Assembly: GCF_008629675.1 (NCBI RefSeq)
Contig: NZ_VWOX01000003.1
Location: forward strand, 124,001-188,000
Length of the DNA: 64,000 bases
Source: Roseiconus nitratireducens
GTDB taxonomy: Bacteria; Planctomycetota; Planctomycetia; Pirellulales; Pirellulaceae
Direction: 5' to 3'
The notes under the pieces are model-generated. The model did no database searches and was not told where the DNA came from. It saw only the letters and a program-made list of their open reading frames with translations. Positions 1 to 64,000 of this stretch are shown in pieces (the stretch's first letter is position 1; each line of letters starts with the position of its first letter). Made by a program: the position numbers and the translations under genes.

Positions 1-579
<579 letters not shown>

Positions 580-714
580 CCCGATCGGAACGGAACAGCC
601 GGCACCGACCCGCCGGCGCCGACGGGCCCGAGTCATCGGTTCGGGCCCCGGCATCCGCAACTCCCTTCCGACAATCGTCAACGCAGTTGAACAAACCCGC
701 CCACAAAATGATTC

Positions 715-1599
715 ATGGCTAACGCAAGAGCGCTCGACAAACGACGCAAGTCGATCAAGAACATCCGCAAGATCACGCGGACCATGGAACTGATCGCGAC
801 GGCGCGCTACAAGAAAGCGATGGACCGGGCGCAGGCCGCGACCGCCTACACCGAACAGATCACCAAGATCGTCGCGCGGTTGGCCGCTTCGGGAATGGAC
901 GTCAAACACCCGCTGCTGGAACAACGTGATAACGTCAAAAGTGCTCGCGTTCTGGTGTTGACCAGCAACCGCGGTTTGTGCGGCGGCTACAACGCCTCGA
1001 TCCTCCGGGAAGCGGTTCCACGGATCCGTCAGCTGCGAGAAACCCTGCCCCTGGTGAAGGTCGATGTCAGCGGCAAACGCGGCATCAACGGCCTGAAGTT
1101 CCGCAAGATCGACATCGCCGAACAGCACACCCAGTTCGAAGATCAGCCCGGCTACGACGACGTCGAAAAGATCGCCGACAGCTACCTGGCCCGGTACATC
1201 ACCGGCGAGATCGATCGGCTGGACGTGGTCTACACGAAGTTCATCAGCACTTCCAAACAGGTCCCCACGGTCGAAACCCTGCTGCCACTGGGCTCCCTCG
1301 GTGAAGACCAGGACTTGGACGAGCCCCGCGGGGCCAACGTCGACTTCGAGTTCCTGCCGTCGGCCGAGAGCATTCTGGAAGAGGTCGTTCCGACCAGTTT
1401 CAAGGTCCGGCTGTTCAAATGCTTCCTGGACGCCGCGGTCAGTGAACAAGTCGCACGGATGATCGCCATGAAGGGCGCGACCGAGAACGCCGGCGAAATG
1501 ATCAAACAACTTTCAATGACCTACAACCGGGCCAGACAGGGCCAGATCACCGGCGAGATCATGGAGATCATCGGCGGCGTCGAAGCCCTGGAAAACTGA
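715..1599 (+). CDS. atpG: ATP synthase F1 subunit gamma
   Basis: This 294-residue protein is the central rotor shaft of F1 that couples proton flow to catalysis. The N-terminal helix (MANARALDKRRKSIKNIRKI, then TMELIATARYKKA) and the C-terminal helix (NRARQGQITGEIMEIIGG) are the two conserved coiled-coil strands of the family, and the central Rossmann-like part carries SNRGLCGGYN. The length is normal. The ATG at 715 lies 135 bases after atpA with only a weak ribosome binding site. It is the second gene seen in the atpAGDC run. Confidence 0.98.
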   Translation: MANARALDKRRKSIKNIRKITRTMELIATARYKKAMDRAQAATAYTEQITKIVARLAASGMDVKHPLLEQRDNVKSARVLVLTSNRGLCGGYNASILREAVPRIRQLRETLPLVKVDVSGKRGINGLKFRKIDIAEQHTQFEDQPGYDDVEKIADSYLARYITGEIDRLDVVYTKFISTSKQVPTVETLLPLGSLGEDQDLDEPRGANVDFEFLPSAESILEEVVPTSFKVRLFKCFLDAAVSEQVARMIAMKGATENAGEMIKQLSMTYNRARQGQITGEIMEIIGGVEALEN

Positions 1600-1621
1600 C
1601 CACTTCTCCCACACTTGGTGA

Positions 1622-3118
<1,497 letters not shown>

Positions 3119-3121
3119 GCC

Positions 3122-3508
3122 ATGGCGATTCGCTGCATCGTCGTCACCCCCGAGCGGACCGAACTGGATTGCGAAGCGAACTCGGTCACCCTGCCGATGT
3201 TCGACGGCTCGCTGGGAATCCTGCCCGGTCGCGCCCCGATGATCGGACGGCTCGGCTTCGGAACCCTTCAGTTGGACACCGCCTCCGGGACGAAGCATTA
3301 CTTCGTCGACGGCGGGTTTGCCCAGGTGGAGGACAATGTCGTCAGCCTGTTGACCTCACGATCGATTCCGATCGACAAGCTCGAATCGGACAGCGCCGAA
3401 ACGGCGTTGGACGAAGCGCTGGCAATGCCCTCCAAAACTCCCGAGCAAATGCAGCTGAAGGACACCGCCGTCCGCCGCGCCCGCGGCATGCTGCGCTCCG
3501 CTCGATAG
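3122..3508 (+). CDS. atpC: ATP synthase F1 subunit epsilon
   Basis: A 128-residue protein with the N-terminal beta-sandwich of the epsilon family (MAIRCIVVTPERTELDCEA, then LPGRAPMIGRLGFGTL) and a C-terminal helical segment ending in a basic RRARGMLRSAR. It links gamma to the c-ring and can inhibit ATP hydrolysis in known relatives. It begins three bases after atpD and is the last gene of the run; a 434-base gap follows. Confidence 0.96.
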   Translation: MAIRCIVVTPERTELDCEANSVTLPMFDGSLGILPGRAPMIGRLGFGTLQLDTASGTKHYFVDGGFAQVEDNVVSLLTSRSIPIDKLESDSAETALDEALAMPSKTPEQMQLKDTAVRRARGMLRSAR

Positions 3509-3942
3509 TCGTCGGGTCACGTTTTCGAAGCGAATCGGATGACGCAAAATTCGCCTTGATTGGCTATTCGCGCCGCTCTACCGATCTTCCGGCAAGTCAG
3601 GCAGCGCCGCGGCTGCTTCCGGACAGCTTCGGACCGGTCTTGGTCCAAGACGCCAGTTCTCAAGGCGATTCCCCGCACCGTGGCCCGTTTATCGCGGTCG
3701 GTCCCTCGTCTGTACACGCCAGGATTCAATCCGGGGGTCTGCACGACGCGGGGCTTCCTCGTCCCGTCCGTGGGGAATCCTTAGCTGGTAACCGCGTTCT
3801 ATCTTTCCGATAGTGGCGGCCAATGAGTAGCAGAGCTTCAGGAACCGCCTGCCAAAGCGCTCCGATTGGTGCGGCGCGAGATTAAGATCGTGGATTGATC
3901 CAATTGGATAGCTGAACGCGTGTCGTAGACGGGGCAAGATTG
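3509..3942. other. Intergenic region after atpC
   Basis: No supportable gene is seen in these 434 bases; short frames on both strands lack a start with a ribosome binding site or a recognisable protein. A small palindrome ctatc-tttcc-gatag lies at 3799-3813, and a purine-rich ggggcaag at 3931-3938 serves as a likely ribosome binding site for the next gene. The base composition is less GC-biased than in the ATP synthase genes. Confidence 0.5.
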
Positions 3943-6900
3943 ATGAGGGGCAAAAAATTCGAATTTATCTCCGGCGGGAAGCATCGCGATCGGACGCATC
4001 GGCCGGCGAGTTTCGAAACGCTGGAACCACGCGTCGCACTATCCGGTCCCGATCCGGCGATCGCCGAATCGCTGCTGCTCAGTAGCGGACAGTCGGATGA
4101 ACTGCACGCGCAACTGGCCTCGCAGCACTATTTCGTTCACTACGATCTGCGTTACGGCCAGGAACTCTGGGTCAGCAACGATGAAGACCAACCGGCTCGC
4201 ATGGTGACCGATCTCAATCCGGGCCCAGCGGATTCGAGAATCAAATCGATTGTCGCGGCCGGCGATTTTGTCTTCTTCACCGCTTTCATGCCTGACGATT
4301 CGGGAGACGTGCAGCGACGATTGTTCCGCACCGACGGAACGCCGGAGGGGACGGTGCAGATAACCGACCGCATCGTGGCCCTGGGCGAACTAACGGTTTT
4401 CCAGGATCGCGTGCTCTTTTATTCACCCTACTCGTTTTTGCGGTCGCATCCGGGCGAGGTCTGGATCACCGATGGGACCGATGAAGGGACTCAACGTCTC
4501 TATGCGGCTGAAAGGGAAATCGCCGGGGAGGGTCCGTACTTTGCGGTGCTCGATGACCGCTTTTACTTTCGATTCGGTTCCATTCAGAAGCGCTATTACG
4601 TTTCCGATGGCTCGGTGGCCGGAACACGGCCGTTGTCATTAAGCGTGAGCTCGCGCTCGGACGGAGTGATGTCCGCGTTTCAGTTGGGCTCGGAGCACTT
4701 GCTGATCACCGAAAGAAACCAAGACGTGCGGATTGATCAGGTCAAGCCGGACGGTTCAACGGTTTCTTTGACTGAGGAATTACGCATTCAATTGGCATCC
4801 TATTCTCCGCTCGAACAAGTCGGAGCCCAACTGTTCTTTGCCGATACGGATTGGAAGTTGTGGCACAGTGATGGAACACTTGCGGGCACGCGACCACTCG
4901 ACATGAGCGGTTTTCTTCCAGACCAGAATGTACGTGTCACTCACCTTTCGGCGGTCGGCTCGCGGCTGGTCTTTCAATTCAGTTTTGATTCCCATTTGGC
5001 CTCCTACGACACCGTTACTGGCGAGTTTCGCGTTTTCCCGGATTCGACACCGAGCGAAAGCCTGCACCTCGCTTCAGGAAATCACTATTACTTCGTCTCC
5101 CACGGCCGGTTGATGCGGCTGGACGTTGTCAGTGGTCAATTAAGTGAGATCGCAGCGTTCGATTCGTCCGCCACGTTGAACGATCTGATCGCGTTTCGCG
5201 GTCAGGTTCTCGTCCGCTACACGGTTTTGTCTCAGGGCGGCAAAACAGTCGTCATTCGGCTCCTCAGCGAGAAGGGTCTCGGCGATGTCTTGGCGGAAAT
5301 CCCGCAAGCGGGTGACGACGTGATCCGGACATGGGTCGGCAAACCTTCCGATCCTTTGATTGTCACGCACGGCAGTTCCAATGAGGCCCGGGTCTACCGA
5401 TCGGACTCGCCGGAATCGCGTCTGTCTCTCCTCGCGTCGACGAGCAACCCTTTCCATTACGCCGGCGCACCGTCTCGACGCGACAACCACACGATCTTGG
5501 ATCAGACAAGATTTGTGTTTACCGGAGAGGATTCCAGGATCATCTGGATATCCGACGGAACGCAGTTGGGAACTCGGATTCTGTTCTCTCTCGATGCCAT
5601 GCCGGACGGAACGATCGCGGAAGCGGGGGCAAGGATCCGTGATCTCTACGCGATCGACGGGAAACTCGTTTTTTCCGTGTATGCACTCGAATCCGCGAAC
5701 GGAAATCGCAGTCGGACACTCTGGGCCGTCGACCAGGACGGAGATTCGCGATCGCTCTACCGGCCAGGTGACGGCTGGGGCTACGTCTTCGACATTCTGG
5801 GCAGCGTGAATGATCACTTGATGTTTGTCACGCAAGGGACCACGGGAGAGAAACTCCAGACGGTCTGGCGAACCTCGTCGGGGTTGAGAACGATCGAACC
5901 GGTTTTGACAGACGTCGGTGCCGCATCTCGCATCGGCGAATTTGACCGCTTTGACGAACCGCCTCGCATCACTGCCGACGAACGCTTGTTCTTTCGCGTC
6001 GATCCAGATTATCGCATCCACCCCGCCATACTACACGAGCGATTGACAGCCGATGCCGTTTTCGAGAATCAAGAACTGTGGAGTAAAGCCGAAGACGCAT
6101 CACTCTATCTGACCGATGGGAGCATCGAAGGAACCCAATTGCTGCTCGAACCGTCCGATCTTTGCCTGCGTGATGCCTGCTGGTACACCCGCGTCGCGGT
6201 TGCATCGGAGTTAGCCTGGATTCGCGCCGACGAACAACTCGCCCAAATGCCAGATTCCGGCGAATTATTCCCGCTTCCCGAATCGTTGACGACATCGTTT
6301 GAGCCGCTGGGCGTGCTTTCTGGAAACTGGATTGCGACCGACGGAACGCGAGTTGTTCGTTGGGACGTCGAGACCGGCGATGTCGAACAAGTTTTCGAAG
6401 CGAGTGCTCCGAACTCCATCAGCGTCAACACCATCTTCGCTGGAGACAAGCTGTTCCTTACGACTTATCCGGCGGACAAGGTGTTTGTATTGGATGGGAC
6501 AGTGGGAGGGACCCATGAACTAGAGTTTGGACCGCAATACCATCAGAAGAGCATCTACCCGGCCGGTGGCCCTGAACCGGGCGTGATCGTTCAAAGTCGC
6601 CGCACCGATGGAGGTTGGATTGATCATTTCTGGCTCGTCGAGGCGGCCACGGAAACCGTCGTCGACTTGGGCGCTTCAAATCTGCGGACATTCACATCGC
6701 TCCCACGCCCGATCGGAATGCATTCGGACATTCTCCACGGCGGAGCCGTATTTGCGAAGAAATCGGTTGACGTCTTTGTTGACTCGCCGGGCACGACGAT
6801 AGCGATCGAAGCTGACGATTCGACGGTCAAGCTTGTGGCGGGCGATGAGGTTGTTCAACAATTCAGCGGCTCCGTCGCTGTCGTTCGCATTGATCCGCGC

Positions 6901-7782
6901 GTCGAGCAGGTGACGATTGATCTCCAGGCTTTGGCTGAAAGTACCACTCGGGACCTGGATCTCCATGTCCCCGACGGCGCCGCGATCCGGCTGGTTGGCC
7001 GGGCCGGCCAGCGCATCGTCTACACGAGTACCGATGCAGGCGTTTTGATCCAAGTTGCCGGGCTCGAATTGGAGTTCCAATTTGAATCATCAATATCACT
7101 CGCGGACGACTTGGGCGTCCTCCATCGAGATCTGCGCGCGTCACCGAGGAGTGATCGATTGAATCTCAGCACGCAAGACGGTCAGCCGACGTTCGCGTTT
7201 GACGACGGGATGCGAGCCTGGAATCTTGTGTTTGAATCTTCCAGCGATCTTGTCGCCAACGACATTCGTGTCAATCTGCTCAGCGGCAAGAACGAAGTCG
7301 TTGTTGACCCGTCCTTTGACGTGCCGGGGACGTCGAACGGGATTTTCATCGAGATTGACCAGGCGGTCGATGGCGTTGGGCAGACCTCGCTATCGATTCC
7401 GCCGACATTCAGTGTCTCAAAATGGCCGCCTGATGCCGTCGTCCGACGGAACGACAATCCGAAGGTCCAAATCCGGCTTTCGGTCGAGAATCGTCCGTTT
7501 CAGAACCCGGCGAATCGGTACGATACAAACCTAGACGGGTCAATCACGCCCGCCGACGCGCTCATGATTATCAATACGCTCGAACGGGCAACTCTGCATA
7601 AGTCCTCGTGGCCCGGGTTTCCCGACGTGTCCGGCGACGGCCAGCTGACTCCGATGGATGCCCTGATGGTGATCAATCAAATGGCCCGCGATCACGCCAT
7701 TCTTTCGGTCACAAACGACTTGGAAGACAAGAGGGATGTGGTGTCATATCTGCTCCTCGATCAGCCGAAGTCGCTTCTTTAA
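3943..7782 (+). CDS. Giant exported DGT-repeat protein with LEPR N-terminus and dockerin
   Basis: This protein has about 1279 residues. ATG 3943 is preferred over the adjacent TTG 3940 because it follows ggggcaag. Residues 24-35 read FETLEPRVALSG, the LEPR-XLL type N-terminal motif of many large planctomycete surface proteins, here in place of an ordinary signal peptide. The body carries repeats of the form W-x-S/T-DG-S/T-x-x-GT (for example LFRTDGTPEGT, VWITDGTDEGT, LWHSDGTLAGT, IIWISDGTQLGT, LYLTDGSIEGT), typical of secreted ELW-DGT repeat propellers. Near residues 1194-1250 two dockerin/EF-hand-like segments follow (DTNLDGSITPADALMIIN and DVSGDGQLTPMDALMVIN), each with a DxNxDG or DxSGDG calcium loop. 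The likely place is the cell surface. No enzymatic motif is visible. Codon use is less GC-biased than in the neighbours. Confidence 0.88.
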   Translation: MRGKKFEFISGGKHRDRTHRPASFETLEPRVALSGPDPAIAESLLLSSGQSDELHAQLASQHYFVHYDLRYGQELWVSNDEDQPARMVTDLNPGPADSRIKSIVAAGDFVFFTAFMPDDSGDVQRRLFRTDGTPEGTVQITDRIVALGELTVFQDRVLFYSPYSFLRSHPGEVWITDGTDEGTQRLYAAEREIAGEGPYFAVLDDRFYFRFGSIQKRYYVSDGSVAGTRPLSLSVSSRSDGVMSAFQLGSEHLLITERNQDVRIDQVKPDGSTVSLTEELRIQLASYSPLEQVGAQLFFADTDWKLWHSDGTLAGTRPLDMSGFLPDQNVRVTHLSAVGSRLVFQFSFDSHLASYDTVTGEFRVFPDSTPSESLHLASGNHYYFVSHGRLMRLDVVSGQLSEIAAFDSSATLNDLIAFRGQVLVRYTVLSQGGKTVVIRLLSEKGLGDVLAEIPQAGDDVIRTWVGKPSDPLIVTHGSSNEARVYRSDSPESRLSLLASTSNPFHYAGAPSRRDNHTILDQTRFVFTGEDSRIIWISDGTQLGTRILFSLDAMPDGTIAEAGARIRDLYAIDGKLVFSVYALESANGNRSRTLWAVDQDGDSRSLYRPGDGWGYVFDILGSVNDHLMFVTQGTTGEKLQTVWRTSSGLRTIEPVLTDVGAASRIGEFDRFDEPPRITADERLFFRVDPDYRIHPAILHERLTADAVFENQELWSKAEDASLYLTDGSIEGTQLLLEPSDLCLRDACWYTRVAVASELAWIRADEQLAQMPDSGELFPLPESLTTSFEPLGVLSGNWIATDGTRVVRWDVETGDVEQVFEASAPNSISVNTIFAGDKLFLTTYPADKVFVLDGTVGGTHELEFGPQYHQKSIYPAGGPEPGVIVQSRRTDGGWIDHFWLVEAATETVVDLGASNLRTFTSLPRPIGMHSDILHGGAVFAKKSVDVFVDSPGTTIAIEADDSTVKLVAGDEVVQQFSGSVAVVRIDPRVEQVTIDLQALAESTTRDLDLHVPDGAAIRLVGRAGQRIVYTSTDAGVLIQVAGLELEFQFESSISLADDLGVLHRDLRASPRSDRLNLSTQDGQPTFAFDDGMRAWNLVFESSSDLVANDIRVNLLSGKNEVVVDPSFDVPGTSNGIFIEIDQAVDGVGQTSLSIPPTFSVSKWPPDAVVRRNDNPKVQIRLSVENRPFQNPANRYDTNLDGSITPADALMIINTLERATLHKSSWPGFPDVSGDGQLTPMDALMVINQMARDHAILSVTNDLEDKRDVVSYLLLDQPKSLL

Positions 7783-7878
7783 AACGTGCCAGATTTCAAT
7801 CAGGGACCGGGATCGACCAGAGACTAAACCGCGTTGCCCGGACGAGCAGCATGCATCACAGCGACCCAAACCTACATA

Positions 7879-7907
7879 TTGACATATAGCTTTAAGTGGC
7901 GTATGCT
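7879..7907 (+). promoter_or_regulatory. Sigma-70-type promoter
   Basis: A perfect -35 hexamer TTGACA (7879-7884) is followed after exactly 17 bases by TATGCT (7902-7907), a four-of-six match to the -10 consensus. It lies in an AT-richer patch of an otherwise GC-rich gap, about 160 bases before the ATG of the haem protein at 8069. It is the clearest promoter seen in the window. Confidence 0.7.
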
Positions 7908-7924
7908 GACCCTCGGTGAGGGTC
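7908..7924. repeat. Perfect palindrome directly after the -10 box
   Basis: The bases gaccctc-ggt-gagggtc form a perfect 7-bp inverted repeat with a 3-base loop. It starts at the base after the -10 hexamer and so covers the expected transcription start. It could be an operator or a 5' mRNA hairpin; the sequence alone does not decide. Confidence 0.6.
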
Positions 7925-8068
7925 CCCCGCCGGATTTTCGCCAATCATCGTTCGGACAGGGTGCCGCAGCGTTTGATTCCATCAACCAGACTACGTCGGC
8001 TGAAGTGCTGAATTGCTCGGCCGCCGCCCACCCGCTCTGGTGTGTCCCTCCTGATGCAGGCTCTCGGT

Positions 8069-9388
8069 ATGAGAATCCCACGCGCAGCGCTCCCATGGAC
8101 CGCTCTTCCACTGGTCTGGATGCTCCTCGGGAACTGTGCGGCCCAAACCGCAAGTTATGAACTGCCGCCGATCAATTATCTGGACGCGAAAGTTCAGGAT
8201 CCCGTTGCGGTTCTGGCCGAACGGATGGCCGCCGGTGACGTTCGCCTGCAGCACGATGCGACGTTTGGGTATCTCCCGTCACTGCTGCAGGCACTGGAAG
8301 TCCCGACCAATTCGCAGACCTTGGTGTTCTCCAAGACCAGTCTGCAGCTGCACCGGATTTCGCCGTCGCGCCCCCGGGCGCTGTATTTCAATGACGACGT
8401 GTACGTGGGCTACTGTCAGCGCGGGGACGTGTTGGAGATCGCGGCGACCGATCCCGAGCAGGGGGCCATCTTTTACACGCTCTCGCAAGCCGAAGATGAC
8501 GAACCTCGCTTCGTTCGCGACCGTGGAAACTGTTTGGCCTGTCACGCCAACAGTCGCACCCAAGACGTTCCGGGATACGTGATGCGGAGCGTCTTTCCCG
8601 ATCGCGCGGGTCGTCCGCGGCTGGGAAGTGGGACCTTCACGACCGACATTCGAAGCGAGTTTCAAGACCGCTGGGGCGGTTGGTACGTCAGCGGCAACCA
8701 TGGATCGATGCGACACATGGGAAACACGATCTTTGAAGAGGATCCCCCACGCATCGATCGTGAGGCCGGTGCGAATGCCGAGGACTTGGAACCGTTCTTT
8801 CGAACCGATCGTTATCTGGAACCGACCAGTGACATCGTGGCCCTGATGGTACTGGGACATCAAACCCAGATGCACAACGCGATCGCCGCGGCCAACTACG
8901 AAACGCGGCGGGCGATGCACCAGTCATTCGAAATGAATCGGCTGCTCGATCGCCCGGAGGGCCATCTCAGCGATCTCGCCCTCCGGAGGATCGATTCTGC
9001 TGCGGACAAAGTCGTCAAACAACTGTTGATGTGCGACGAGTTCACCCTCAGCGATCCGGTCGCGGGTTCCGGCGGGTTCGCCGAGACGTTTCAGGCCAGG
9101 GGACAACGTGATTCTCGGGGACGCTCCCTGCGAGACCTTGATCTGGAAACTCGGCTGTTCAAATACCCCTGCAGCTACCTGATCCATGCCCCGGCGTTTG
9201 ACGCCTTGCCGGACGAGGTACGGAACCGGATCTTGCAGCGGCTGGTGACCATTCTGCAGGGCCAAGGCGATTCCAAAGACTTCGATCACCTGTCACCGGA
9301 AACGCGTGCGGCGATCCTGGAAATCCTGGTGGACACCAAGCCGGCAATCCGCCAGTGGGTCGCCGCCGGCAAGACTTCTTTGCGATGA
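8069..9388 (+). CDS. Exported protein with one c-type haem motif
   Basis: About 439 residues. ATG 8069 is chosen because the protein then starts with a basic n-region and a hydrophobic stretch (MRIPRAALPWTALPLVWMLL) ending near an Ala-x-Ala-like CAAQTAS site; ATG 8054 and GTG 8042 are in-frame alternatives. One haem c motif CLACH occupies residues 155-159. The rest is soluble and not assigned to an enzyme family I know; similar proteins of unknown role occur in planctomycetes. The downstream half is rich in His, Met and acidic residues. It has its own promoter (7879-7907) and no obvious operon partner. A periplasmic electron-transfer role is inferred from the haem site only. Confidence 0.8.
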   Translation: MRIPRAALPWTALPLVWMLLGNCAAQTASYELPPINYLDAKVQDPVAVLAERMAAGDVRLQHDATFGYLPSLLQALEVPTNSQTLVFSKTSLQLHRISPSRPRALYFNDDVYVGYCQRGDVLEIAATDPEQGAIFYTLSQAEDDEPRFVRDRGNCLACHANSRTQDVPGYVMRSVFPDRAGRPRLGSGTFTTDIRSEFQDRWGGWYVSGNHGSMRHMGNTIFEEDPPRIDREAGANAEDLEPFFRTDRYLEPTSDIVALMVLGHQTQMHNAIAAANYETRRAMHQSFEMNRLLDRPEGHLSDLALRRIDSAADKVVKQLLMCDEFTLSDPVAGSGGFAETFQARGQRDSRGRSLRDLDLETRLFKYPCSYLIHAPAFDALPDEVRNRILQRLVTILQGQGDSKDFDHLSPETRAAILEILVDTKPAIRQWVAAGKTSLR

Positions 9389-9590
9389 CGTCGGCCCCCG
9401 TGCGTGAACGTCACACCGCGGGGAATCGCCCTATCGAGTCGGGCCGAAAAAGGTACCGATTGTGAGGTTCGGACGGTCAAATTTTTCTGGCTGACCGAAT
9501 TGAAGGGGGGCCGAAATCTTTTCTCGCTTCCAGGGGGTGTGCACAACCGAAGCCAAGGACAGCACTTCATTTCCTTACGCGGGGACACCC

Positions 9591-10688
9591 ATGAACGTCT
9601 CATTCGGTCAACCATTTCGGCGTCTTGCTTTTGGCCTGCTGCTTGCTTCCTCCGTCGCGGTACCGGCGCAAGCGGGATTCGGCCTGTTCGACCACGGATG
9701 CGACACAAACTGCGATACGCCAAGCTGCGGGACGTCCCTGTGCGAGACGTCTCTGTGCGAATCGGCCGCTTGCGACATGGGATGTGACGGGGGATGTGAC
9801 GCCGGTTGCGGATGCGGGGGTCAGCTCGGATGCCTCAGCAATTTGGACGCGTTGGGATGCGGGCTGATCAAACCGAGCGACCATTGCTTTGACGATTTCA
9901 TCAGCCCGATGATCAACTTCGTGCATTTCGAAGACCCGCGGACGCTGACCGAGATTCGTCCGATCTTTGTCAATCACTGGGTACCGGACAACATCGGTAG
10001 CGGAATTCCCGCCGGCGGTTCCATTCAGCTTCTGGCCCTGCAATTTCGTGTGGCCCTCACCGAACGGCTCAGCTTGATCGGCGTCAAGGACGGGTACATC
10101 TTCGACAGCACCGACAATGCGCTGGACACGCTCTTGGATGATGGTTGGGCAGCGGTCACGGCGGGTCTGAAATACAACTTGCTTCGTGACACGCGATCTG
10201 GAACCCTGGCTTCCGTCGGAGCAACCTACGAGATTCCCGGAAGTGATGACGCGTTGCAGGATGTGGGAGATGGCGAGTTTCACCTGTTCATGACCGGAGG
10301 CAAGCGTCTGTACAACGGCAATGCCCACTGGTTGTCCGCGTTCGGTGTCCGGTTGCCAGTCGACGACGAGGTGCAAACCGAATCGATTCACTGGTCCAAC
10401 CACTTTGACGTTCGCTTGACCGACAGCGTGTACCTGTTGACGGAAGTCGCTTAGTGGCACTGGACCGACGATGCGACGTCAGGATTGCCTCTGGGTGTGG
10501 CCGGACAAGATCTATTCAACCTGCCCGCGACCAACGTGGCCGGCAACGATTTGGTGACGCAAAACGTCGGCATGAAATGGAAGCCGACCGCGCACGCTGA
10601 ATACGGTTTGGCCTATGAGTTCCCGCTGACGGAATTCAAAGACGTGATCGACGGTCGCCTCCAAGCGGAAGCCATTTTCCGATACTAA
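9591..10688 (+). pseudogene. Cys-rich outer-membrane beta-barrel-like protein with in-frame amber stop
   Basis: ATG 9591 follows gcggggacaccc and begins a signal peptide (MNVSFGQPFRRLAFGLLLAS, cleavage likely after VPAQA). The mature N-terminus holds about a dozen cysteines in CDxxCD/ETSLC-type repeats, then an amphipathic region resembling a porin-type barrel. Codon 288 (10452-10454) is TAG. The same frame then stays open for another 77 codons (starting WHWTDDATSGLPLGVAGQ) and ends in the barrel-like strand DGRLQAEAIFRY with a terminal aromatic. The full frame would give 365 residues. A single TGG-to-TAG change would explain it. It may be a recent pseudogene, a sequencing error, or a read-through site. 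Confidence 0.75.
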
Positions 10689-10705
10689 CAGGATCACACG
10701 TCCCT

Positions 10706-10729
10706 CTCGGGCGGCGCCGTTCGCCCGAG
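10706..10729 (+). terminator. Hairpin terminator candidate
   Basis: An 8-bp perfect stem (ctcgggcg / cgcccgag) with an 8-base loop begins 18 bases after the TAA of the interrupted outer-membrane gene. There is no T-run after it, so intrinsic termination is uncertain. Confidence 0.45.
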
Positions 10730-10985
10730 CGTTGACGATGCCCTCTGCCACCAGCTGGCAATCGTCACAACGTTAACTTGCTTCCGACGTCCGCTTCGGT
10801 TGCCCGATCGACAGGGTCACCGTCTGAGTGCGAAAGATGGACTGCGGTTAGCGGGGCCAGAGAAAAAACTGGCATTCGAACCCTGGATTCCGCCCTGGCC
10901 GCTGCCCGAAAGCTCCACGCTCGGTGGGCAGCGGTCAGGCTGGTTTCACGCGGACGCCGCGCGTTCCGGCGGCATTGCCACCGAT
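10730..10985. other. Intergenic region between convergent genes
   Basis: This gap lies between the end of the outer-membrane gene (plus) and the end of the cbb3 operon (minus). No supportable gene or strong hairpin is seen. Frames here lack ribosome binding sites and give Arg-rich translations typical of noncoding GC-rich DNA. Confidence 0.4.
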
Positions 10986-11144
10986 TCAATCGCGCCGGAC
11001 GCTGTCCTCGTCATCCAACAGCATCCTCACGGCCGGCGTCTCCAAGTCATCGAACTGCCCGGACCGAATGCACCGAATGCAGGCGAACAGGGCCGTCGCG
11101 CCCATGGCAATGGCGATCGGTAATGCTATGTACAAGACGTTCAT
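10986..11144 (-). CDS. ccoS: cbb3 oxidase maturation protein CcoS
   Basis: A 52-residue frame starts MNVLYIALPIAIAMGATALF, one transmembrane helix, followed by the family signature RSGQFDDLETPAVRML and an acidic tail. CcoS is a small membrane protein needed to load haem/copper into the cbb3 oxidase. The ATG overlaps the stop of ccoI by four bases (ATGA), so it is translationally coupled and is the last gene of the operon. The length matches the family's usual 45-70 residues. Confidence 0.93.
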   Translation of the reverse strand: MNVLYIALPIAIAMGATALFACIRCIRSGQFDDLETPAVRMLLDDEDSVRRD

Positions 11145-13699
11145 CGGGCAAGCTCCGGACGCAAGTGTTCGGGTGAGTTAGCCGCTGACGAGTCACTCTG
11201 CGTCACTTCCGGTTTGGTAAGCGACAGCAAGATCACCGACAACGAACTGATCGGCATCAGGATCGCTGCGATCAGTGGTGTGATCCACCCCGTCATCGCC
11301 AGAGTGATCGCCAGCACGTTGTAAGCAATCGAAACGGCGAAGTTACGCAGGATCACCACTCGAGTCGACCGACTGGCTTTGGCCAGCTCGATGACCTTGC
11401 TCAGCTTGGCATCCCCGATGATCACCGGTGCGGCGGCCAAACTCGCTTCCACACCACCGCGGAGGGCGATCCCCACGTCGGCCGCGGCAAGCGCTGCCGC
11501 GTCGTTCATTCCGTCGCCAACCATGACGACCGCGCCGTCGGCCCGCGCGCCTCGGATGGCATCCAACTTCTGATCCGGCAGCAACTGCCCCAAGGCCGCG
11601 GCAGACGGGATGCCGACGGCTTCGGCAACCCGGTCCACCGTGCTTTGGTGATCGCCAGAAAGCATTCCCACACGCCATCCGGCCTGCTGGAACCAGGCGA
11701 CGGTGGCGGCCGCATCGCGGCGTACCCGGTCGCTAACACCCAACACCGCGCGGACGTCCTCGTCGACGACCAGGTAGACGGGGCTCGCCCCATCTTGCAG
11801 GATCCGCTGTACCGATGCCTGCCAGGCAGGATCAAGGCCGCCGCGGAGCATCCCGGCATTCCCGACGGCGACGGTTCCGACCCCGGGGACACTCGCAACC
11901 ACGCCAACGCCGGCAATTTGCTGGACATCTTCCACCGCAAGCTCTGGGTGGGTCCGTCGCTGCTGCTCGGAATACGCGACCACGGCGGAGGCAATCGGAT
12001 GCCGCACGTCTGATTCAATCGCTGCCGCAACCGCGACCAAGGTTTCGTCTCCATCCCAAGCGGTCACACGCATCCGTCCCTCGGTCAGCGTGCCGGTCTT
12101 GTCAAAGAAAATCGTCCCCGGACGGACCAGACGCTCCAGGCACTCGCCGCTGCGCACCAGCACCCGCTGGGACGCCAATCGACCGATGGCAACGCCAATT
12201 GCCAGTGGCGTCGCCAGGGCCAGGGCACAGGGGCAGGCAACGATCAGCAGCGCCACCACCTGGTCAATGACGCGTGAAGGATCTCGCCACCACCAGATCA
12301 CTCCGGTCAGGATCGCCAATGCCAACACGGCGATCACAAAACCGCCGCCGACGCGGTTGGCCAATTGAACCACCGGTGTCCGCGACGAAGCCGCGTCGCG
12401 GACCGACCGCCGCAGTGCCGCGAATCGCGTCTGCTCCCCCACGGAGGTTGCACGCACGGTGATCGGCGCTTGCAAGTTGTCGGTTCCCGCTTCGACGCAA
12501 TCGTCCACTTTGACTTCGACCGGCTGACTTTCGCCGGTCAACAACGACCGATCGATCAACGACTGACCGGCCACGACCACTCCATCGACCGAAACGCTTT
12601 CCCCGGGTGCCACCACCACCTGGTCACCGGACCGAAGTTCGCTGACGCGGATCCGCTCGGTCCGGCCTCGATCGTCCAACCGGTTGGCCGCCAGCGGTGC
12701 CATCTGGATCAGCCCGGCCACTTCATCGCCGGCGCGACGTTGCTGTCGCATCTGCAGCCAACGCCCCACCAGCAGGAAAAAGACCAATGCGGCGATTGAA
12801 TCAAAATAGACTTCCCGTGATGCGTCCAGCAGCCCATACAGGCTGCCCAACAGACCCGCGGACAATCCTAGCGCCACCGGCAGATCCATGTGCGGCGTGC
12901 GCGTCTTCAGAGATGCCATCGCACCCCGAAAGAACACCCGTCCCGGAAAGATGACCGCGACGCAGCCGAGCAGAACGCCGGCAACGCGAAACACGCTGGC
13001 GTGTTCCGCGGCGATCCCCGTGAAGTCTCCGGCGTACAACGCGACGGCCAACCACATCGCGTTGGCGGCACAAAACCCCGCGATCGCGATATCAACGAGC
13101 AATCGCTGGCTTTCCTGATCGGACTCGCCATCGGCATCCACGGAGTCCATCAGTGGCGTGACCGTGTATCCCAGCCGGGCCAAAACCTGGGCAATTTGAG
13201 ACAACCGGATTCGGCCGGGGTCAAAGACGATCTCGATGGTCCGGTCGTGCATCTGGACGGCAGATCGGTGCCAGCCCTCCAACCGCGTCGGCGCTTTCTC
13301 AAGCAACCAGAGACAGGCGGCACAATGAATGCCCGACACCGACAGCCGTGTCTTCAACCAGCGTTGTCCGTCGCCCGATTCGATCGGCGTGGGCGCCGAC
13401 CGTCCCAGCAGGTCAGGACGGTCCAGGTCGTCAAAGCAACCCGCGCGTTCATCGATGGCAGCGGCTTCACCGTCCCGCAGCGCGTAGTAGTCCCCCAGGC
13501 CCCAGTGATGGATCAATTCGTAAGCGCCACGGCAGCCGTTGCAGCAAAACGCCAGCTGGCCATCCGCAGGTGCGGGCGCGGGCAGCCCGCAGTGATCACA
13601 AGGAACCGAACGATCCGTCCCGCGTCCAGGTCCGATCAATTCACCGGTCGTTTCGTCGCTCAACTCCTCAGAATCGCGACCGTCGATCAAAGCCGACAT
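11141..13699 (-). CDS. ccoI: Copper-exporting P-type ATPase for cbb3 assembly (CcoI/FixI)
   Basis: 852 residues. It delivers copper across the membrane for CcoN. An N-terminal Cys-rich metal-binding segment (CDHCGLPAPA, then FCCNGCRGAY) is followed by an HMA domain with GIHCAACLWLLE, about eight membrane helices, the transport motif CPC (residues 489-491), the phosphorylation site DKTGT (Asp533) and the hinge GDGMNDAAALA. All catalytic motifs are intact. The ATG at 13699 overlaps the upstream stop as TGATG and has ggag upstream; an in-frame TTG 18 bases earlier is less likely. It sits between a SafE-type protein and ccoS. Confidence 0.93.
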   Translation of the reverse strand: MSALIDGRDSEELSDETTGELIGPGRGTDRSVPCDHCGLPAPAPADGQLAFCCNGCRGAYELIHHWGLGDYYALRDGEAAAIDERAGCFDDLDRPDLLGRSAPTPIESGDGQRWLKTRLSVSGIHCAACLWLLEKAPTRLEGWHRSAVQMHDRTIEIVFDPGRIRLSQIAQVLARLGYTVTPLMDSVDADGESDQESQRLLVDIAIAGFCAANAMWLAVALYAGDFTGIAAEHASVFRVAGVLLGCVAVIFPGRVFFRGAMASLKTRTPHMDLPVALGLSAGLLGSLYGLLDASREVYFDSIAALVFFLLVGRWLQMRQQRRAGDEVAGLIQMAPLAANRLDDRGRTERIRVSELRSGDQVVVAPGESVSVDGVVVAGQSLIDRSLLTGESQPVEVKVDDCVEAGTDNLQAPITVRATSVGEQTRFAALRRSVRDAASSRTPVVQLANRVGGGFVIAVLALAILTGVIWWWRDPSRVIDQVVALLIVACPCALALATPLAIGVAIGRLASQRVLVRSGECLERLVRPGTIFFDKTGTLTEGRMRVTAWDGDETLVAVAAAIESDVRHPIASAVVAYSEQQRRTHPELAVEDVQQIAGVGVVASVPGVGTVAVGNAGMLRGGLDPAWQASVQRILQDGASPVYLVVDEDVRAVLGVSDRVRRDAAATVAWFQQAGWRVGMLSGDHQSTVDRVAEAVGIPSAAALGQLLPDQKLDAIRGARADGAVVMVGDGMNDAAALAAADVGIALRGGVEASLAAAPVIIGDAKLSKVIELAKASRSTRVVILRNFAVSIAYNVLAITLAMTGWITPLIAAILMPISSLSVILLSLTKPEVTQSDSSAANSPEHLRPELAR

Positions 13700-14481
13700 C
13701 ACTCCCCGCTCCGACAACAGGGCAAGGGTTCATCGTGGAGCGTGGACAAATCGATCGGGTCCGCCGGAGCGGCCGCCGCTTCCGGCTTCATCTCGGCGAG
13801 GTTCGCCGAAGCTCGTCCGGTGGCGGTGTAAAGTCCCGCCACAATCAACAAGATGCTGGTCACGACCGGAACGGCAGAGCGGTACCGGGCCGCCAAGGAG
13901 TGGGCACCGTAGATCAATCCGCTGAGCGCCGGCAGCGTTCCGATCCAAAACGCGAACATCACAATCAGCGATGAGGTTACGTGGCCCGTGCCGCCGGCGA
14001 CCAGGACAAACAGGTACAACCAGCCGCAAGGCAACCACGTCGTCAACAATCCGCCCAGATAGGCACGCCCGATCGGCCCACGTGACGCGATCAACGGTTT
14101 GGCCGCGTGCAACCAGCCCGCAATTCTGGATCCTTTGACGGTTGCCGCCGAGCCCCCGCCGGTTTGCCCGCTCGTCCGCCACCAACGAAACTGCTTTCCC
14201 AGCCGGAGCGTCCCGACGGCCACCAACACGATTCCCGCTGCCAGGGCGGCGAGCGATTGAAACCCCGCCATCCGCCCGGTCACGGTCAAGGAAGACCCGA
14301 TCAACCCGGCGGCCAAACCCGCAGAGAGGTAGGTGGTCAGACGCCCCAGGTGATAGCCTGAAACGACGGATACCGTCCGGCGATCGCCGGTGGCCCACAG
14401 CGCGAACGGACCACACATTCCGACGCAATGCAAACTGCCCATCAGGCTGGCACCGACCACGGCCACGGCGAAGCTCCACAT
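13699..14481 (-). CDS. Sulfite exporter TauE/SafE family membrane protein
   Basis: 260 residues from the ATG that overlaps the ccoH stop (TGATG). The frame stays open further upstream, but that extension is Arg-rich and lies inside ccoH, so it is not used. The protein is almost all transmembrane helices and opens with WSFAVAVVGASLMGSLHCVGM followed by CGPF, the cysteine-bearing first helix seen in SafE/DUF2-type proteins found beside cbb3 genes. The substrate is unknown. The two Cys and the His of HCVGMC could bind copper, which would fit the operon, but that is inference. Confidence 0.85.
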   Translation of the reverse strand: MWSFAVAVVGASLMGSLHCVGMCGPFALWATGDRRTVSVVSGYHLGRLTTYLSAGLAAGLIGSSLTVTGRMAGFQSLAALAAGIVLVAVGTLRLGKQFRWWRTSGQTGGGSAATVKGSRIAGWLHAAKPLIASRGPIGRAYLGGLLTTWLPCGWLYLFVLVAGGTGHVTSSLIVMFAFWIGTLPALSGLIYGAHSLAARYRSAVPVVTSILLIVAGLYTATGRASANLAEMKPEAAAAPADPIDLSTLHDEPLPCCRSGE

Positions 14482-15134
14482 CAGTCGGCCCTCCCACCGG
14501 AAACGTCCGAGCTGGAGGTTCCGGCACCCGCCGATCCCAAGGCAGCAAGTTGATCGACAAGCAGCGAAGTTGATTGCACGTAGCGGGCGCCGTCGACGTC
14601 CGTGACATCCAATTCGACTTCCCACCAACCGGGGTGATCGAAACAGCCGGGAACGACCAACACGCCCGGCTCGGCGACCAGCGGACGGACCGGTCGGACC
14701 AGCACGTCGGATGCACGGGCGTGGCGATAGACTTCGACTTGGCCGTCGGCGAGCACTACGGGATTGCCCTGGGCGTTGCGCAGATCGATCCGCAGGCTTC
14801 GATCCGTTCTCGCCACCGCGCGGTTGACCGGGTCGGCCACGGGCAACATCACCGCCGCGTATTGCACGCTCCATCCCAATGCCTGGGAATCACGCTCAAG
14901 CGCCCGGGTCTGGTCCCAACGCATCGAACGGGCGTAGTAATCGGGCACGACGGCAACGGACGGGTCGCCGGTGGAAAGCACAATCGCAGCCACTCCCAGG
15001 GCGACTTGCAACCCCAGCAGGCAAACGACCAGCGACCCCCAACGCCACGCGGCGCGGCGGTTGGCGTCGGCCAGTTCACGTCGCGTGGGTGTGCGTGAAG
15101 CGATCGCATCGGACTCAGGTATCGGGTCGTTCAT
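14481..15134 (-). CDS. ccoH: FixH/CcoH family cbb3 assembly protein
   Basis: 217 residues with one N-terminal transmembrane helix (about residues 31-53, GSLVVCLLGLQVALGVAAIV) and the FixH-type periplasmic segment starting DPSVAVVPDYYARSMRWDQT. FixH is needed for stable assembly of the cbb3 oxidase, probably together with CcoI. The C-terminal Ser/Gly-rich tail makes it longer than typical 150-170-residue relatives. The start overlaps the ccoG stop by four bases (ATGA) and its stop overlaps the next ATG, so translation is coupled on both sides. Confidence 0.88.
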   Translation of the reverse strand: MNDPIPESDAIASRTPTRRELADANRRAAWRWGSLVVCLLGLQVALGVAAIVLSTGDPSVAVVPDYYARSMRWDQTRALERDSQALGWSVQYAAVMLPVADPVNRAVARTDRSLRIDLRNAQGNPVVLADGQVEVYRHARASDVLVRPVRPLVAEPGVLVVPGCFDHPGWWEVELDVTDVDGARYVQSTSLLVDQLAALGSAGAGTSSSDVSGGRAD

Positions 15135-16702
15135 CGGGGTCCCAATAGTCGCGCGGTGAGGAGCCTCTCATTGCCCAGATCATCGACCACTTTCAATTCG
15201 ACGGGTACCTGGCCGGCCCCGCCGATCGCAATCCGGTCCACCGCCACGGTGATCGGCACCAGATGGGATTCGGTCGGTTCCAACCGCATTTGATCCTCAC
15301 GCGTCGCCGACACATTCGCCGATGCGGGACTGACGGCGACCACCTGATAGGTCCTCGCCTGGTCGGTACGGTTGGTCAATCGCAATCGGAACCGGTTGGC
15401 GATCTGTCCACTTTGCGTCTGGTAGTACGGATTGCCCTGGTTGCGAATCAAACGTGCGTCAAAAGCGTATTTGGTCGACAGCACGGCCAGAAAAGCGACC
15501 GCGACGATGGCCAACAGGGTCGGGTACAGGATGGTCCGCATGCGAAGCAGACGTTGGGGTTTTCCGTCGATCGCGTTTTGTGAACTGTAGCGGATCAATC
15601 CCCGCGGTTCGCCGACCCGATCCATCACATCGTCACACGCGTCGATGCACTGAGTGCAATTGATGCACTCCATTTGCAGCCCATCCCGAATGTCGATTCC
15701 GGTGGGGCAGACGTCGACGCAGCGGAAACAATCCACGCAGGATCCGGCCCCATCGCCCGCCACGTGTTTCCCTTTCTTTCGCGGCTCACCGCGCGGGCGG
15801 TCGTAGGCGACGATCAAGCTGTTTCGGTCCAGCATCACCGACTGGAATCGGCCGTACGGGCAAGCGATCAAGCACAGCTGTTCGCGGAAGAACAAAAAAT
15901 CGAACAGCATCAGCCCGGTGGTGGCGGCCATCACCAGGAACGCGATCGGGTGCTCGATCGGCGAGTGGAACAGCCACTCGGCCAGATTGTCGGTGCCGAC
16001 AAAGTAGGCCAGGAAGGTGTGGGCCAGCACCGCGCACAAGACGAAGTAAACCGCCAATCGGGCGACCGCCCTCCAACCCGTCACGCGTTGTTTCGCTTTG
16101 CCGCCTTTGCCGGCGGTGCCTTCAAACAACCGATCAATCGGCCGGAACAGGTATTCCATGTAGACCGTTTGCGGACAGGCCCATCCGCACCAGATCCGCC
16201 CGGTGACAGCGGTGGACGCCACGATCGTCACGAACACGCCCAACATCAACAACGCCAGCAACAGCGTGTCGGTGGGAAAGAACGTGTGGCCCAGAAAGAT
16301 GAACTGGCGATTGAGAATGTCGATCAATATCGGCGGCTTTCCGCCGATCCGGAAGTGCGGCAGGGCGACGAAGAAGGCGATCAGGGCGTAGGCCACCCAG
16401 CGGCGACGATGCCACCACCGGCCCTGTGAAAGCCGCGGCCGCAGCCAACGACGTGAGCCATCGCTTTCGAGTGTGCTGAGCACGTGCTCCGGTGGTGCCA
16501 ACAGGGGACCGGCGTCGCCGGCTTCGGCCGTTCCCCCGCCCCGTGACGCATCCGCCGGCGGCGGTGCCGACGCCGCCATCTGCAATGCCCCCCGCAGGAA
16601 CCCCTCAGCGGCGGGTTTCGAACAGCAGCCACAGCCTCCGCAATCGCCACACCCGGAGTGAACCGGAAGCGAATTCAAACGCAATGCATGCCCGCTGCTC
16701 AT
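15131..16702 (-). CDS. ccoG: Cytochrome c oxidase accessory protein CcoG
   Basis: 523 residues. A Cys-rich N-terminus (GCGDCGGCGCC) is unusual. Several membrane helices follow, with the family motif GRIWCGWACPQTVYMEYLF, then two 4Fe-4S ferredoxin motifs (CVDCFRCVDVCP from residue 322, and CINCTQCIDAC), and a C-terminal Ig-like periplasmic domain. CcoG is a membrane iron-sulfur protein implicated in copper reduction for cbb3 assembly. The start is nine bases after the ccoP stop. Confidence 0.95.
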   Translation of the reverse strand: MSSGHALRLNSLPVHSGCGDCGGCGCCSKPAAEGFLRGALQMAASAPPPADASRGGGTAEAGDAGPLLAPPEHVLSTLESDGSRRWLRPRLSQGRWWHRRRWVAYALIAFFVALPHFRIGGKPPILIDILNRQFIFLGHTFFPTDTLLLALLMLGVFVTIVASTAVTGRIWCGWACPQTVYMEYLFRPIDRLFEGTAGKGGKAKQRVTGWRAVARLAVYFVLCAVLAHTFLAYFVGTDNLAEWLFHSPIEHPIAFLVMAATTGLMLFDFLFFREQLCLIACPYGRFQSVMLDRNSLIVAYDRPRGEPRKKGKHVAGDGAGSCVDCFRCVDVCPTGIDIRDGLQMECINCTQCIDACDDVMDRVGEPRGLIRYSSQNAIDGKPQRLLRMRTILYPTLLAIVAVAFLAVLSTKYAFDARLIRNQGNPYYQTQSGQIANRFRLRLTNRTDQARTYQVVAVSPASANVSATREDQMRLEPTESHLVPITVAVDRIAIGGAGQVPVELKVVDDLGNERLLTARLLGPR

Positions 16703-16711
16703 CGCAAATGC

Positions 16712-17506
16712 CTACTGTGATGCTTCGGTGGTCTTGTCAGGTTCCGACGTCTCATCGGCTGCTGCCGGATCGTCGGATTCGGCGTCTGCCGATGCTTCGT
16801 CGCTGCCGGTGGTCTCCTCGCTGCCGTTGTCCGGGCCGCTGCCGGCATCCTGGTCGGAGGGCGTTTCCTCTTCCTCAGGCGGCTCGGGCCACGGGGGAAT
16901 CTCTTGTCCCAGAGGCGCCATGCCGCCGGCAACATTCGTGTTCCGCAGACTGGCGACGTAACTGGAAACCAGAACGATCTCATTGGTCGACAAGCGGTTT
17001 TTCCAGGCGGGCATCGCCCCGGCACCGGCGCCGTTCTCCATCACCGTGATGAAGTCGCCGATCTTCTTGACGTTCTTGTAATAATCGTCGGTCAGGTTCG
17101 GCCCCACCTTGCCACCCCCTTCTTCGCCGTGGCAGGAGGTACAGTTCGATTTGAAAACCGTTTTTCCGAATGCCAGCCAGCTCGGCTTGCCCAGGAACTT
17201 GACCACGTTTTCGGCATCGGCGCGCACCTCACCGATCTCGGCAAATTGCAGTTCCATGTTGGCCGCCAAAGCACGGTCGTAGGAATCGGCCAACGTCCGT
17301 CCCGGAGCCCCGCCGTGATAGAACGCCAGATACGGGAACGCGAAAACGATCGTGGCGATGAATAGCCATTTCCACCATCCCGGCAACGGGTTGTCAAACT
17401 CTTCAATGCCGTCGTAGTTGTGTCCGGTCAACGGATCGTCCGGGACGTGGTCCTCGGGCAGCACGTCGTGAACGCTGGCATCATGGTCTTGTTGGTGACT
17501 ACTCAT
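16712..17506 (-). CDS. ccoP: cbb3 oxidase subunit III (CcoP), single-haem form
   Basis: 264 residues. It has an N-terminal cbb3 domain with DDPLTGHNYDGIEEFDNPLP and a transmembrane helix (about residues 44-65), followed by one cytochrome c domain with CTSCH at 122-126 and distal Met in GAMPAWKNRL. Classical CcoP carries two haem c groups; only one CxxCH is present here. The last 55 or so residues are Asp/Glu/Ser/Pro-rich low complexity. The start overlaps the end of ccoQ by eight bases. Its role is electron entry into the oxidase. Confidence 0.93.
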   Translation of the reverse strand: MSSHQQDHDASVHDVLPEDHVPDDPLTGHNYDGIEEFDNPLPGWWKWLFIATIVFAFPYLAFYHGGAPGRTLADSYDRALAANMELQFAEIGEVRADAENVVKFLGKPSWLAFGKTVFKSNCTSCHGEEGGGKVGPNLTDDYYKNVKKIGDFITVMENGAGAGAMPAWKNRLSTNEIVLVSSYVASLRNTNVAGGMAPLGQEIPPWPEPPEEEETPSDQDAGSGPDNGSEETTGSDEASADAESDDPAAADETSEPDKTTEASQ

Positions 17507-17678
17507 CGCGCGGATCCTCCACTTGATCGGACAACGGAATCGATGCGAAACGATCGGTCGCCGACCTGGACAGCCGCAGCGTTGCGTAGCACATCAGGCC
17601 GAACGCCAGGCAGAACAAAGCGAGTGCGACCTCGGCGAAATCGCTGTAGTCGATCGCTCGAATGACGTCTTGGAGCAT
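17499..17678 (-). CDS. ccoQ: cbb3 oxidase small subunit CcoQ/FixQ
   Basis: A 59-residue frame reads MLQDVIRAIDYSDFAEVALA, then LFCLAFGLMCYATLRL (one transmembrane helix), then a polar tail ending DQVEDPRDE. Its size, its single helix and its position between ccoNO and ccoP match CcoQ, which stabilises CcoP binding in known oxidases. The stop lies inside the ccoP start region (eight-base overlap). It is 66 bases downstream of ccoNO. Confidence 0.88.
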   Translation of the reverse strand: MLQDVIRAIDYSDFAEVALALFCLAFGLMCYATLRLSRSATDRFASIPLSDQVEDPRDE

Positions 17679-17744
17679 GGGAAATCTTCTGAAGGGGCAA
17701 GGATGGTCGGTCAGGGCAACGGTTCGGCGGGACCCGCCGAACCG

Positions 17745-20159
17745 TCACGGGTTGGCAACCAGTCGGGTGCGGACGGAATCGGAACGAATCGCGGACTGCG
17801 CGACATCTTCGGACTCCTCGTCGGAGGGCTGCTCGGCAGGTTCCGTTGCCTCCTCCACCGCTTCGGCGGCCGGTGCTTCGGGCGTCGCAAAAAGGTCCGT
17901 TCCCAATCGCTGCAGGTACGCGATCAAGGCCACCGCCTGCGTGTCAAAGGTCATCATCTCGCCCTGCAGGACGGGTCCGCCTTGGCTGACGATCTCCGCG
18001 GCAATCGCTTCGGCTTGAGCCTTCGCCATCTCCGGTGCCTGTTCCAATTCCTGATCGTACGGGGCGCCCAGCTGTGCCGCGGCATATACACGTTCGGGAA
18101 TTTTGTCAAAGTCAATGGTTGTGTGCAGCAAGTGTTCGTAAGACGGCATCACCGACTGCTCGTTGATGGCTTGCGGGTTTTCCAAGTGCAGCCAATGCCA
18201 GTAACTGCTGTTCTTGGCTCCTTCGCGGGCCAAATCGGGACCGATCCGCCGGCTTCCCCATTGGAACGGGTGATCGTAAATGAACTCCCCGGCCTTGCTG
18301 TATTCGCCGTAACGCTTGGTTTCGGCAACCATCGGGCGAATCATTTGGGAGTGGCAGTTGTAGCAACCCTCGGCCACGTAAATGTCGCGTCCGGCCAACT
18401 CCAGCGGCGTGTAGGGACGGACCGTCGCAATCGTCGGAATGTTCCCGCGGATCAAGAACGTCGGAATGATCTCGAACAGGCTGGCGATGACGACCGCAAT
18501 GGTGGTCAAAACCGTGAATCGAACCGGCAACCGTTCCCAGCGGCGGTGCCAACCCATCTTGGCCCAGCGGTCCAGCGATTGCGCCAAATTCAACACCGGG
18601 GCGCCGGCCAGTTGCGAATCCGGGTGCGGGTCCTTTCCGGCGTAGTTTTTGGCCAGACGCGGGGCTTGATGCACCGGAGTCTCGTACTGACTCGGACGGG
18701 ACATCCACGTCATCAGGTAATTGATGCACATCAGCACGATGCCGCTGACGTACAGCACGCCACCGAGCACCCGCAGCCACCACATCCACTGAACCGCCTG
18801 GATCGTTTCGACAAAGTCGGGGTACATCAGCTGGCCGGTCGAATCCATCGCCCGCCACATCAACCCTTGGGTCAGCCCGGCAACGTAGATCGGCACGATG
18901 TAAAGCAGAATCCCGATGGTCGCCAGCCAAAAGTGCTGCGACGCCGCCCCCGTGCTCCACAGCTTTGTCTGGAACAGCCGGGGCGCCAGCCAGTACAACA
19001 TCCCGAACGTCATCATGCCGTTCCATCCGAGCGCCCCCGAGTGCACGTGGGCGATCGTCCAGTCGGTGTAGTGGCTGAGCCCGTTGACGCTTTTGATACT
19101 CAACATCGGGCCTTCAAACGTCGACATGCCGTAGAAGGTGATGCCGACCACGAAGAACTTCAGCACCGGATCCGACGACACTTTCTGCCAGGCGCCTCGC
19201 AAGGTGAACAGGCCGTTGATCATGCCGCCCCAAGACGGCATCCAAAGCATCAAGCTGAACAGCATGCCCAGCGTCGTCGCCCATTCCGGCAGCGCCGTGT
19301 AATGCAAGTGGTGCGGCCCAGCCCAGATGTAAATGAAGACCAGCGACCAGAAGTGAATGATCGACAGCTTGTAACTGAACACCGGCCGATTGGCCGCCTT
19401 GGGCAGGAAGTAATACATCAGCCCCAAAAACGGAGTCGTCAGGAAAAACGCCACCGCGTTGTGGCCATACCACCACTGCATGAACGCATCCTGAACCCCG
19501 GCATAGATGGGGTAGCTCTTCCACAGCCCCAACGGGACCACCAAGTTGTTGAACACGTGCAGAACCGTCACCGTGACGATGGTGGCAATGTAAAACCACA
19601 ACGCGACATACATGTGACGTTCACGGCGACGGATCAACGTCATGAAAAAGTTGACGCCGAAAAATCCCAGCCAGACCACGGCGATCGCCAAGTCGATCGG
19701 CCATTCCAGTTCCGCATATTCCTTGCTCTGCGTGATCCCCAACGGCAGCGTGATGGCCGCCGCAACGATGATCGCCTGCCATCCCCAAAAGTGCAGCCGG
19801 CTGAGCACATCGCTCCACATCCGGGCTTTGCACAACCGTTGGGTGCTGTAGTAGATCGCCGCAAAGATCGCATTGCCGGCAAACGCAAAGATGGCCGCGT
19901 TGGTGTGCAACGGCCGCAAGCGACCGAAACTGATCCATTCCAGCCCGTGCGCAGCTGTCGGCAACACCAACAGTAGCGCCACGATCAGGCCCGCCAGTGT
20001 GGCCACCAGCCCCCAAACAATGGTTGCGACCGCGAATTTGCGACTGATATCGTCATCATAGGAGAAGGTCTCCAGGACATCACTGCCGGATTCCCATTGG
20101 TTCTTACCCGCAGGCGAATCGTCATGTGACGCGCCCAAGTCTCTTTCAGCGGTTGCCAC
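17745..20159 (-). CDS. ccoNO: Fused cbb3 oxidase subunits I and II (CcoN-CcoO)
   Basis: 804 residues. Residues 1 to about 510 are CcoN, the twelve-helix catalytic subunit with haem b and haem b3-CuB; histidines are seen in RPLHTNAAIFAFAGN, WWYGHNAVAFFL, WAGPHHLHY and TIAHVHSGALGW. After a linker (GKDPHPDSQLAG) comes a membrane-anchored CcoO part with one haem c site CYNCHSQMIRP (Cys599, Cys602, His603). The fusion form is known in Bacteroidetes and planctomycetes. It is the first gene of the operon on the minus strand. The C-terminus ends in an acidic/Ala-rich tail. It reduces oxygen with high affinity and pumps protons. Confidence 0.96.
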   Translation of the reverse strand: MATAERDLGASHDDSPAGKNQWESGSDVLETFSYDDDISRKFAVATIVWGLVATLAGLIVALLLVLPTAAHGLEWISFGRLRPLHTNAAIFAFAGNAIFAAIYYSTQRLCKARMWSDVLSRLHFWGWQAIIVAAAITLPLGITQSKEYAELEWPIDLAIAVVWLGFFGVNFFMTLIRRRERHMYVALWFYIATIVTVTVLHVFNNLVVPLGLWKSYPIYAGVQDAFMQWWYGHNAVAFFLTTPFLGLMYYFLPKAANRPVFSYKLSIIHFWSLVFIYIWAGPHHLHYTALPEWATTLGMLFSLMLWMPSWGGMINGLFTLRGAWQKVSSDPVLKFFVVGITFYGMSTFEGPMLSIKSVNGLSHYTDWTIAHVHSGALGWNGMMTFGMLYWLAPRLFQTKLWSTGAASQHFWLATIGILLYIVPIYVAGLTQGLMWRAMDSTGQLMYPDFVETIQAVQWMWWLRVLGGVLYVSGIVLMCINYLMTWMSRPSQYETPVHQAPRLAKNYAGKDPHPDSQLAGAPVLNLAQSLDRWAKMGWHRRWERLPVRFTVLTTIAVVIASLFEIIPTFLIRGNIPTIATVRPYTPLELAGRDIYVAEGCYNCHSQMIRPMVAETKRYGEYSKAGEFIYDHPFQWGSRRIGPDLAREGAKNSSYWHWLHLENPQAINEQSVMPSYEHLLHTTIDFDKIPERVYAAAQLGAPYDQELEQAPEMAKAQAEAIAAEIVSQGGPVLQGEMMTFDTQAVALIAYLQRLGTDLFATPEAPAAEAVEEATEPAEQPSDEESEDVAQSAIRSDSVRTRLVANP

Positions 20160-20734
20160 CTATTGGTCCCTCGATGGTGTAGATGGGGTTTCAGATCTGG
20201 CGTGGCGGACGCAATTCCGCCGAGCGATCGACAATGCCGGCCCAATTCTAAGCGCAATCATCCGAGACGCTCAACGCGTCATTCGAACCGTAACGGGCCG
20301 ACAGAACAACGGTTGTGCCAATCAGTTCGCTCCCGGTGTGACAACTTGTCCCGTCGCCGCCACGGCGACCGTTGTCCCCGGTGGCAGCGTCCGTCGCTCC
20401 AGCAATCTCCCCTCAGCCGCCCACCGCGCCGGACGCCGACGCCACGCACCAACGTGCCATTCAGCACAGCGCGACGCATTGGCCCGCGGGTGTCCCGTGC
20501 CACGACGCACAGACGACGCCAGCCTGCATCGCCAGCCGAGACGGCGAAGCCAGAACCGGGCACGCGGTCCGCCCCGGCCGACTCCGTTTTCGGCCTGGAC
20601 CTGCAGCGAGCCCCAAGCCGGACGGCTCAGCGCGGACTCCGCCCGGACGGCTCAGCGAAGGCACCGCCCTGACGGTTCCAGGTCTGGTAATCTTTCACCC
20701 CACGCCTCCGCGACCCGAAGCAGCGGTTTTCCAC
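20160..20734. other. Divergent intergenic region upstream of ccoNO
   Basis: This region of about 575 bases separates the ccoNO start (minus) from the next plus-strand gene. It should hold the cbb3 operon promoter, but I see no clean TTGAT-N4-ATCAA FNR/Fnr-like box. The plus frame leading into the next gene is open from 20372, but that stretch is Arg/Pro-rich and does not look like protein. Confidence 0.4.
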
Positions 20735-21670
20735 ATGCCCAATGAGCTCCATCTTCGCGACGACGCGATTGTTCACACGGTCGCACGGCTCCGGCACCGA
20801 ATCTCCGACCGTTTTCCCGACAGCGGACTGGCTCATCTGTGCCAACAACTGCTGGAAGTGTCGCAGCGGTCGGCGGTACGTGCCCAGGGAATCGGCCAGT
20901 CCGTCTGGTGGATCCGGATTTGTGGCTACGTGCTCTCGGCGTTGGTGATCGCGCTAGTGGCCGGGACGGCTTACTTCGCAGCCCATTCGTTTCGATTCAA
21001 GCGCGAGGAAATCGGTTGGACCGACCTGATCGGGACGTTCGACGCCGCCACCAGCGGCCTGATCGTGTTGGGTGCGACGATTTATTTCCTGATCAGCCTG
21101 GAAATCCGCATCAAACGCCGACGTGCCCTGTCGGCCGTTCACGAATTGCGTTCGATCGCCCACGTGGTCGACATGCACCAACTGACCAAGGATCCCGAAC
21201 GCATCCTGCGGCGTTACAAACAAACCAGCCATTCGCCCGCCGCCGCCATGTCGGCCTTCGAGCTGAACCGTTATCTGGACTACTGCTCGGAGATGCTGTC
21301 GCTGATCGGAAAGATTGCGGCGCTGTACATCCAGCGGTTCGATGACCCGATCGCCGTCGCCGCCGTCAGCGAAGTCGAACAATTGACGACGGGGCTGTCG
21401 CGCAAAATCTGGCAAAAGATCATGCTGCTCAATCAGCTCAGCGGACAAATCGCCGATCCGATCCGGCAATCATCCGCCCCGCAATCACCCGCCCCCTCGC
21501 TTCCCGACTCCGCGGTCCCCGATGATTCCACGCGGCTGCCCGAGACCCCCGTCTTCGCCGGCGAACACCCGGCCGGCGACGGAAGCATCCCAGCCGACGG
21601 CTCAAGAGTTCCGGCCGGCGGCGATGAAAACGGGCCGACCGATGTCGAGACGCGCGCCGACGCCTCCTGA
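20735..21670 (+). CDS. Two-helix membrane protein of unknown function
   Basis: 311 residues from ATG 20735 (MPNELHLRDDAIVHTVARL). The frame is open 121 codons further upstream, but that extension is low complexity and lacks a start signal. Two transmembrane helices are seen at about residues 58-82 and 104-122. They are followed by a basic stop-transfer (RIKRRR), a helical cytosolic domain of about 120 residues, and a Pro/Ser/Gly-rich tail. I do not recognise a family. It stands alone between the cbb3 operon and the DUF1549 gene. Confidence 0.7.
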   Translation: MPNELHLRDDAIVHTVARLRHRISDRFPDSGLAHLCQQLLEVSQRSAVRAQGIGQSVWWIRICGYVLSALVIALVAGTAYFAAHSFRFKREEIGWTDLIGTFDAATSGLIVLGATIYFLISLEIRIKRRRALSAVHELRSIAHVVDMHQLTKDPERILRRYKQTSHSPAAAMSAFELNRYLDYCSEMLSLIGKIAALYIQRFDDPIAVAAVSEVEQLTTGLSRKIWQKIMLLNQLSGQIADPIRQSSAPQSPAPSLPDSAVPDDSTRLPETPVFAGEHPAGDGSIPADGSRVPAGGDENGPTDVETRADAS

Positions 21671-21753
21671 ACGCGGGTGAGGTGGACAGTCAGCAGAGCT
21701 TCACCGGTGGGTGCGGAAACCACGCCCGTCCGGGGGCCCGAACGGCGGCAAGG

Positions 21754-21782
21754 TTCGCTCGGCTCCCAAGACGCTCTATAAT
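21754..21782 (+). promoter_or_regulatory. Possible promoter for the DUF1549/DUF1501 pair
   Basis: A perfect TATAAT (21777-21782) lies 35 bases before ATG 21818. At 17-base spacing upstream is ttcgct, a weak -35. Position and -10 quality support it; the -35 does not. Confidence 0.4.
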
Positions 21783-21817
21783 GCGTTGCCCCGCCTTCCC
21801 TCCCGCCGCGCAACGTC

Positions 21818-24800
21818 ATGCCCTTCTTCTCGCGTCTGATCGCCTGTGTTTTCATCGGTCTGCCGATCGCCGCCCCGGCGGAAGATCGCGTGGTCACCTT
21901 CAATCGCGATATCCGCCCGCTGCTCTCCGAGAACTGCTATCACTGCCACGGTCCCGATGAATCGGCTCGGCAGGCCGGGCTGCGTCTGGACACCGAAGAC
22001 GGTGCGAAGGAATGGGCCATCGTGCCGGGAGATGCCCAGGCAAGTGAATTGGTCACGCGGGTGATGTCCGATGATCCGGACCAGGTGATGCCACCGCCTG
22101 ACAGCGAGCGGTCGCTATCGGCCGAACAGCAGAAATTGATTGAACGCTGGGTCAGCCAAGGGGCCAGCTACCAACAACACTGGTCCTTTCAACGTCTGCA
22201 GCCGGTTGCCGTTCCCCAAGTGGACTCCGATTGGGCCGCCAATCCGATCGACCGCTTTGTGCTGGCCGGGTTGCGGGACAGCCCACTTTCCCCGGCGCCC
22301 CCGGCGCCTCGCGAAACCTTGATCCGCCGGATCAGTTTCGACCTGACTGGATTGCCTCCCACGCTGGATCAGATCGACCGATACCTGGCGGACCCATCCC
22401 CGTCGGCAACCGAAAACTTGATCGATCGCATGCTGGCAGACCCGCGATTTGGCGAACGCATGGCCGCAGCATGGCTGGATGTGGCGCGGTACAGCGACAC
22501 CTACGGATACCAAGTCGATCGCGACCGTTTCGTTTGGCCCTGGCGGGATTGGGTCATCGCCGCGTTCAATCGCAATCTGGGCTACGACCAATTCCTGACC
22601 GAACAGTTGGCCGGAGACCTGCTGCCAGGGGCGGAACACGACCAGATCTTGGCGACCACGTTCAACCGCCTTCACCCCCAGAAGGTCGAAGGCGGAAGCG
22701 TGCCCGAGGAGTTTCGCGTGGAATACGTCGCCGATCGAACACAAACGGTCGGGACCGCCTTCCTGGGTCTGACGATGGAGTGCTGTCGATGTCACAGCCA
22801 CAAGTACGACCCGATCACGCAGCAGGAGTATTACCAGCTGTCGGCGTTCTTCGCCAACATCGACGAAGCCGGGTTGTATTCGTTCTTCACTTCGTCGGTC
22901 CCGACCCCGACGCTGCCTCTGCCCACCGAAGCCGAACAACAGCGACTGGAGCAGTTGCATCACGACGTCGATCACCTGGCGGCTGAGTTTCAATCGGCGT
23001 TGGCCTCGGACGCCAACGTTTCGCCGGACCAACTGCAAGCCTTCCGGCGACGCGTGCTTTCCCAAACACGTTCCGATTCGTCGCCAGATGACTCCTCCGC
23101 CGCGGCGGAGGATCACCGTGACCCGCCGGAACCGGGCGTCGATGAAGCAGCCTTCGCCAAGCCGATCGAATCACTGGATTTTGAAACTGCTCCGAAACCG
23201 CCCAATTCCAGCGTCGCCGGCGTTCTGGGCAACGCGGTCAAGCTGACCGGTGACGACCCGGTGAATCTAAGCCAGGGAAACTTTCGCCGCGAGCAGCCGT
23301 TTTCGGTCTCGCTGTGGATGAAGACTCCCGACGAAAAATCACGGGCGGTCGTATTCCACCGTTCGCGGGCTTGGACCGACGCGGGGAGCCGAGGCTACCA
23401 GTTGCTGATCGAAGACGGGCGATTGAGTTGGTCGCTGATCCATTTCTGGCCGGGCAACGCGCTTCGCATCCGCACCACGAACACCATCCCGGTTGAGCAG
23501 TGGATTCACGTCACCGTCACCCATGACGGCTCCAGCACGGCCGGCGGGCTGGGTATTTGTGTCGATGGGCAAAAAGCCGACGTCGAGGTGGTCCGTGATC
23601 AATTGACCAAGAACATCACCGGCGGCGGAGGCGATCACCTGACGATCGGCGAGCGATTTCGCGACCGAGGGTTCACCGGAGGCCAGGTCGATCAGTTCCA
23701 CGTGTTTGATGTTCAATTGACGCCGCTTGAGATTCAGCGTCTGGCTGCCAAAGAAACCATCCCGGATTGGTTGCGGTCGCCGGTCGAATCCTGGACGGCC
23801 GATCAACGCCGGACCGTCGCCGAACACCTTGCGATGCGGAACGGAAAACAGAGCCGCCGGATCCGGGAACAGTTGATCGCGGCGCGGGGCAAATACTACC
23901 GCGTTCAAGACGCCGTCAAAGAAATCATGGTGATGCGTGAACTGCCGTCCCCGCGCACCACGTACCGGCTGAACCGTGGGGCCTACGACGACCGCGGCGA
24001 ACCGGTTCCGCCGGGGACGCCCAAGGCGTTGGGGCCGTTTGACGCGTCGCGGCGTCGTGATCGTTTGGGCCTGGCTCGATGGATGTTGCAGGAAGACCAC
24101 CCTTTGACCAGCCGCGTTGCGGCCAATCGCCTTTGGCAACTTTGCTTCGGTGTCGGGTTGGTCCGCACACCGGAGGATTTTGGCAGCCAGGGTGAACCGC
24201 CGACGCACCCCGAATTGCTCGACTGGCTTGCCAATGATCTGGTCCAACACGACTGGGACGTGAAACGCGCAATCAAACAGATCCTACTGTCCTCCACTTA
24301 CCAGCAGTCCAGCCGAAATCCCGACGAGAAGGCGGTGCGGCTGGATCCCGAGAACCGTTTGCTGGCGCGACACACGGCCTACCGTTTGTCCGCGGAGATG
24401 CTTCGCGACCAGGCGCTGGGCCTGTCCGGCTTGTTGGTCGATGAAATCGGCGGACCGCCCGTCAAACCCTACGAAGTCGAAGCATCGTTCAAGCCCAGTC
24501 AACGAGACCAGGGCGCGGGGCTGTATCGACGCAGTCTGTACACCTACTGGAAGCGAACCGGTCCTGCACCGGCCATGATGACACTGGACGCCTCCAAACG
24601 CGACGTCTGCCGTGTCCGTCGCGAACGGACTTCGTCGCCGTTGCAAGCGTTCGTGTTGCTAAACGGACCGCAGTATGTCGAAGCATCGCGATCACTGGCG
24701 TTGCGTTTGACCCGACGCCATGCCGGCCAAACCGACGCGCTGCTGTGCGACGCGTTCCGCGTTCTGACGGGGCGTCAGCCGAAAGAAAACGAGTCCGCGG

Positions 24801-24982
24801 TACTGCGCGAGCTGTATCGCGACCAGCTTGATTACTTTTCATCCGACCCCGACCGCGTGGACCAATTTTTGAACGTCGGAGAAGACCGCGTCCCCGATGC
24901 CGATCGGACCCCATCGCTGGCCGCATCGGCCGTCGTGATCGGAACGTTGATGAACTTTGACGAATGCGTCATCAAGCGATGA
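21818..24982 (+). CDS. PSCyt1-DUF1549-LamG-DUF1553 exported protein
   Basis: 1054 residues with a signal peptide (MPFFSRLIACVFIGLPIAAP). Domain order: PSCyt1 with haem c motif CYHCH at 40-44; DUF1549/PSCyt2 (about 140-360) with ARYSDTYGYQVDRDRFVWPW and a second CxxCH within CCRCHSHKYDP; a LamG/concanavalin-like domain (about 470-640, FSVSLWMKTPDEKSR ... GLGICVDGQK); then DUF1553/PSD1 (about 740-1010) with NRLWQLCFGVGLVRTPEDFG. These large planctomycete proteins are exported and always accompany DUF1501 partners. Their reaction is not established; many sit near sulfatases and glycan genes. The stop is 26 bases from the DUF1501 start. Confidence 0.93.
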   Translation: MPFFSRLIACVFIGLPIAAPAEDRVVTFNRDIRPLLSENCYHCHGPDESARQAGLRLDTEDGAKEWAIVPGDAQASELVTRVMSDDPDQVMPPPDSERSLSAEQQKLIERWVSQGASYQQHWSFQRLQPVAVPQVDSDWAANPIDRFVLAGLRDSPLSPAPPAPRETLIRRISFDLTGLPPTLDQIDRYLADPSPSATENLIDRMLADPRFGERMAAAWLDVARYSDTYGYQVDRDRFVWPWRDWVIAAFNRNLGYDQFLTEQLAGDLLPGAEHDQILATTFNRLHPQKVEGGSVPEEFRVEYVADRTQTVGTAFLGLTMECCRCHSHKYDPITQQEYYQLSAFFANIDEAGLYSFFTSSVPTPTLPLPTEAEQQRLEQLHHDVDHLAAEFQSALASDANVSPDQLQAFRRRVLSQTRSDSSPDDSSAAAEDHRDPPEPGVDEAAFAKPIESLDFETAPKPPNSSVAGVLGNAVKLTGDDPVNLSQGNFRREQPFSVSLWMKTPDEKSRAVVFHRSRAWTDAGSRGYQLLIEDGRLSWSLIHFWPGNALRIRTTNTIPVEQWIHVTVTHDGSSTAGGLGICVDGQKADVEVVRDQLTKNITGGGGDHLTIGERFRDRGFTGGQVDQFHVFDVQLTPLEIQRLAAKETIPDWLRSPVESWTADQRRTVAEHLAMRNGKQSRRIREQLIAARGKYYRVQDAVKEIMVMRELPSPRTTYRLNRGAYDDRGEPVPPGTPKALGPFDASRRRDRLGLARWMLQEDHPLTSRVAANRLWQLCFGVGLVRTPEDFGSQGEPPTHPELLDWLANDLVQHDWDVKRAIKQILLSSTYQQSSRNPDEKAVRLDPENRLLARHTAYRLSAEMLRDQALGLSGLLVDEIGGPPVKPYEVEASFKPSQRDQGAGLYRRSLYTYWKRTGPAPAMMTLDASKRDVCRVRRERTSSPLQAFVLLNGPQYVEASRSLALRLTRRHAGQTDALLCDAFRVLTGRQPKENESAVLRELYRDQLDYFSSDPDRVDQFLNVGEDRVPDADRTPSLAASAVVIGTLMNFDECVIKR

Positions 24983-25008
24983 CCCCCAGCCCTCGAGAGA
25001 ATCATCCG

Positions 25009-26430
25009 ATGCAGATTCCGAATCGACGCGAGTTTTTTGGCCGCTCAGGACTCGGGCTTGGAAGTTTGGCGCTGACGCAGTTGATCGCCCGCGATGCCGA
25101 TGCGGCGTCCGGGCAAGCCATCGGCGGCGTCCCCGGATTCCACCACCGGCCGCGCGCCAAGCGAGTGATCTATCTGTTCCAGTCGGGTGCTCCCAGCCAA
25201 TTGGATCTGCTGGATCACAAACCGTTGTTGAATGAGAAGCACGGATCGGAGCTCCCGTCTTCGGTCCGCGGCGGCCAACGATTGACGGGGATGAGCGGCA
25301 ATCAATCCAGTTTGCCGCTTGCCGGTTCGCCGTTCAAGTTCACGCGCCGCGGACGAAGCGGTATCGAGATCAGCGAACTGCTGCCTCATCTGGGCAGCGT
25401 CGCCGATGAACTTTGCGTGGTGCGATCGATGTATACCGAAGCGATCAATCACGGCCCCGGCGTGACGTTCGTTCAAACGGGAAGCATGTTTCCCGGTCGC
25501 CCCAGCATCGGCGCTTGGCTGGACTACGGTCTGGGCAGTGAAAACGACGACTTGCCATCTTTCGTGGTGATGGTGACGAAGAACAAAGGCGGGCAACCGC
25601 TGGTGTCGCGACTCTGGGGCAGCGGATTCTTGCCCAGCCAACACCAAGGCGTCCGTTTCCGCAGCGGCGACGATCCGGTGCTGTACTTGAACAATCCAAG
25701 CGGGGTCGATGCCGCCAGCCGGCGGCGAGCAATGGATGCGCTGTCGCAATTGCATCAAATCAAACTGCAGGAGACCGACGACCCGCTGGTGCACAGCCGC
25801 ATCGATCAGTACGAACTGGCGTTTCGCATGCAGGCCAGCATCCCGGATGCGACCGACCTGAGCGATGAGCCCGAGCACGTGTTGCGAATGTATGGCGATG
25901 ATGCCAGGAACCCGGGAACCTTCGCTGCGAACTGCTTGCAGGCCCGACGGTTGGCCGAACGCGGGGTGCGATTCATCCAACTCTACCACCAGGGATGGGA
26001 TCACCACGGTGGATTGCCGGGGGCGTTGCCCAAACAGTGCCGCGAAACCGACCAGGCCAGCGCGGCCCTGATCCAGGACCTGAAACAACGTGGCATGCTG
26101 GAGGACACGCTGGTGATCTGGGGCGGAGAATTCGGACGCACCAACTACTGCCAAGGGAAACTGACCGCCACGAGTTTCGGCCGGGACCACCATCCGCGGT
26201 GCTTCAGCTTGTGGATGGCCGGAGGCGGAATGAAACCCGGGATCACGTTCGGACAGACGGACGAATTTGGATACAACATCGTTGAAAATCCGGTGCACAT
26301 CCACGACCTCCAGGCGACCCTGTTGCACCTGCTAGGCATCGACCACGAACGTCTGACGTTTAAGTACCAGGGGCGCCAATTCCGGCTGACCGATGTCCAC
26401 GGCCACGTGCGGCGGGAATTGATCGCGTAA
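25009..26430 (+). CDS. DUF1501 family exported protein (Tat substrate)
   Basis: About 473 residues from ATG 25009, chosen because it places the twin-arginine signal NRREFFGRSGLGLGSLAL directly at the N-terminus; in-frame ATGs at 24964 and 24979 overlap or abut the previous gene. The protein has an alkaline-phosphatase/sulfatase-like fold in DUF1501 members, with the typical start KRVIYLFQSGAPSQLDLLDH, the central PGRPSIGAWLDYGLGSEN, and the C-terminal GGEFGRT and GRDHHPRCFSLWMAGGG. It partners the DUF1549/DUF1553 protein just upstream. The substrate is unknown. Confidence 0.92.
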   Translation: MQIPNRREFFGRSGLGLGSLALTQLIARDADAASGQAIGGVPGFHHRPRAKRVIYLFQSGAPSQLDLLDHKPLLNEKHGSELPSSVRGGQRLTGMSGNQSSLPLAGSPFKFTRRGRSGIEISELLPHLGSVADELCVVRSMYTEAINHGPGVTFVQTGSMFPGRPSIGAWLDYGLGSENDDLPSFVVMVTKNKGGQPLVSRLWGSGFLPSQHQGVRFRSGDDPVLYLNNPSGVDAASRRRAMDALSQLHQIKLQETDDPLVHSRIDQYELAFRMQASIPDATDLSDEPEHVLRMYGDDARNPGTFAANCLQARRLAERGVRFIQLYHQGWDHHGGLPGALPKQCRETDQASAALIQDLKQRGMLEDTLVIWGGEFGRTNYCQGKLTATSFGRDHHPRCFSLWMAGGGMKPGITFGQTDEFGYNIVENPVHIHDLQATLLHLLGIDHERLTFKYQGRQFRLTDVHGHVRRELIA

Positions 26431-26511
26431 GGAGTCCGGTGACGAATCTTGATGCGGCAGGAAAAGGCAACCACCGGCCAATAAGCGCTCCGAAGCTTGT
26501 TGTCCTCGCAA

Positions 26512-26545
26512 CAAAAAAGGTTGACCCCGACGCGGGGCCAACCTT
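26512..26545 (-). terminator. Strong intrinsic terminator on the minus strand
   Basis: Read on the minus strand, aaggttg-g-cccc / gggg-t-caacctt forms a 12-position stem with one mismatch and a 5-base loop, followed at once by six T. It lies 31 bases after the stop of the charged protein at 26577-27086. It may also stop plus-strand transcripts from the DUF1501 gene. Confidence 0.85.
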
Positions 26546-26576
26546 CAAGTGATTCAGAGCGTCGTCGCTGGATCGA

Positions 26577-27086
26577 TCAGTCTTCGTCTTGTTCCTGATC
26601 GTCGGCATCCAGCAGCTCGGTGTCGGCCAGTGCGTCCTCCTGGTCCTCCAAATCATCCAATCCCAGAGCGTCGCGTTGATCTTCGGTCAGCCGGACGTAC
26701 CCCAAGTCGCGGACAACCTCCAGGACTTCACTGCAAGTTGGAAACATCCGGCCGCTCTTGCGTTTGTAATCGTCCATGGCCCGCATGAACTCGATCTCCG
26801 GGTCCGAATAGTCTCGCTCGCAGGTGGTCGGATCGATGTGACGTCGACGCTGCTTTTTACGACGCGGGTTCTTCATCACACCGACGTCCAGCTCGTCCGG
26901 GTTGGCGCGACGATCGCCACGCAGGCCGCTACGGCGATCGATGGTCAGAATCCTTTCTTCGGATGAGTCAACCGACGCGGCATCGTTGCCTTCGACCATT
27001 TTGGGGTCGGTCTGATCATTGGCGACTTTCGACGACGGTTTGCGACTTTTGGCGGTCTCGGTCGAATCGACTTTCGAAGAAGGCAT
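26577..27086 (-). CDS. Charged planctomycete-type protein of unknown function
   Basis: 169 residues with no signal peptide or membrane segment. A Ser/Lys-rich N-terminus leads to a basic patch ([18 protein letters not shown]). Next comes a compact conserved core ([20 protein letters not shown], then [16 protein letters not shown]), and the protein ends in a run of Asp/Glu ([15 protein letters not shown] and beyond). I recall near-identical cores in small proteins of Rhodopirellula-type genomes, so it is probably a lineage-specific protein. The basic and helical core suggests nucleic-acid binding; that is inference. It is monocistronic and ends in the strong terminator at 26512-26545. Confidence 0.85.
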
Positions 27087-27356
27087 GCGCTAAATTCCTT
27101 GGAAGACAGATGAACCATTGGGCCCCGTGCAGTTGCGTTCGTTTCCTCCCACGGCGAGCGGACTGGCGGCTCGCAATCGCTGGGAAACTTGGCAATGGTT
27201 CTCGTAAAAGGACACTTGAACGCCGGGCCAAAAAAACCTAGCACGCCTTTTGCGGGAAGCTGCGCGATCAGCCAAGAAAATCCGCCTTGGTAACCCCTGC
27301 GGGCTGGGCAAACCGGCCGTCTGTTCGGGTTGTGACGGTTGCGGGGATTCCGGATG

Positions 27357-27659
27357 TCAATGGCCGAGCCGTTTGTGAAGTTCGGCCGTGGAGATTCCCA
27401 GGACGTGGACCGTCTTTAGCCGCGAAGACAGTCCCGAAGTCAGGCGAACATCGCTCTTGCTGGTACCCAACGATTTGGCCAACACCTTGATGAGTTCCGC
27501 GTTGGCTTTGCCCTTCTCGGGAGCGGCCCGCAACGCCACCTTCAGAGCTCCGCCGTGCACGTCACCGATCGCGGTCCGCTGCGACTGCGGAGAAACGCGG
27601 ACACGGAATCGCACCCCGCCGTCGGCCGTTGCGGTCACGACCAGTTCACTCATCCGCAT
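27357..27659 (-). CDS. DUF167/YggU family protein
   Basis: 100 residues from ATG 27659 (MRMSELVV), preceded by ccggggcgga; an ATG six bases later and an upstream GTG are alternatives. The family core is clear: VRVSPQSQRTAIGDVHGGAL, then ALRAAPEKGKANAELIKVLA, and SRLKTVHVLGIS. The function of DUF167 proteins is unknown. It follows the transglutaminase gene by 58 bases and probably shares its transcript. Confidence 0.88.
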   Translation of the reverse strand: MRMSELVVTATADGGVRFRVRVSPQSQRTAIGDVHGGALKVALRAAPEKGKANAELIKVLAKSLGTSKSDVRLTSGLSSRLKTVHVLGISTAELHKRLGH

Positions 27660-27717
27660 TCCGCCCCGGCGTCGGTTGAGCGTCTGGACAAGCACCTGCT
27701 GCGGTCGCGGACATTTC

Positions 27718-30075
27718 TCAAACACCCTCGAGCGGTTCCGGCATCAGCCCGCGGTAGCGTGCGGCGGCGAAGGAACGATACCAGGCGGCCGCCGATCGCA
27801 GAAATGCCGAAGCGTCGTCGCTGCCGACCGAGGCGCCGTCTTCGACGCGGCGGGCAAACTGGTGCAGCGTTTCATTGGGCGAACGGATCAATGCGTGACG
27901 ACGCAATTTGCGATCCACCGTCTGCAACATCTGGCGGCTGCGGAATTCCAAGGGGTCACCGCCGGCCCGAAGCTTTTGCCGGTGTCGGATCCACAACAAC
28001 ACGATCACGGCGCACAACAGCGGCAATTGGGCAACGCGAAACAACACGGTCAGTGACTCCGTCGGCCGAATGGCAAGCATCCATCCCAGCATCCGACTGA
28101 TGAATCCCGTGTCCTCATCCGTTTCATCCAATCCGGTCGTCGCGGCACTGTCGTTCAGCCGATTGTCGTTCTCGTCGTTCAACGTTCGGTACACCCGACC
28201 GACCGTCGCCTCCACCGGAAACCACTGTTCACTGATTTCATCGTACGCTTCGACCCACGCGTGTGCGTCGCGGTTGCGAGCGATCCAGTACTCATCGTCG
28301 TCGCTGACTTCGCGCAAAACGTACCCGGTGACGTAACGCGTTGGGATGCCGACCGAACGCAACATGACGGCAGCGGCGCTGGCAAAGTACTCGCAGTGCG
28401 CTGGATGCTGAATTCTCAGAAAGTGCAGCAACGGATCGACGTTCCGAGGCACCACGTGACTTTGCAGCGAATACGAAAAGTTCGATTGGAAGTAGGTTTC
28501 GATCGCCGCGGCCTTGGCCCGTGCCGTCAGCCGACCGTCACACACCTGCTCGGTCAGCGGTTGCACTTCCTCCCGGATTTCGTCGGGCAGCTCCAACAAG
28601 ATTTCTTTCCGCAATCTGGAGAGTTGCTCTCGAGGCGGACTGGCGCCGATCCCCAGCACGTAGGGACTGGCGAAGTCGACCCCGCCATCGACGATGTCGT
28701 GATGGGTGATGGTGACACCGTAGGTGGACGCTTCGATCCAGTCGGTCGTCAGCGCGGAAAACACGATCTGTCCTTTCGTTGGGACGTTGTGGACTTCGAT
28801 CGTTCCCACCAGCGGCGCCGAGTTCTCCGAATGCACCTCAAAATGTTCCAACGGCCGCTTGCTGACGCCCTGGAGCTTGACCGTGCCGGGAACCAGGTCG
28901 GGTGGCTCCCGCGGTTCGATCGAGGACGTGTCGACCAGTCTGGGATAGAACGACGGCTTTCTGGCTCCCCACCGACCTCGGCGATAGACATCGAACACGG
29001 TTCCGCGCAGATAGCCCGGCTCCGTCTCCGCGTACGCCCGCACGGCGATCTCGGCCGGATCGCCGATCATGTGGCGACGTACCGATCCCAACGTGCTTCC
29101 ACGGACATAGCGCGAACCGCCAATGATCCCGTGGGAGGAAACGGATTCGAGTGTTTGCGTCAGCCGATCAAAAAAGTCCAACTGCAAACCGGGCACGACC
29201 CGGCTGGCGAGATGTCCCGCGGCACTGGTGGCCGTCAACAGGATCGACAACGCGAGAATGGAAAACAGCAATCCGCTGCGACCGCTGTCATCGGAATACG
29301 TCGCGGTCGATTTCGGCAACGGACGATTCGTCATCCCCGGCCGAGCCAACGGTAATTCGGCCTGCATTCGGTCCCGACGGCGCTGAAGCATCCGCTTGGA
29401 ACTCTCGATCTGCCAGCGGCTGAGGATATAGCGTGAACCAAAGGTGAAGGCGATGACCAGCGCCAACGCGGCGACCAACTGCCCTTGAATGCTGTGGCTG
29501 ACGCCACCGGCCGTCACCGTCGCAAGCACCAGGATCACCCCGGAAAACAACATCGCCGGATGCCCTTTTCGCGGATACAAACACCACAGCAATAGCGACA
29601 CCAGAAATGCGGCGTGCGCGACTGAATCGACCACCATCGCGACCGGGTTCAGATTGCCGGACATGTGATGTCCGACCCGCCAGGCAATCCCGATGAAGGC
29701 AGCCAGGGCGGCGGCCGGAAGCAGAAACGCGCGAGGCAATCGGCGGGCGAACCGCCGCACGTTGGGCACGCCACCGGACCGGAACGACTCAGCGTCCTCC
29801 TTCGAATCCGCTCGGTCGGCCGCGTCATCGTTCACAGAACCGCGATGATCTCGACTTTTGGCCGACCACTGGTGGTGGATAAAAACACACAACCCACAAA
29901 CCACCGCCAACGCCAGCGTGGTGGACACCGTGTTGAACGTCGACCCCAGGAAGGCAGCTTGGATCAGCAGCAACAGCGGCAACAGGTAGACCTGCCAGGG
30001 CGCCGAATCGGGCAAGGTGTCGCCATGGGACGACACCGTGATATCGTGAGCGGTCAGGTTGCCGTACTCGTTCAT
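27718..30075 (-). CDS. TgpA-like membrane transglutaminase (DUF3488 + TGc)
   Basis: 785 residues. N-terminal membrane helices (DUF3488-type) are followed by an extracytoplasmic transglutaminase core with the nucleophile in HCEYFASAAAVMLRSVGIPT (Cys561) and the His in RDAHAWVEAYD; the third position reads WFPVEATVG, so Glu stands where Asp is usual. A last transmembrane helix and a cytosolic C-terminal DUF4129-like helical tail (RSPNETLHQFARRVEDG) complete the family layout. The ATG overlaps the DUF58 stop by four bases. TgpA relatives are periplasmic-facing transglutaminases of unknown substrate, regularly encoded with MoxR and DUF58. Confidence 0.9.
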   Translation of the reverse strand: MNEYGNLTAHDITVSSHGDTLPDSAPWQVYLLPLLLLIQAAFLGSTFNTVSTTLALAVVCGLCVFIHHQWSAKSRDHRGSVNDDAADRADSKEDAESFRSGGVPNVRRFARRLPRAFLLPAAALAAFIGIAWRVGHHMSGNLNPVAMVVDSVAHAAFLVSLLLWCLYPRKGHPAMLFSGVILVLATVTAGGVSHSIQGQLVAALALVIAFTFGSRYILSRWQIESSKRMLQRRRDRMQAELPLARPGMTNRPLPKSTATYSDDSGRSGLLFSILALSILLTATSAAGHLASRVVPGLQLDFFDRLTQTLESVSSHGIIGGSRYVRGSTLGSVRRHMIGDPAEIAVRAYAETEPGYLRGTVFDVYRRGRWGARKPSFYPRLVDTSSIEPREPPDLVPGTVKLQGVSKRPLEHFEVHSENSAPLVGTIEVHNVPTKGQIVFSALTTDWIEASTYGVTITHHDIVDGGVDFASPYVLGIGASPPREQLSRLRKEILLELPDEIREEVQPLTEQVCDGRLTARAKAAAIETYFQSNFSYSLQSHVVPRNVDPLLHFLRIQHPAHCEYFASAAAVMLRSVGIPTRYVTGYVLREVSDDDEYWIARNRDAHAWVEAYDEISEQWFPVEATVGRVYRTLNDENDNRLNDSAATTGLDETDEDTGFISRMLGWMLAIRPTESLTVLFRVAQLPLLCAVIVLLWIRHRQKLRAGGDPLEFRSRQMLQTVDRKLRRHALIRSPNETLHQFARRVEDGASVGSDDASAFLRSAAAWYRSFAAARYRGLMPEPLEGV

Positions 30076-31442
30076 GCCGACTCCACCGTCTGCGTGGGGA
30101 CGTTCCGCCGAATCGGTAGGTACGTCGCATTGGCCGGCAGCGACCGCGCCAATTCCTCCCGCTGGGGATCGTCCAAAGGCACCAATGACAGGATCAGCAC
30201 CGGCGTCGAACGGCTGTTGCCGATGATTTCGATCAGCCGCTCCTGGGCCACGTCCGACGAAACCGGCTTGGCCGAAGCCAAACGGACCAGCATCGGTTCG
30301 TACCCCTCGTTGTGGACGACCCCGCCGGTCGCTGCCGAATCGGCGATCGAGTCACTGGTCAGCAGCATCCGCAATTGCACCCTGCGTTTGGAAATGTCAA
30401 CCACGGCGGTGGCAGCGATCGACATTAAGCGCTCGAATTCCCACTCTTGCTCTGTTTGGCTAGCCGCCCCGCCACGCAACCAGCCACCACCGCCCTGGTC
30501 GGCGTCAATCTCGGGGACGGAGGTGTCAACCACCAGCGTCACCGCCTGGATCGATGGCGACTGATACTCCCGCACGATCGGTCTTCCCAAACGCGCCCAG
30601 GAGGCAAAGTCCCAGCGACGCACCGGCATCCCGACTTCGTACTCTCGATTGCCGACGTACTCCACCGGAGCGCCGGCGACCAACTGCTGCGCCCAGTCGC
30701 CGATCGCGGCCAGCATCAGCCGAGCGGTCGGATCGTCGTCGGCGCCCAACGGTGCGGGCGTGATCGCAATGGTGGTATCCGACGGAATCGGTCGACGGTA
30801 GTGAAACAAGAAGAACGGAAAAGTCGACGCCACTTGAAATGCCGGCAGCGTGCGGACGCCCCGTTTTTGAAAACACATCGCGCCGTGCCACTGAACCTGG
30901 TCGCCGGGGCGGACGATGGGAATCGACAGCGGGGAGGACGCGTCCCAGTCGTCCTCGGTCCACCGCGGGTAAATGTCGCGGACGCCTTCGCGGTGCCAGC
31001 CGACCCGGAGCTCGAGCGCCGGGACGCGTCGCAAATTCTCCAAGCGTGCCGTGACGCCGAACGGTTCCCCGGCCACCGCGGAACGCGGCAAGGAGAGACT
31101 GAGTTTCATGCGGGGCTGCATCAATCGGTTCAACCCCCAACCGCCAAGCAGTAGCGCGGCACAGCCGCCCATCATCCCGCTCCAGGGAAATCCCCAAATC
31201 ACGTTCAGCGTCATGAACGAGGTCAGCAGAATGACGACCGATGCCACCGTCATGCTACGACGCATCGACAGGTAGCCGCGAATCGGTGCCGCCAGAATCC
31301 GCAGCGTCCAACGCCCCAATTGACGCACCGGCCAAGTCATTCGCCCCCACCAGGTGGCCGGGGGCCGCGGCGACTTCGACGACGCTTCGGGGACGGAGGT
31401 GACGTCGTCGAACGCCATCCGGCTGGCCAGATCAAGGCTCAC
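30072..31442 (-). CDS. DUF58 domain protein
   Basis: 456 residues from a GTG that overlaps the moxR stop (GTGA). Two adjacent membrane helices lie around residues 60-105 (MTVASVVILLTSFMTLNVIW, then GMMGGCAALLLGG). The DUF58 signature VRRWDFASWARLGRPIVREY sits near the middle, followed by a vWA-like half with VDTSVPEID. DUF58 proteins work with MoxR ATPases, possibly in assembly or activation of envelope complexes. It is the middle gene of a MoxR-DUF58-TgpA operon. Confidence 0.9.
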   Translation of the reverse strand: MSLDLASRMAFDDVTSVPEASSKSPRPPATWWGRMTWPVRQLGRWTLRILAAPIRGYLSMRRSMTVASVVILLTSFMTLNVIWGFPWSGMMGGCAALLLGGWGLNRLMQPRMKLSLSLPRSAVAGEPFGVTARLENLRRVPALELRVGWHREGVRDIYPRWTEDDWDASSPLSIPIVRPGDQVQWHGAMCFQKRGVRTLPAFQVASTFPFFLFHYRRPIPSDTTIAITPAPLGADDDPTARLMLAAIGDWAQQLVAGAPVEYVGNREYEVGMPVRRWDFASWARLGRPIVREYQSPSIQAVTLVVDTSVPEIDADQGGGGWLRGGAASQTEQEWEFERLMSIAATAVVDISKRRVQLRMLLTSDSIADSAATGGVVHNEGYEPMLVRLASAKPVSSDVAQERLIEIIGNSRSTPVLILSLVPLDDPQREELARSLPANATYLPIRRNVPTQTVESA

Positions 31443-32515
31443 ACCACCACCTCGGTTTGCCGCACCAGGTCATGAATGATCGTGGCCGCCTCTCCCCAGC
31501 TGCTGGACATGGACCGAGTCGACACGCGGTGCGCCAGAACCGGTATCGCCACTTCCTGGACGTCGTCCGGTAACACGTAGTCGCGTTTGGCCAAGACGGC
31601 TCGGGCCTGAGCGGCGCGAAGCAACATCTTGGATCCCCGGGGACTGCAGCCGATTCGCAGACGACTGTCCTGACGCGTGGCGGCAACCAATGCGACCAGG
31701 TAGCGGATCACCTTGCGATCGACGGTGACCTCACGGACAAGACTTTGCAACATGGCCAACTCGTCCCGGTGCATCAGCGGTGTCAACGTCGCCGACGGAT
31801 CACGGGCGGCCTGATCCATCAACAAATCAATCTCGCTTTCGGCGTCCGGGTAATCCATCGACAGGCGGAACAGGAACCGGTCCAACTGCGACTCCGGCAA
31901 AGGATAGGTCCCCTCAAAACCGCTCGGGTTCTGCGTCGCTATCACAATGAACGGTTTCTGCAGCGCGTAGCGTTTGGTGTCGATCGTCACCTGTGATTCG
32001 GCCATCGCCTCCAACAACGCACTTTGCGTCCTTGGCGACGCTCGGTTGATTTCGTCGGCGATCAGCAGGTTGCAGAAAATCGGCCCACGCCGAAATTGAA
32101 ACTCTCCGGTCGCGGGTTGGAAAATCGCACTGCCCAGGATGTCCGACGGCAGCAGGTCGGGCGTGCACTGGATGCGTTGAAAATCCAGATCGATCAGCGC
32201 GGCAATTGATTTTGCCAGCGTCGTTTTCCCGACCCCCGGAACGTCCTCCAACAGCACCGACCCTTCGGCCAGGATGGACGTCAGCACGGCGTCGATGACG
32301 TCGGGTTTGCCCCGAATCACCCCCTGCAGGGCCTCACGGACATTCTCGATTTTGTCCAGCAGGACGGACGAATTCTGCGTCGGATGCCCGTCTCCTGCGG
32401 GCAGGCTGCCCGAGCCATTTTCGGGCGGCGTGCCGGAGGCCTGAGAATCGTCGGAGTCGGAAAGGGAAACCTGGCTCGCGCCGGAAGGTCGGCCATCGTC
32501 TTCGCGGGTGTGCAT
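31439..32515 (-). CDS. MoxR family AAA ATPase
   Basis: 358 residues. After a Ser/Gly-rich N-terminus of about 50 residues comes the AAA module: Walker A DVPGVGKTTLAKS, Walker B with LLIADEINRASPRTQSALLE, and the sensor/arginine-finger region SPRGSKMLLRAAQARAV. MoxR ATPases are chaperone-like and usually act with vWA/DUF58 proteins. It is the first gene of the operon on the minus strand, with a 535-base gap upstream that should hold the promoter. Confidence 0.92.
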   Translation of the reverse strand: MHTREDDGRPSGASQVSLSDSDDSQASGTPPENGSGSLPAGDGHPTQNSSVLLDKIENVREALQGVIRGKPDVIDAVLTSILAEGSVLLEDVPGVGKTTLAKSIAALIDLDFQRIQCTPDLLPSDILGSAIFQPATGEFQFRRGPIFCNLLIADEINRASPRTQSALLEAMAESQVTIDTKRYALQKPFIVIATQNPSGFEGTYPLPESQLDRFLFRLSMDYPDAESEIDLLMDQAARDPSATLTPLMHRDELAMLQSLVREVTVDRKVIRYLVALVAATRQDSRLRIGCSPRGSKMLLRAAQARAVLAKRDYVLPDDVQEVAIPVLAHRVSTRSMSSSWGEAATIIHDLVRQTEVVV

Positions 32516-32788
32516 GCGGTACTTTCGGCGGTCGCCGCGGGATTCCTGGAGTCGAAAAGCAACAAACGGGTGGCGGAAAACGCGCCGGTGAAGGGTACCG
32601 CCCGATCAAGATCGCCGAAACGGCGTCCCCCCGAGGCGGATTCCCTCGGTGCCAATGTACCAAATCTGCATCCCGTGAGAGATTCCACCAGGTTGTCGCA
32701 GGGATGGACTTCGGCGCACGCCTTGAGACTCTCGCTGGCGTTCGACCCTCCCTGCAAAGCAGGCTGAAACTCAATGGCACCAGCTCGA

Positions 32789-32801
32789 GTCGCGAAGCGA
32801 C
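32789..32801. repeat. Short palindrome gtcgc-gaa-gcgac
   Basis: A perfect 5-bp inverted repeat around gaa. It lies 12 bases before a larger palindrome and matches the style of gccgc-gaa-gcggc at 32866-32878. Confidence 0.55.
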
Positions 32802-32813
32802 GGCAGCCCCCTG

Positions 32814-32833
32814 CCGTCGGCGCAAGCCGACGG
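32814..32833. repeat. Dispersed palindrome ccgtcggc-gcaa-gccgacgg
   Basis: A perfect 8-bp stem with a 4-base loop. The identical stem with loop tcaa recurs at 50406-50425, some 17.6 kb away in another intergenic region, so this is a dispersed element rather than a local terminator. Confidence 0.75.
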
Positions 32834-32865
32834 ATACCGACTCCGCATCCCACCAGCCGCGAAGC

Positions 32866-32878
32866 GGCGACAGCAACG
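32866..32878. repeat. Short palindrome gccgc-gaa-gcggc
   Basis: A perfect 5-bp inverted repeat around gaa, 77 bases from its relative at 32789-32801. Confidence 0.55.
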
Positions 32879-33050
32879 CCGCCTCAGCGAAAAAAGCGAC
32901 AATCTTCCCCCCGATCGTTCGCCCCTCCTTGGAAAGCAGGGTTAAAAGAACGGCAGGACCTTCTCGCGGGGAGGCACAACTGAAAAACGCAAGCCGCATT
33001 CCTCGCTCAGGAGAACGCAGCAACCGCAAAGGAACGCGGTCTCACCAAGC

Positions 33051-33389
33051 TCAATATCGTGGGACCGTTGGATCGATTTCCTGGCTCCACACGTCAATCC
33101 CGCCGTCCATGTTCTGCGTTTTCTCGAAGCCGTGAGCGCGAAGCGCCTGCGTGACCTGCAGACTCCGTCCGCCGTGGTGGCAGTGCACGACGATCCGGTC
33201 ATCCCGATAGGATTGCAACTCGTCGATCCGGTCCCTCAGTTCTCCCATCGGAATCAGGACGCTTCCATCGATCCGAGCCGTCGCGTATTCATCGGGCTGG
33301 CGAACATCAAGCAACAAGAAACGTTCACCGGAATCCTGCAGTGATTTCACCGTTTGCACATCGATTTCGATCGGAAAGGTGTCGTTCAT
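33051..33389 (-). CDS. Single-domain rhodanese-like protein
   Basis: 112 residues, cytosolic. It has the family start FLLLDVRQPDEYATARIDGS, the substrate-loop Cys in HCHHGGRSLQVTQAL (pattern CxxGxR) and the C-terminal GGIDVWSQEID. Rhodaneses move sulfane sulfur or reduce related substrates; the acceptor here is unknown. It stands just downstream of hisG on the same strand with a 117-base gap, so co-transcription is possible but not shown. Confidence 0.92.
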   Translation of the reverse strand: MNDTFPIEIDVQTVKSLQDSGERFLLLDVRQPDEYATARIDGSVLIPMGELRDRIDELQSYRDDRIVVHCHHGGRSLQVTQALRAHGFEKTQNMDGGIDVWSQEIDPTVPRY

Positions 33390-33506
33390 CGGGTCAAGTC
33401 ACTCAGGGGTGATAACAAACATCGCCCGCGAGGCTTCGGCGGTCGCGGGCCGACCACCGGTCAGGTCGATTCGAGCTGACCGCGGGCCGAATGATTCTGC
33501 GGCAAT

Positions 33507-34370
33507 TCAAAGTCGGCAGTTGGAAATGGTCGTTTGGAAGATCGCCGAAGCGCCTAGCCGCTCCAGTTTTTCCATCACATCGATCACTTCGGCACTCCGC
33601 ACCATCACGCGGACGCTCCGCCAATCTTGATCTTCCAGGGTGCCGATCGTCGGTGAGTCGAATCCGGGAGTGATCGATTCCGCCTCGGCCAACTTGGTCG
33701 CAGGGATGTTGTATTCCAGCAGGGAATAGTCGCGGGCGATGACCACGCCCTCCAAACGCCGCACCACTCGGTCAGCCATTTCGGGATCGCGGCACCGTTT
33801 GTTCTGGATCAGAACCGTCTCGTAGGAACCGATCTCTTCCAGGATCCGCAGCCGGTTGGCCGCCAACGTGCTGCCCGTCTCCACCAGATCGACGATCGCA
33901 TCGGCGACGCCCAACTGGATCATGACTTCGACGCTTCCCGACAGCGAAACCAGATGCGCCAGCGCGTTGTGCTGCCCCAAGTAGGCCTTGGTGATGTTGG
34001 GAAAGCTGGTTGCGATTCGCTGTCCGTCCAGCTCATTGGCACTCTTGATGTCGCTGTCCTCCGGGATGCAAATCGCCAATCGGCAGCGTCCCACGCCCAG
34101 CCGCATCCGCGTCGTGACTTCGGCGTTGGCTTCCTCCGCCAGATCACTGCCGGTAAAGCCCATGTCGATTGCCCCTTCGGCAACCAGCGTCGGAATGTCG
34201 TCGGTCCGCAAAAAGACCAGGTCGATCGGCATGCCTTTGACTTTGGCAAACAGGCCGCGATTCTGGCGGCGAAAATTCAGTCCCGCCTGCAGCAGCAATT
34301 CGCCAGAAACCTCGCTCAAACGTCCCTTGCTGGGAAGACCGATTCGCAGATTGTCACTCAAGATGCCCAT
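33507..34370 (-). CDS. hisG: ATP phosphoribosyltransferase (long form)
   Basis: 287 residues. It catalyses the first step of histidine synthesis, joining ATP and PRPP. The catalytic domains show LRIGLPSKGRL, the dinucleotide-like GAIDMGFTGSDLAEE and the PRPP-loop region DAIVDLVETGSTLAANRL. The last 75 or so residues form the regulatory ACT-like domain that gives histidine feedback inhibition in long-form HisG, so no HisZ is needed. It lies 25 bases downstream of hisE and is surely co-transcribed with it. Confidence 0.95.
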   Translation of the reverse strand: MGILSDNLRIGLPSKGRLSEVSGELLLQAGLNFRRQNRGLFAKVKGMPIDLVFLRTDDIPTLVAEGAIDMGFTGSDLAEEANAEVTTRMRLGVGRCRLAICIPEDSDIKSANELDGQRIATSFPNITKAYLGQHNALAHLVSLSGSVEVMIQLGVADAIVDLVETGSTLAANRLRILEEIGSYETVLIQNKRCRDPEMADRVVRRLEGVVIARDYSLLEYNIPATKLAEAESITPGFDSPTIGTLEDQDWRSVRVMVRSAEVIDVMEKLERLGASAIFQTTISNCRL

Positions 34371-34395
34371 CGATGCAGGACTCAGGTTGAATTGG

Positions 34396-34743
34396 TTATT
34401 GGGATTCAGGAAGGTTGCGGCTCGCTTTCTCCACCAGCCCGGACGTCCCTTCCCGGCGAGCCAACTCGTCCGCGACTTCGTTGATGTCCACGCCGCGATA
34501 CGCCAACAACACCAGCGTGTGATAAATCAAGTCTCCGGCCTCGTAGATGAAATGCTCACGTCCGGCGTCACCGGGTTCGTCGGCCGCCTCAATCAGCTCG
34601 CGAGCTTCCTCCAAGATTTTCCGGCCGATCTTTTCCGTGCCACCGTCCATCAGCTTGGTCGTGTAGGAGCCGGCCGGTCTTGTTTCGGCACGTTCGGCCA
34701 ACGTTTGCATCAAGCGCCGAATCGGTTGCAGCGGTTCAGACAT
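34396..34743 (-). CDS. hisE: Phosphoribosyl-ATP pyrophosphatase
   Basis: 115 residues from ATG 34743 (MSEPLQPIRRLMQTLAERAE). The frame is open upstream to 35001, but that part is not protein-like. The enzyme hydrolyses phosphoribosyl-ATP to phosphoribosyl-AMP, the second step of histidine synthesis. Family motifs: SYTTKLMDGGTEKIGRKILE, EEARELIEAA and EAGDLIYHTLVLLAYRGVD, which hold the metal-binding acidic residues. It is a stand-alone HisE, not fused to HisI. hisG follows after 25 bases. Confidence 0.95.
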   Translation of the reverse strand: MSEPLQPIRRLMQTLAERAETRPAGSYTTKLMDGGTEKIGRKILEEARELIEAADEPGDAGREHFIYEAGDLIYHTLVLLAYRGVDINEVADELARREGTSGLVEKASRNLPESQ

Positions 34744-35350
34744 CGGTTTCGTCGGTTGGTGAACGCCAAAGACGTCCGGTTGCGGGAGGGGTGGCAATGA
34801 CGCGGCACCGGTCACGTTCCGGCCGGCCCAGCGCTTTCGAACCCACGCGGGGACTCCGCCGCGTCGCGGCACAGCGTCGCCGACGGTGGCAGGATCGTAA
34901 ATCAGGTGAGGGAAATTGCCAACATGCGGCCCAATCGGGTCGTCGTTCACCACCGGCGAGGCGGCCCCCGCGAATGGCGCCCAACGCCCGACGCCCGACA
35001 ACCGGTGAACGGTGACCAGTGACTGCTGACCAACAACCCGAGGCCATCGTCGCGCGGCCGGTTCGCGGCACCGCCGGCTCGCTGGACAGATGCCCCCCCG
35101 CCACGTAGGCTTCCCAATTCCTCGTTTGAAAACGAATTGACGGAGGAGAAGTCGTCAAAAACTTCGGTTTTCGCTGCTTCCGACTCAGTCCGCCGTAAGC
35201 GCGGCAGCTTCCCGGCCGTTTTCAATCCGATGCCGCGCCCCAGCGAACTTTGATGCTTGCCAGCGGTCCTTGATTTGGCGACCGTAAACCGGTCGCGTTC
35301 AGTTTCTGCATGACGTTTCCTTCGATCCCTGCCCCCGCTTCCGCGCATCC
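34744..35350. other. Divergent region between hisE and hisH
   Basis: About 600 bases without a supportable gene; frames give Arg/Gly-rich translations. It holds a perfect hairpin gcgaccg-taaac-cggtcgc at 35278-35296, about 55 bases before the hisH ATG. Promoters for both his transcripts should lie here, but I see no clear -35/-10 pair or T-box. Confidence 0.4.
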
Positions 35351-35989
35351 ATGATCACCATCGTCGACTACCAAATGGGGAACCTCCGCAGCGTTCAAAA
35401 AGCGATCGAACATGTGGGGGGTGAAGCAAAAATCAGCTCCGATCCTCACGAAATCGCCACGGCGAGCCAATTGGTGCTGCCCGGTGTGGGAGCCTTCGGC
35501 GATGCCATGGCGGAGATCAACCGTCGCGACCTGGCCCAACCGATTCGCGACTTCGTCGACACCGGCCGGCCGTTCCTGGGGATCTGCTTGGGGCTGCAGT
35601 TGCTGTTCGAGCAGGGTTTTGAGCATGGCACCCACCGGGGCCTGGGAATTCTGCCCGGCGAGGTGGTCCGATTCGACCTGCCGGAATCGTTCAAGGTTCC
35701 GCACATGGGATGGAACACCGTCCACAAAACCGCTCCCTCGGCGATTCTGGATCAGATCGCCGATGACACGCACTTTTACTTCGTGCACTCCTATTACGTG
35801 CGCCCGGCCGATCCTTCGCTGACGTCGCTGACGTGCAATTACGGCCACGATTTCTGTGCGATGGTCACCCGGGATCAGCTGTTCGCGACGCAATTCCACC
35901 CCGAAAAAAGCCAAGCCAACGGGTTGAACCTGCTGCGAGCTTTCAACAACCTGGCCTCCGCGACCGAATCGCAATCCCATTCCAGCTGA
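35351..35989 (+). CDS. hisH: Imidazole glycerol phosphate synthase subunit HisH
   Basis: 212 residues. It is the class I glutamine amidotransferase that feeds ammonia to HisF. The nucleophile lies in FLGICLGLQLLFEQ and the catalytic His/Glu in FHPEKSQANGLNL; the N-terminal ITIVDYQMGNLRSVQKA is typical. The ATG directly follows a long gap. hisF is not in the window. It is divergent from hisE/hisG. Confidence 0.95.
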   Translation: MITIVDYQMGNLRSVQKAIEHVGGEAKISSDPHEIATASQLVLPGVGAFGDAMAEINRRDLAQPIRDFVDTGRPFLGICLGLQLLFEQGFEHGTHRGLGILPGEVVRFDLPESFKVPHMGWNTVHKTAPSAILDQIADDTHFYFVHSYYVRPADPSLTSLTCNYGHDFCAMVTRDQLFATQFHPEKSQANGLNLLRAFNNLASATESQSHSS

Positions 35990-36012
35990 CCCAGTCCAGC
36001 TCAGAGGTTTCG

Positions 36013-36050
36013 CTTGATCGGGCCCAGTGAACTTGATCGGTCCCAGTGAA
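36013..36050. repeat. Two tandem 19-base copies
   Basis: The unit cttgatcggkcccagtgaa occurs twice back to back with one mismatch (g/t). It lies between the hisH stop and the next gene. It looks like a recent tandem duplication; no function is visible. Confidence 0.8.
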
Positions 36051-36080
36051 GTGATGTCCTGAACGGAAACCCGCTGCAGG

Positions 36081-36710
36081 ATGATCAATGCGAGGGCTTC
36101 CTCCGTCGGGCGGCGGCAGCGACGGGGTGACAAACGCTCTCCGGCAGAGCTAGCATCTGTGCGGAGAGCGTCTTCAACGCCGATCCGCTTCCCTAGGTTG
36201 TGTCGTCCCCTCCTCGCCCTATTCGTCGCCGTGCCCGAAGCAAATTCACCCGCCCCTTTGCTGCTGACGCATCCACGCGAGGGCGACACGGTGTCGTTCG
36301 TCTGGCACGGCGACCGATTCGTTCACACGGTCCGTTTGGGCAGCTTCTCGGTCGCGAGCGAGTCGGCAGACTCCGATCCAACCTGGCCCACGTCGCCGCC
36401 GATCCAACAACTGTCGATCGAAACGCTCGGGGGACACCCGGTGGCGCTGGGGGTGGGTGGCGCGGGGCAAAGCCATTGGAGTCTGAGCGTCGAACCGACG
36501 ACCGACGGCTTTCTGTTCGACTGCGCCTGTCGCGTCAAACAGCAGCCGGGTTGGCTGGGCAGCAGCTACCCGACGCAACCTGGACTGTCGATTCTGGCAC
36601 ATGACGGATCGGTCATCCGGCAAGACGAAGCCGGTGTCCGAATCGAACCCTCGCCGGTGCTCTCCGATGCCGGCACCTATCGTTGGAAGTACGAAATCCG
36701 ACCGAGCTGA
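36081..36710 (+). CDS. Hypothetical protein
   Basis: 209 residues if ATG 36081 is used. The first 45 residues are Arg-rich and doubtful, so a start at GTG 36231 (160 residues) is also possible. The core is beta-rich with GDTVSFVWHGDRFVHTVRLG and ends in SDAGTYRWKYEIRPS, a sandwich-like look. No signal peptide, helix or catalytic motif is clear. I do not recognise a family. Codon use after 36231 is consistent with coding. Confidence 0.6.
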   Translation: MINARASSVGRRQRRGDKRSPAELASVRRASSTPIRFPRLCRPLLALFVAVPEANSPAPLLLTHPREGDTVSFVWHGDRFVHTVRLGSFSVASESADSDPTWPTSPPIQQLSIETLGGHPVALGVGGAGQSHWSLSVEPTTDGFLFDCACRVKQQPGWLGSSYPTQPGLSILAHDGSVIRQDEAGVRIEPSPVLSDAGTYRWKYEIRPS

Positions 36711-37021
36711 TCTACCGAGGCCCCGCGTTTTACCCAAACCACCCGTCCTAGCATTTTTTTTCGGCGGGGCACCGCGGACGTAAGCCATTGCCGGTCACAG
36801 ACTACTGGCGTGCCAATCCGAACGGCCGGCAAATTCTTTTTATCTCGCCTATCTTCCCCCTAGTCGAAGTCGACGCCATCGAGATGCTTTGCGGCCGATC
36901 GCTTTCGCCGCTGGCGTTGGGATCCCCTGGACCGGCCTGGTTTCGCGGTCGCGATCACGTCTGATCGCGCTGGGGTGTAGGGAGCAGCCGGTCGCCGATT
37001 TTCCCTGTATGGAGATACAAA
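36711..37021. other. Intergenic region
   Basis: About 310 bases. An eight-T run lies at about 36758-36765 but without a strong stem before it. No gene is supported. The last bases (atggagatacaaa) supply a ggag ribosome binding site for the next GTG. Confidence 0.4.
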
Positions 37022-37804
37022 GTGCGTTTGCTTGTGAAATTCGCGTTTGCGTGGTTGGCCGTCTGCACCGTTTCGTTGATGGCCTCGGACGTGGCAGCCC
37101 AATCGACACGCGTCGTCACGCCATCCCCGTCCACATTCCAAACCCAATCCAACGCGGCGATCGTCTCGTCGCCTTCCCGAATTGCTCAGCCGACCGTCAA
37201 CGGCTCTCCCGTGGTCAGTTCCCCGCAGCCCCAGTCACTGCAGACTCAGGGCACGCCGATCCAGTTGAACCCCGGTGAGAAGTTGATCTCATCCTCCGGA
37301 ACTCCGGTCGTCTCCTCCGGCACGATCGTCCAGGCAGCCCCGACCGCCAGCCCGCAGGGCGTGACCCGTTCCGGCACGGTCTGCCCGCAGTGCGGGCGCA
37401 TCCACGGCTCCGCCGGCGCCCCCACGGCCAGCAGTTCGGTCGCCCAAACGTCTTTCCAGACGACGGCCCCAAGCTCGACCAGCTCCGGCGTTCGCGGCGG
37501 TCTCCGCAACGTGCTCTCGGTGTTGAACAGCCAACGGGCTCGACAGGGGCTCCGCAGCCTGCGATATGACCCTACATTGCAAGCGGTCGCCGAACGCCGG
37601 GCGCAGAAAATGGCCAGCATGGGCCTGAAGAGCCATCCGCCGGGGTCATTCTCTCCCGGTCGGTATGAGGGCGTCGGCTGGTCCAGCTCATTTTCGCCCA
37701 ATGGAGTGCACGCGTGCTACACGAGCAATCCGAGCATGACGGTCGCGGGAGCGGCGGCGGTGACCGGACGCGACGGCGTCTACTTCGCGGTCGTGTATCG
37801 CTAG
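37022..37804 (+). CDS. Exported CAP/SCP-like protein
   Basis: 260 residues from GTG 37022, seven bases after ggag. The signal peptide is RLLVKFAFAWLAVCTVSLMA with a likely cut near DVAAQ. A Ser/Thr/Pro/Gln-rich segment and a small CPQCGRIHG motif precede a C-terminal CAP-like core: LNSQRARQGLRSLRYDPTLQ, then AERRAQKMASMGLKSH and EGVGWSS. The usual second half of CAP domains is shortened to ACYTSNPSMTVAGAAAVTG and a final strand YFAVVYR. The role is unknown; a surface location is likely. Confidence 0.75.
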   Translation: MRLLVKFAFAWLAVCTVSLMASDVAAQSTRVVTPSPSTFQTQSNAAIVSSPSRIAQPTVNGSPVVSSPQPQSLQTQGTPIQLNPGEKLISSSGTPVVSSGTIVQAAPTASPQGVTRSGTVCPQCGRIHGSAGAPTASSSVAQTSFQTTAPSSTSSGVRGGLRNVLSVLNSQRARQGLRSLRYDPTLQAVAERRAQKMASMGLKSHPPGSFSPGRYEGVGWSSSFSPNGVHACYTSNPSMTVAGAAAVTGRDGVYFAVVYR

Positions 37805-37857
37805 GTCACGCTGCTTCACCACCGGCCCGGCGGGTCCACCTGCCGGCTGGTGCTGCC

Positions 37858-38829
37858 GTGAAAGGTTTCTCCCGGCCAACCCTCGCTGGGTTGGCCCAGT
37901 TTGCCGTGGTGGTTTGGGCAACCACTGCAGCGGCGGCCCTGGGCCAAGACGCCGTCAGTCAAAGTGGCGCGGCGTCTCCGTCGCTGACTCCGCTCGTAAA
38001 TCAGGCCTTGCCAGGGGAGCAGTCCTTGCCGACAGCGCCGGCGATGCCCGGAGTCGCTGTCCCCACGCCTGACCAGGCACGGCAGAACGTGCAGCAGTTG
38101 CTGGACTTTGTGGCCCAGCGGCTGCCGCATCAGTACGACGGCGACAAGGATTGGGGAGACACCAAAAAGATTTGGGCGGGCGTTCGGATCCGACGCGACG
38201 GACTGAAGCTGTCCACCCATCGCCGTTGGCGTGAAGTTCGCCACGGCCTCCAGACACGCTATCAGATCCGTTTTCCGGGTCCGGCCGACTCCCCGGCTCC
38301 GCTGGCCTTCGATGTCCGCTCCGTCACGCCGGTGTTGCAATTGGCCCCCGAAATCGAGTCGCCGGCATCACCGTCGTCCTCCGCACCGAACCCGCCTTCC
38401 GGACCGATCACATCCGCGACGGGTTTGACGGGCTGGCTGATCGAATGCGAAGCGAAGACCCCGCTGGAATTCACCGCGCGGATCGAACGTTGGAATCTGG
38501 GAATCCAATGGTACAGCATCGAAGTCACCGGTGAGTTGACCGTCAGACTCCGCTTGCGAGCCAACCTCAGTTCCCACCTGGACTATTCGGAGATTCCTCC
38601 GGCGATCGTGCTCGATCCCGTCGTCGAACATGCATCGCTGCACCTGGACCGCTTCCGGGTCGACAGGGTCAGCAAGGTCGGCGGCGAAGTCGCCGAGCAA
38701 TGGGGCGAAATCGCCGAGACGGTCACCAAGGAGATCTTCCTGGAAGATTTCAACCGCAAGCTGCCGGCTAAATTGAACCGAACAATCGACAAGCACCGTG
38801 ACGACCTGCGTTGGTCATTCGGGCTGTGA
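37858..38829 (+). CDS. Exported protein of unknown function
   Basis: 323 residues from GTG 37858, chosen because it starts a signal-like segment (KGFSRPTLAGLAQFAVVVW, cut near AAALGQ). The frame is open further upstream inside the CAP-like gene, but that part is Arg/Gly-rich and not used. The mature part is soluble, with VRIRRDGLKLSTHRRWREVR, a Pro/Ser linker and a C-terminal helical half (TVTKEIFLEDFNRKLPAKLN). I do not recognise a family. It starts 53 bases after the previous stop, so the two may be co-transcribed. Confidence 0.72.
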   Translation: MKGFSRPTLAGLAQFAVVVWATTAAAALGQDAVSQSGAASPSLTPLVNQALPGEQSLPTAPAMPGVAVPTPDQARQNVQQLLDFVAQRLPHQYDGDKDWGDTKKIWAGVRIRRDGLKLSTHRRWREVRHGLQTRYQIRFPGPADSPAPLAFDVRSVTPVLQLAPEIESPASPSSSAPNPPSGPITSATGLTGWLIECEAKTPLEFTARIERWNLGIQWYSIEVTGELTVRLRLRANLSSHLDYSEIPPAIVLDPVVEHASLHLDRFRVDRVSKVGGEVAEQWGEIAETVTKEIFLEDFNRKLPAKLNRTIDKHRDDLRWSFGL

Positions 38830-38909
38830 CGCAGCCGAGCCGTGTTGCTCAGCTGCGTCTTGTGCCTCGCGCTCACGCATTCCAGGATGCGAGTCGACTC
38901 CGCTCCGGA

Positions 38910-41582
38910 TCAGGTGGACACCGCCACCGGGGCGGTGCTGAACACGAAATCCTGGCCGTCATAGTCCACGATCACGGTGGCTCCCTCCTCATACTCGCTT
39001 CGCAACAGCGCCGTCGCCAGCGGGTTCTGCACTTCGCGTTGAATGACCCGTTTCAGCGGACGTGCCCCATAGGTCGGATCGTAGCCCAACTGCGAGATGT
39101 GATCGATCGCCGCATCGGTGACTTCCAACTTCAGGCCGTTGTCCTCCAGTCGCCGCGCCAATTCCTCCAGTTGCAGCGAAACGATGCTCCGAATTTGATC
39201 CTGGTCCAGGGGACGGAAGATCACGGTGTCATCGATCCGGTTGAGGAACTCGGGAAGGAATCGGGCGCGGAGCGCTTCGTGAACGGCTTCCCGCATGTCT
39301 TCTTCGCTTCCACCTTCGGCGGCAATCTTTTGAATGACCTGGCTGCCGGCGTTGCTCGTCATCACGATCACCGTGTTGGTGAAATCAACCGTGCGACCGT
39401 GTCCGTCGGTTAGACGGCCATCATCGAGCACCTGCAGCAGGATGTTGAACACATCCGGGTGGGCCTTTTCCATTTCATCCAACAGGATCACCGCGTAGGG
39501 CCGCCGACGAACCGCCTCGGTCAGCTTGCCGCCTTCTTCGTAACCGACGTATCCGGGAGGCGCGCCGATCAACCGCGACACACTGTGGCGTTCCATGAAT
39601 TCCGACATGTCGATCCGCACCATCGCGTTCTGGTCGTCAAACATGATTTCGGCAAGCGCCTTACAGAGTTCGGTTTTCCCGACACCGGTGGGTCCCAAAA
39701 ATAGGAACGATCCGATCGGACGATTGGGGTCCGACAGCCCGCTTCGGCTCCGGCGGACGGCATCGCTGACCGCTTGCACCGCTTCGTCTTGACCGATCAC
39801 GCGAGAATGCAAGCGTTCTTCCATCACCAGCAACTTGGCGCGTTCGGTTTCCATCATTCGGCTGACGGGAACGCCGGTCCAGGATGAAACGACCTCCGCA
39901 ATCTCCTCGGAAGTGACTTCACGGCGCAGCAATCGCCGTCCTTCGGCTTCCTTCCTTTCACCGCTTTCGGCCGCTTCGGATTCGTGCTTCTCCAACTCTT
40001 CCAGTTTTTGTGCCAGCTTGGTCTGCCGTGACTGCACCTCCAACATCTCTCGATAGAGCTCTTCGGGGTTTTCGCCGCGCAGCTGTTTCTGCTTGGCTTC
40101 GGCATCCAGTTTCGCAAACTGGTGTTCCAAAGACTCGGCTTCCTGGCGAATGGATTGAACACCTTCCAGCCCGATCTTTTCGCTTTCCCATTGCACCCGC
40201 AAATCGGCCAACTCTTTGCCCAGCGAATCCATTTCCTCCTGGATTTCTTCACGCCGCGCCGTGATCGATCGATCGGTATCGTCCTCATCCTGCAGTTGTC
40301 GCTGGGCGAGCTCCAATTGACGCAGGCGGCGTTGAATGCGATCGATCGGCTCCGGCACGCTTTCCTTTTCCATCGCCAGTCGGCTGGTCGCTTCGTCAAC
40401 CAAGTCGATGGCCTTGTCGGGCAGGAAACGATCGGTGATGTAGCGGTTGGATAACTGCGCCGCGGCAACCAGGGCGCTGTCGGTGATCCGAACGCCGTGG
40501 TGCGATTCGTAGCGCGACTTCAGCCCGCGCAGGATCGCGATCGTATCCTCCACACTTGGTTCACCGACAAAGACCGGCTGGAAACGTCGCTCCAACGCGG
40601 CATCCTTTTCGATGTGCTGCCGGTATTCGTCCAGGGTGGTGGCACCCACACAGCGGAGAGCCCCGCGGGCCAGTTCCGGCTTGAGCAGGTTGGCCGCGTC
40701 GGGTGAACCTTCGGCCTTTCCGGCGCCCACGACCAGGTGCAATTCATCGATGAACAGGATGACCTGGCCGTCAGAATCCTTGACTTCGCGGAGCACGGAC
40801 TTGAGCCGTTCTTCGAAGTCCCCACGGAACTTGGCACCAGCGACCAAAGCCCCCATGTCCAGCGCGATCACCCGCTTGTTCTTCAAGCTGTTGGGCACAT
40901 CGGCTTCGAAAATCCGCAGGGCCAGGCCTTCGGCAATCGCCGTCTTGCCCACCCCCGGCTGTCCGATCAGAACGGGGTTGTTCTTCGTCCGCCGCGAGAG
41001 AACCTGGATCACACGTCGGATTTCGTTGTCGCGTCCGATCACCGGGTCCAGTTTTCCGTTGGCGGCCAGTTCGGTCAGGTCGACCCCGTACTTTTCCAAG
41101 GCCTGGTACGTGTCTTCGGCGTTCTGGTCGGTCACGCGAGCACTGCCCCGCACGGCGCTGGCGGCCTTCAGCACGTCATCGGCATCGATCCCGCACAGCG
41201 AGAGCAGGCTTTGCGCTTTGGTCTTCGCTTTGGCGATGCCCAACAGCAAATGTTCGGTGCTGACGAACTCGTCGCGCAAGGATTCGGCCGAGGCGGCGGC
41301 TTCGTTGAGCGCCGATTGCAATTCCGAAGCGATTCCGGGCTGCCGTCCGCCGGTCACCTTGGGCAGCTTCTCTAATTCGCTGTCGGTCAACTGGTGCAGT
41401 TGATCGGTATCGGCATTCATCTTGGACAACAACGCACCGGTGATGCCGTCGGATTCATCCAGCATCGCGGCGAGCAGATGCAGTGACGTGATCTCCGGAT
41501 TTCCGGCGGAGCTCGCGCGGCCCTGCGCCTCGGCGATCAGTCCCTGGGCTTTGGTCGTCAATTTATCGAATCGAAATGTCAT
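38910..41582 (-). CDS. clpB: ATP-dependent disaggregase ClpB
   Basis: 890 residues. ATG 41582 (GTG 41585 is adjacent) follows ggagatgcag. The protein unfolds and rescues aggregated proteins with DnaK. Order: Clp N-domain (1-145), first AAA with Walker [14 protein letters not shown], a coiled-coil middle domain (about 400-535, Glu/Lys/Arg-rich), second AAA with Walker [15 protein letters not shown] and Walker [14 protein letters not shown], then the D2-small domain ending AVST. All ATPase motifs are intact. It is downstream of dnaK on the same strand but separated by a terminator. Confidence 0.97.
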
Positions 41583-41727
41583 CACTGCATCTCCCCGTGA
41601 ATCGTCCCGTCCGCGGTTCGGCGAAGAACCGGCCGGTGGTTGTGCGGGACGTTGAACTCTTGTTTCCGCAAATCATTTGGTTGGGCACATACCGCCCCCG
41701 GCCCCCGAATGGACAGGGGCTGACGGC

Positions 41728-41759
41728 ACAAAAAAAGACGGGCGACAGGGCACCCGTCT
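41728..41759 (-). terminator. Intrinsic terminator of dnaK
   Basis: On the minus strand, agacggg / cccgtct forms a perfect 7-bp stem with a 10-base loop followed by seven T. It lies about 55 bases after the dnaK stop, so dnaK and clpB are probably separate transcripts. Confidence 0.85.
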
Positions 41760-41813
41760 GTCGATCGCCGCGGGCGGGCCGCGGCGTGATCGTCGATTGA
41801 CCCTGCGGGCGAA

Positions 41814-43763
<1,950 letters not shown>

Positions 43764-44383
43764 AGCAATGCGTCTCCGTTGATTTCGTAACTGGTCGGAT
43801 GAGGTCGCCTTCGGCTCGATCCGCGATCCGGCCTGACGACGTGTGAGTTGATAAAGTGGATTCGGGTTGAACGACGTCTCGGGTGTCGCGTGACGGTTCC
43901 GATTTCGGAAGCCAACTGCGATCACGACAACGTCGCTGGTGTCGGACCGAGCGTCGGACCTGAGCGAAAACTCTGCCTGTCGCTCGCGTGTCCGCCGCCT
44001 GTCGTTTTCGCCCACTCGGACGACGTTTGGGGTTTTTCGCAAAGGCCGTGCCAGAGCCGAAATCGCCGCGAGATTTTTCTCGCTGCCACGACAAATCCGT
44101 CGCAAACCGTTGAGATGAAGGCCTTTTCAGAAACCACGCAGGCGAAAATCTCCTTTTTGGCAGTCCGCCCGTTTCGCGGTTTTGACGCGGGAAATGGCCG
44201 ATGCCAAATTGACAGTTGCCAGGTTCCGTCGACCGCCGCCGGCTCGCGGAAAGAATCTTGGAAGATTGATTGTCAGAAATGGAGTTCGGCTGGGTCTTCT
44301 CCACAGCAAGCCGGTGACGTTGCCAGGACGTCTCGGTGACTCATCGGATCCTCCAAAACGCACCACCTCCTCCCGCGTCTGCC
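43764..44383. other. Divergent region between dnaK and the ECF sigma gene
   Basis: 620 bases. It must contain the dnaK promoter (minus) and probably the promoter of the ECF sigma-kinase-repeat protein trio (plus). I looked for the CIRCE inverted repeat (ttagcactc-n9-gagtgctaa) and did not find it. No gene is supported. A TTGACA is present near 44211 on the plus strand but has no matching -10. Confidence 0.4.
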
Positions 44384-45070
44384 ATGAACCGCTGGCCTGA
44401 AACACAGACGACGCTGCTGCAACGCATGTCCGATCCTCGCGACGACGCGGCCTGGCTGCGATTCGACGAGCTTTATCGGCCGGTGATCTACCGCTACGCC
44501 CGTGCACGCGGGCTGCAACACAGTGATGCCGAATCGTTGGTAGCGGAGGTCATGTCGCGCGTGTTTCGGGCCGCCCGGCGCTGGGCCGCCGCGTCCTCAG
44601 GCCCCAACGACGGCCACCGCACCAGAACCAGGGCCGATGCAAACCGTCCGGACGAACGCCCCCAACACTTTCGTGCCTGGTTGTACCGCGTCGCCGAAAA
44701 CTCGCTGCTGAATCTGGTCACCCGCCAACTGGCCCGCCGCGGAACCGGAGGTACGAGCCACCAACTTTCCATGGCCGGCCGGCCGATGCCCGACGAACTG
44801 TCGCGAGAGATCTGGCAAACCCAACATCAACAACAACTGTTCATGCGCGCCGCCCGCGCCGTCCAGTCTCAGGTCGACTCGGAACACTGGGAAGTGTTCT
44901 GGAGAACTCACGTCGACGGAGACTCGATCCCTCAAACGGCGGAACGCTTTGCGCGCTCGACCGGATCGGTTTACGCGATCCGCAGCCGCATCCTCAAGCG
45001 ATTGCGTGATCAGGTCAACCGAATGAAGCGGCTGGACGACGCTTCAACCCCTGACGGAGAAACGGCATGA
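44384..45070 (+). CDS. ECF-type RNA polymerase sigma factor
   Basis: 228 residues from ATG 44384 (MNRWPETQTTLLQRMSDPRD), the usual start of planctomycete sigma factors; an in-frame ATG at 44336 would add 16 doubtful residues. Region 2 shows FDELYRPVIYRYARARGLQ and SDAESLVAEVMSRVFRAA; region 4 shows SIPQTAERFARSTGSVYAIR as the helix-turn-helix. A polar insert (SGPNDGHRTRTRADANRPDE) separates them. The stop overlaps the start of the Ser/Thr kinase by four bases (ATGA), a layout typical of ECF groups tied to kinases in planctomycetes. The target promoter is unknown. Confidence 0.9.
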   Translation: MNRWPETQTTLLQRMSDPRDDAAWLRFDELYRPVIYRYARARGLQHSDAESLVAEVMSRVFRAARRWAAASSGPNDGHRTRTRADANRPDERPQHFRAWLYRVAENSLLNLVTRQLARRGTGGTSHQLSMAGRPMPDELSREIWQTQHQQQLFMRAARAVQSQVDSEHWEVFWRTHVDGDSIPQTAERFARSTGSVYAIRSRILKRLRDQVNRMKRLDDASTPDGETA

Positions 45071-46692
45071 GTGAATCCGTTCAGCCGGAACGCCGCTGCC
45101 CGTCGGCGGCACAGTGGGAACATTGGTTCCATGCCGACGGTCAAAGCCATGACGACGAGAACGTGCTGCTGGACCACTTGGAATCCTGCGTGAATTGTCA
45201 ACGTCAGGTCGATCAATGGTCTGCGGACGATCCGTTTCACGCGCAGTCGCGTGAGATCCTTCGCAACACAGGGTTGTCCAGCCTGGACTGGGGCCAGCAC
45301 GCCGTCGACGGCGACGAGAACCTGGGATTGGCGGCAGCGCCCCATGAAGGCCTGATCTTACTGGTGCAATCCCTGTTGGCCCCCAGTGAAACCGAGCGAT
45401 CACTCGGACGGCTGGGACGGTTCGAAGTGATGGGAATCGTCGGCAGCGGAGGCATGGGCATCGTGCTCAAGGCCCGCAGCATCGATGTCGATCGTGTCGT
45501 GGCCATCAAGATCCCCCAGCCCCATTTCTGGCAATCCTCCGATGCTCTGTTGACACTTGAACGCGAAGCGCGGTCGGCGGCCGCCGTGGTGCATCCCAAC
45601 GTGATCGCGATCTACCACATCGACCGCTACCGCGATCTCCCGTACCTGGTGATGCCTTACCTGCCCGGCGATTCGCTGCAGCGCCGGATCCACGACGGCG
45701 GGGCGCTGGGACCGTCCGAAAGTCTTCGCATCCTCCGACAGATCGCAGCCGCCTTGGCCGCAGCCCATCGCTGCGGCGTCGTTCACCGTGACGTCAAACC
45801 CGCCAACGTCTTGTTGGGCGCAGGGACGGACCGCGTCGTGCTGACCGACTTCGGATTGGCCAAGGTCCAATCCGACGCCACCTGCACCGCGACGGGGACC
45901 TTTGCCGGGACGCCGATCTACCTCTCGCCCGAACAGGCCCGTGGTGTCGGCGCCGGACCGGCCGGCGACGTGTACAGCCTGGGAACCGTGTTGTGGACGA
46001 TGCTTTGTGGCCGTCCGCCGTTGGCCGGCCTGAACACCCACGCCATCGTCCGTCGCATCGCCGATTCCGATCTTCCGAATCTTCGTGACGAAGTCGAAGG
46101 GCTGCCCGACTGGCTGTACCGCTTGATCGATCTGCTGCACGCCCCGGTTCCGGCCGATCGCCCGTCGGCTTCCCAGATCGTCCAATGGGTCCAGATCTGT
46201 GAACAACACCTCAGTGACGGCCGCTCGGTTCGGCTGCCGCCGGCATTGGAATCTCCGCCCACCGGACGCCGCCGAAGATGGGCGATTGCCGGAGCTTTGA
46301 TTGCGGTGGTGTCGATGGTTTCGCTGTCCGTTTGGATGCCACCACGATCGCAGCCGCCCCCGGCCGAGATGCATCCGGAGAAACCCGCGGCGGAGCCCGC
46401 TCAGCGCAAACTCAACCCAACCGCCGACACACCGGACACCGCGGAATCGGCTTCGCAAACGACCGAATCAGAAATCGTGCTGCAGTCGCCGCAACCAACG
46501 TTGCCGAAGGCCGAAACGCCGGCAGCCGAATCGCCGGCAAACAAGGAAGACCAGTCTCGTCCACCTCTCAGCTTGGAGGCAATCGAATGGTTGGACCAAA
46601 CAAAAAATGACCTGCAAACCATGCAACGTGAAACACTGCCTCGCTGGGATGCAGCGATTGATTCCTTGGAAACGGAAACCGGCAGCGATTGA
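45067..46692 (+). CDS. Membrane Ser/Thr protein kinase with N-terminal ZAS-like motif
   Basis: 541 residues. Residues 37-44 read HLESCVNC, the HX3CX2C zinc motif of ZAS anti-sigma factors, just after the coupled sigma gene. The kinase domain (about 117-380) has the P-loop GSGGMG (126-131), Lys148 in VAIKIP, HRDVKPAN (Asp242), DFG (261-263) and SPEQARG, so it should be active. A transmembrane helix lies at about 405-424 (WAIAGALIAVVSMVSLSVWM), followed by a Pro/Glu/Ala-rich periplasmic tail of about 115 residues. The start overlaps the sigma stop (ATGA); the stop overlaps the next ATG (TGATG). It likely controls the adjacent sigma factor. Confidence 0.92.
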   Translation: MSESVQPERRCPSAAQWEHWFHADGQSHDDENVLLDHLESCVNCQRQVDQWSADDPFHAQSREILRNTGLSSLDWGQHAVDGDENLGLAAAPHEGLILLVQSLLAPSETERSLGRLGRFEVMGIVGSGGMGIVLKARSIDVDRVVAIKIPQPHFWQSSDALLTLEREARSAAAVVHPNVIAIYHIDRYRDLPYLVMPYLPGDSLQRRIHDGGALGPSESLRILRQIAAALAAAHRCGVVHRDVKPANVLLGAGTDRVVLTDFGLAKVQSDATCTATGTFAGTPIYLSPEQARGVGAGPAGDVYSLGTVLWTMLCGRPPLAGLNTHAIVRRIADSDLPNLRDEVEGLPDWLYRLIDLLHAPVPADRPSASQIVQWVQICEQHLSDGRSVRLPPALESPPTGRRRRWAIAGALIAVVSMVSLSVWMPPRSQPPPAEMHPEKPAAEPAQRKLNPTADTPDTAESASQTTESEIVLQSPQPTLPKAETPAAESPANKEDQSRPPLSLEAIEWLDQTKNDLQTMQRETLPRWDAAIDSLETETGSD

Positions 46693-48551
46693 TGTCCCTC
46701 GAAACCATCTCCGCTGCCATCCAAACCCTCGCCGACTCTTCTTCTCACGACTTCGACTCCGACCCAATGACGGCACCTCCCATGAACACGACGCGCGTCT
46801 CAATCACCTGCTGCCTGCTCTGGCTGTGCGGAGTCGTCCAACTTCCGATGGCAATCGCCGACCAGGAAGTTCTGTTCCTCAAACCGGATGGGTCGCCAGC
46901 CGGTGATGTCAAGGTTTATCAAACCCCCGTCCATCACCCGGGAGGCATGGGTGAAATGGGAATGGAAGACATGATGATGATGGACATGGAGGGCGGCTCT
47001 GGCATGGGAGCCGCCGGAATGGAAATGGGCGGAATGTCGGGGATGGGAGGGATGGGATCGATGATGATGGGAATGGGAGGCTACGACTCGGCCTCGATCG
47101 CGGGTCGCGTGCTCTTCAAGGGAGAACCCGTCGGTGATTTCAAGGCGTTGCCTTCACACAGCGGCGGCAAAGTGACATTCTCGTCGCCTCAAATCGCTGA
47201 ACCACAACGAGGCCCTCACCGCTACAACGGAGATGTCCTGGCGGTCAGCGATTCCGGATTGAGCTTTTTGCCGGCGGGAACTCCGCTCAAGCCGACCGTC
47301 AAGCTTCGGCGGGGAGGCCAGATCCGCGCCGCTACGCCGTCAGGCATCGATCCCGCCCGCTACCAACTGTTGATCTGCTGGCAGGACGGGTTCGCGTGGC
47401 CAACCGATCCGATGGTCACGGAATTCCCGAACGTCAAAATCGCGGGGAACGTCGATCTGTCCAACTGGCGGTTTCAACCACGCTTTCAGGTCTACCAGAC
47501 CTCACCGTTCGATCGCCCGATTGAACTTCCTCCCGGAGAGTCTCGGATCACGATCGTCCCCAAACCGTTGCCGGGCGAAGATGCCAAACCACTCAAAGGA
47601 CGCGAGTTGTTTGACCTCCTGACCGCGGGCGGCCCCAGTCAGATCGTGCTGGTTCGGGGCAACGAGAAGCAACCGATCGACGTTACATTTCCGCCCCTGC
47701 AAACGATCCAAATCGACCTGGAACAAGACCGCCGCGACCCGCTTCCCGACTGGGGAGATCAATCGAGTCGGGTCTACCGCCTGGGCAATCCGGATACCAA
47801 GCTGAATGTGAAACCACAGACCGATCCGTTTGGAAATGTTCCATCAGTCTCGATCAGTTCAACCTCCGAGTTGACTCTGTACTTGAACCAACTTCGCCAG
47901 TGGCGTTCTTCCTACTTCACCGGCCGCACACCGTCGGTCGTCAATGAAGATTCCGTTCAATTCGACGCCATTGCTCCGGGGACCTACTACCTGAACGAAG
48001 AAACGCCGTCGGAAACGGTGACCCTGCCGGTCGATTCTCCTTCCTATCAAAATGGCATTGTCCGATTTCAAATTGGAACTCGCCAACTTGGCGTCGAGCT
48101 GCCTCTTTTCCGAGTCGAACAGCCCCCCGAAGCCGAAGCGTCGACCGAGCATCGTCAAACCACCGAACATCTATCTAACAGCCCCAATCAGCCGAGCGCC
48201 GCGGACGATGCCACGACCCTGAAAACCGTGCGGCAACTCCTGGACGAAGTCGAGACCGCGATGCGACGGATGTCGCAGCACCGTCAGCGGTTGTTGCGAT
48301 TGCAAGAAACGTTGACGAAGCGTTCCGGCAACCAGTCACCGAACCCACGTCCCGCCAAGAGCCCACCTGCGACCGCTGATCCGTTCGGCGGCGCCCCTCC
48401 ATCGGACTCAGACGACCCTTTCAGCCCAGGTCCCGGCGCCGATCCCTTCGGGCAGGGTTCGGACAATCCGTTCGGCCCGACAACCGGTGATCCGTTCGGC
48501 GCTTCAGAAGATCCGTTCGGCGGGGCATCGGGGGATCCGTTCGGCGGATAG
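46692..48551 (+). CDS. Exported Met/Gly-rich protein with C-terminal DPFG repeats
   Basis: 619 residues from ATG 46692, which overlaps the kinase stop (TGATG); ATG 46782 is an alternative that would put the signal peptide (MNTTRVSITCCLLWLCGVVQ) at the very start. Bases 46941-47083 encode about 48 residues with some 18 Met in GMG/GMEM patterns. A long beta-rich middle region follows, with carboxypeptidase-regulatory or Ig-like character that I cannot assign. A short helical segment comes next, and finally seven DPFG/DPFS/NPFG repeats (48376-48548). I do not know the function. The coupling to the kinase suggests it is a target, a sensor, or a partner of that pathway. Confidence 0.85.
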   Translation: MSLETISAAIQTLADSSSHDFDSDPMTAPPMNTTRVSITCCLLWLCGVVQLPMAIADQEVLFLKPDGSPAGDVKVYQTPVHHPGGMGEMGMEDMMMMDMEGGSGMGAAGMEMGGMSGMGGMGSMMMGMGGYDSASIAGRVLFKGEPVGDFKALPSHSGGKVTFSSPQIAEPQRGPHRYNGDVLAVSDSGLSFLPAGTPLKPTVKLRRGGQIRAATPSGIDPARYQLLICWQDGFAWPTDPMVTEFPNVKIAGNVDLSNWRFQPRFQVYQTSPFDRPIELPPGESRITIVPKPLPGEDAKPLKGRELFDLLTAGGPSQIVLVRGNEKQPIDVTFPPLQTIQIDLEQDRRDPLPDWGDQSSRVYRLGNPDTKLNVKPQTDPFGNVPSVSISSTSELTLYLNQLRQWRSSYFTGRTPSVVNEDSVQFDAIAPGTYYLNEETPSETVTLPVDSPSYQNGIVRFQIGTRQLGVELPLFRVEQPPEAEASTEHRQTTEHLSNSPNQPSAADDATTLKTVRQLLDEVETAMRRMSQHRQRLLRLQETLTKRSGNQSPNPRPAKSPPATADPFGGAPPSDSDDPFSPGPGADPFGQGSDNPFGPTTGDPFGASEDPFGGASGDPFGG

Positions 48552-48599
48552 CAATTTCTGACCCGCGATCCAAGCGTCCAAAACCGATCATCGGCCGAA

Positions 48600-50051
48600 T
48601 CAAGGCTGCTTGTCGATGACGATGTTCTTGATGTCGTTGGGCTGGTCCGGGCCCGGCGTGCTGCGACCGCGTTGGACCTGCCGTTCCAACTCCTGGTGAA
48701 GCTGCTGGACCTTGTCGGGAAAACGCTCGGCCAGGTTCTGTTGTTCCCCCAGATCCTCGTCCAGATTGATCAGCTGCACCATCGGCTTGCCCTGCTTGCG
48801 ATACTCCGCCCAACTCTTCTTGCTCGGCCGCTTCCCCGTCCATCCGCCCGAGGCGGGGCACAAGGACAACTTCCACTCGCCGTCGCGGATGGCAAAGTAG
48901 CCGGAAACACTGTGATGGACGACGTGTTTTCGGCCATCGGTCTGCTGCCCGGTCAGCGACGGCAGGAAACTCACGCTGTCCTCGGCGGCGTCGTCTGGCA
49001 AATCGACGGCCAGGATGTCGGCGACCGTGCGGATCACATCCGTCAAACAGATCAAATCGTCACAACGTGTTCCCGGAGCAACGACACCGGGCCAGGAAAC
49101 CAGAAACGGCACACGATGACCTCCGTCCCAAATGTCTGCTTTGGAGCCGCGTAAGGGCCCGCTGGGATAGTGCCCCATTTGCTGCAACTGATTGATCTTC
49201 GACGTCGGCCCGGAGGTGCCGTTGTCGCTGCTGCAGATGATCAGCGTGTTATCAAGCTGTCCGGCATCCCGCAGCGCGGCGACAACCTGACCAAAGCTTT
49301 CATCGGTCTGCATGACAAAGTCGGCGTGGGCGTTCAAGCCACTCTTCCCTTGCCATTGCGACGTCGGCACCACCGGTGAATGGGGCGAACTCCAGGGAAC
49401 GTACAGAAAGAATGGCTGCTGAGAATCCTTCCGGGATTGAATGTACTCAACGGCCTGTTCGGTCAGACGCGGCAACATTTCGATGGGCTCGATTTGTTCG
49501 GTCACCTGGTCGTTGTCGATCCAGGTTCGAATCTGTCGCGCGTGATGAAAGCCGTGGAACTCGTCAAAGCCGCCTCGATCTAAGGGGCCATGCGTCACGC
49601 GACCCCCGACGTCCACCGCTTTGGCGATGTGCTCGCCATCAAACAACATTCCCAAGTGCCATTTGCCGATCACCGCGGTGTCGTACCCCTGTTCACTCAA
49701 CAGCTTGGCCAAGGTCAACCGGTCCTCGGCGATCAGCGATTCGCCTCCGGTCAGCACACCCGACTGCAATCGTGTCCGCCAGGCGTAGCGACCGGTCATC
49801 AGTCCGTACCGGGTCGGCGTGCAGACGGAAGAACCACTGTGCGCATCGGTGAAAACCATGCCGCTTTCGGCAATCGCATCCAAGTTGGGCGTGGGGATCT
49901 TGCCCCGCGTCGGATTCAGGCATTGCAATTCGCCAAAACCCATGTCGTCGGCCAGCATGATCACGACGTTGGGGCGTTCGGACGCCCCCGCGGGATGCCC
50001 CAAGAGGGCGAGAGCGGCAACGGCGGCGACAAGAAAGAACGAACGATTCAT
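48600..50051 (-). CDS. Exported arylsulfatase-family protein
   Basis: 483 residues with a signal peptide (MNRSFFLVAAVAALALLGHP). The FGly site lies in SSVCTPTRYGLMTGRYAW, with the cysteine to be converted at Cys77 and the consensus CxPxR plus TGR. Metal ligands are seen in NVVIMLADDMGFGEL and later in ICSSDNGTSGP. The enzyme probably removes sulfate from a marine polysaccharide; the exact glycan cannot be read from the sequence. SlyX lies upstream on the same strand with a 100-base gap. Confidence 0.95.
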   Translation of the reverse strand: MNRSFFLVAAVAALALLGHPAGASERPNVVIMLADDMGFGELQCLNPTRGKIPTPNLDAIAESGMVFTDAHSGSSVCTPTRYGLMTGRYAWRTRLQSGVLTGGESLIAEDRLTLAKLLSEQGYDTAVIGKWHLGMLFDGEHIAKAVDVGGRVTHGPLDRGGFDEFHGFHHARQIRTWIDNDQVTEQIEPIEMLPRLTEQAVEYIQSRKDSQQPFFLYVPWSSPHSPVVPTSQWQGKSGLNAHADFVMQTDESFGQVVAALRDAGQLDNTLIICSSDNGTSGPTSKINQLQQMGHYPSGPLRGSKADIWDGGHRVPFLVSWPGVVAPGTRCDDLICLTDVIRTVADILAVDLPDDAAEDSVSFLPSLTGQQTDGRKHVVHHSVSGYFAIRDGEWKLSLCPASGGWTGKRPSKKSWAEYRKQGKPMVQLINLDEDLGEQQNLAERFPDKVQQLHQELERQVQRGRSTPGPDQPNDIKNIVIDKQP

Positions 50052-50151
50052 GGCATGTGGTTTCAGATCGAGGAAGGCTGCGGGTTACCCGACAGTTACC
50101 CGACGCGGGCCGCCAACGCGGCAAGCTCCGTCGTGGGTCGGCTGACCGAAA

Positions 50152-50367
50152 TCAGTAGTGTGGCGGCTTCTCTTCCAGGGGGTCCCCCGGCGCCTGGTCA
50201 TCATTCTTCAGTGATTCGACCACCCGCTCCCACTGCTGAACCTGCTTTCGCAATCGGTCCAGTCGGCCGGCTTGATCGGTGACCACATCATTGAGCACTT
50301 CGTATTGGCGCTGCAGGTGGGCAAGTTGAACCTGCAGATCGACGATTTTCTCGGAGTCGGTTTTCAT
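50152..50367 (-). CDS. slyX: SlyX family small coiled-coil protein
   Basis: 71 residues from ATG 50367 (MKTDSEKIVDLQVQLAHLQR); a further upstream ATG would add nine residues. The protein is one long coiled coil and ends in the family's EKPPHY tail. The function of SlyX is unknown. Its start is close to a repeat-rich gap. Confidence 0.85.
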   Translation of the reverse strand: MKTDSEKIVDLQVQLAHLQRQYEVLNDVVTDQAGRLDRLRKQVQQWERVVESLKNDDQAPGDPLEEKPPHY

Positions 50368-50405
50368 GTGGTTACTATAACGGGACGCGGACATGGCCGC
50401 ACTTT

Positions 50406-50425
50406 CCGTCGGCTCAAGCCGACGG
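50406..50425. repeat. Dispersed palindrome ccgtcggc-tcaa-gccgacgg
   Basis: A perfect 8-bp stem with a 4-base loop; the same stem with loop gcaa is at 32814-32833. Both copies are intergenic. Confidence 0.75.
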
Positions 50426-50550
50426 CAGACGTCTGTCGTCGCGTCGCGATTTGGAAAGCCCTGTTCCGCCGGCCAGCATCCGTTTTCGATTCGCGACGTG
50501 GAAAGCCGCGGCCACGTGAAGCGGACCTCTCTTGGCCAACAATGGTCAAT

Positions 50551-50729
50551 TCACCCTCCCGCAAGGAGGTCGTGCAGCTTTCCTTCACCCTCCCTCCGGG
50601 AGGGTCGCGGAGGAGCTTGCGACGACGCGGGGAGGGGACGGCCGGCGTCATTGTTTTTCAGTGGGTTCTATAAGACACCCTCCCCGGAGCCTCGTTCCTC
50701 GTCTCCGACCCTCCCGCAAGCGGGAGGGT
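50551..50729. repeat. Cluster of ccctccc/gggaggg inverted repeats
   Basis: Three related units are present: tcaccctcccgcaaggagg from 50551, the perfect hairpin accctccc-tcc-gggagggt at 50587-50605, and the perfect hairpin accctcccg-caag-cgggagggt at 50708-50729, the last in the opposite arrangement. Together they look like a mobile or amplified intergenic element (REP/MITE-like). Confidence 0.7.
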
Positions 50730-50848
50730 GAACGTTGCTGATGAGTGTTAGCAGGCGTGTAGATACGATTGCTTAGCCACGGAGTGGCGACAGAACTTGG
50801 CATGGAAAAGCAGATTTGCAGATGCCAGGCCTACCTGTCGAGGGTCGG

Positions 50849-50877
50849 TCGAAGGGGAGCGGCCGATCGCATAGAAT
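50849..50877 (+). promoter_or_regulatory. Possible promoter for the glycolate gene cluster
   Basis: tcgaag (weak -35) and tagaat (good -10, 50872-50877) are spaced by 17 bases, 48 bases before ATG 50926. Position supports it; the -35 match is poor. Confidence 0.35.
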
Positions 50878-50925
50878 CGGTGGCGTTGTTCTCTTTCCTC
50901 GCTCCCTCCTTCGACGATCGCCGCC

Positions 50926-52038
50926 ATGGTTGCCGCCCTCTTGCCTCGGGAACGCCTGCTGATGGGCCCAGGTCCCAGCACCGTCCCCAACCGAATCCTT
51001 CGCGCCCTCGCGGCACCGACGCTCGGCCACCTGGATCCGCAATACATCGGATACATGGACGAGACTTGTGAATTGATGCGGCAGGTCTTCCAGACAACAA
51101 ACCAACTCACGTTCCCGGTCTCGGGGACCGGCATGGCGGGGATGGAGACGATCCTGGTCAACCTGATCGAGCCCGGCGACGAAGTGATCGTGATGATCAA
51201 CGGCGTCTTCGGCGGACGCATGAAGGACAACATGGAACGCTGTGGCGCGACGGTTCACGCCGTGGAAATCCCATGGGGCCAATCGTTCACGCTGGACCAG
51301 ATTCGTCAAGCGGTTGCCGATCATCCCCAGGCGGTGATGCTGGGGATTGTCCACGCGGAAACCTCGACCGGCGCGTTTCAAGACCTGTCCGGCATCGGCG
51401 AATTGCTGCACCAGCAGGGGATGCTGTTTGCCGTCGACGCGGTCACGTCCATGGGCGGACACGACCTGCAGGTCGATGCTTGGGGAATCGATGCAATCTA
51501 TTCCGGCACACAGAAGTGCCTTTCGTGTCCCCCAGGTCTTTCGCCGGTCTCGTTCTCGCCGCTGGCGCTGGAAAAGATCGAATCCCGCACCACGAAATCG
51601 CGCAGCTGGTACCTGGACGTTTCGATGTTGAAGAACTACTACACCGGCGGCGGCGGACGGGCCTACCATCACACCGCGCCGATCAACATGGTGTATGCGT
51701 TGCGCGAGGCCTTGGCGATCGTCGTCGAAGAAGGCTTGCAGCCGCGGTTTGAGCGTCACCGCGAAATGCACCAACTGCTACGCAGCGGACTGGAAGAATT
51801 AGGGTTGGAGTACATCCCGGATCATTCCCTTCATACCCTGAACTGCGTCGCCGTACCGGATGGCGTCGATGAAGCGGCGATTCGCAAGCGATTGCTCAAC
51901 GAATTTGACATCGAGATCGGTGGCGGATTGGGAGTGTTCGCCGGCAAAGCCTGGCGGATCGGCCTGATGGGCGAATCGGCGTCGGAAAAAAATGTGCTGA
52001 CCATGCTGGCGGCATTGAAAAAATGTCTGGGTGATTGA
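50926..52038 (+). CDS. Alanine/serine-glyoxylate aminotransferase family (PLP)
   Basis: 370 residues of the class V aminotransferase type. The start [20 protein letters not shown] and the glycine-rich [13 protein letters not shown] are typical; the PLP lysine is Lys197 in [11 protein letters not shown]. The enzyme would convert glyoxylate to glycine with alanine or serine as donor. It is followed after two bases by glcD, glcE and glcF, so it completes a glycolate-to-glycine route. Whether alanine or serine is the donor is not decidable here. Confidence 0.93.
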
Positions 52039-52040
52039 AC

Positions 52041-53486
52041 ATGACATCGGTCGACCTGGAAGGCCTGGCGCGACGACTGCCCGCTGGACGTGTCCACGAG
52101 GACCCGGCCTGGCAAGCGGTGTTCGAATCGGACGGTTTAACAGCTTTTCGTCAACACCCCCGCGGCGTGGTCATCCCGCAATCGCAACAAGAGGTCATCG
52201 ACATCGTTCGCTGGTGCCATGAAGTGGGGATGCCCTTTGTGGCCCGTGGAAGCGGGACCAGTTTATCCGGCGGGTCGCTGCCGGTCGCCGATGGGATCGT
52301 GATCTCATTGAACCGCATGCGTCGGATTCTGCAAATGGATCCGGACAACCGCACCGCGGTGGTGGAACCCGGCGTGGTGAACCTGGAGGTTTCGCGTCAG
52401 GCGGCTGCCCACGGTTTGTATTTTGCCCCGGATCCCTCCAGCCAAAAGATCTGCACGATCGGCGGCAATATCGCTTTCAATTCCGGTGGAGCCCATTGCC
52501 TGAAGTATGGCATGACGTCCAACCACGTGCTGGGCATGAAAGTCGTCACGGCATCCGGCGAACTGGTCACGCTGGGTGGGCCGTCGGTGGAATCGGTTGG
52601 CCCCGATTACACGGGGTTGTTTGTTGGCAGCGAAGGACTGTTCGGGATCGCCCTGGAAATCACCCTTCGGTTGCTGCCCAAGCCAGAATGCTTCCACACG
52701 GTCTTGGTCGGCTACCGATCTCTTCGAGCCGCCGGCGAAGCGGTTTCGGCCGTGATCGATTCCGGGTTGCTGCCGGGAGCAATGGAGATCATGGAGGCGT
52801 TGGCGATCCAAGCCGCCGAAGCCGCCGTGGACTGCGGCTATCCGGAGGGCGCCGCTGCCGTTTTGATCGTGGAACTGGAAGGCCCTGCGGAACGGATCGA
52901 GTCGGAGCGTCGGCAGTTGGAAGCCGTGATCGAGCAAACCGACGCCTTCGCTTCGGTGGTCGCGGCGGACGAAGTGCAACGGGCCGCCATTTGGGCGGGA
53001 CGCAAGAGTGCCTTTTCCGCCGTGGGCAAACTCAGTCCGGATTTTCTGGTGCAGGACGGCGTGGTTCCTCGAAAGCGATTGGGCGAAGCGTTGGAAAGGA
53101 TCGAAGCGTTCGGAAAGGAATCGGGGCTGAGGGTGGCCAACGTCTTTCATGCCGGCGATGGCAACTTGCATCCTTTGATTCTGTTTGACGATTCGAAACC
53201 GGGCGAGTTGGAACGGGCCGAAGCGTTGGCCGGCCGGATCTTGCGGCTGTGCATCGAAATGGGTGGTTCGATCACCGGTGAACACGGTGTCGGCATGGAG
53301 AAGCGGGCCTACCTTCCCGAAATGTATGACGAGCCGACGATGGGATTGATGCATCGCTTGCGGGCGGCGTTCGACCCCAAGCAGATTTCCAATCCGGGCA
53401 AGATGTTCCCCGGTGCCGAGGCGCCCGCCCTGCAATCGCACGGATTGCATCCGCTTGAAAAAGCCGGGGTGATCTTTCGTGAGTGA
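52041..53486 (+). CDS. glcD: Glycolate oxidase subunit GlcD (FAD-linked)
   Basis: 481 residues from ATG 52041. The FAD-binding PCMH domain shows [20 protein letters not shown] and [20 protein letters not shown]; the C-terminal FAD-linked oxidase domain has [16 protein letters not shown] and [12 protein letters not shown]. GlcD oxidises glycolate to glyoxylate in the GlcDEF complex. It follows the aminotransferase closely and overlaps glcE by eight bases. Confidence 0.95.
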
Positions 53487-54624
53487 CCCACCCGCTTCCG
53501 CCCCAACGCTGATCCACGCGGCTTCGGTCGAAGATTTCCGCCAGGCCCTGCGCGAACACGAATCGGTGTTGACGATCGGCAATCGCACCAAGTGGCCGCT
53601 CTCACAAGCATCGCCGGCGACGTGCTTTGTCAGCACACGTGATCTGAGCGGGATCGTTCAATATGAACCATCGGAGTTCACGTTTACCGCGCGGGCCGGA
53701 ACAACCGTGGCGGAAATCAGCGACGCCTTGGCCGCCAAGGATCAGTACCTTCCCTTCGACCCGCCGCTGTCGCGGGCCGGCGCGACCCTCGGCGGCACCC
53801 TGGCAGCCGGACTCAGCGGCCCCGGACGTCACCGCTACGGCGGCGTGCGAGACTTCGTGCTTGGCGTCGAATTCTTGACCGGTGACGGGCAACTGATTCA
53901 TGGCGGCGGCAAGGTCGTCAAGAACGCCGCGGGATTCGATCTGCCGAAGTTCCTGGTGGGTAGCTGCGGCCGATTGGCGGCGATCACCGAACTGACCTTC
54001 AAAGTCTTTCCCCGCCCCGTCGCCTGGCAAACGTTTCAGATCGATTGCCCCGATCATGTTGCCGCCGCAGAGACGATTGCCCTGGTGGCCCGACAGCGCT
54101 GGGAACTGGACGCGATTGACTACCGCGCCAACCAAAAGTCAGTGTGGCTTCGACTCGGCGGCGAAGAAGACGTCCTGCAACGCATCGGTGACGACATCCT
54201 TCGCTCGATTCCCAACCAGGAGGTCCAACGCATCGATCGGATGCAGGCTGCCGAACAATGGCAGACGCTCGGCGAGCTACGCTTTGCCGCCGCCGAGCTG
54301 GATTGCGTGGCCAAGATTCCGCTGACGCTCGAAAGCATGAAACGACTGGCGACCTGGTGCGACGAACGCCCCTGGATGACGCAATTGCACACCAGCGGGG
54401 CCGGTTCGGTTGGCTGGCTCGCGTTCGGATCGCAGCAGGCTTCCGAGATTGATGACGCCCTGCGAGCGATGGAACTGGTCGGCCTGGTGGTCATCGGGCC
54501 CGAAGGACAGCCCGGGGGAAGAACGGTGCCGTGCCGGCTGGGGCAATGGACCACCAGCAAAGTTGAAGCTGCATTGAAACACGCCATGGATCCCGTGGGC
54601 CGTTTTCCGGGGATGGGAGAATAG
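53479..54624 (+). CDS. glcE: Glycolate oxidase subunit GlcE (FAD-binding)
   Basis: 381 residues from a GTG that overlaps the glcD stop (GTGAGTGA). It is a second, shorter FAD-binding protein: [32 protein letters not shown] and [20 protein letters not shown] are the typical PCMH motifs. It forms GlcDEF with its neighbours. Three bases separate it from glcF. Confidence 0.93.
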
Positions 54625-54627
54625 CGG

Positions 54628-55908
54628 ATGCGACACGAGATCAAAGCACAGGCGTACGGCCCGATGGGCGAACCGATGGCAAAGGCCGTCAGCACCTGCG
54701 TTCATTGCGGATTCTGTCTTTCGGCCTGCCCGACCTACCAGGAATTGGGCACCGAAACCGATTCGCCGCGTGGGCGAATCATCTTGATGAAGGAGGTTCT
54801 TGAAGGAAAGCTTCCTCTGGAAACCGCCGCACCGCATCTGGATGCATGCCTGGGATGCCTGGCCTGCGTCCCGGCGTGCCCCTCCGAAGTGCAGTACGGC
54901 GATTTGATCAGCCCCTTTCGCGCGTTGCACCAGGGCCAACAGAAACGCACCATTGGCAGTCGCATCAAACGCATGCTGGCTCAGCGCACGCTGCCATTCC
55001 CTAAACGCTTCCGCTTGGCCGCGCGCACGGGCCGACTTGCCAAGCCGCTGCGGAGCCTGTTGCCGGCTCCGCTCCGCGTGATGTTGGAACTGCTGCCGGA
55101 TTCGTTGCCCGCGGCGCAGCCTTTGAAATCGCATTACCCCGCAATCGGGCAGACACGCGGGCGGGTGGCGATGCTGCGTGGATGCGCCCAATCGGTGCTG
55201 GATCCGGACATCAACGTGGCGACGATCGAGGTGCTCAATCGAAATGGGATCGAGGTTTTGGTCCCGCCGGAGCAGGTGTGCTGCGGCGCACTTTCCTGGC
55301 ACGTCGGCAACCTTCGCCAGGCACAAGATTTCGCCCGGAGAAACCTGGACGCGTTCCCCGCCGATGTGGACGCGATCGTGACCAACGCGGCGGGCTGCGG
55401 AAGCGGCATGCACGAGTACCCGATGATTTTGAAGGGCACTCCCTCGGAACCGACGGCCGTCGATTTCGCTGGTCGTGTGTGTGACGTGTCGGTGTACTTG
55501 GCGAAGCTGGACCGCCTGGAGCCCATTCCCGCCTGTCGCCCGGGACTGGCCATCGCCTACCACGACGCCTGTCACTTGTCCAACGCGCAGGGGGTCCGCA
55601 CGGAGCCCCGCCAATTGCTTTCATGCATCCCTGGAATCCAATTGCGCGAGATCGCCGACGGCCATTTGTGCTGCGGATCGGCAGGGACCTACAACATCGA
55701 CCAGCCGGAAATCGCTGCCTCGTTGGGGCAACAAAAGGCAGCTGGCGTGATCGACACGCAGGCTCAAATCGTGGCGATGGGGAACATCGGTTGCCTGACA
55801 CAGATCGCCAAACACCTCCAACTGGCCGGCTCCGCCATCGAGGTCCGTCACACCATGCAGATCCTGCGTGACGCCTACGCCGGACGGCTCGGTCACGAAT
55901 TGGGTTGA
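54628..55908 (+). CDS. glcF: Glycolate oxidase iron-sulfur subunit GlcF
   Basis: 426 residues. Two 4Fe-4S motifs lie at the N-terminus: CVHCGFCLSACPTY (Cys24, 27, 30, 34) and CLGCLACVPACPSEV (Cys74, 77, 80, 84). Two CCG domains follow (VCCGALSWHVGN, and LCCGSAGTYNI later), with AYHDACHLSNAQG between them. GlcF passes electrons from glycolate to the quinone pool. It is the last gene of the cluster. Confidence 0.95.
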   Translation: MRHEIKAQAYGPMGEPMAKAVSTCVHCGFCLSACPTYQELGTETDSPRGRIILMKEVLEGKLPLETAAPHLDACLGCLACVPACPSEVQYGDLISPFRALHQGQQKRTIGSRIKRMLAQRTLPFPKRFRLAARTGRLAKPLRSLLPAPLRVMLELLPDSLPAAQPLKSHYPAIGQTRGRVAMLRGCAQSVLDPDINVATIEVLNRNGIEVLVPPEQVCCGALSWHVGNLRQAQDFARRNLDAFPADVDAIVTNAAGCGSGMHEYPMILKGTPSEPTAVDFAGRVCDVSVYLAKLDRLEPIPACRPGLAIAYHDACHLSNAQGVRTEPRQLLSCIPGIQLREIADGHLCCGSAGTYNIDQPEIAASLGQQKAAGVIDTQAQIVAMGNIGCLTQIAKHLQLAGSAIEVRHTMQILRDAYAGRLGHELG

Positions 55909-56022
55909 ACGGCTTCGTATCGTGGAAGCACCACGCAGCCGTATCCGTAGCCACGCTCACCAGAGCGCAGTGATTCTCGCGGCACCACCGTCGGGCCAAG
56001 CGGCGATGCGGTGATGTCTGCT

Positions 56023-56877
56023 TCAGTAATGCTCCGGCACAAACCGCCTGGTCGCCAGCGTCGCGACGTCATCGTAAGCGTGCGTCAGATCGCGATCAGG
56101 AATCTCAACCTTCTCATGAGGCACCTCCTCGTACGGGATGCGACTTAACAGATGTCGAATGCAATTCAGTCGAGCCCGACGCTTATCGTCCGATCGCACG
56201 ATGTACCACGGCGCGGTGTCGGTATCGGAGGCCACGAACATCGCGTCGCGGGCTTTTGAGTATTCGTACCAGCGGCGCACGGATTCCAGATCGGTCGGAC
56301 TGAGTTTCCACTGCCGCAAAGGGTCTTCGATCCTCGCGCGAAATCGTCGTTCTTGCTCTTCGGCGCCCACCGACAACCAGTATTTGAGCAGCAGAATGCC
56401 GTCATCGATCAGCGCCGCTTCGAAGCGATCGCAATTGCGCAAGAACTTTTCGTGCTCGCGATCGGTGCAGAAACCGAGCACCTTCTCGACGCCCGCACGG
56501 TTGTACCAACTGCGGTCGAAAAGGATAATTTCGCCCGCGGCCGGCAAATGTTGGACATAACGCTGCACGTACAACTGCGACCTCTCGCGATCGCTGGGAG
56601 CCGGGAGCGCGACGACACGAAAGACACGTGGACTGACGCGTTCGGTGATCCTCTTGATCACGCCACCCTTGCCAGCCGCGTCACGCCCTTCGAAAACCAC
56701 GACGATCCTGGCGCCGGTGTGCTTCACCCATTCCTGCAGCCGGACCAATTCGACCTGCAGCAATTCGAGCTGCTTGGCGTATTCCTTGCTGCCAAGCTTG
56801 GCCGGCTCTTCCGCGTCACCCCTCGCTTTCGAAGCTTGATGCTTTTTGCGTTTCTTCTTGTCCGCTTTTTTTGACAT
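56023..56877 (-). CDS. ppk2: Polyphosphate kinase 2 (PPK2)
   Basis: 284 residues from ATG 56877, which follows aagaggttgcagc; an upstream start would add 13 residues. A Lys-rich N-terminus leads into the PPK2 core: Walker A FEGRDAAGKGGVIKRITE, lid basic region, Walker B DRSWYNRAGVEKVLGF, and the conserved WKLSPTDLESVRRWYEYSKA. It transfers phosphate between polyphosphate and nucleotides. Single-domain class I by length. It is divergent from the next gene. Confidence 0.95.
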   Translation of the reverse strand: MSKKADKKKRKKHQASKARGDAEEPAKLGSKEYAKQLELLQVELVRLQEWVKHTGARIVVVFEGRDAAGKGGVIKRITERVSPRVFRVVALPAPSDRERSQLYVQRYVQHLPAAGEIILFDRSWYNRAGVEKVLGFCTDREHEKFLRNCDRFEAALIDDGILLLKYWLSVGAEEQERRFRARIEDPLRQWKLSPTDLESVRRWYEYSKARDAMFVASDTDTAPWYIVRSDDKRRARLNCIRHLLSRIPYEEVPHEKVEIPDRDLTHAYDDVATLATRRFVPEHY

Positions 56878-56993
56878 GCTGCAACCTCTTGATTCACGGG
56901 TCGTCTTCATTCTCACTCCCGATGAAACGCGGTCAAGAGAATTGTCGCGGCCGCAGAGTCAGGTTCCGGCTGCCCGTCCCGCCAAGGGAGACA

Positions 56994-57022
56994 CTGATGT
57001 CGCATTCGCCCTAGGCTATACT
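56994..57022 (+). promoter_or_regulatory. Possible promoter for the beta-propeller protein
   Basis: ctgatg and tatact (57017-57022, good -10) at 17-base spacing, 44 bases before ATG 57066. The -35 is only a partial match. Confidence 0.35.
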
Positions 57023-57065
57023 TGGCTCCATTCCCCATCCGATCCTCTCAACCCACGTGCTACGC

Positions 57066-57983
57066 ATGCGTTCTTCGCTTTTTCTCTGCCTTGCCCTCCT
57101 GTCCGCTTCCGTCGCTCAAGCCGGCCACGCGTTGGTTGCCAACGAAGGACGCACGGTGTACTGGTTTGATAACGCCGGCAAGGTCACGGCATCGGTGGAA
57201 CTGACGGCCATGCCCCACGACATGCACGTGCTGGACAACGGCAATCTGTTGACCCACCAGGGGACGGAAATCGTTGAAATCGACAAGCAGACTCAAAAGC
57301 CGGTTTGGTCCTTCGACACCAAGCAACTGGCGACCGAAGATCGCGTGGAATTGCATTCGGTCGTCCCGCTTGGCAAGGACCGATTGCTGGTGGCATTAAG
57401 CGGCGAGGGAAAACTGTTTGAGATCGACCGCGACGGCGACGTACAACGCACGATCACCTTGAAGCGGGACAACCCCCACCCGCACCGTGACACACGCTTG
57501 GTGCGGCCGGTCGTCAACGGGGACAAGCTCACGTACCTGGTCGCCCAGGAAGGCGACGGCTATGTCCGCGAGTACGATCGCCAGGGTCACATCGTGTGGG
57601 AGTACGACGTTCCGATGTTCGGCAAGGAAGCCAAGGGGGGGCATGGGCCCAAGGCGTTCGGCGATGCCGTCTTCAGCGCCCTGCGACTACCGAACGGAAA
57701 CACTTTGATCGGCACTGGCAACGGACACAGCATTCTGGAGGTGACGCCAGAGAAAGAAATCGTCTGGAAGGTCGATCAGAATGATCTGAAGGGGGTGACG
57801 TTGGCCTGGGTGACCACGCTGCAGGTGTTGGACAACGGCAACATCGTGCTGGGCAATTGCCACGCCGGCCCGGGACAACCGCAGATTGTCGAGATCGATC
57901 GCGACAAGAACGTCGTCTGGTCGCTGACGGATTCGGAACACCTGGGAAACAACGTTTCCAATTCGGTGGTGCTGGCTGACTAG
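57066..57983 (+). CDS. Exported beta-propeller protein
   Basis: 305 residues from ATG 57066 (RSSLFLCLALLSASVAQAG is a clean signal peptide); a GTG nine bases upstream is less likely. The mature part consists of propeller blades with WFDNAGKVTASVEL, VLDNGNLLTHQGTEIVEIDK, YDRQGHIVWEYDV, LPNGNTLIGTGNGHSILEVT and VLDNGNIVLGN, a PQQ/arylsulfotransferase-like repeat pattern. No catalytic residues are clear. The likely place is the periplasm or surface. Confidence 0.85.
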   Translation: MRSSLFLCLALLSASVAQAGHALVANEGRTVYWFDNAGKVTASVELTAMPHDMHVLDNGNLLTHQGTEIVEIDKQTQKPVWSFDTKQLATEDRVELHSVVPLGKDRLLVALSGEGKLFEIDRDGDVQRTITLKRDNPHPHRDTRLVRPVVNGDKLTYLVAQEGDGYVREYDRQGHIVWEYDVPMFGKEAKGGHGPKAFGDAVFSALRLPNGNTLIGTGNGHSILEVTPEKEIVWKVDQNDLKGVTLAWVTTLQVLDNGNIVLGNCHAGPGQPQIVEIDRDKNVVWSLTDSEHLGNNVSNSVVLAD

Positions 57984-58016
57984 TCGGACGGTGTTGAGGT
58001 CCACTGGACAGCACTT

Positions 58017-58094
58017 GAAGACCGTTGTCAGGCACAGCCTGACCTACCGGAAGAAGAAGACCGTTGTCCGGGGCAGCCTGACCTACCGGAAGAA
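58017..58094. repeat. Two perfect-length 39-base tandem copies
   Basis: The unit runs gaagaccgttgtc to ctaccggaagaa; the two copies abut exactly and differ in about three bases. Each contains a tcaggc-aca-gcctga-type dyad (perfect in copy 1, imperfect in copy 2). It lies between the propeller gene and the 3' end of the sigma gene. Confidence 0.85.
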
Positions 58095-58113
58095 CACCGG
58101 ATGCAGTGCTTTC

Positions 58114-59022
58114 TCAACCCCGGTAGCGTTCTCGCGGATCGGTCAGGCCGTCGGCCATGCGTCGCAGCGCCTCGGTTTCGATCTGCCGGACGCGTTCTCG
58201 GGTCAGCCCAAGTTCGGCACCGATCTCTTTGAGCGTCTTCGGCTCGCCGCCGTCGAGCCCGAATCGCAGTTTCAACACGGTCGCTTCGCGCTCTTCCAGA
58301 TCGTCCAACAAATCCATCGCATGGCGGAGGATGTCGTGGTCGAGCATCATTTCGTCGGGCGCTTTCAAACGCTCGTCCATCACCATCTCGCCCAGTGACC
58401 AACCGGATTCGGACTGATCGCTTTGCGGCGTGCTGTTGCTGATCCGGATGGCTTTGCGAATGATCGGCAGCTTCTTCTTCGGCAGCCCCAGGACCCGAGC
58501 GACCTCCTCATTGGTCGGCGTCCGTCCCAATTCCTCGCTCAGCCGGGCCGTTGCCCGACGCCATTTGCTGAGCAACTCGACCATGTAGGCCGGAATTCGG
58601 ATGGTCTTGGCACTGTTGATCAAGGCCCGTTTGATCGACTGCTTGATCCAGTAGCTGGCGTAGGTGCTGAACCGCGTGCCCACCGTTGGGTCAAACCCCT
58701 CGACGGCGCGCAGCAGCCCCAGATTGCCTTCTTCGATCAAATCCTGCAGGCTGAGTCCCTTGCCCGTGTAGCCGCGCGAGATGTTGACGACCAGCCGAAG
58801 GTTGGCCCGCACCATTCGGTCGCGGGCTTGGACATCGCCCTGTTCGATCCGAGCGGCGAGTTCCAACTCTTCCTGGGCGGTCAGCAAGGCCGTCTCGTTG
58901 ATTTCCCGCAGGTAGGTCTCCAATGGCGACTGTGCCGCATCGGTCCGTCGGGTCGCCGATCGGGGTTTGCGTGTCACGTCGACAAGATCCGGGTCGACGG
59001 AGGAGGGTGCGAATTCAGACAT
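58114..59022 (-). CDS. RpoD/SigA-type sigma factor (group 2)
   Basis: 302 residues. Regions: 1.2 (SPLETYLREINETALLTAQE), 2 (MVRANLRLVVNISRGYTGKG, then LQDLIEEGNLGLLRAVEGFD and RFSTYASYWIKQSIKRALIN), 3 (TARLSEELGRTPTNEEVARV), 4 (LEEREATVLKLRFGLDGGEP and GLTRERVRQIETEALRRM). No region 1.1 is present, so it is probably a non-essential primary-like factor rather than the housekeeping one. It stands alone on the minus strand. Confidence 0.94.
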   Translation of the reverse strand: MSEFAPSSVDPDLVDVTRKPRSATRRTDAAQSPLETYLREINETALLTAQEELELAARIEQGDVQARDRMVRANLRLVVNISRGYTGKGLSLQDLIEEGNLGLLRAVEGFDPTVGTRFSTYASYWIKQSIKRALINSAKTIRIPAYMVELLSKWRRATARLSEELGRTPTNEEVARVLGLPKKKLPIIRKAIRISNSTPQSDQSESGWSLGEMVMDERLKAPDEMMLDHDILRHAMDLLDDLEEREATVLKLRFGLDGGEPKTLKEIGAELGLTRERVRQIETEALRRMADGLTDPRERYRG

Positions 59023-59419
59023 GAAAGTTCATTCAGATTGATCGGTGCGACGTCACTAGTCCACGTTCGCGGGAGACCGATCCTCCAGCGGCGCTGTTGG
59101 AAGATCGGGGGAGGCTCGCGAACGGCTAGCAGAAGAGATCGAGCGAGTTGCCTCGTGATGAGAATCGACCTTCCCGGCGACGAAATGCACCTTCGCCTTT
59201 ATTGTCCCGCGTGTGTCAGCCGTACCGGTTCTTCGGCTGATTCGGAATGCCCCAGCGGTGCGGGTCAATTCGCTGCGTTGCCGCCGGGGTCAATGTCCCG
59301 GGGCGAAGGACACGAAGCGGAAAAATCGGTACCACTCTTCAAGCCCGATCGGTGTCCGGCGGAGCATTTGTTACAGTGTCGCCTCGCCTTTCCCCGCCTT
59401 TTCTCCCTGAACGGTCGTC
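59023..59419. other. Divergent region upstream of the sigma gene
   Basis: About 400 bases. A plus frame from 59158 encodes a short Cys-containing peptide (MHLRLYCPACVSRTG and on) that I do not accept as a gene. Promoters for both flanking genes are expected here, but no clear pair is seen. Confidence 0.4.
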
Positions 59420-60253
59420 ATGCTGATCGATTCGCATCATCACCTGTGGAAATACTCCGCGGACCAATACGGCTGGATCAACGACGACATGCAGCGTCTG
59501 AAACAGGACTACTGGGCCGACCAGCTGCGCGAACTCGCCGTCGCAAACGGAGTGGACGGGTTCGTGACCGTCCAAGCCCGACAGAGCCTGGTGGAGACCG
59601 ACACGTTGCTGGCACTGGCCGAATCGCTTCCGCTGATTCGCGGCGTCGTCGGCTGGCTGGACCTCCGCCGCGAAGACATCGGTGACCAGTTGGACCGCTA
59701 CGCCGACCGACCGCGTTTGAAAGGCGTGCGACATGTGGTGCAGGATGAACCTCAGGACGATTTCATTCTGGGCACCGAATTCAATCGCGGCGTGGCGCAG
59801 TTGGCAGGTCGCGGATTGGTCTACGACATCCTCGTCTTCCCGAGACAACTGGAATCGGCGATCCAGTTTGCGGGCAACCATCCAGAGATCCCCATGGTGC
59901 TGGACCACCTGGCCAAACCGGCGGTGGGATCGACAGCGCCCGATGCGGATTGGTGCGACAGGATTCGGAAGCTTGCCGCGCACTCCCATGTCGCTTGCAA
60001 ATTCTCTGGCTTGGCCACCGAAGTTACCATCGATCGCTGGGACGTCGCCACCATCCGACCGTATTGGGATGTCGTCCTGGACGCGTTTTCGCCCTCGCGA
60101 TTGATGTTCGGCAGCGACTGGCCGGTGTGCCTGCTGAAAACGGAGTATTCGCGTTGGTTGGAAGCGGTCAGGGAACTGGCCGGGGAACTTTCCCCTGACG
60201 AACAGAGTGAGCTGTTCAGCGGAACGGCTCAACGCATCTATCACCTGGAGTAG
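59420..60253 (+). CDS. Amidohydrolase 2 family, L-fuconolactonase-like
   Basis: 277 residues, TIM-barrel amidohydrolase. The metal site starts at LIDSHHHLWKY (His6-His8); later elements are IRGVVGWLDLRREDI, MVLDHLAKPAV and LMFGSDWPVCLL with the last metal Asp. Relatives hydrolyse sugar lactones such as L-fuconolactone. Five bases separate it from the dehydrogenase, so the two surely act in one route. Confidence 0.88.
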   Translation: MLIDSHHHLWKYSADQYGWINDDMQRLKQDYWADQLRELAVANGVDGFVTVQARQSLVETDTLLALAESLPLIRGVVGWLDLRREDIGDQLDRYADRPRLKGVRHVVQDEPQDDFILGTEFNRGVAQLAGRGLVYDILVFPRQLESAIQFAGNHPEIPMVLDHLAKPAVGSTAPDADWCDRIRKLAAHSHVACKFSGLATEVTIDRWDVATIRPYWDVVLDAFSPSRLMFGSDWPVCLLKTEYSRWLEAVRELAGELSPDEQSELFSGTAQRIYHLE

Positions 60254-60258
60254 ACCGC

Positions 60259-61287
<1,029 letters not shown>

Positions 61288-61304
61288 TCGCATTCGCGGC
61301 GGGT

Positions 61305-61324
61305 GCGACCCACCGTTCGGTCGC
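61305..61324 (+). terminator. Weak hairpin after the dehydrogenase
   Basis: gcgacc-(8)-ggtcgc forms a 6-bp stem, followed by a moderately T-rich stretch (ccttttacattgtttt). It is a plausible but not strong terminator. Confidence 0.4.
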
Positions 61325-61567
61325 TGACAATCCTTTTACATTGTTTTGAATCGAATCCGACCAATCCTCTGGCAAATCTTCGTTAACTGGAAAGGGTCAG
61401 GAACGTTCCGGCGGAGTGCCGTCGATCGGGTCCCTGCCCCGGGGAGCCGGAACGGCGACGCGACCGCAGCGTCGCTCGGCGCCGTGCGATCTCACCGAGT
61501 GATCCCCAAGGGGTGATCGCCGGTCGAGACGCCTCCCCGACGTCTCATCTTTAACGAGGGAAGAATC

Positions 61568-62980
61568 ATGAAAAGTTGGAATTCCATTCGGCCGGCGCGG
61601 CTGCTGGCCGTCTGCGTGGCGGGCTTCGCCGTTTGCGCCGCATCCCCGCCATCGGCCTCGGCACAGCAAGTCTCGCTGGACGTGGGGGTTTGCAACCCGG
61701 TGATGCTGGCCGGCGAAAAGCAAACGAACTACCTTCGGATTGCGCTGACCGGTTCGGATCTGCCGCAATCGGAATCTCGGCCGCCGATCAACGCGGCAAT
61801 CGTCATCGACCAAAGCGGATCGATGAGCGGCCAGAAGATCGTCCAGGCTCGTGAAGCGGCGATCACCGCCGTTCGACGACTGCGCGACGACGACATCGTG
61901 GCGGTGATTTTGTACGCCGATTCCGCGCACGTGTTGGTGCCGGCGACTCGCGCCACCGACCGCGAAGCGATTGTGGAAAAGATTCGCTCGGTCAATGCGG
62001 GCGGAAGCACCGCGTTGTTCGCCGGTGTCAGCAAAGGGGCGGCCGAAGTCCGTAAATTCCTGGACAGCGATTCGGTCAACCGCGTCATCTTGCTGTCCGA
62101 CGGCCAAGCCAATGTCGGGCCGCAGAGTCCGCGTGAGTTGGAACGCTTGGGGGCGTCGCTGGTCAAAGAGGGCATCAGCGTCAGCACACTGGGGCTGGGA
62201 TTGGGGTACAACGAAGACTTGATGAGCCGGCTGGCAGCGGCCGGTAGCGGAAATCACATGTTTGTCGAACAGGCGGACGATTTGGTTGCCGTGTTCCAAC
62301 GTGAGTTCAATGACCTGATGAGTGTCGTCGCTAACGATTTCGAAATCCACGCCCGGATCGGTGAAGGCATCCGTCCGGTCCGCGTGCTGAACACCAAAGC
62401 CGACATCAGCGGTCAGGACATCTACATCCCGTTGGCGCAGCTCTACGCACGGCAGGAACGCTATTTTGTCATCGAGGTGGAGGTTGACGCCGGGCACGTC
62501 GGTGACTCGCGAACGATGGCCAACGTTTCGGTAAAGTATCGCAACCTGATCAGCGAAACACGCGACAAGTTGACCAGTCGGGTCGAGATCCGATTTACCG
62601 ATGACCAGGAATCGGTAGCGAAACATCGCGACGCGGAAACCTATGCGTACTGCGCCCTTCAAATTGCCAACGAGAAGAACGTCCGTGCGACGGCATTGCG
62701 TGATGCCGGCCGGATCGAAGAAGCCGAACAGCTGCTGATGAAAAATTCAGACGAGCTCCGGCAGATCGAAATGGATTACGGTGTCCAACTCGGAAAAGTG
62801 ATCAAGGACGAACTGAAGCGGAACATCAACTTGAATTCTGCCCAGTCGTCGATCATTGCGGATCCGAAGAAATGGAGTGCCGGCCGCAAGGCGATGCGTT
62901 ACGAGCAGAGCAACAACGCCTCGCAGCAAAACCAGCGTGTCGCTCCCCCCAGCAAGAGTCCGCCGTCGGGCGGAAACTAA
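61568..62980 (+). CDS. Exported von Willebrand factor A protein
   Basis: 470 residues with a signal peptide (KSWNSIRPARLLAVCVAGFA, cut near ASAQQ). The MIDAS site reads DQSGS (Asp81, Ser83, Ser85) with the Thr in GGSTALFAGVSKG and the Asp in ILLSDGQANVG, so metal binding should be intact. After the vWA domain come a beta-rich region and a helical C-terminus. It starts after the aacgagggaag ribosome binding site. Only six bases separate it from the sensor-like gene. Confidence 0.9.
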   Translation: MKSWNSIRPARLLAVCVAGFAVCAASPPSASAQQVSLDVGVCNPVMLAGEKQTNYLRIALTGSDLPQSESRPPINAAIVIDQSGSMSGQKIVQAREAAITAVRRLRDDDIVAVILYADSAHVLVPATRATDREAIVEKIRSVNAGGSTALFAGVSKGAAEVRKFLDSDSVNRVILLSDGQANVGPQSPRELERLGASLVKEGISVSTLGLGLGYNEDLMSRLAAAGSGNHMFVEQADDLVAVFQREFNDLMSVVANDFEIHARIGEGIRPVRVLNTKADISGQDIYIPLAQLYARQERYFVIEVEVDAGHVGDSRTMANVSVKYRNLISETRDKLTSRVEIRFTDDQESVAKHRDAETYAYCALQIANEKNVRATALRDAGRIEEAEQLLMKNSDELRQIEMDYGVQLGKVIKDELKRNINLNSAQSSIIADPKKWSAGRKAMRYEQSNNASQQNQRVAPPSKSPPSGGN

Positions 62981-62986
62981 GACGCC

Positions 62987-64000
62987 ATGCCAAGACGACT
63001 GCTGCTCGCACTCCTCCTGCTGGTCGCTGCACCCCTGGTGCTGCTCGGCTGGTTGAGTGCGAGGTCGGTCGAAGACAGTCGCCAACGTGCGACCGAACGT
63101 CTGGCAGCTTTGCTCTCCACACGGTTGATCGACGCCGACCGCGAGGTCGGCGAACTGTTTGATCGCTACGCGGATCAACTGCAGGCGGAATTGGCTGAAA
63201 CGTCGAACATCTATGCAGCATTAAAACGATTGCGTCGCGAAAACCCGATCGTCCGCCAAGGGATTTATGTCGATTCCGATGGCGTCCAGATCTTCCCGAC
63301 CGCCGCCGACATGAACGGGAGCGATGAAGCCGAAGTGGCCGCCGGTCTTCCCGGACTGATCGATGCACGCCCATTGCCCTCTCGGCTTCCCGACGCCTCC
63401 GATGCGCGAGGATCCGACGTCTCCCGCCGCCCGTCTCTCCCTGGAATGATTCGGCCGGTCGTCTTCGAGGTGGCAGCCGCCAAAGCGGCCGGGTCAGCCG
63501 GCAAAGCGGCCACCAAGTCCGCCGGCAGGTCGCAAACGCCCCCGCCCACGCTTGTTGCCTGGCAGCAGTGGTACCTGGGGGACGGAGCACAAATCGTTTT
63601 TTGGAAGCAGCTTCCCGATCGGTCGACCGTGGGTATTCTGCTCGATCGCAGCCGCTGGATGGCGGACATCATCTCCCTGTTGCCGGATCAGCCGCCGGCA
63701 GCAACCCAGCCTCCCAGCCAACGCTCGCGTCCGGCGTCGGCAAACGCCGATGCGACGCCCCTATTCCAGGTTTCTCTGGTCGACGAATCCAAGCGCCTGA
63801 TTTATCGCTGGGGATCGACCGATGAACCGAACCGACCGCCACTGGCAACCCGAAATGTGACCAGGCCTTTGACCAGCTGGCAGTTCCGCCTGCACACCGA
63901 CGGCGACCTGTTGCCGGATCTGAATCCTTGGCCGATGTACCTGTCTCTGGGCGGCATCGGTTTGGTGCTGCTTTCGATCGGAGCCTACGTGCTAACGTCC
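62987..64000 (+). CDS. Membrane sensor protein, probable histidine kinase (5' part)
   Basis: The frame from ATG 62987 (MPRRLLLALLLLVAAPLVLL) is open to the window end (338 codons), so the gene is cut. A first transmembrane helix covers about residues 4-24. An extracytoplasmic part of about 290 residues follows, with an N-terminal helical region and an Ala/Pro/Lys-rich low-complexity linker. A second transmembrane helix starts near residue 318 (MYLSLGGIGLVLLSIGAYVL). This layout fits the sensor half of a two-component histidine kinase, but the kinase domain lies outside. It follows the vWA gene by six bases. Confidence 0.8.
   Translation, partial: MPRRLLLALLLLVAAPLVLLGWLSARSVEDSRQRATERLAALLSTRLIDADREVGELFDRYADQLQAELAETSNIYAALKRLRRENPIVRQGIYVDSDGVQIFPTAADMNGSDEAEVAAGLPGLIDARPLPSRLPDASDARGSDVSRRPSLPGMIRPVVFEVAAAKAAGSAGKAATKSAGRSQTPPPTLVAWQQWYLGDGAQIVFWKQLPDRSTVGILLDRSRWMADIISLLPDQPPAATQPPSQRSRPASANADATPLFQVSLVDESKRLIYRWGSTDEPNRPPLATRNVTRPLTSWQFRLHTDGDLLPDLNPWPMYLSLGGIGLVLLSIGAYVLTS

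Follow-up and report, generated by a model that had tools for sequence, protein, structure and literature searches.

Pairs of ECF sigma factors and Hanks-type Ser/Thr kinases are already known, and in the excerpts of PMC8999054 the groups ECF43, 59, 61, 62, 217 and 283 are linked to Ser/Thr kinases, with planctomycete members in ECF59, 61, 62 and 217. They are described as phosphorylation systems (PMC8999054 and PMC8103513, both in excerpt), the sigma factor being activated by phosphorylation and usually having no anti-sigma factor nearby (PMC8999054). In Xanthomonas citri the membrane Hanks kinase PknS controls EcfK, which is activated by phosphorylation; the 81-residue N-terminus of PknS is predicted to form 3-4 helices before the kinase domain, and no anti-sigma role is assigned to it in the excerpt of PMC13147305. 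A different mode of control is represented by the zinc anti-sigma (ZAS) proteins RsrA, ChrR and RsiW, which have CHCC or HHCC ligands and whose genes lie directly 3' of that of the ECF sigma factor; the zinc ligands of RsrA are Cys11, His37, Cys41 and Cys44, and the hallmark of the family is a fourth ligand 23-26 residues upstream of the motif (PMC4960319, in excerpt). ECF sigma factor, zinc anti-sigma factor and Hanks kinase meet in one pathway in the mycobacterial SigH-RshA-PknB system, where PknB phosphorylates RshA and the sigma factor is released (excerpts of PMC8999054 and PMC13147305).

The window, a stretch of 64,000 nucleotides from Roseiconus nitratireducens, contains three consecutive genes that share features with each of these systems:

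44384..45070, + strand: ECF sigma factor gene (228 aa, ATG at 44384, stop codon included)
45067..46692, + strand: gene for a membrane Ser/Thr kinase with a putative N-terminal zinc anti-sigma domain (541 aa, ATG at 45067)
46782..48551, + strand: third gene from its likely true start (an equivalent Met begins the orthologues, and a signal-sequence hydropathy peak is present)

As in the ECF-kinase groups, an ECF sigma factor gene stands beside that of a Hanks kinase, and as in EcfK-PknS this kinase is a membrane protein. The ligands, their spacing and the position directly 3' of the ECF gene are those of RsrA, ChrR and RsiW, except that here the ZAS-type domain continues into an intact kinase domain followed by a membrane helix, and whereas SigH, RshA and PknB are three separate proteins, kinase and anti-sigma domain would here be one polypeptide. 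What appears novel is that the kinase includes a ZAS-type domain and that it has an exported partner. Neither feature was described among the literature matches listed, nor in the excerpts of PMC8103513, PMC7406223, PMC8999054, PMC11032199, PMC8567305 and PMC13147305, and a prior description is possible.

The original prediction regarded the three genes as one coupled unit with overlaps of 4 and 1 bases. The 4-base sigma/kinase overlap (ATGA) is common to the window and eight related trios. The 1-base overlap (TGATG) arises if the third frame, which is open from the ATG at 46692 to the stop at 48551, is begun at its first ATG, and it probably reflects too early a start codon, as the conserved part of the orthologues begins with MNRTTLL and the equivalent MNTTRVS of the window begins at the ATG at 46782, 89 bases past the kinase stop codon. 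Among relatives, for which gene calls were mechanical, the distance from kinase to third gene ranges from an overlap up to 313 bases and is not conserved. Coupling holds in the sense that the genes occur together across 241 genomes of the family, as detailed below, and does not extend to a tight spacing of the third gene. An Rfam scan of 43700-48700 returned nothing above gathering scores.

The first part of the kinase is the feature that sets the locus apart from the ECF-kinase groups:

45067..45405, + strand: N-terminal ZAS-type zinc anti-sigma domain and linker, as predicted (kinase residues 1-113; ligands C11, H37, C41 and C44)

The sequence HLESCVNC (HX3CX2C) at kinase residues 37-44, noted in the original prediction, was confirmed, and a fourth ligand missing from it, C11, was added. 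C11, H37, C41 and C44 are invariant in all 11 aligned kinases, giving a complete CHCC signature, and the window kinase has the ZAS combination of HX3CX2C with a Cys or His 23-26 residues upstream. HX3CX2C arises in 80 of 20,000 shuffles of the kinase N-terminus; since it is rare in shuffles, kept in every aligned kinase and tied to ECF neighbours genome-wide, it is unlikely to be due to chance. In a wider set of 59 N-termini a ligand lies 23-26 residues before the motif in 57 (44 Cys, 13 His); 52 of the 59 had been selected for HX3CX2C, and the count for the motif free of such selection is 64 of 65. A profile of the 59 N-termini, searched against PDB sequences, matched at E < 1e-3 the known anti-sigma proteins DdvA (1e-7), RsiW (4e-4) and ChrR (8e-4), as well as chain B of 3hug (3e-4), whose entry names a conserved membrane protein and which we take to be the anti-sigma factor RslA. 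A CHAT-domain entry was also matched, over a stretch identical to that of DdvA, and RsrA itself was found at E 0.41. By profile similarity the family thus appears related to known anti-sigma domains. The Pfam domain zf-HC2 was detected in 43 of the 59 N-termini at E <= 1 (best 1e-7); it is weakly matched in two of the 11 close kinases and, at the same E <= 1, was absent from the N-terminus of the window's own kinase. A low-confidence model of the domain (pLDDT 59) places helices at residues 14-22, 28-40, 42-54, 56-67 and 92-104, in the order expected of the anti-sigma fold, a three-helix bundle with a helix 4; Foldseek with this model gave no significant fold match, only two rows at E 6 and 10.

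The association of the motif with ECF genes is seen beyond this locus. The window's own genome has 83 kinases after merging of 89 domain matches, and when HX3CX2C was sought before the kinase domain, 10 of the 11 motif-bearing kinases were found less than 2 kb from an ECF match, as against 10 of the 72 motif-less ones (p 7e-7); six of these ten are oriented like their ECF gene, and the other four diverge from it instead of lying downstream. Among relatives, 69 distinct sigma genes were collected, 67 with room downstream and 65 of these with an adjacent kinase, of which 64 carry HX3CX2C and 36 show the ATGA overlap; the sample is biased towards relatives of the window sigma factor, because it was taken from the top of the similarity ranking. 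The CHCC signature, the profile matches, zf-HC2 and the ECF link together support the original suggestion of a kinase that may double as the anti-sigma factor, its N-terminus capturing the sigma factor. Since ten of the 11 motif kinases of this genome adjoin an ECF gene, a single system worked out in detail could account for many others.

The remainder of the kinase comprises a catalytic domain, a membrane helix and a tail:

45421..46185, + strand: Hanks-type kinase domain, residues 119-373 (Pkinase E 5e-45)
46282..46338, + strand: predicted transmembrane helix, residues 406-424 (hydropathy peak 2.14)
46339..46689, + strand: extracytoplasmic tail by predicted topology, with a short conserved end of the YLDQLQxELDxLNQ type in the 11-kinase alignment

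The intact kinase domain and transmembrane helix of the original prediction were both borne out, the HRD and DFG motifs and the VAIK lysine being invariant in all 11 aligned kinases, so that the catalytic residues of the Hanks type are intact. RRRR precedes the transmembrane helix, and the kinase domain should therefore face the cytoplasm.

The product of the first gene is identified as an ECF sigma factor by Sigma70 regions 2 and 4. Sigma70_r2 is matched above its cut-off (E 2.6e-7), region 4 lies under the cut-off in the window and is detected in seven of nine aligned sequences at E <= 0.1, and the TIGR02937 score of 37.1 is under the cut-off of 42.9. The residues of its sigma2.2 DAED motif bear on the manner in which a kinase might control it. 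Direct phospho-activation, as in EcfP/PknT and EcfK/PknS, would leave the sigma factor idle until phosphorylated and make the zinc domain only a docking site, and ECF-kinase pairs of this type are known (PMC8999054 and PMC13147305, in excerpt). A phospho-acceptor would be available in most of the own genus, where position 4 of DAED is Ser or Thr in six of eight sigma factors (DAES in the window, DAET in five); it is Ala (DAEA) in the other two, however, the motif of the second genus with the trio reads AADE or GAEE, and Asp or Glu occupies position 4 in 63 of 72 related sigma factors. In the EcfP/ECF43 type the DAED acids are replaced by uncharged residues along with a phospho-acceptor, whereas here the acidic DAE core is kept in all eight own-genus orthologues, unlike the STTA of EcfP (excerpt of PMC8999054), and the sigma factor should therefore not need phosphorylation to bind polymerase. 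These data argue against a sigma factor idle until phosphorylated at position 4, and an EcfP-type phospho-switch was set aside as the main mechanism on their account; phosphorylation elsewhere on the sigma factor, as reported for EcfK, is compatible with them. Direct phospho-activation also leaves the full zinc anti-sigma signature unexplained, and we regard it as improbable. The reviews cited above explain, in excerpt, planctomycete ECF-kinase pairs by analogy with EcfP, and a zinc anti-sigma domain as part of the kinase predicts the opposite logic, namely release from capture.

Across the family the three genes are found together. A profile of the third protein gave a full match in 12 of 241 genomes, nine of the 14 of the own genus and three of a second genus, and four further genomes matched in low-complexity parts only. 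The sigma profile reached at least 324 bits in 11 of the 241, followed by a gap to 180 bits, and all 11 carry the third gene; the twelfth third gene (in G008) sits with its kinase on a 3.5 kb contig that ends before the sigma gene. In these searches, which scored the best 5 candidates per genome for the third protein and up to 12 for the sigma factor, each sigma orthologue found was accompanied by the third gene, and each third gene by the sigma gene, save at that contig end. The third gene, which the original prediction expected to be conserved next to the pair, is thus part of an intact trio in 11 of 241 genomes, and the trio is a unit. A chance or inherited neighbourhood beside clpB-dnaK, devoid of functional meaning, would account for the dnaK side that is common to the own-genus trios, since the trio adjoins dnaK-clpB in all eight genomes with enough contig. 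The second genus, however, keeps the trio intact in different surroundings, and one own-genus genome without the trio (G011) has, directly after dnaK, a sulfatase 72% identical to the one next to the window's trio, which looks like a joint gain or loss of all three genes; different genes lie beside dnaK in the remaining four own-genus genomes without a trio. Together with the lack of any separation of sigma and third gene in the 241 genomes, the contig end excepted, this makes a meaningless neighbourhood very improbable. A heat-shock link through the adjacency to dnaK and clpB was considered and dropped, because the second genus has its trio in another place and the sigma54-like site ahead of dnaK is present whether or not the trio is.

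The third protein is predicted to be exported, and three parts of it can be delimited:

46947..47096, + strand: Met/Gly/Asp-rich segment (18 Met in 50 residues)
48201..48326, + strand: long helix that may form a coiled coil (residues 504-545 with numbering from the ATG at 46692; low-confidence model; alignable in orthologues)
48378..48548, + strand: C-terminal DPFG-repeat tail (D/N-P-F copies)

The ten aligned third proteins, the window's included, have 14-21 Met per 50 residues and 5-8 D/N-P-F copies per protein, while two further second-genus orthologues have 8 and 12 Met per 50 residues. A predicted signal peptide and the Met-rich segment agree with the exported, Met- and DPFG-rich protein first described; the DPFG tail is not specific to the trio, as it also occurs in exported-looking proteins of another family. 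A fold assignment was attempted and given up, the model having a pLDDT of 51 and its best matches, multi-domain pilins at TM ~0.12, being uninformative. BLAST and profile searches gave no link between the third protein and the exported partners of other modules. As its own model is poor, a role of the third protein as sensor or partner is proposed by analogy of position alone.

Upstream of the trio lies a promoter-like element:

44270..44296, + strand: promoter-like element TTGTCAGA-N14-GGGTC (end 87 bases upstream of the sigma ATG)

The same 27-base layout is found in all eight own-genus trios whose contig covers the region, where it starts 77-114 bases upstream of the sigma start codon. Each of these eight genomes has a single exact copy, situated at the trio. 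Four of the five own-genus genomes without the trio have no copy; copies away from any trio number two in G004 and one in G008. In the second genus GTCAGA-N15-GGGTY takes a like position upstream of the sigma gene in three of three trios. A wider regulon was also sought: sites with at most one mismatch number 55 in the eight trio genomes (including eight at the operon), where a reversed-pattern control gives 53, and 25 in the five trio-lacking genomes, where the control gives 14. Near-matches in the trio genomes are not enriched, and no wider regulon is therefore visible; the operon may be autoregulated, and perhaps is its own main target.

We propose, at about even confidence, that the trio is a self-contained transmembrane switch. 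At rest the zinc domain of the membrane kinase would hold the ECF sigma factor, as homology to anti-sigma domains suggests, and the exported third protein would be the partner of the kinase outside the membrane, helping it to sense a signal. The signal would activate the kinase, whose phosphorylation of its anti-sigma domain, of the sigma factor, or of the two together would free the sigma factor to transcribe its own operon from TTGTCAGA-N14-GGGTC, yielding more sigma factor, kinase and partner. The action of PknB on RshA sets a precedent for such release, there between separate proteins. Oxidation of the CHCC zinc site, as in RsrA, might also free the sigma factor. The third protein could instead be the output of the switch, namely a protein of the envelope or surface that is produced when needed, and would then neither sense the signal nor act as partner to the kinase. 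Its Met/DPFG-rich composition and the variable gap behind the kinase fit that reading, as does the exact promoter, present once per trio genome and at this operon only, so that the operon may be the whole regulon. In other modules, however, a separate exported gene is missing beside most long kinases, and in some of these a homologue of such a gene product forms part of the kinase itself, which suits a partner better than an output; we consider the output reading unlikely, if less so than direct phospho-activation.

The comparison of modules on which this judgement draws began with 99 kinases, from which three without the motif and then four without sequence after the kinase were dropped. The 92 motif-bearing pairs so obtained divide into 44 kinases of at most 620 residues, two of them fragments of 191 and 275 residues, and 48 longer ones; the cut of 620 was chosen after a first inspection, and other cuts showed the same trend. 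The comparison includes 60 loci that were fetched after that inspection. By a home-made signal-peptide rule, which 12 of the 41 window genes pass, the gene next after the kinase encodes a signal peptide for 36 of the 44 short kinases and 12 of the 48 long ones. The difference holds when the trio is left out (26 of 34 short and 12 of 48 long kinases; p 5e-6), when the later-fetched loci are taken by themselves (18 of 25 short and 8 of 27 long; p 0.005) and after single-linkage clustering at 60%, where 11 of 12 short but 1 of 12 long clusters, 24 in all, have the signal peptide. The wider recurrence of the arrangement had not been recognised in the original prediction.

Four third proteins of such modules (L065, L092, L316 and L340) match the outer part of the long kinase L322 (E 3e-12 to 3e-23), with weaker matches between L332 and the long kinases L074 and L078 and between L064 and L317. 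These matches are read as one outer domain, either separate or fused. For a few cases the sequences show that other planctomycete modules share the layout but pair it with a different exported protein or have the outer domain fused to the kinase. When ten exported partners were scanned, a TPR, an alpha/beta-hydrolase, a Secretin_N and a Peptidase_MA_2 domain were found in one each and six were without a match. What such kinases sense could be approached directly through their paired exported proteins, and the related switches across the family suggest a widespread route by which an outside signal may be carried to RNA polymerase. Tentatively, and at somewhat less than even confidence, the modules may represent a distinct planctomycete kind of switch in which the receptor kinase is the anti-sigma factor and the exported sensor is swappable, being separate where the kinase is short and fused where it is long, and in which a helical domain of ~60 residues, without a Pfam family, serves to dock the partner in many modules; on this view the trio of the window would be a divergent form whose partner is Met-rich and whose operon may be its only target.

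This ~60-residue helical segment occurs in 22 of the 34 short modules outside the trio, 12 of the 22 having seeded the profile, as against 3 of the 48 long ones. It was not found in any of ten trios, and the long helix of the third protein is not detectably related to it. Against Pfam it gave two weak matches, one member each, and the best solved structure was found at E 0.096. A search of 60 genomes gave 67 matches in 36 of them, and the genome of the window gave none. Of the 67, 41 are found no more than 4.5 kb from a listed sigma homologue, and among ten of the other 26 that were inspected, two are beside a kinase and one is beside a sigma gene.

A Met-rich composition was also encountered in the predicted exported partner of another ECF sigma and motif-kinase module (L332:2510-3793), where a stretch with 11 Met per 50 residues precedes the helical segment of approximately 60 residues that is common to the exported partners of many other modules, and this protein may possibly represent a bridge between those partners and the third protein of the trio. 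Several other proteins of relatives end in DPFG or NPFG repeat tails (loci L048, L049, L050, L051, L052, L123 and L125), the tail being the sole part that matches the trio's third protein. A sigma fragment with 65% identity to the query sigma is encoded on a 3.2 kb contig labelled as a Polyangia MAG (L110); this contig may have come from a planctomycete and been misbinned.

A sigma54-like site of the form TGGCAC-N5-TTGC lies ahead of dnaK in each of the 13 genomes examined, eight with the trio and five without, and expression of dnaK in this genus may be sigma54-dependent. This site, and a second ECF-type match in the window, are located as follows:

44039-44053, minus strand, sigma54-like site upstream of dnaK
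58621-58815 (G000:C42:182621-182815), minus strand, Sigma70_r2 domain match, ECF-type

Elsewhere in the same genome, four motif-bearing kinases are encoded divergently from a neighbouring ECF gene rather than downstream of it:

C75:165284, C53:383751, C12:156011 and C19:93331 (loci L222, L227, L232 and L234), divergent motif kinases
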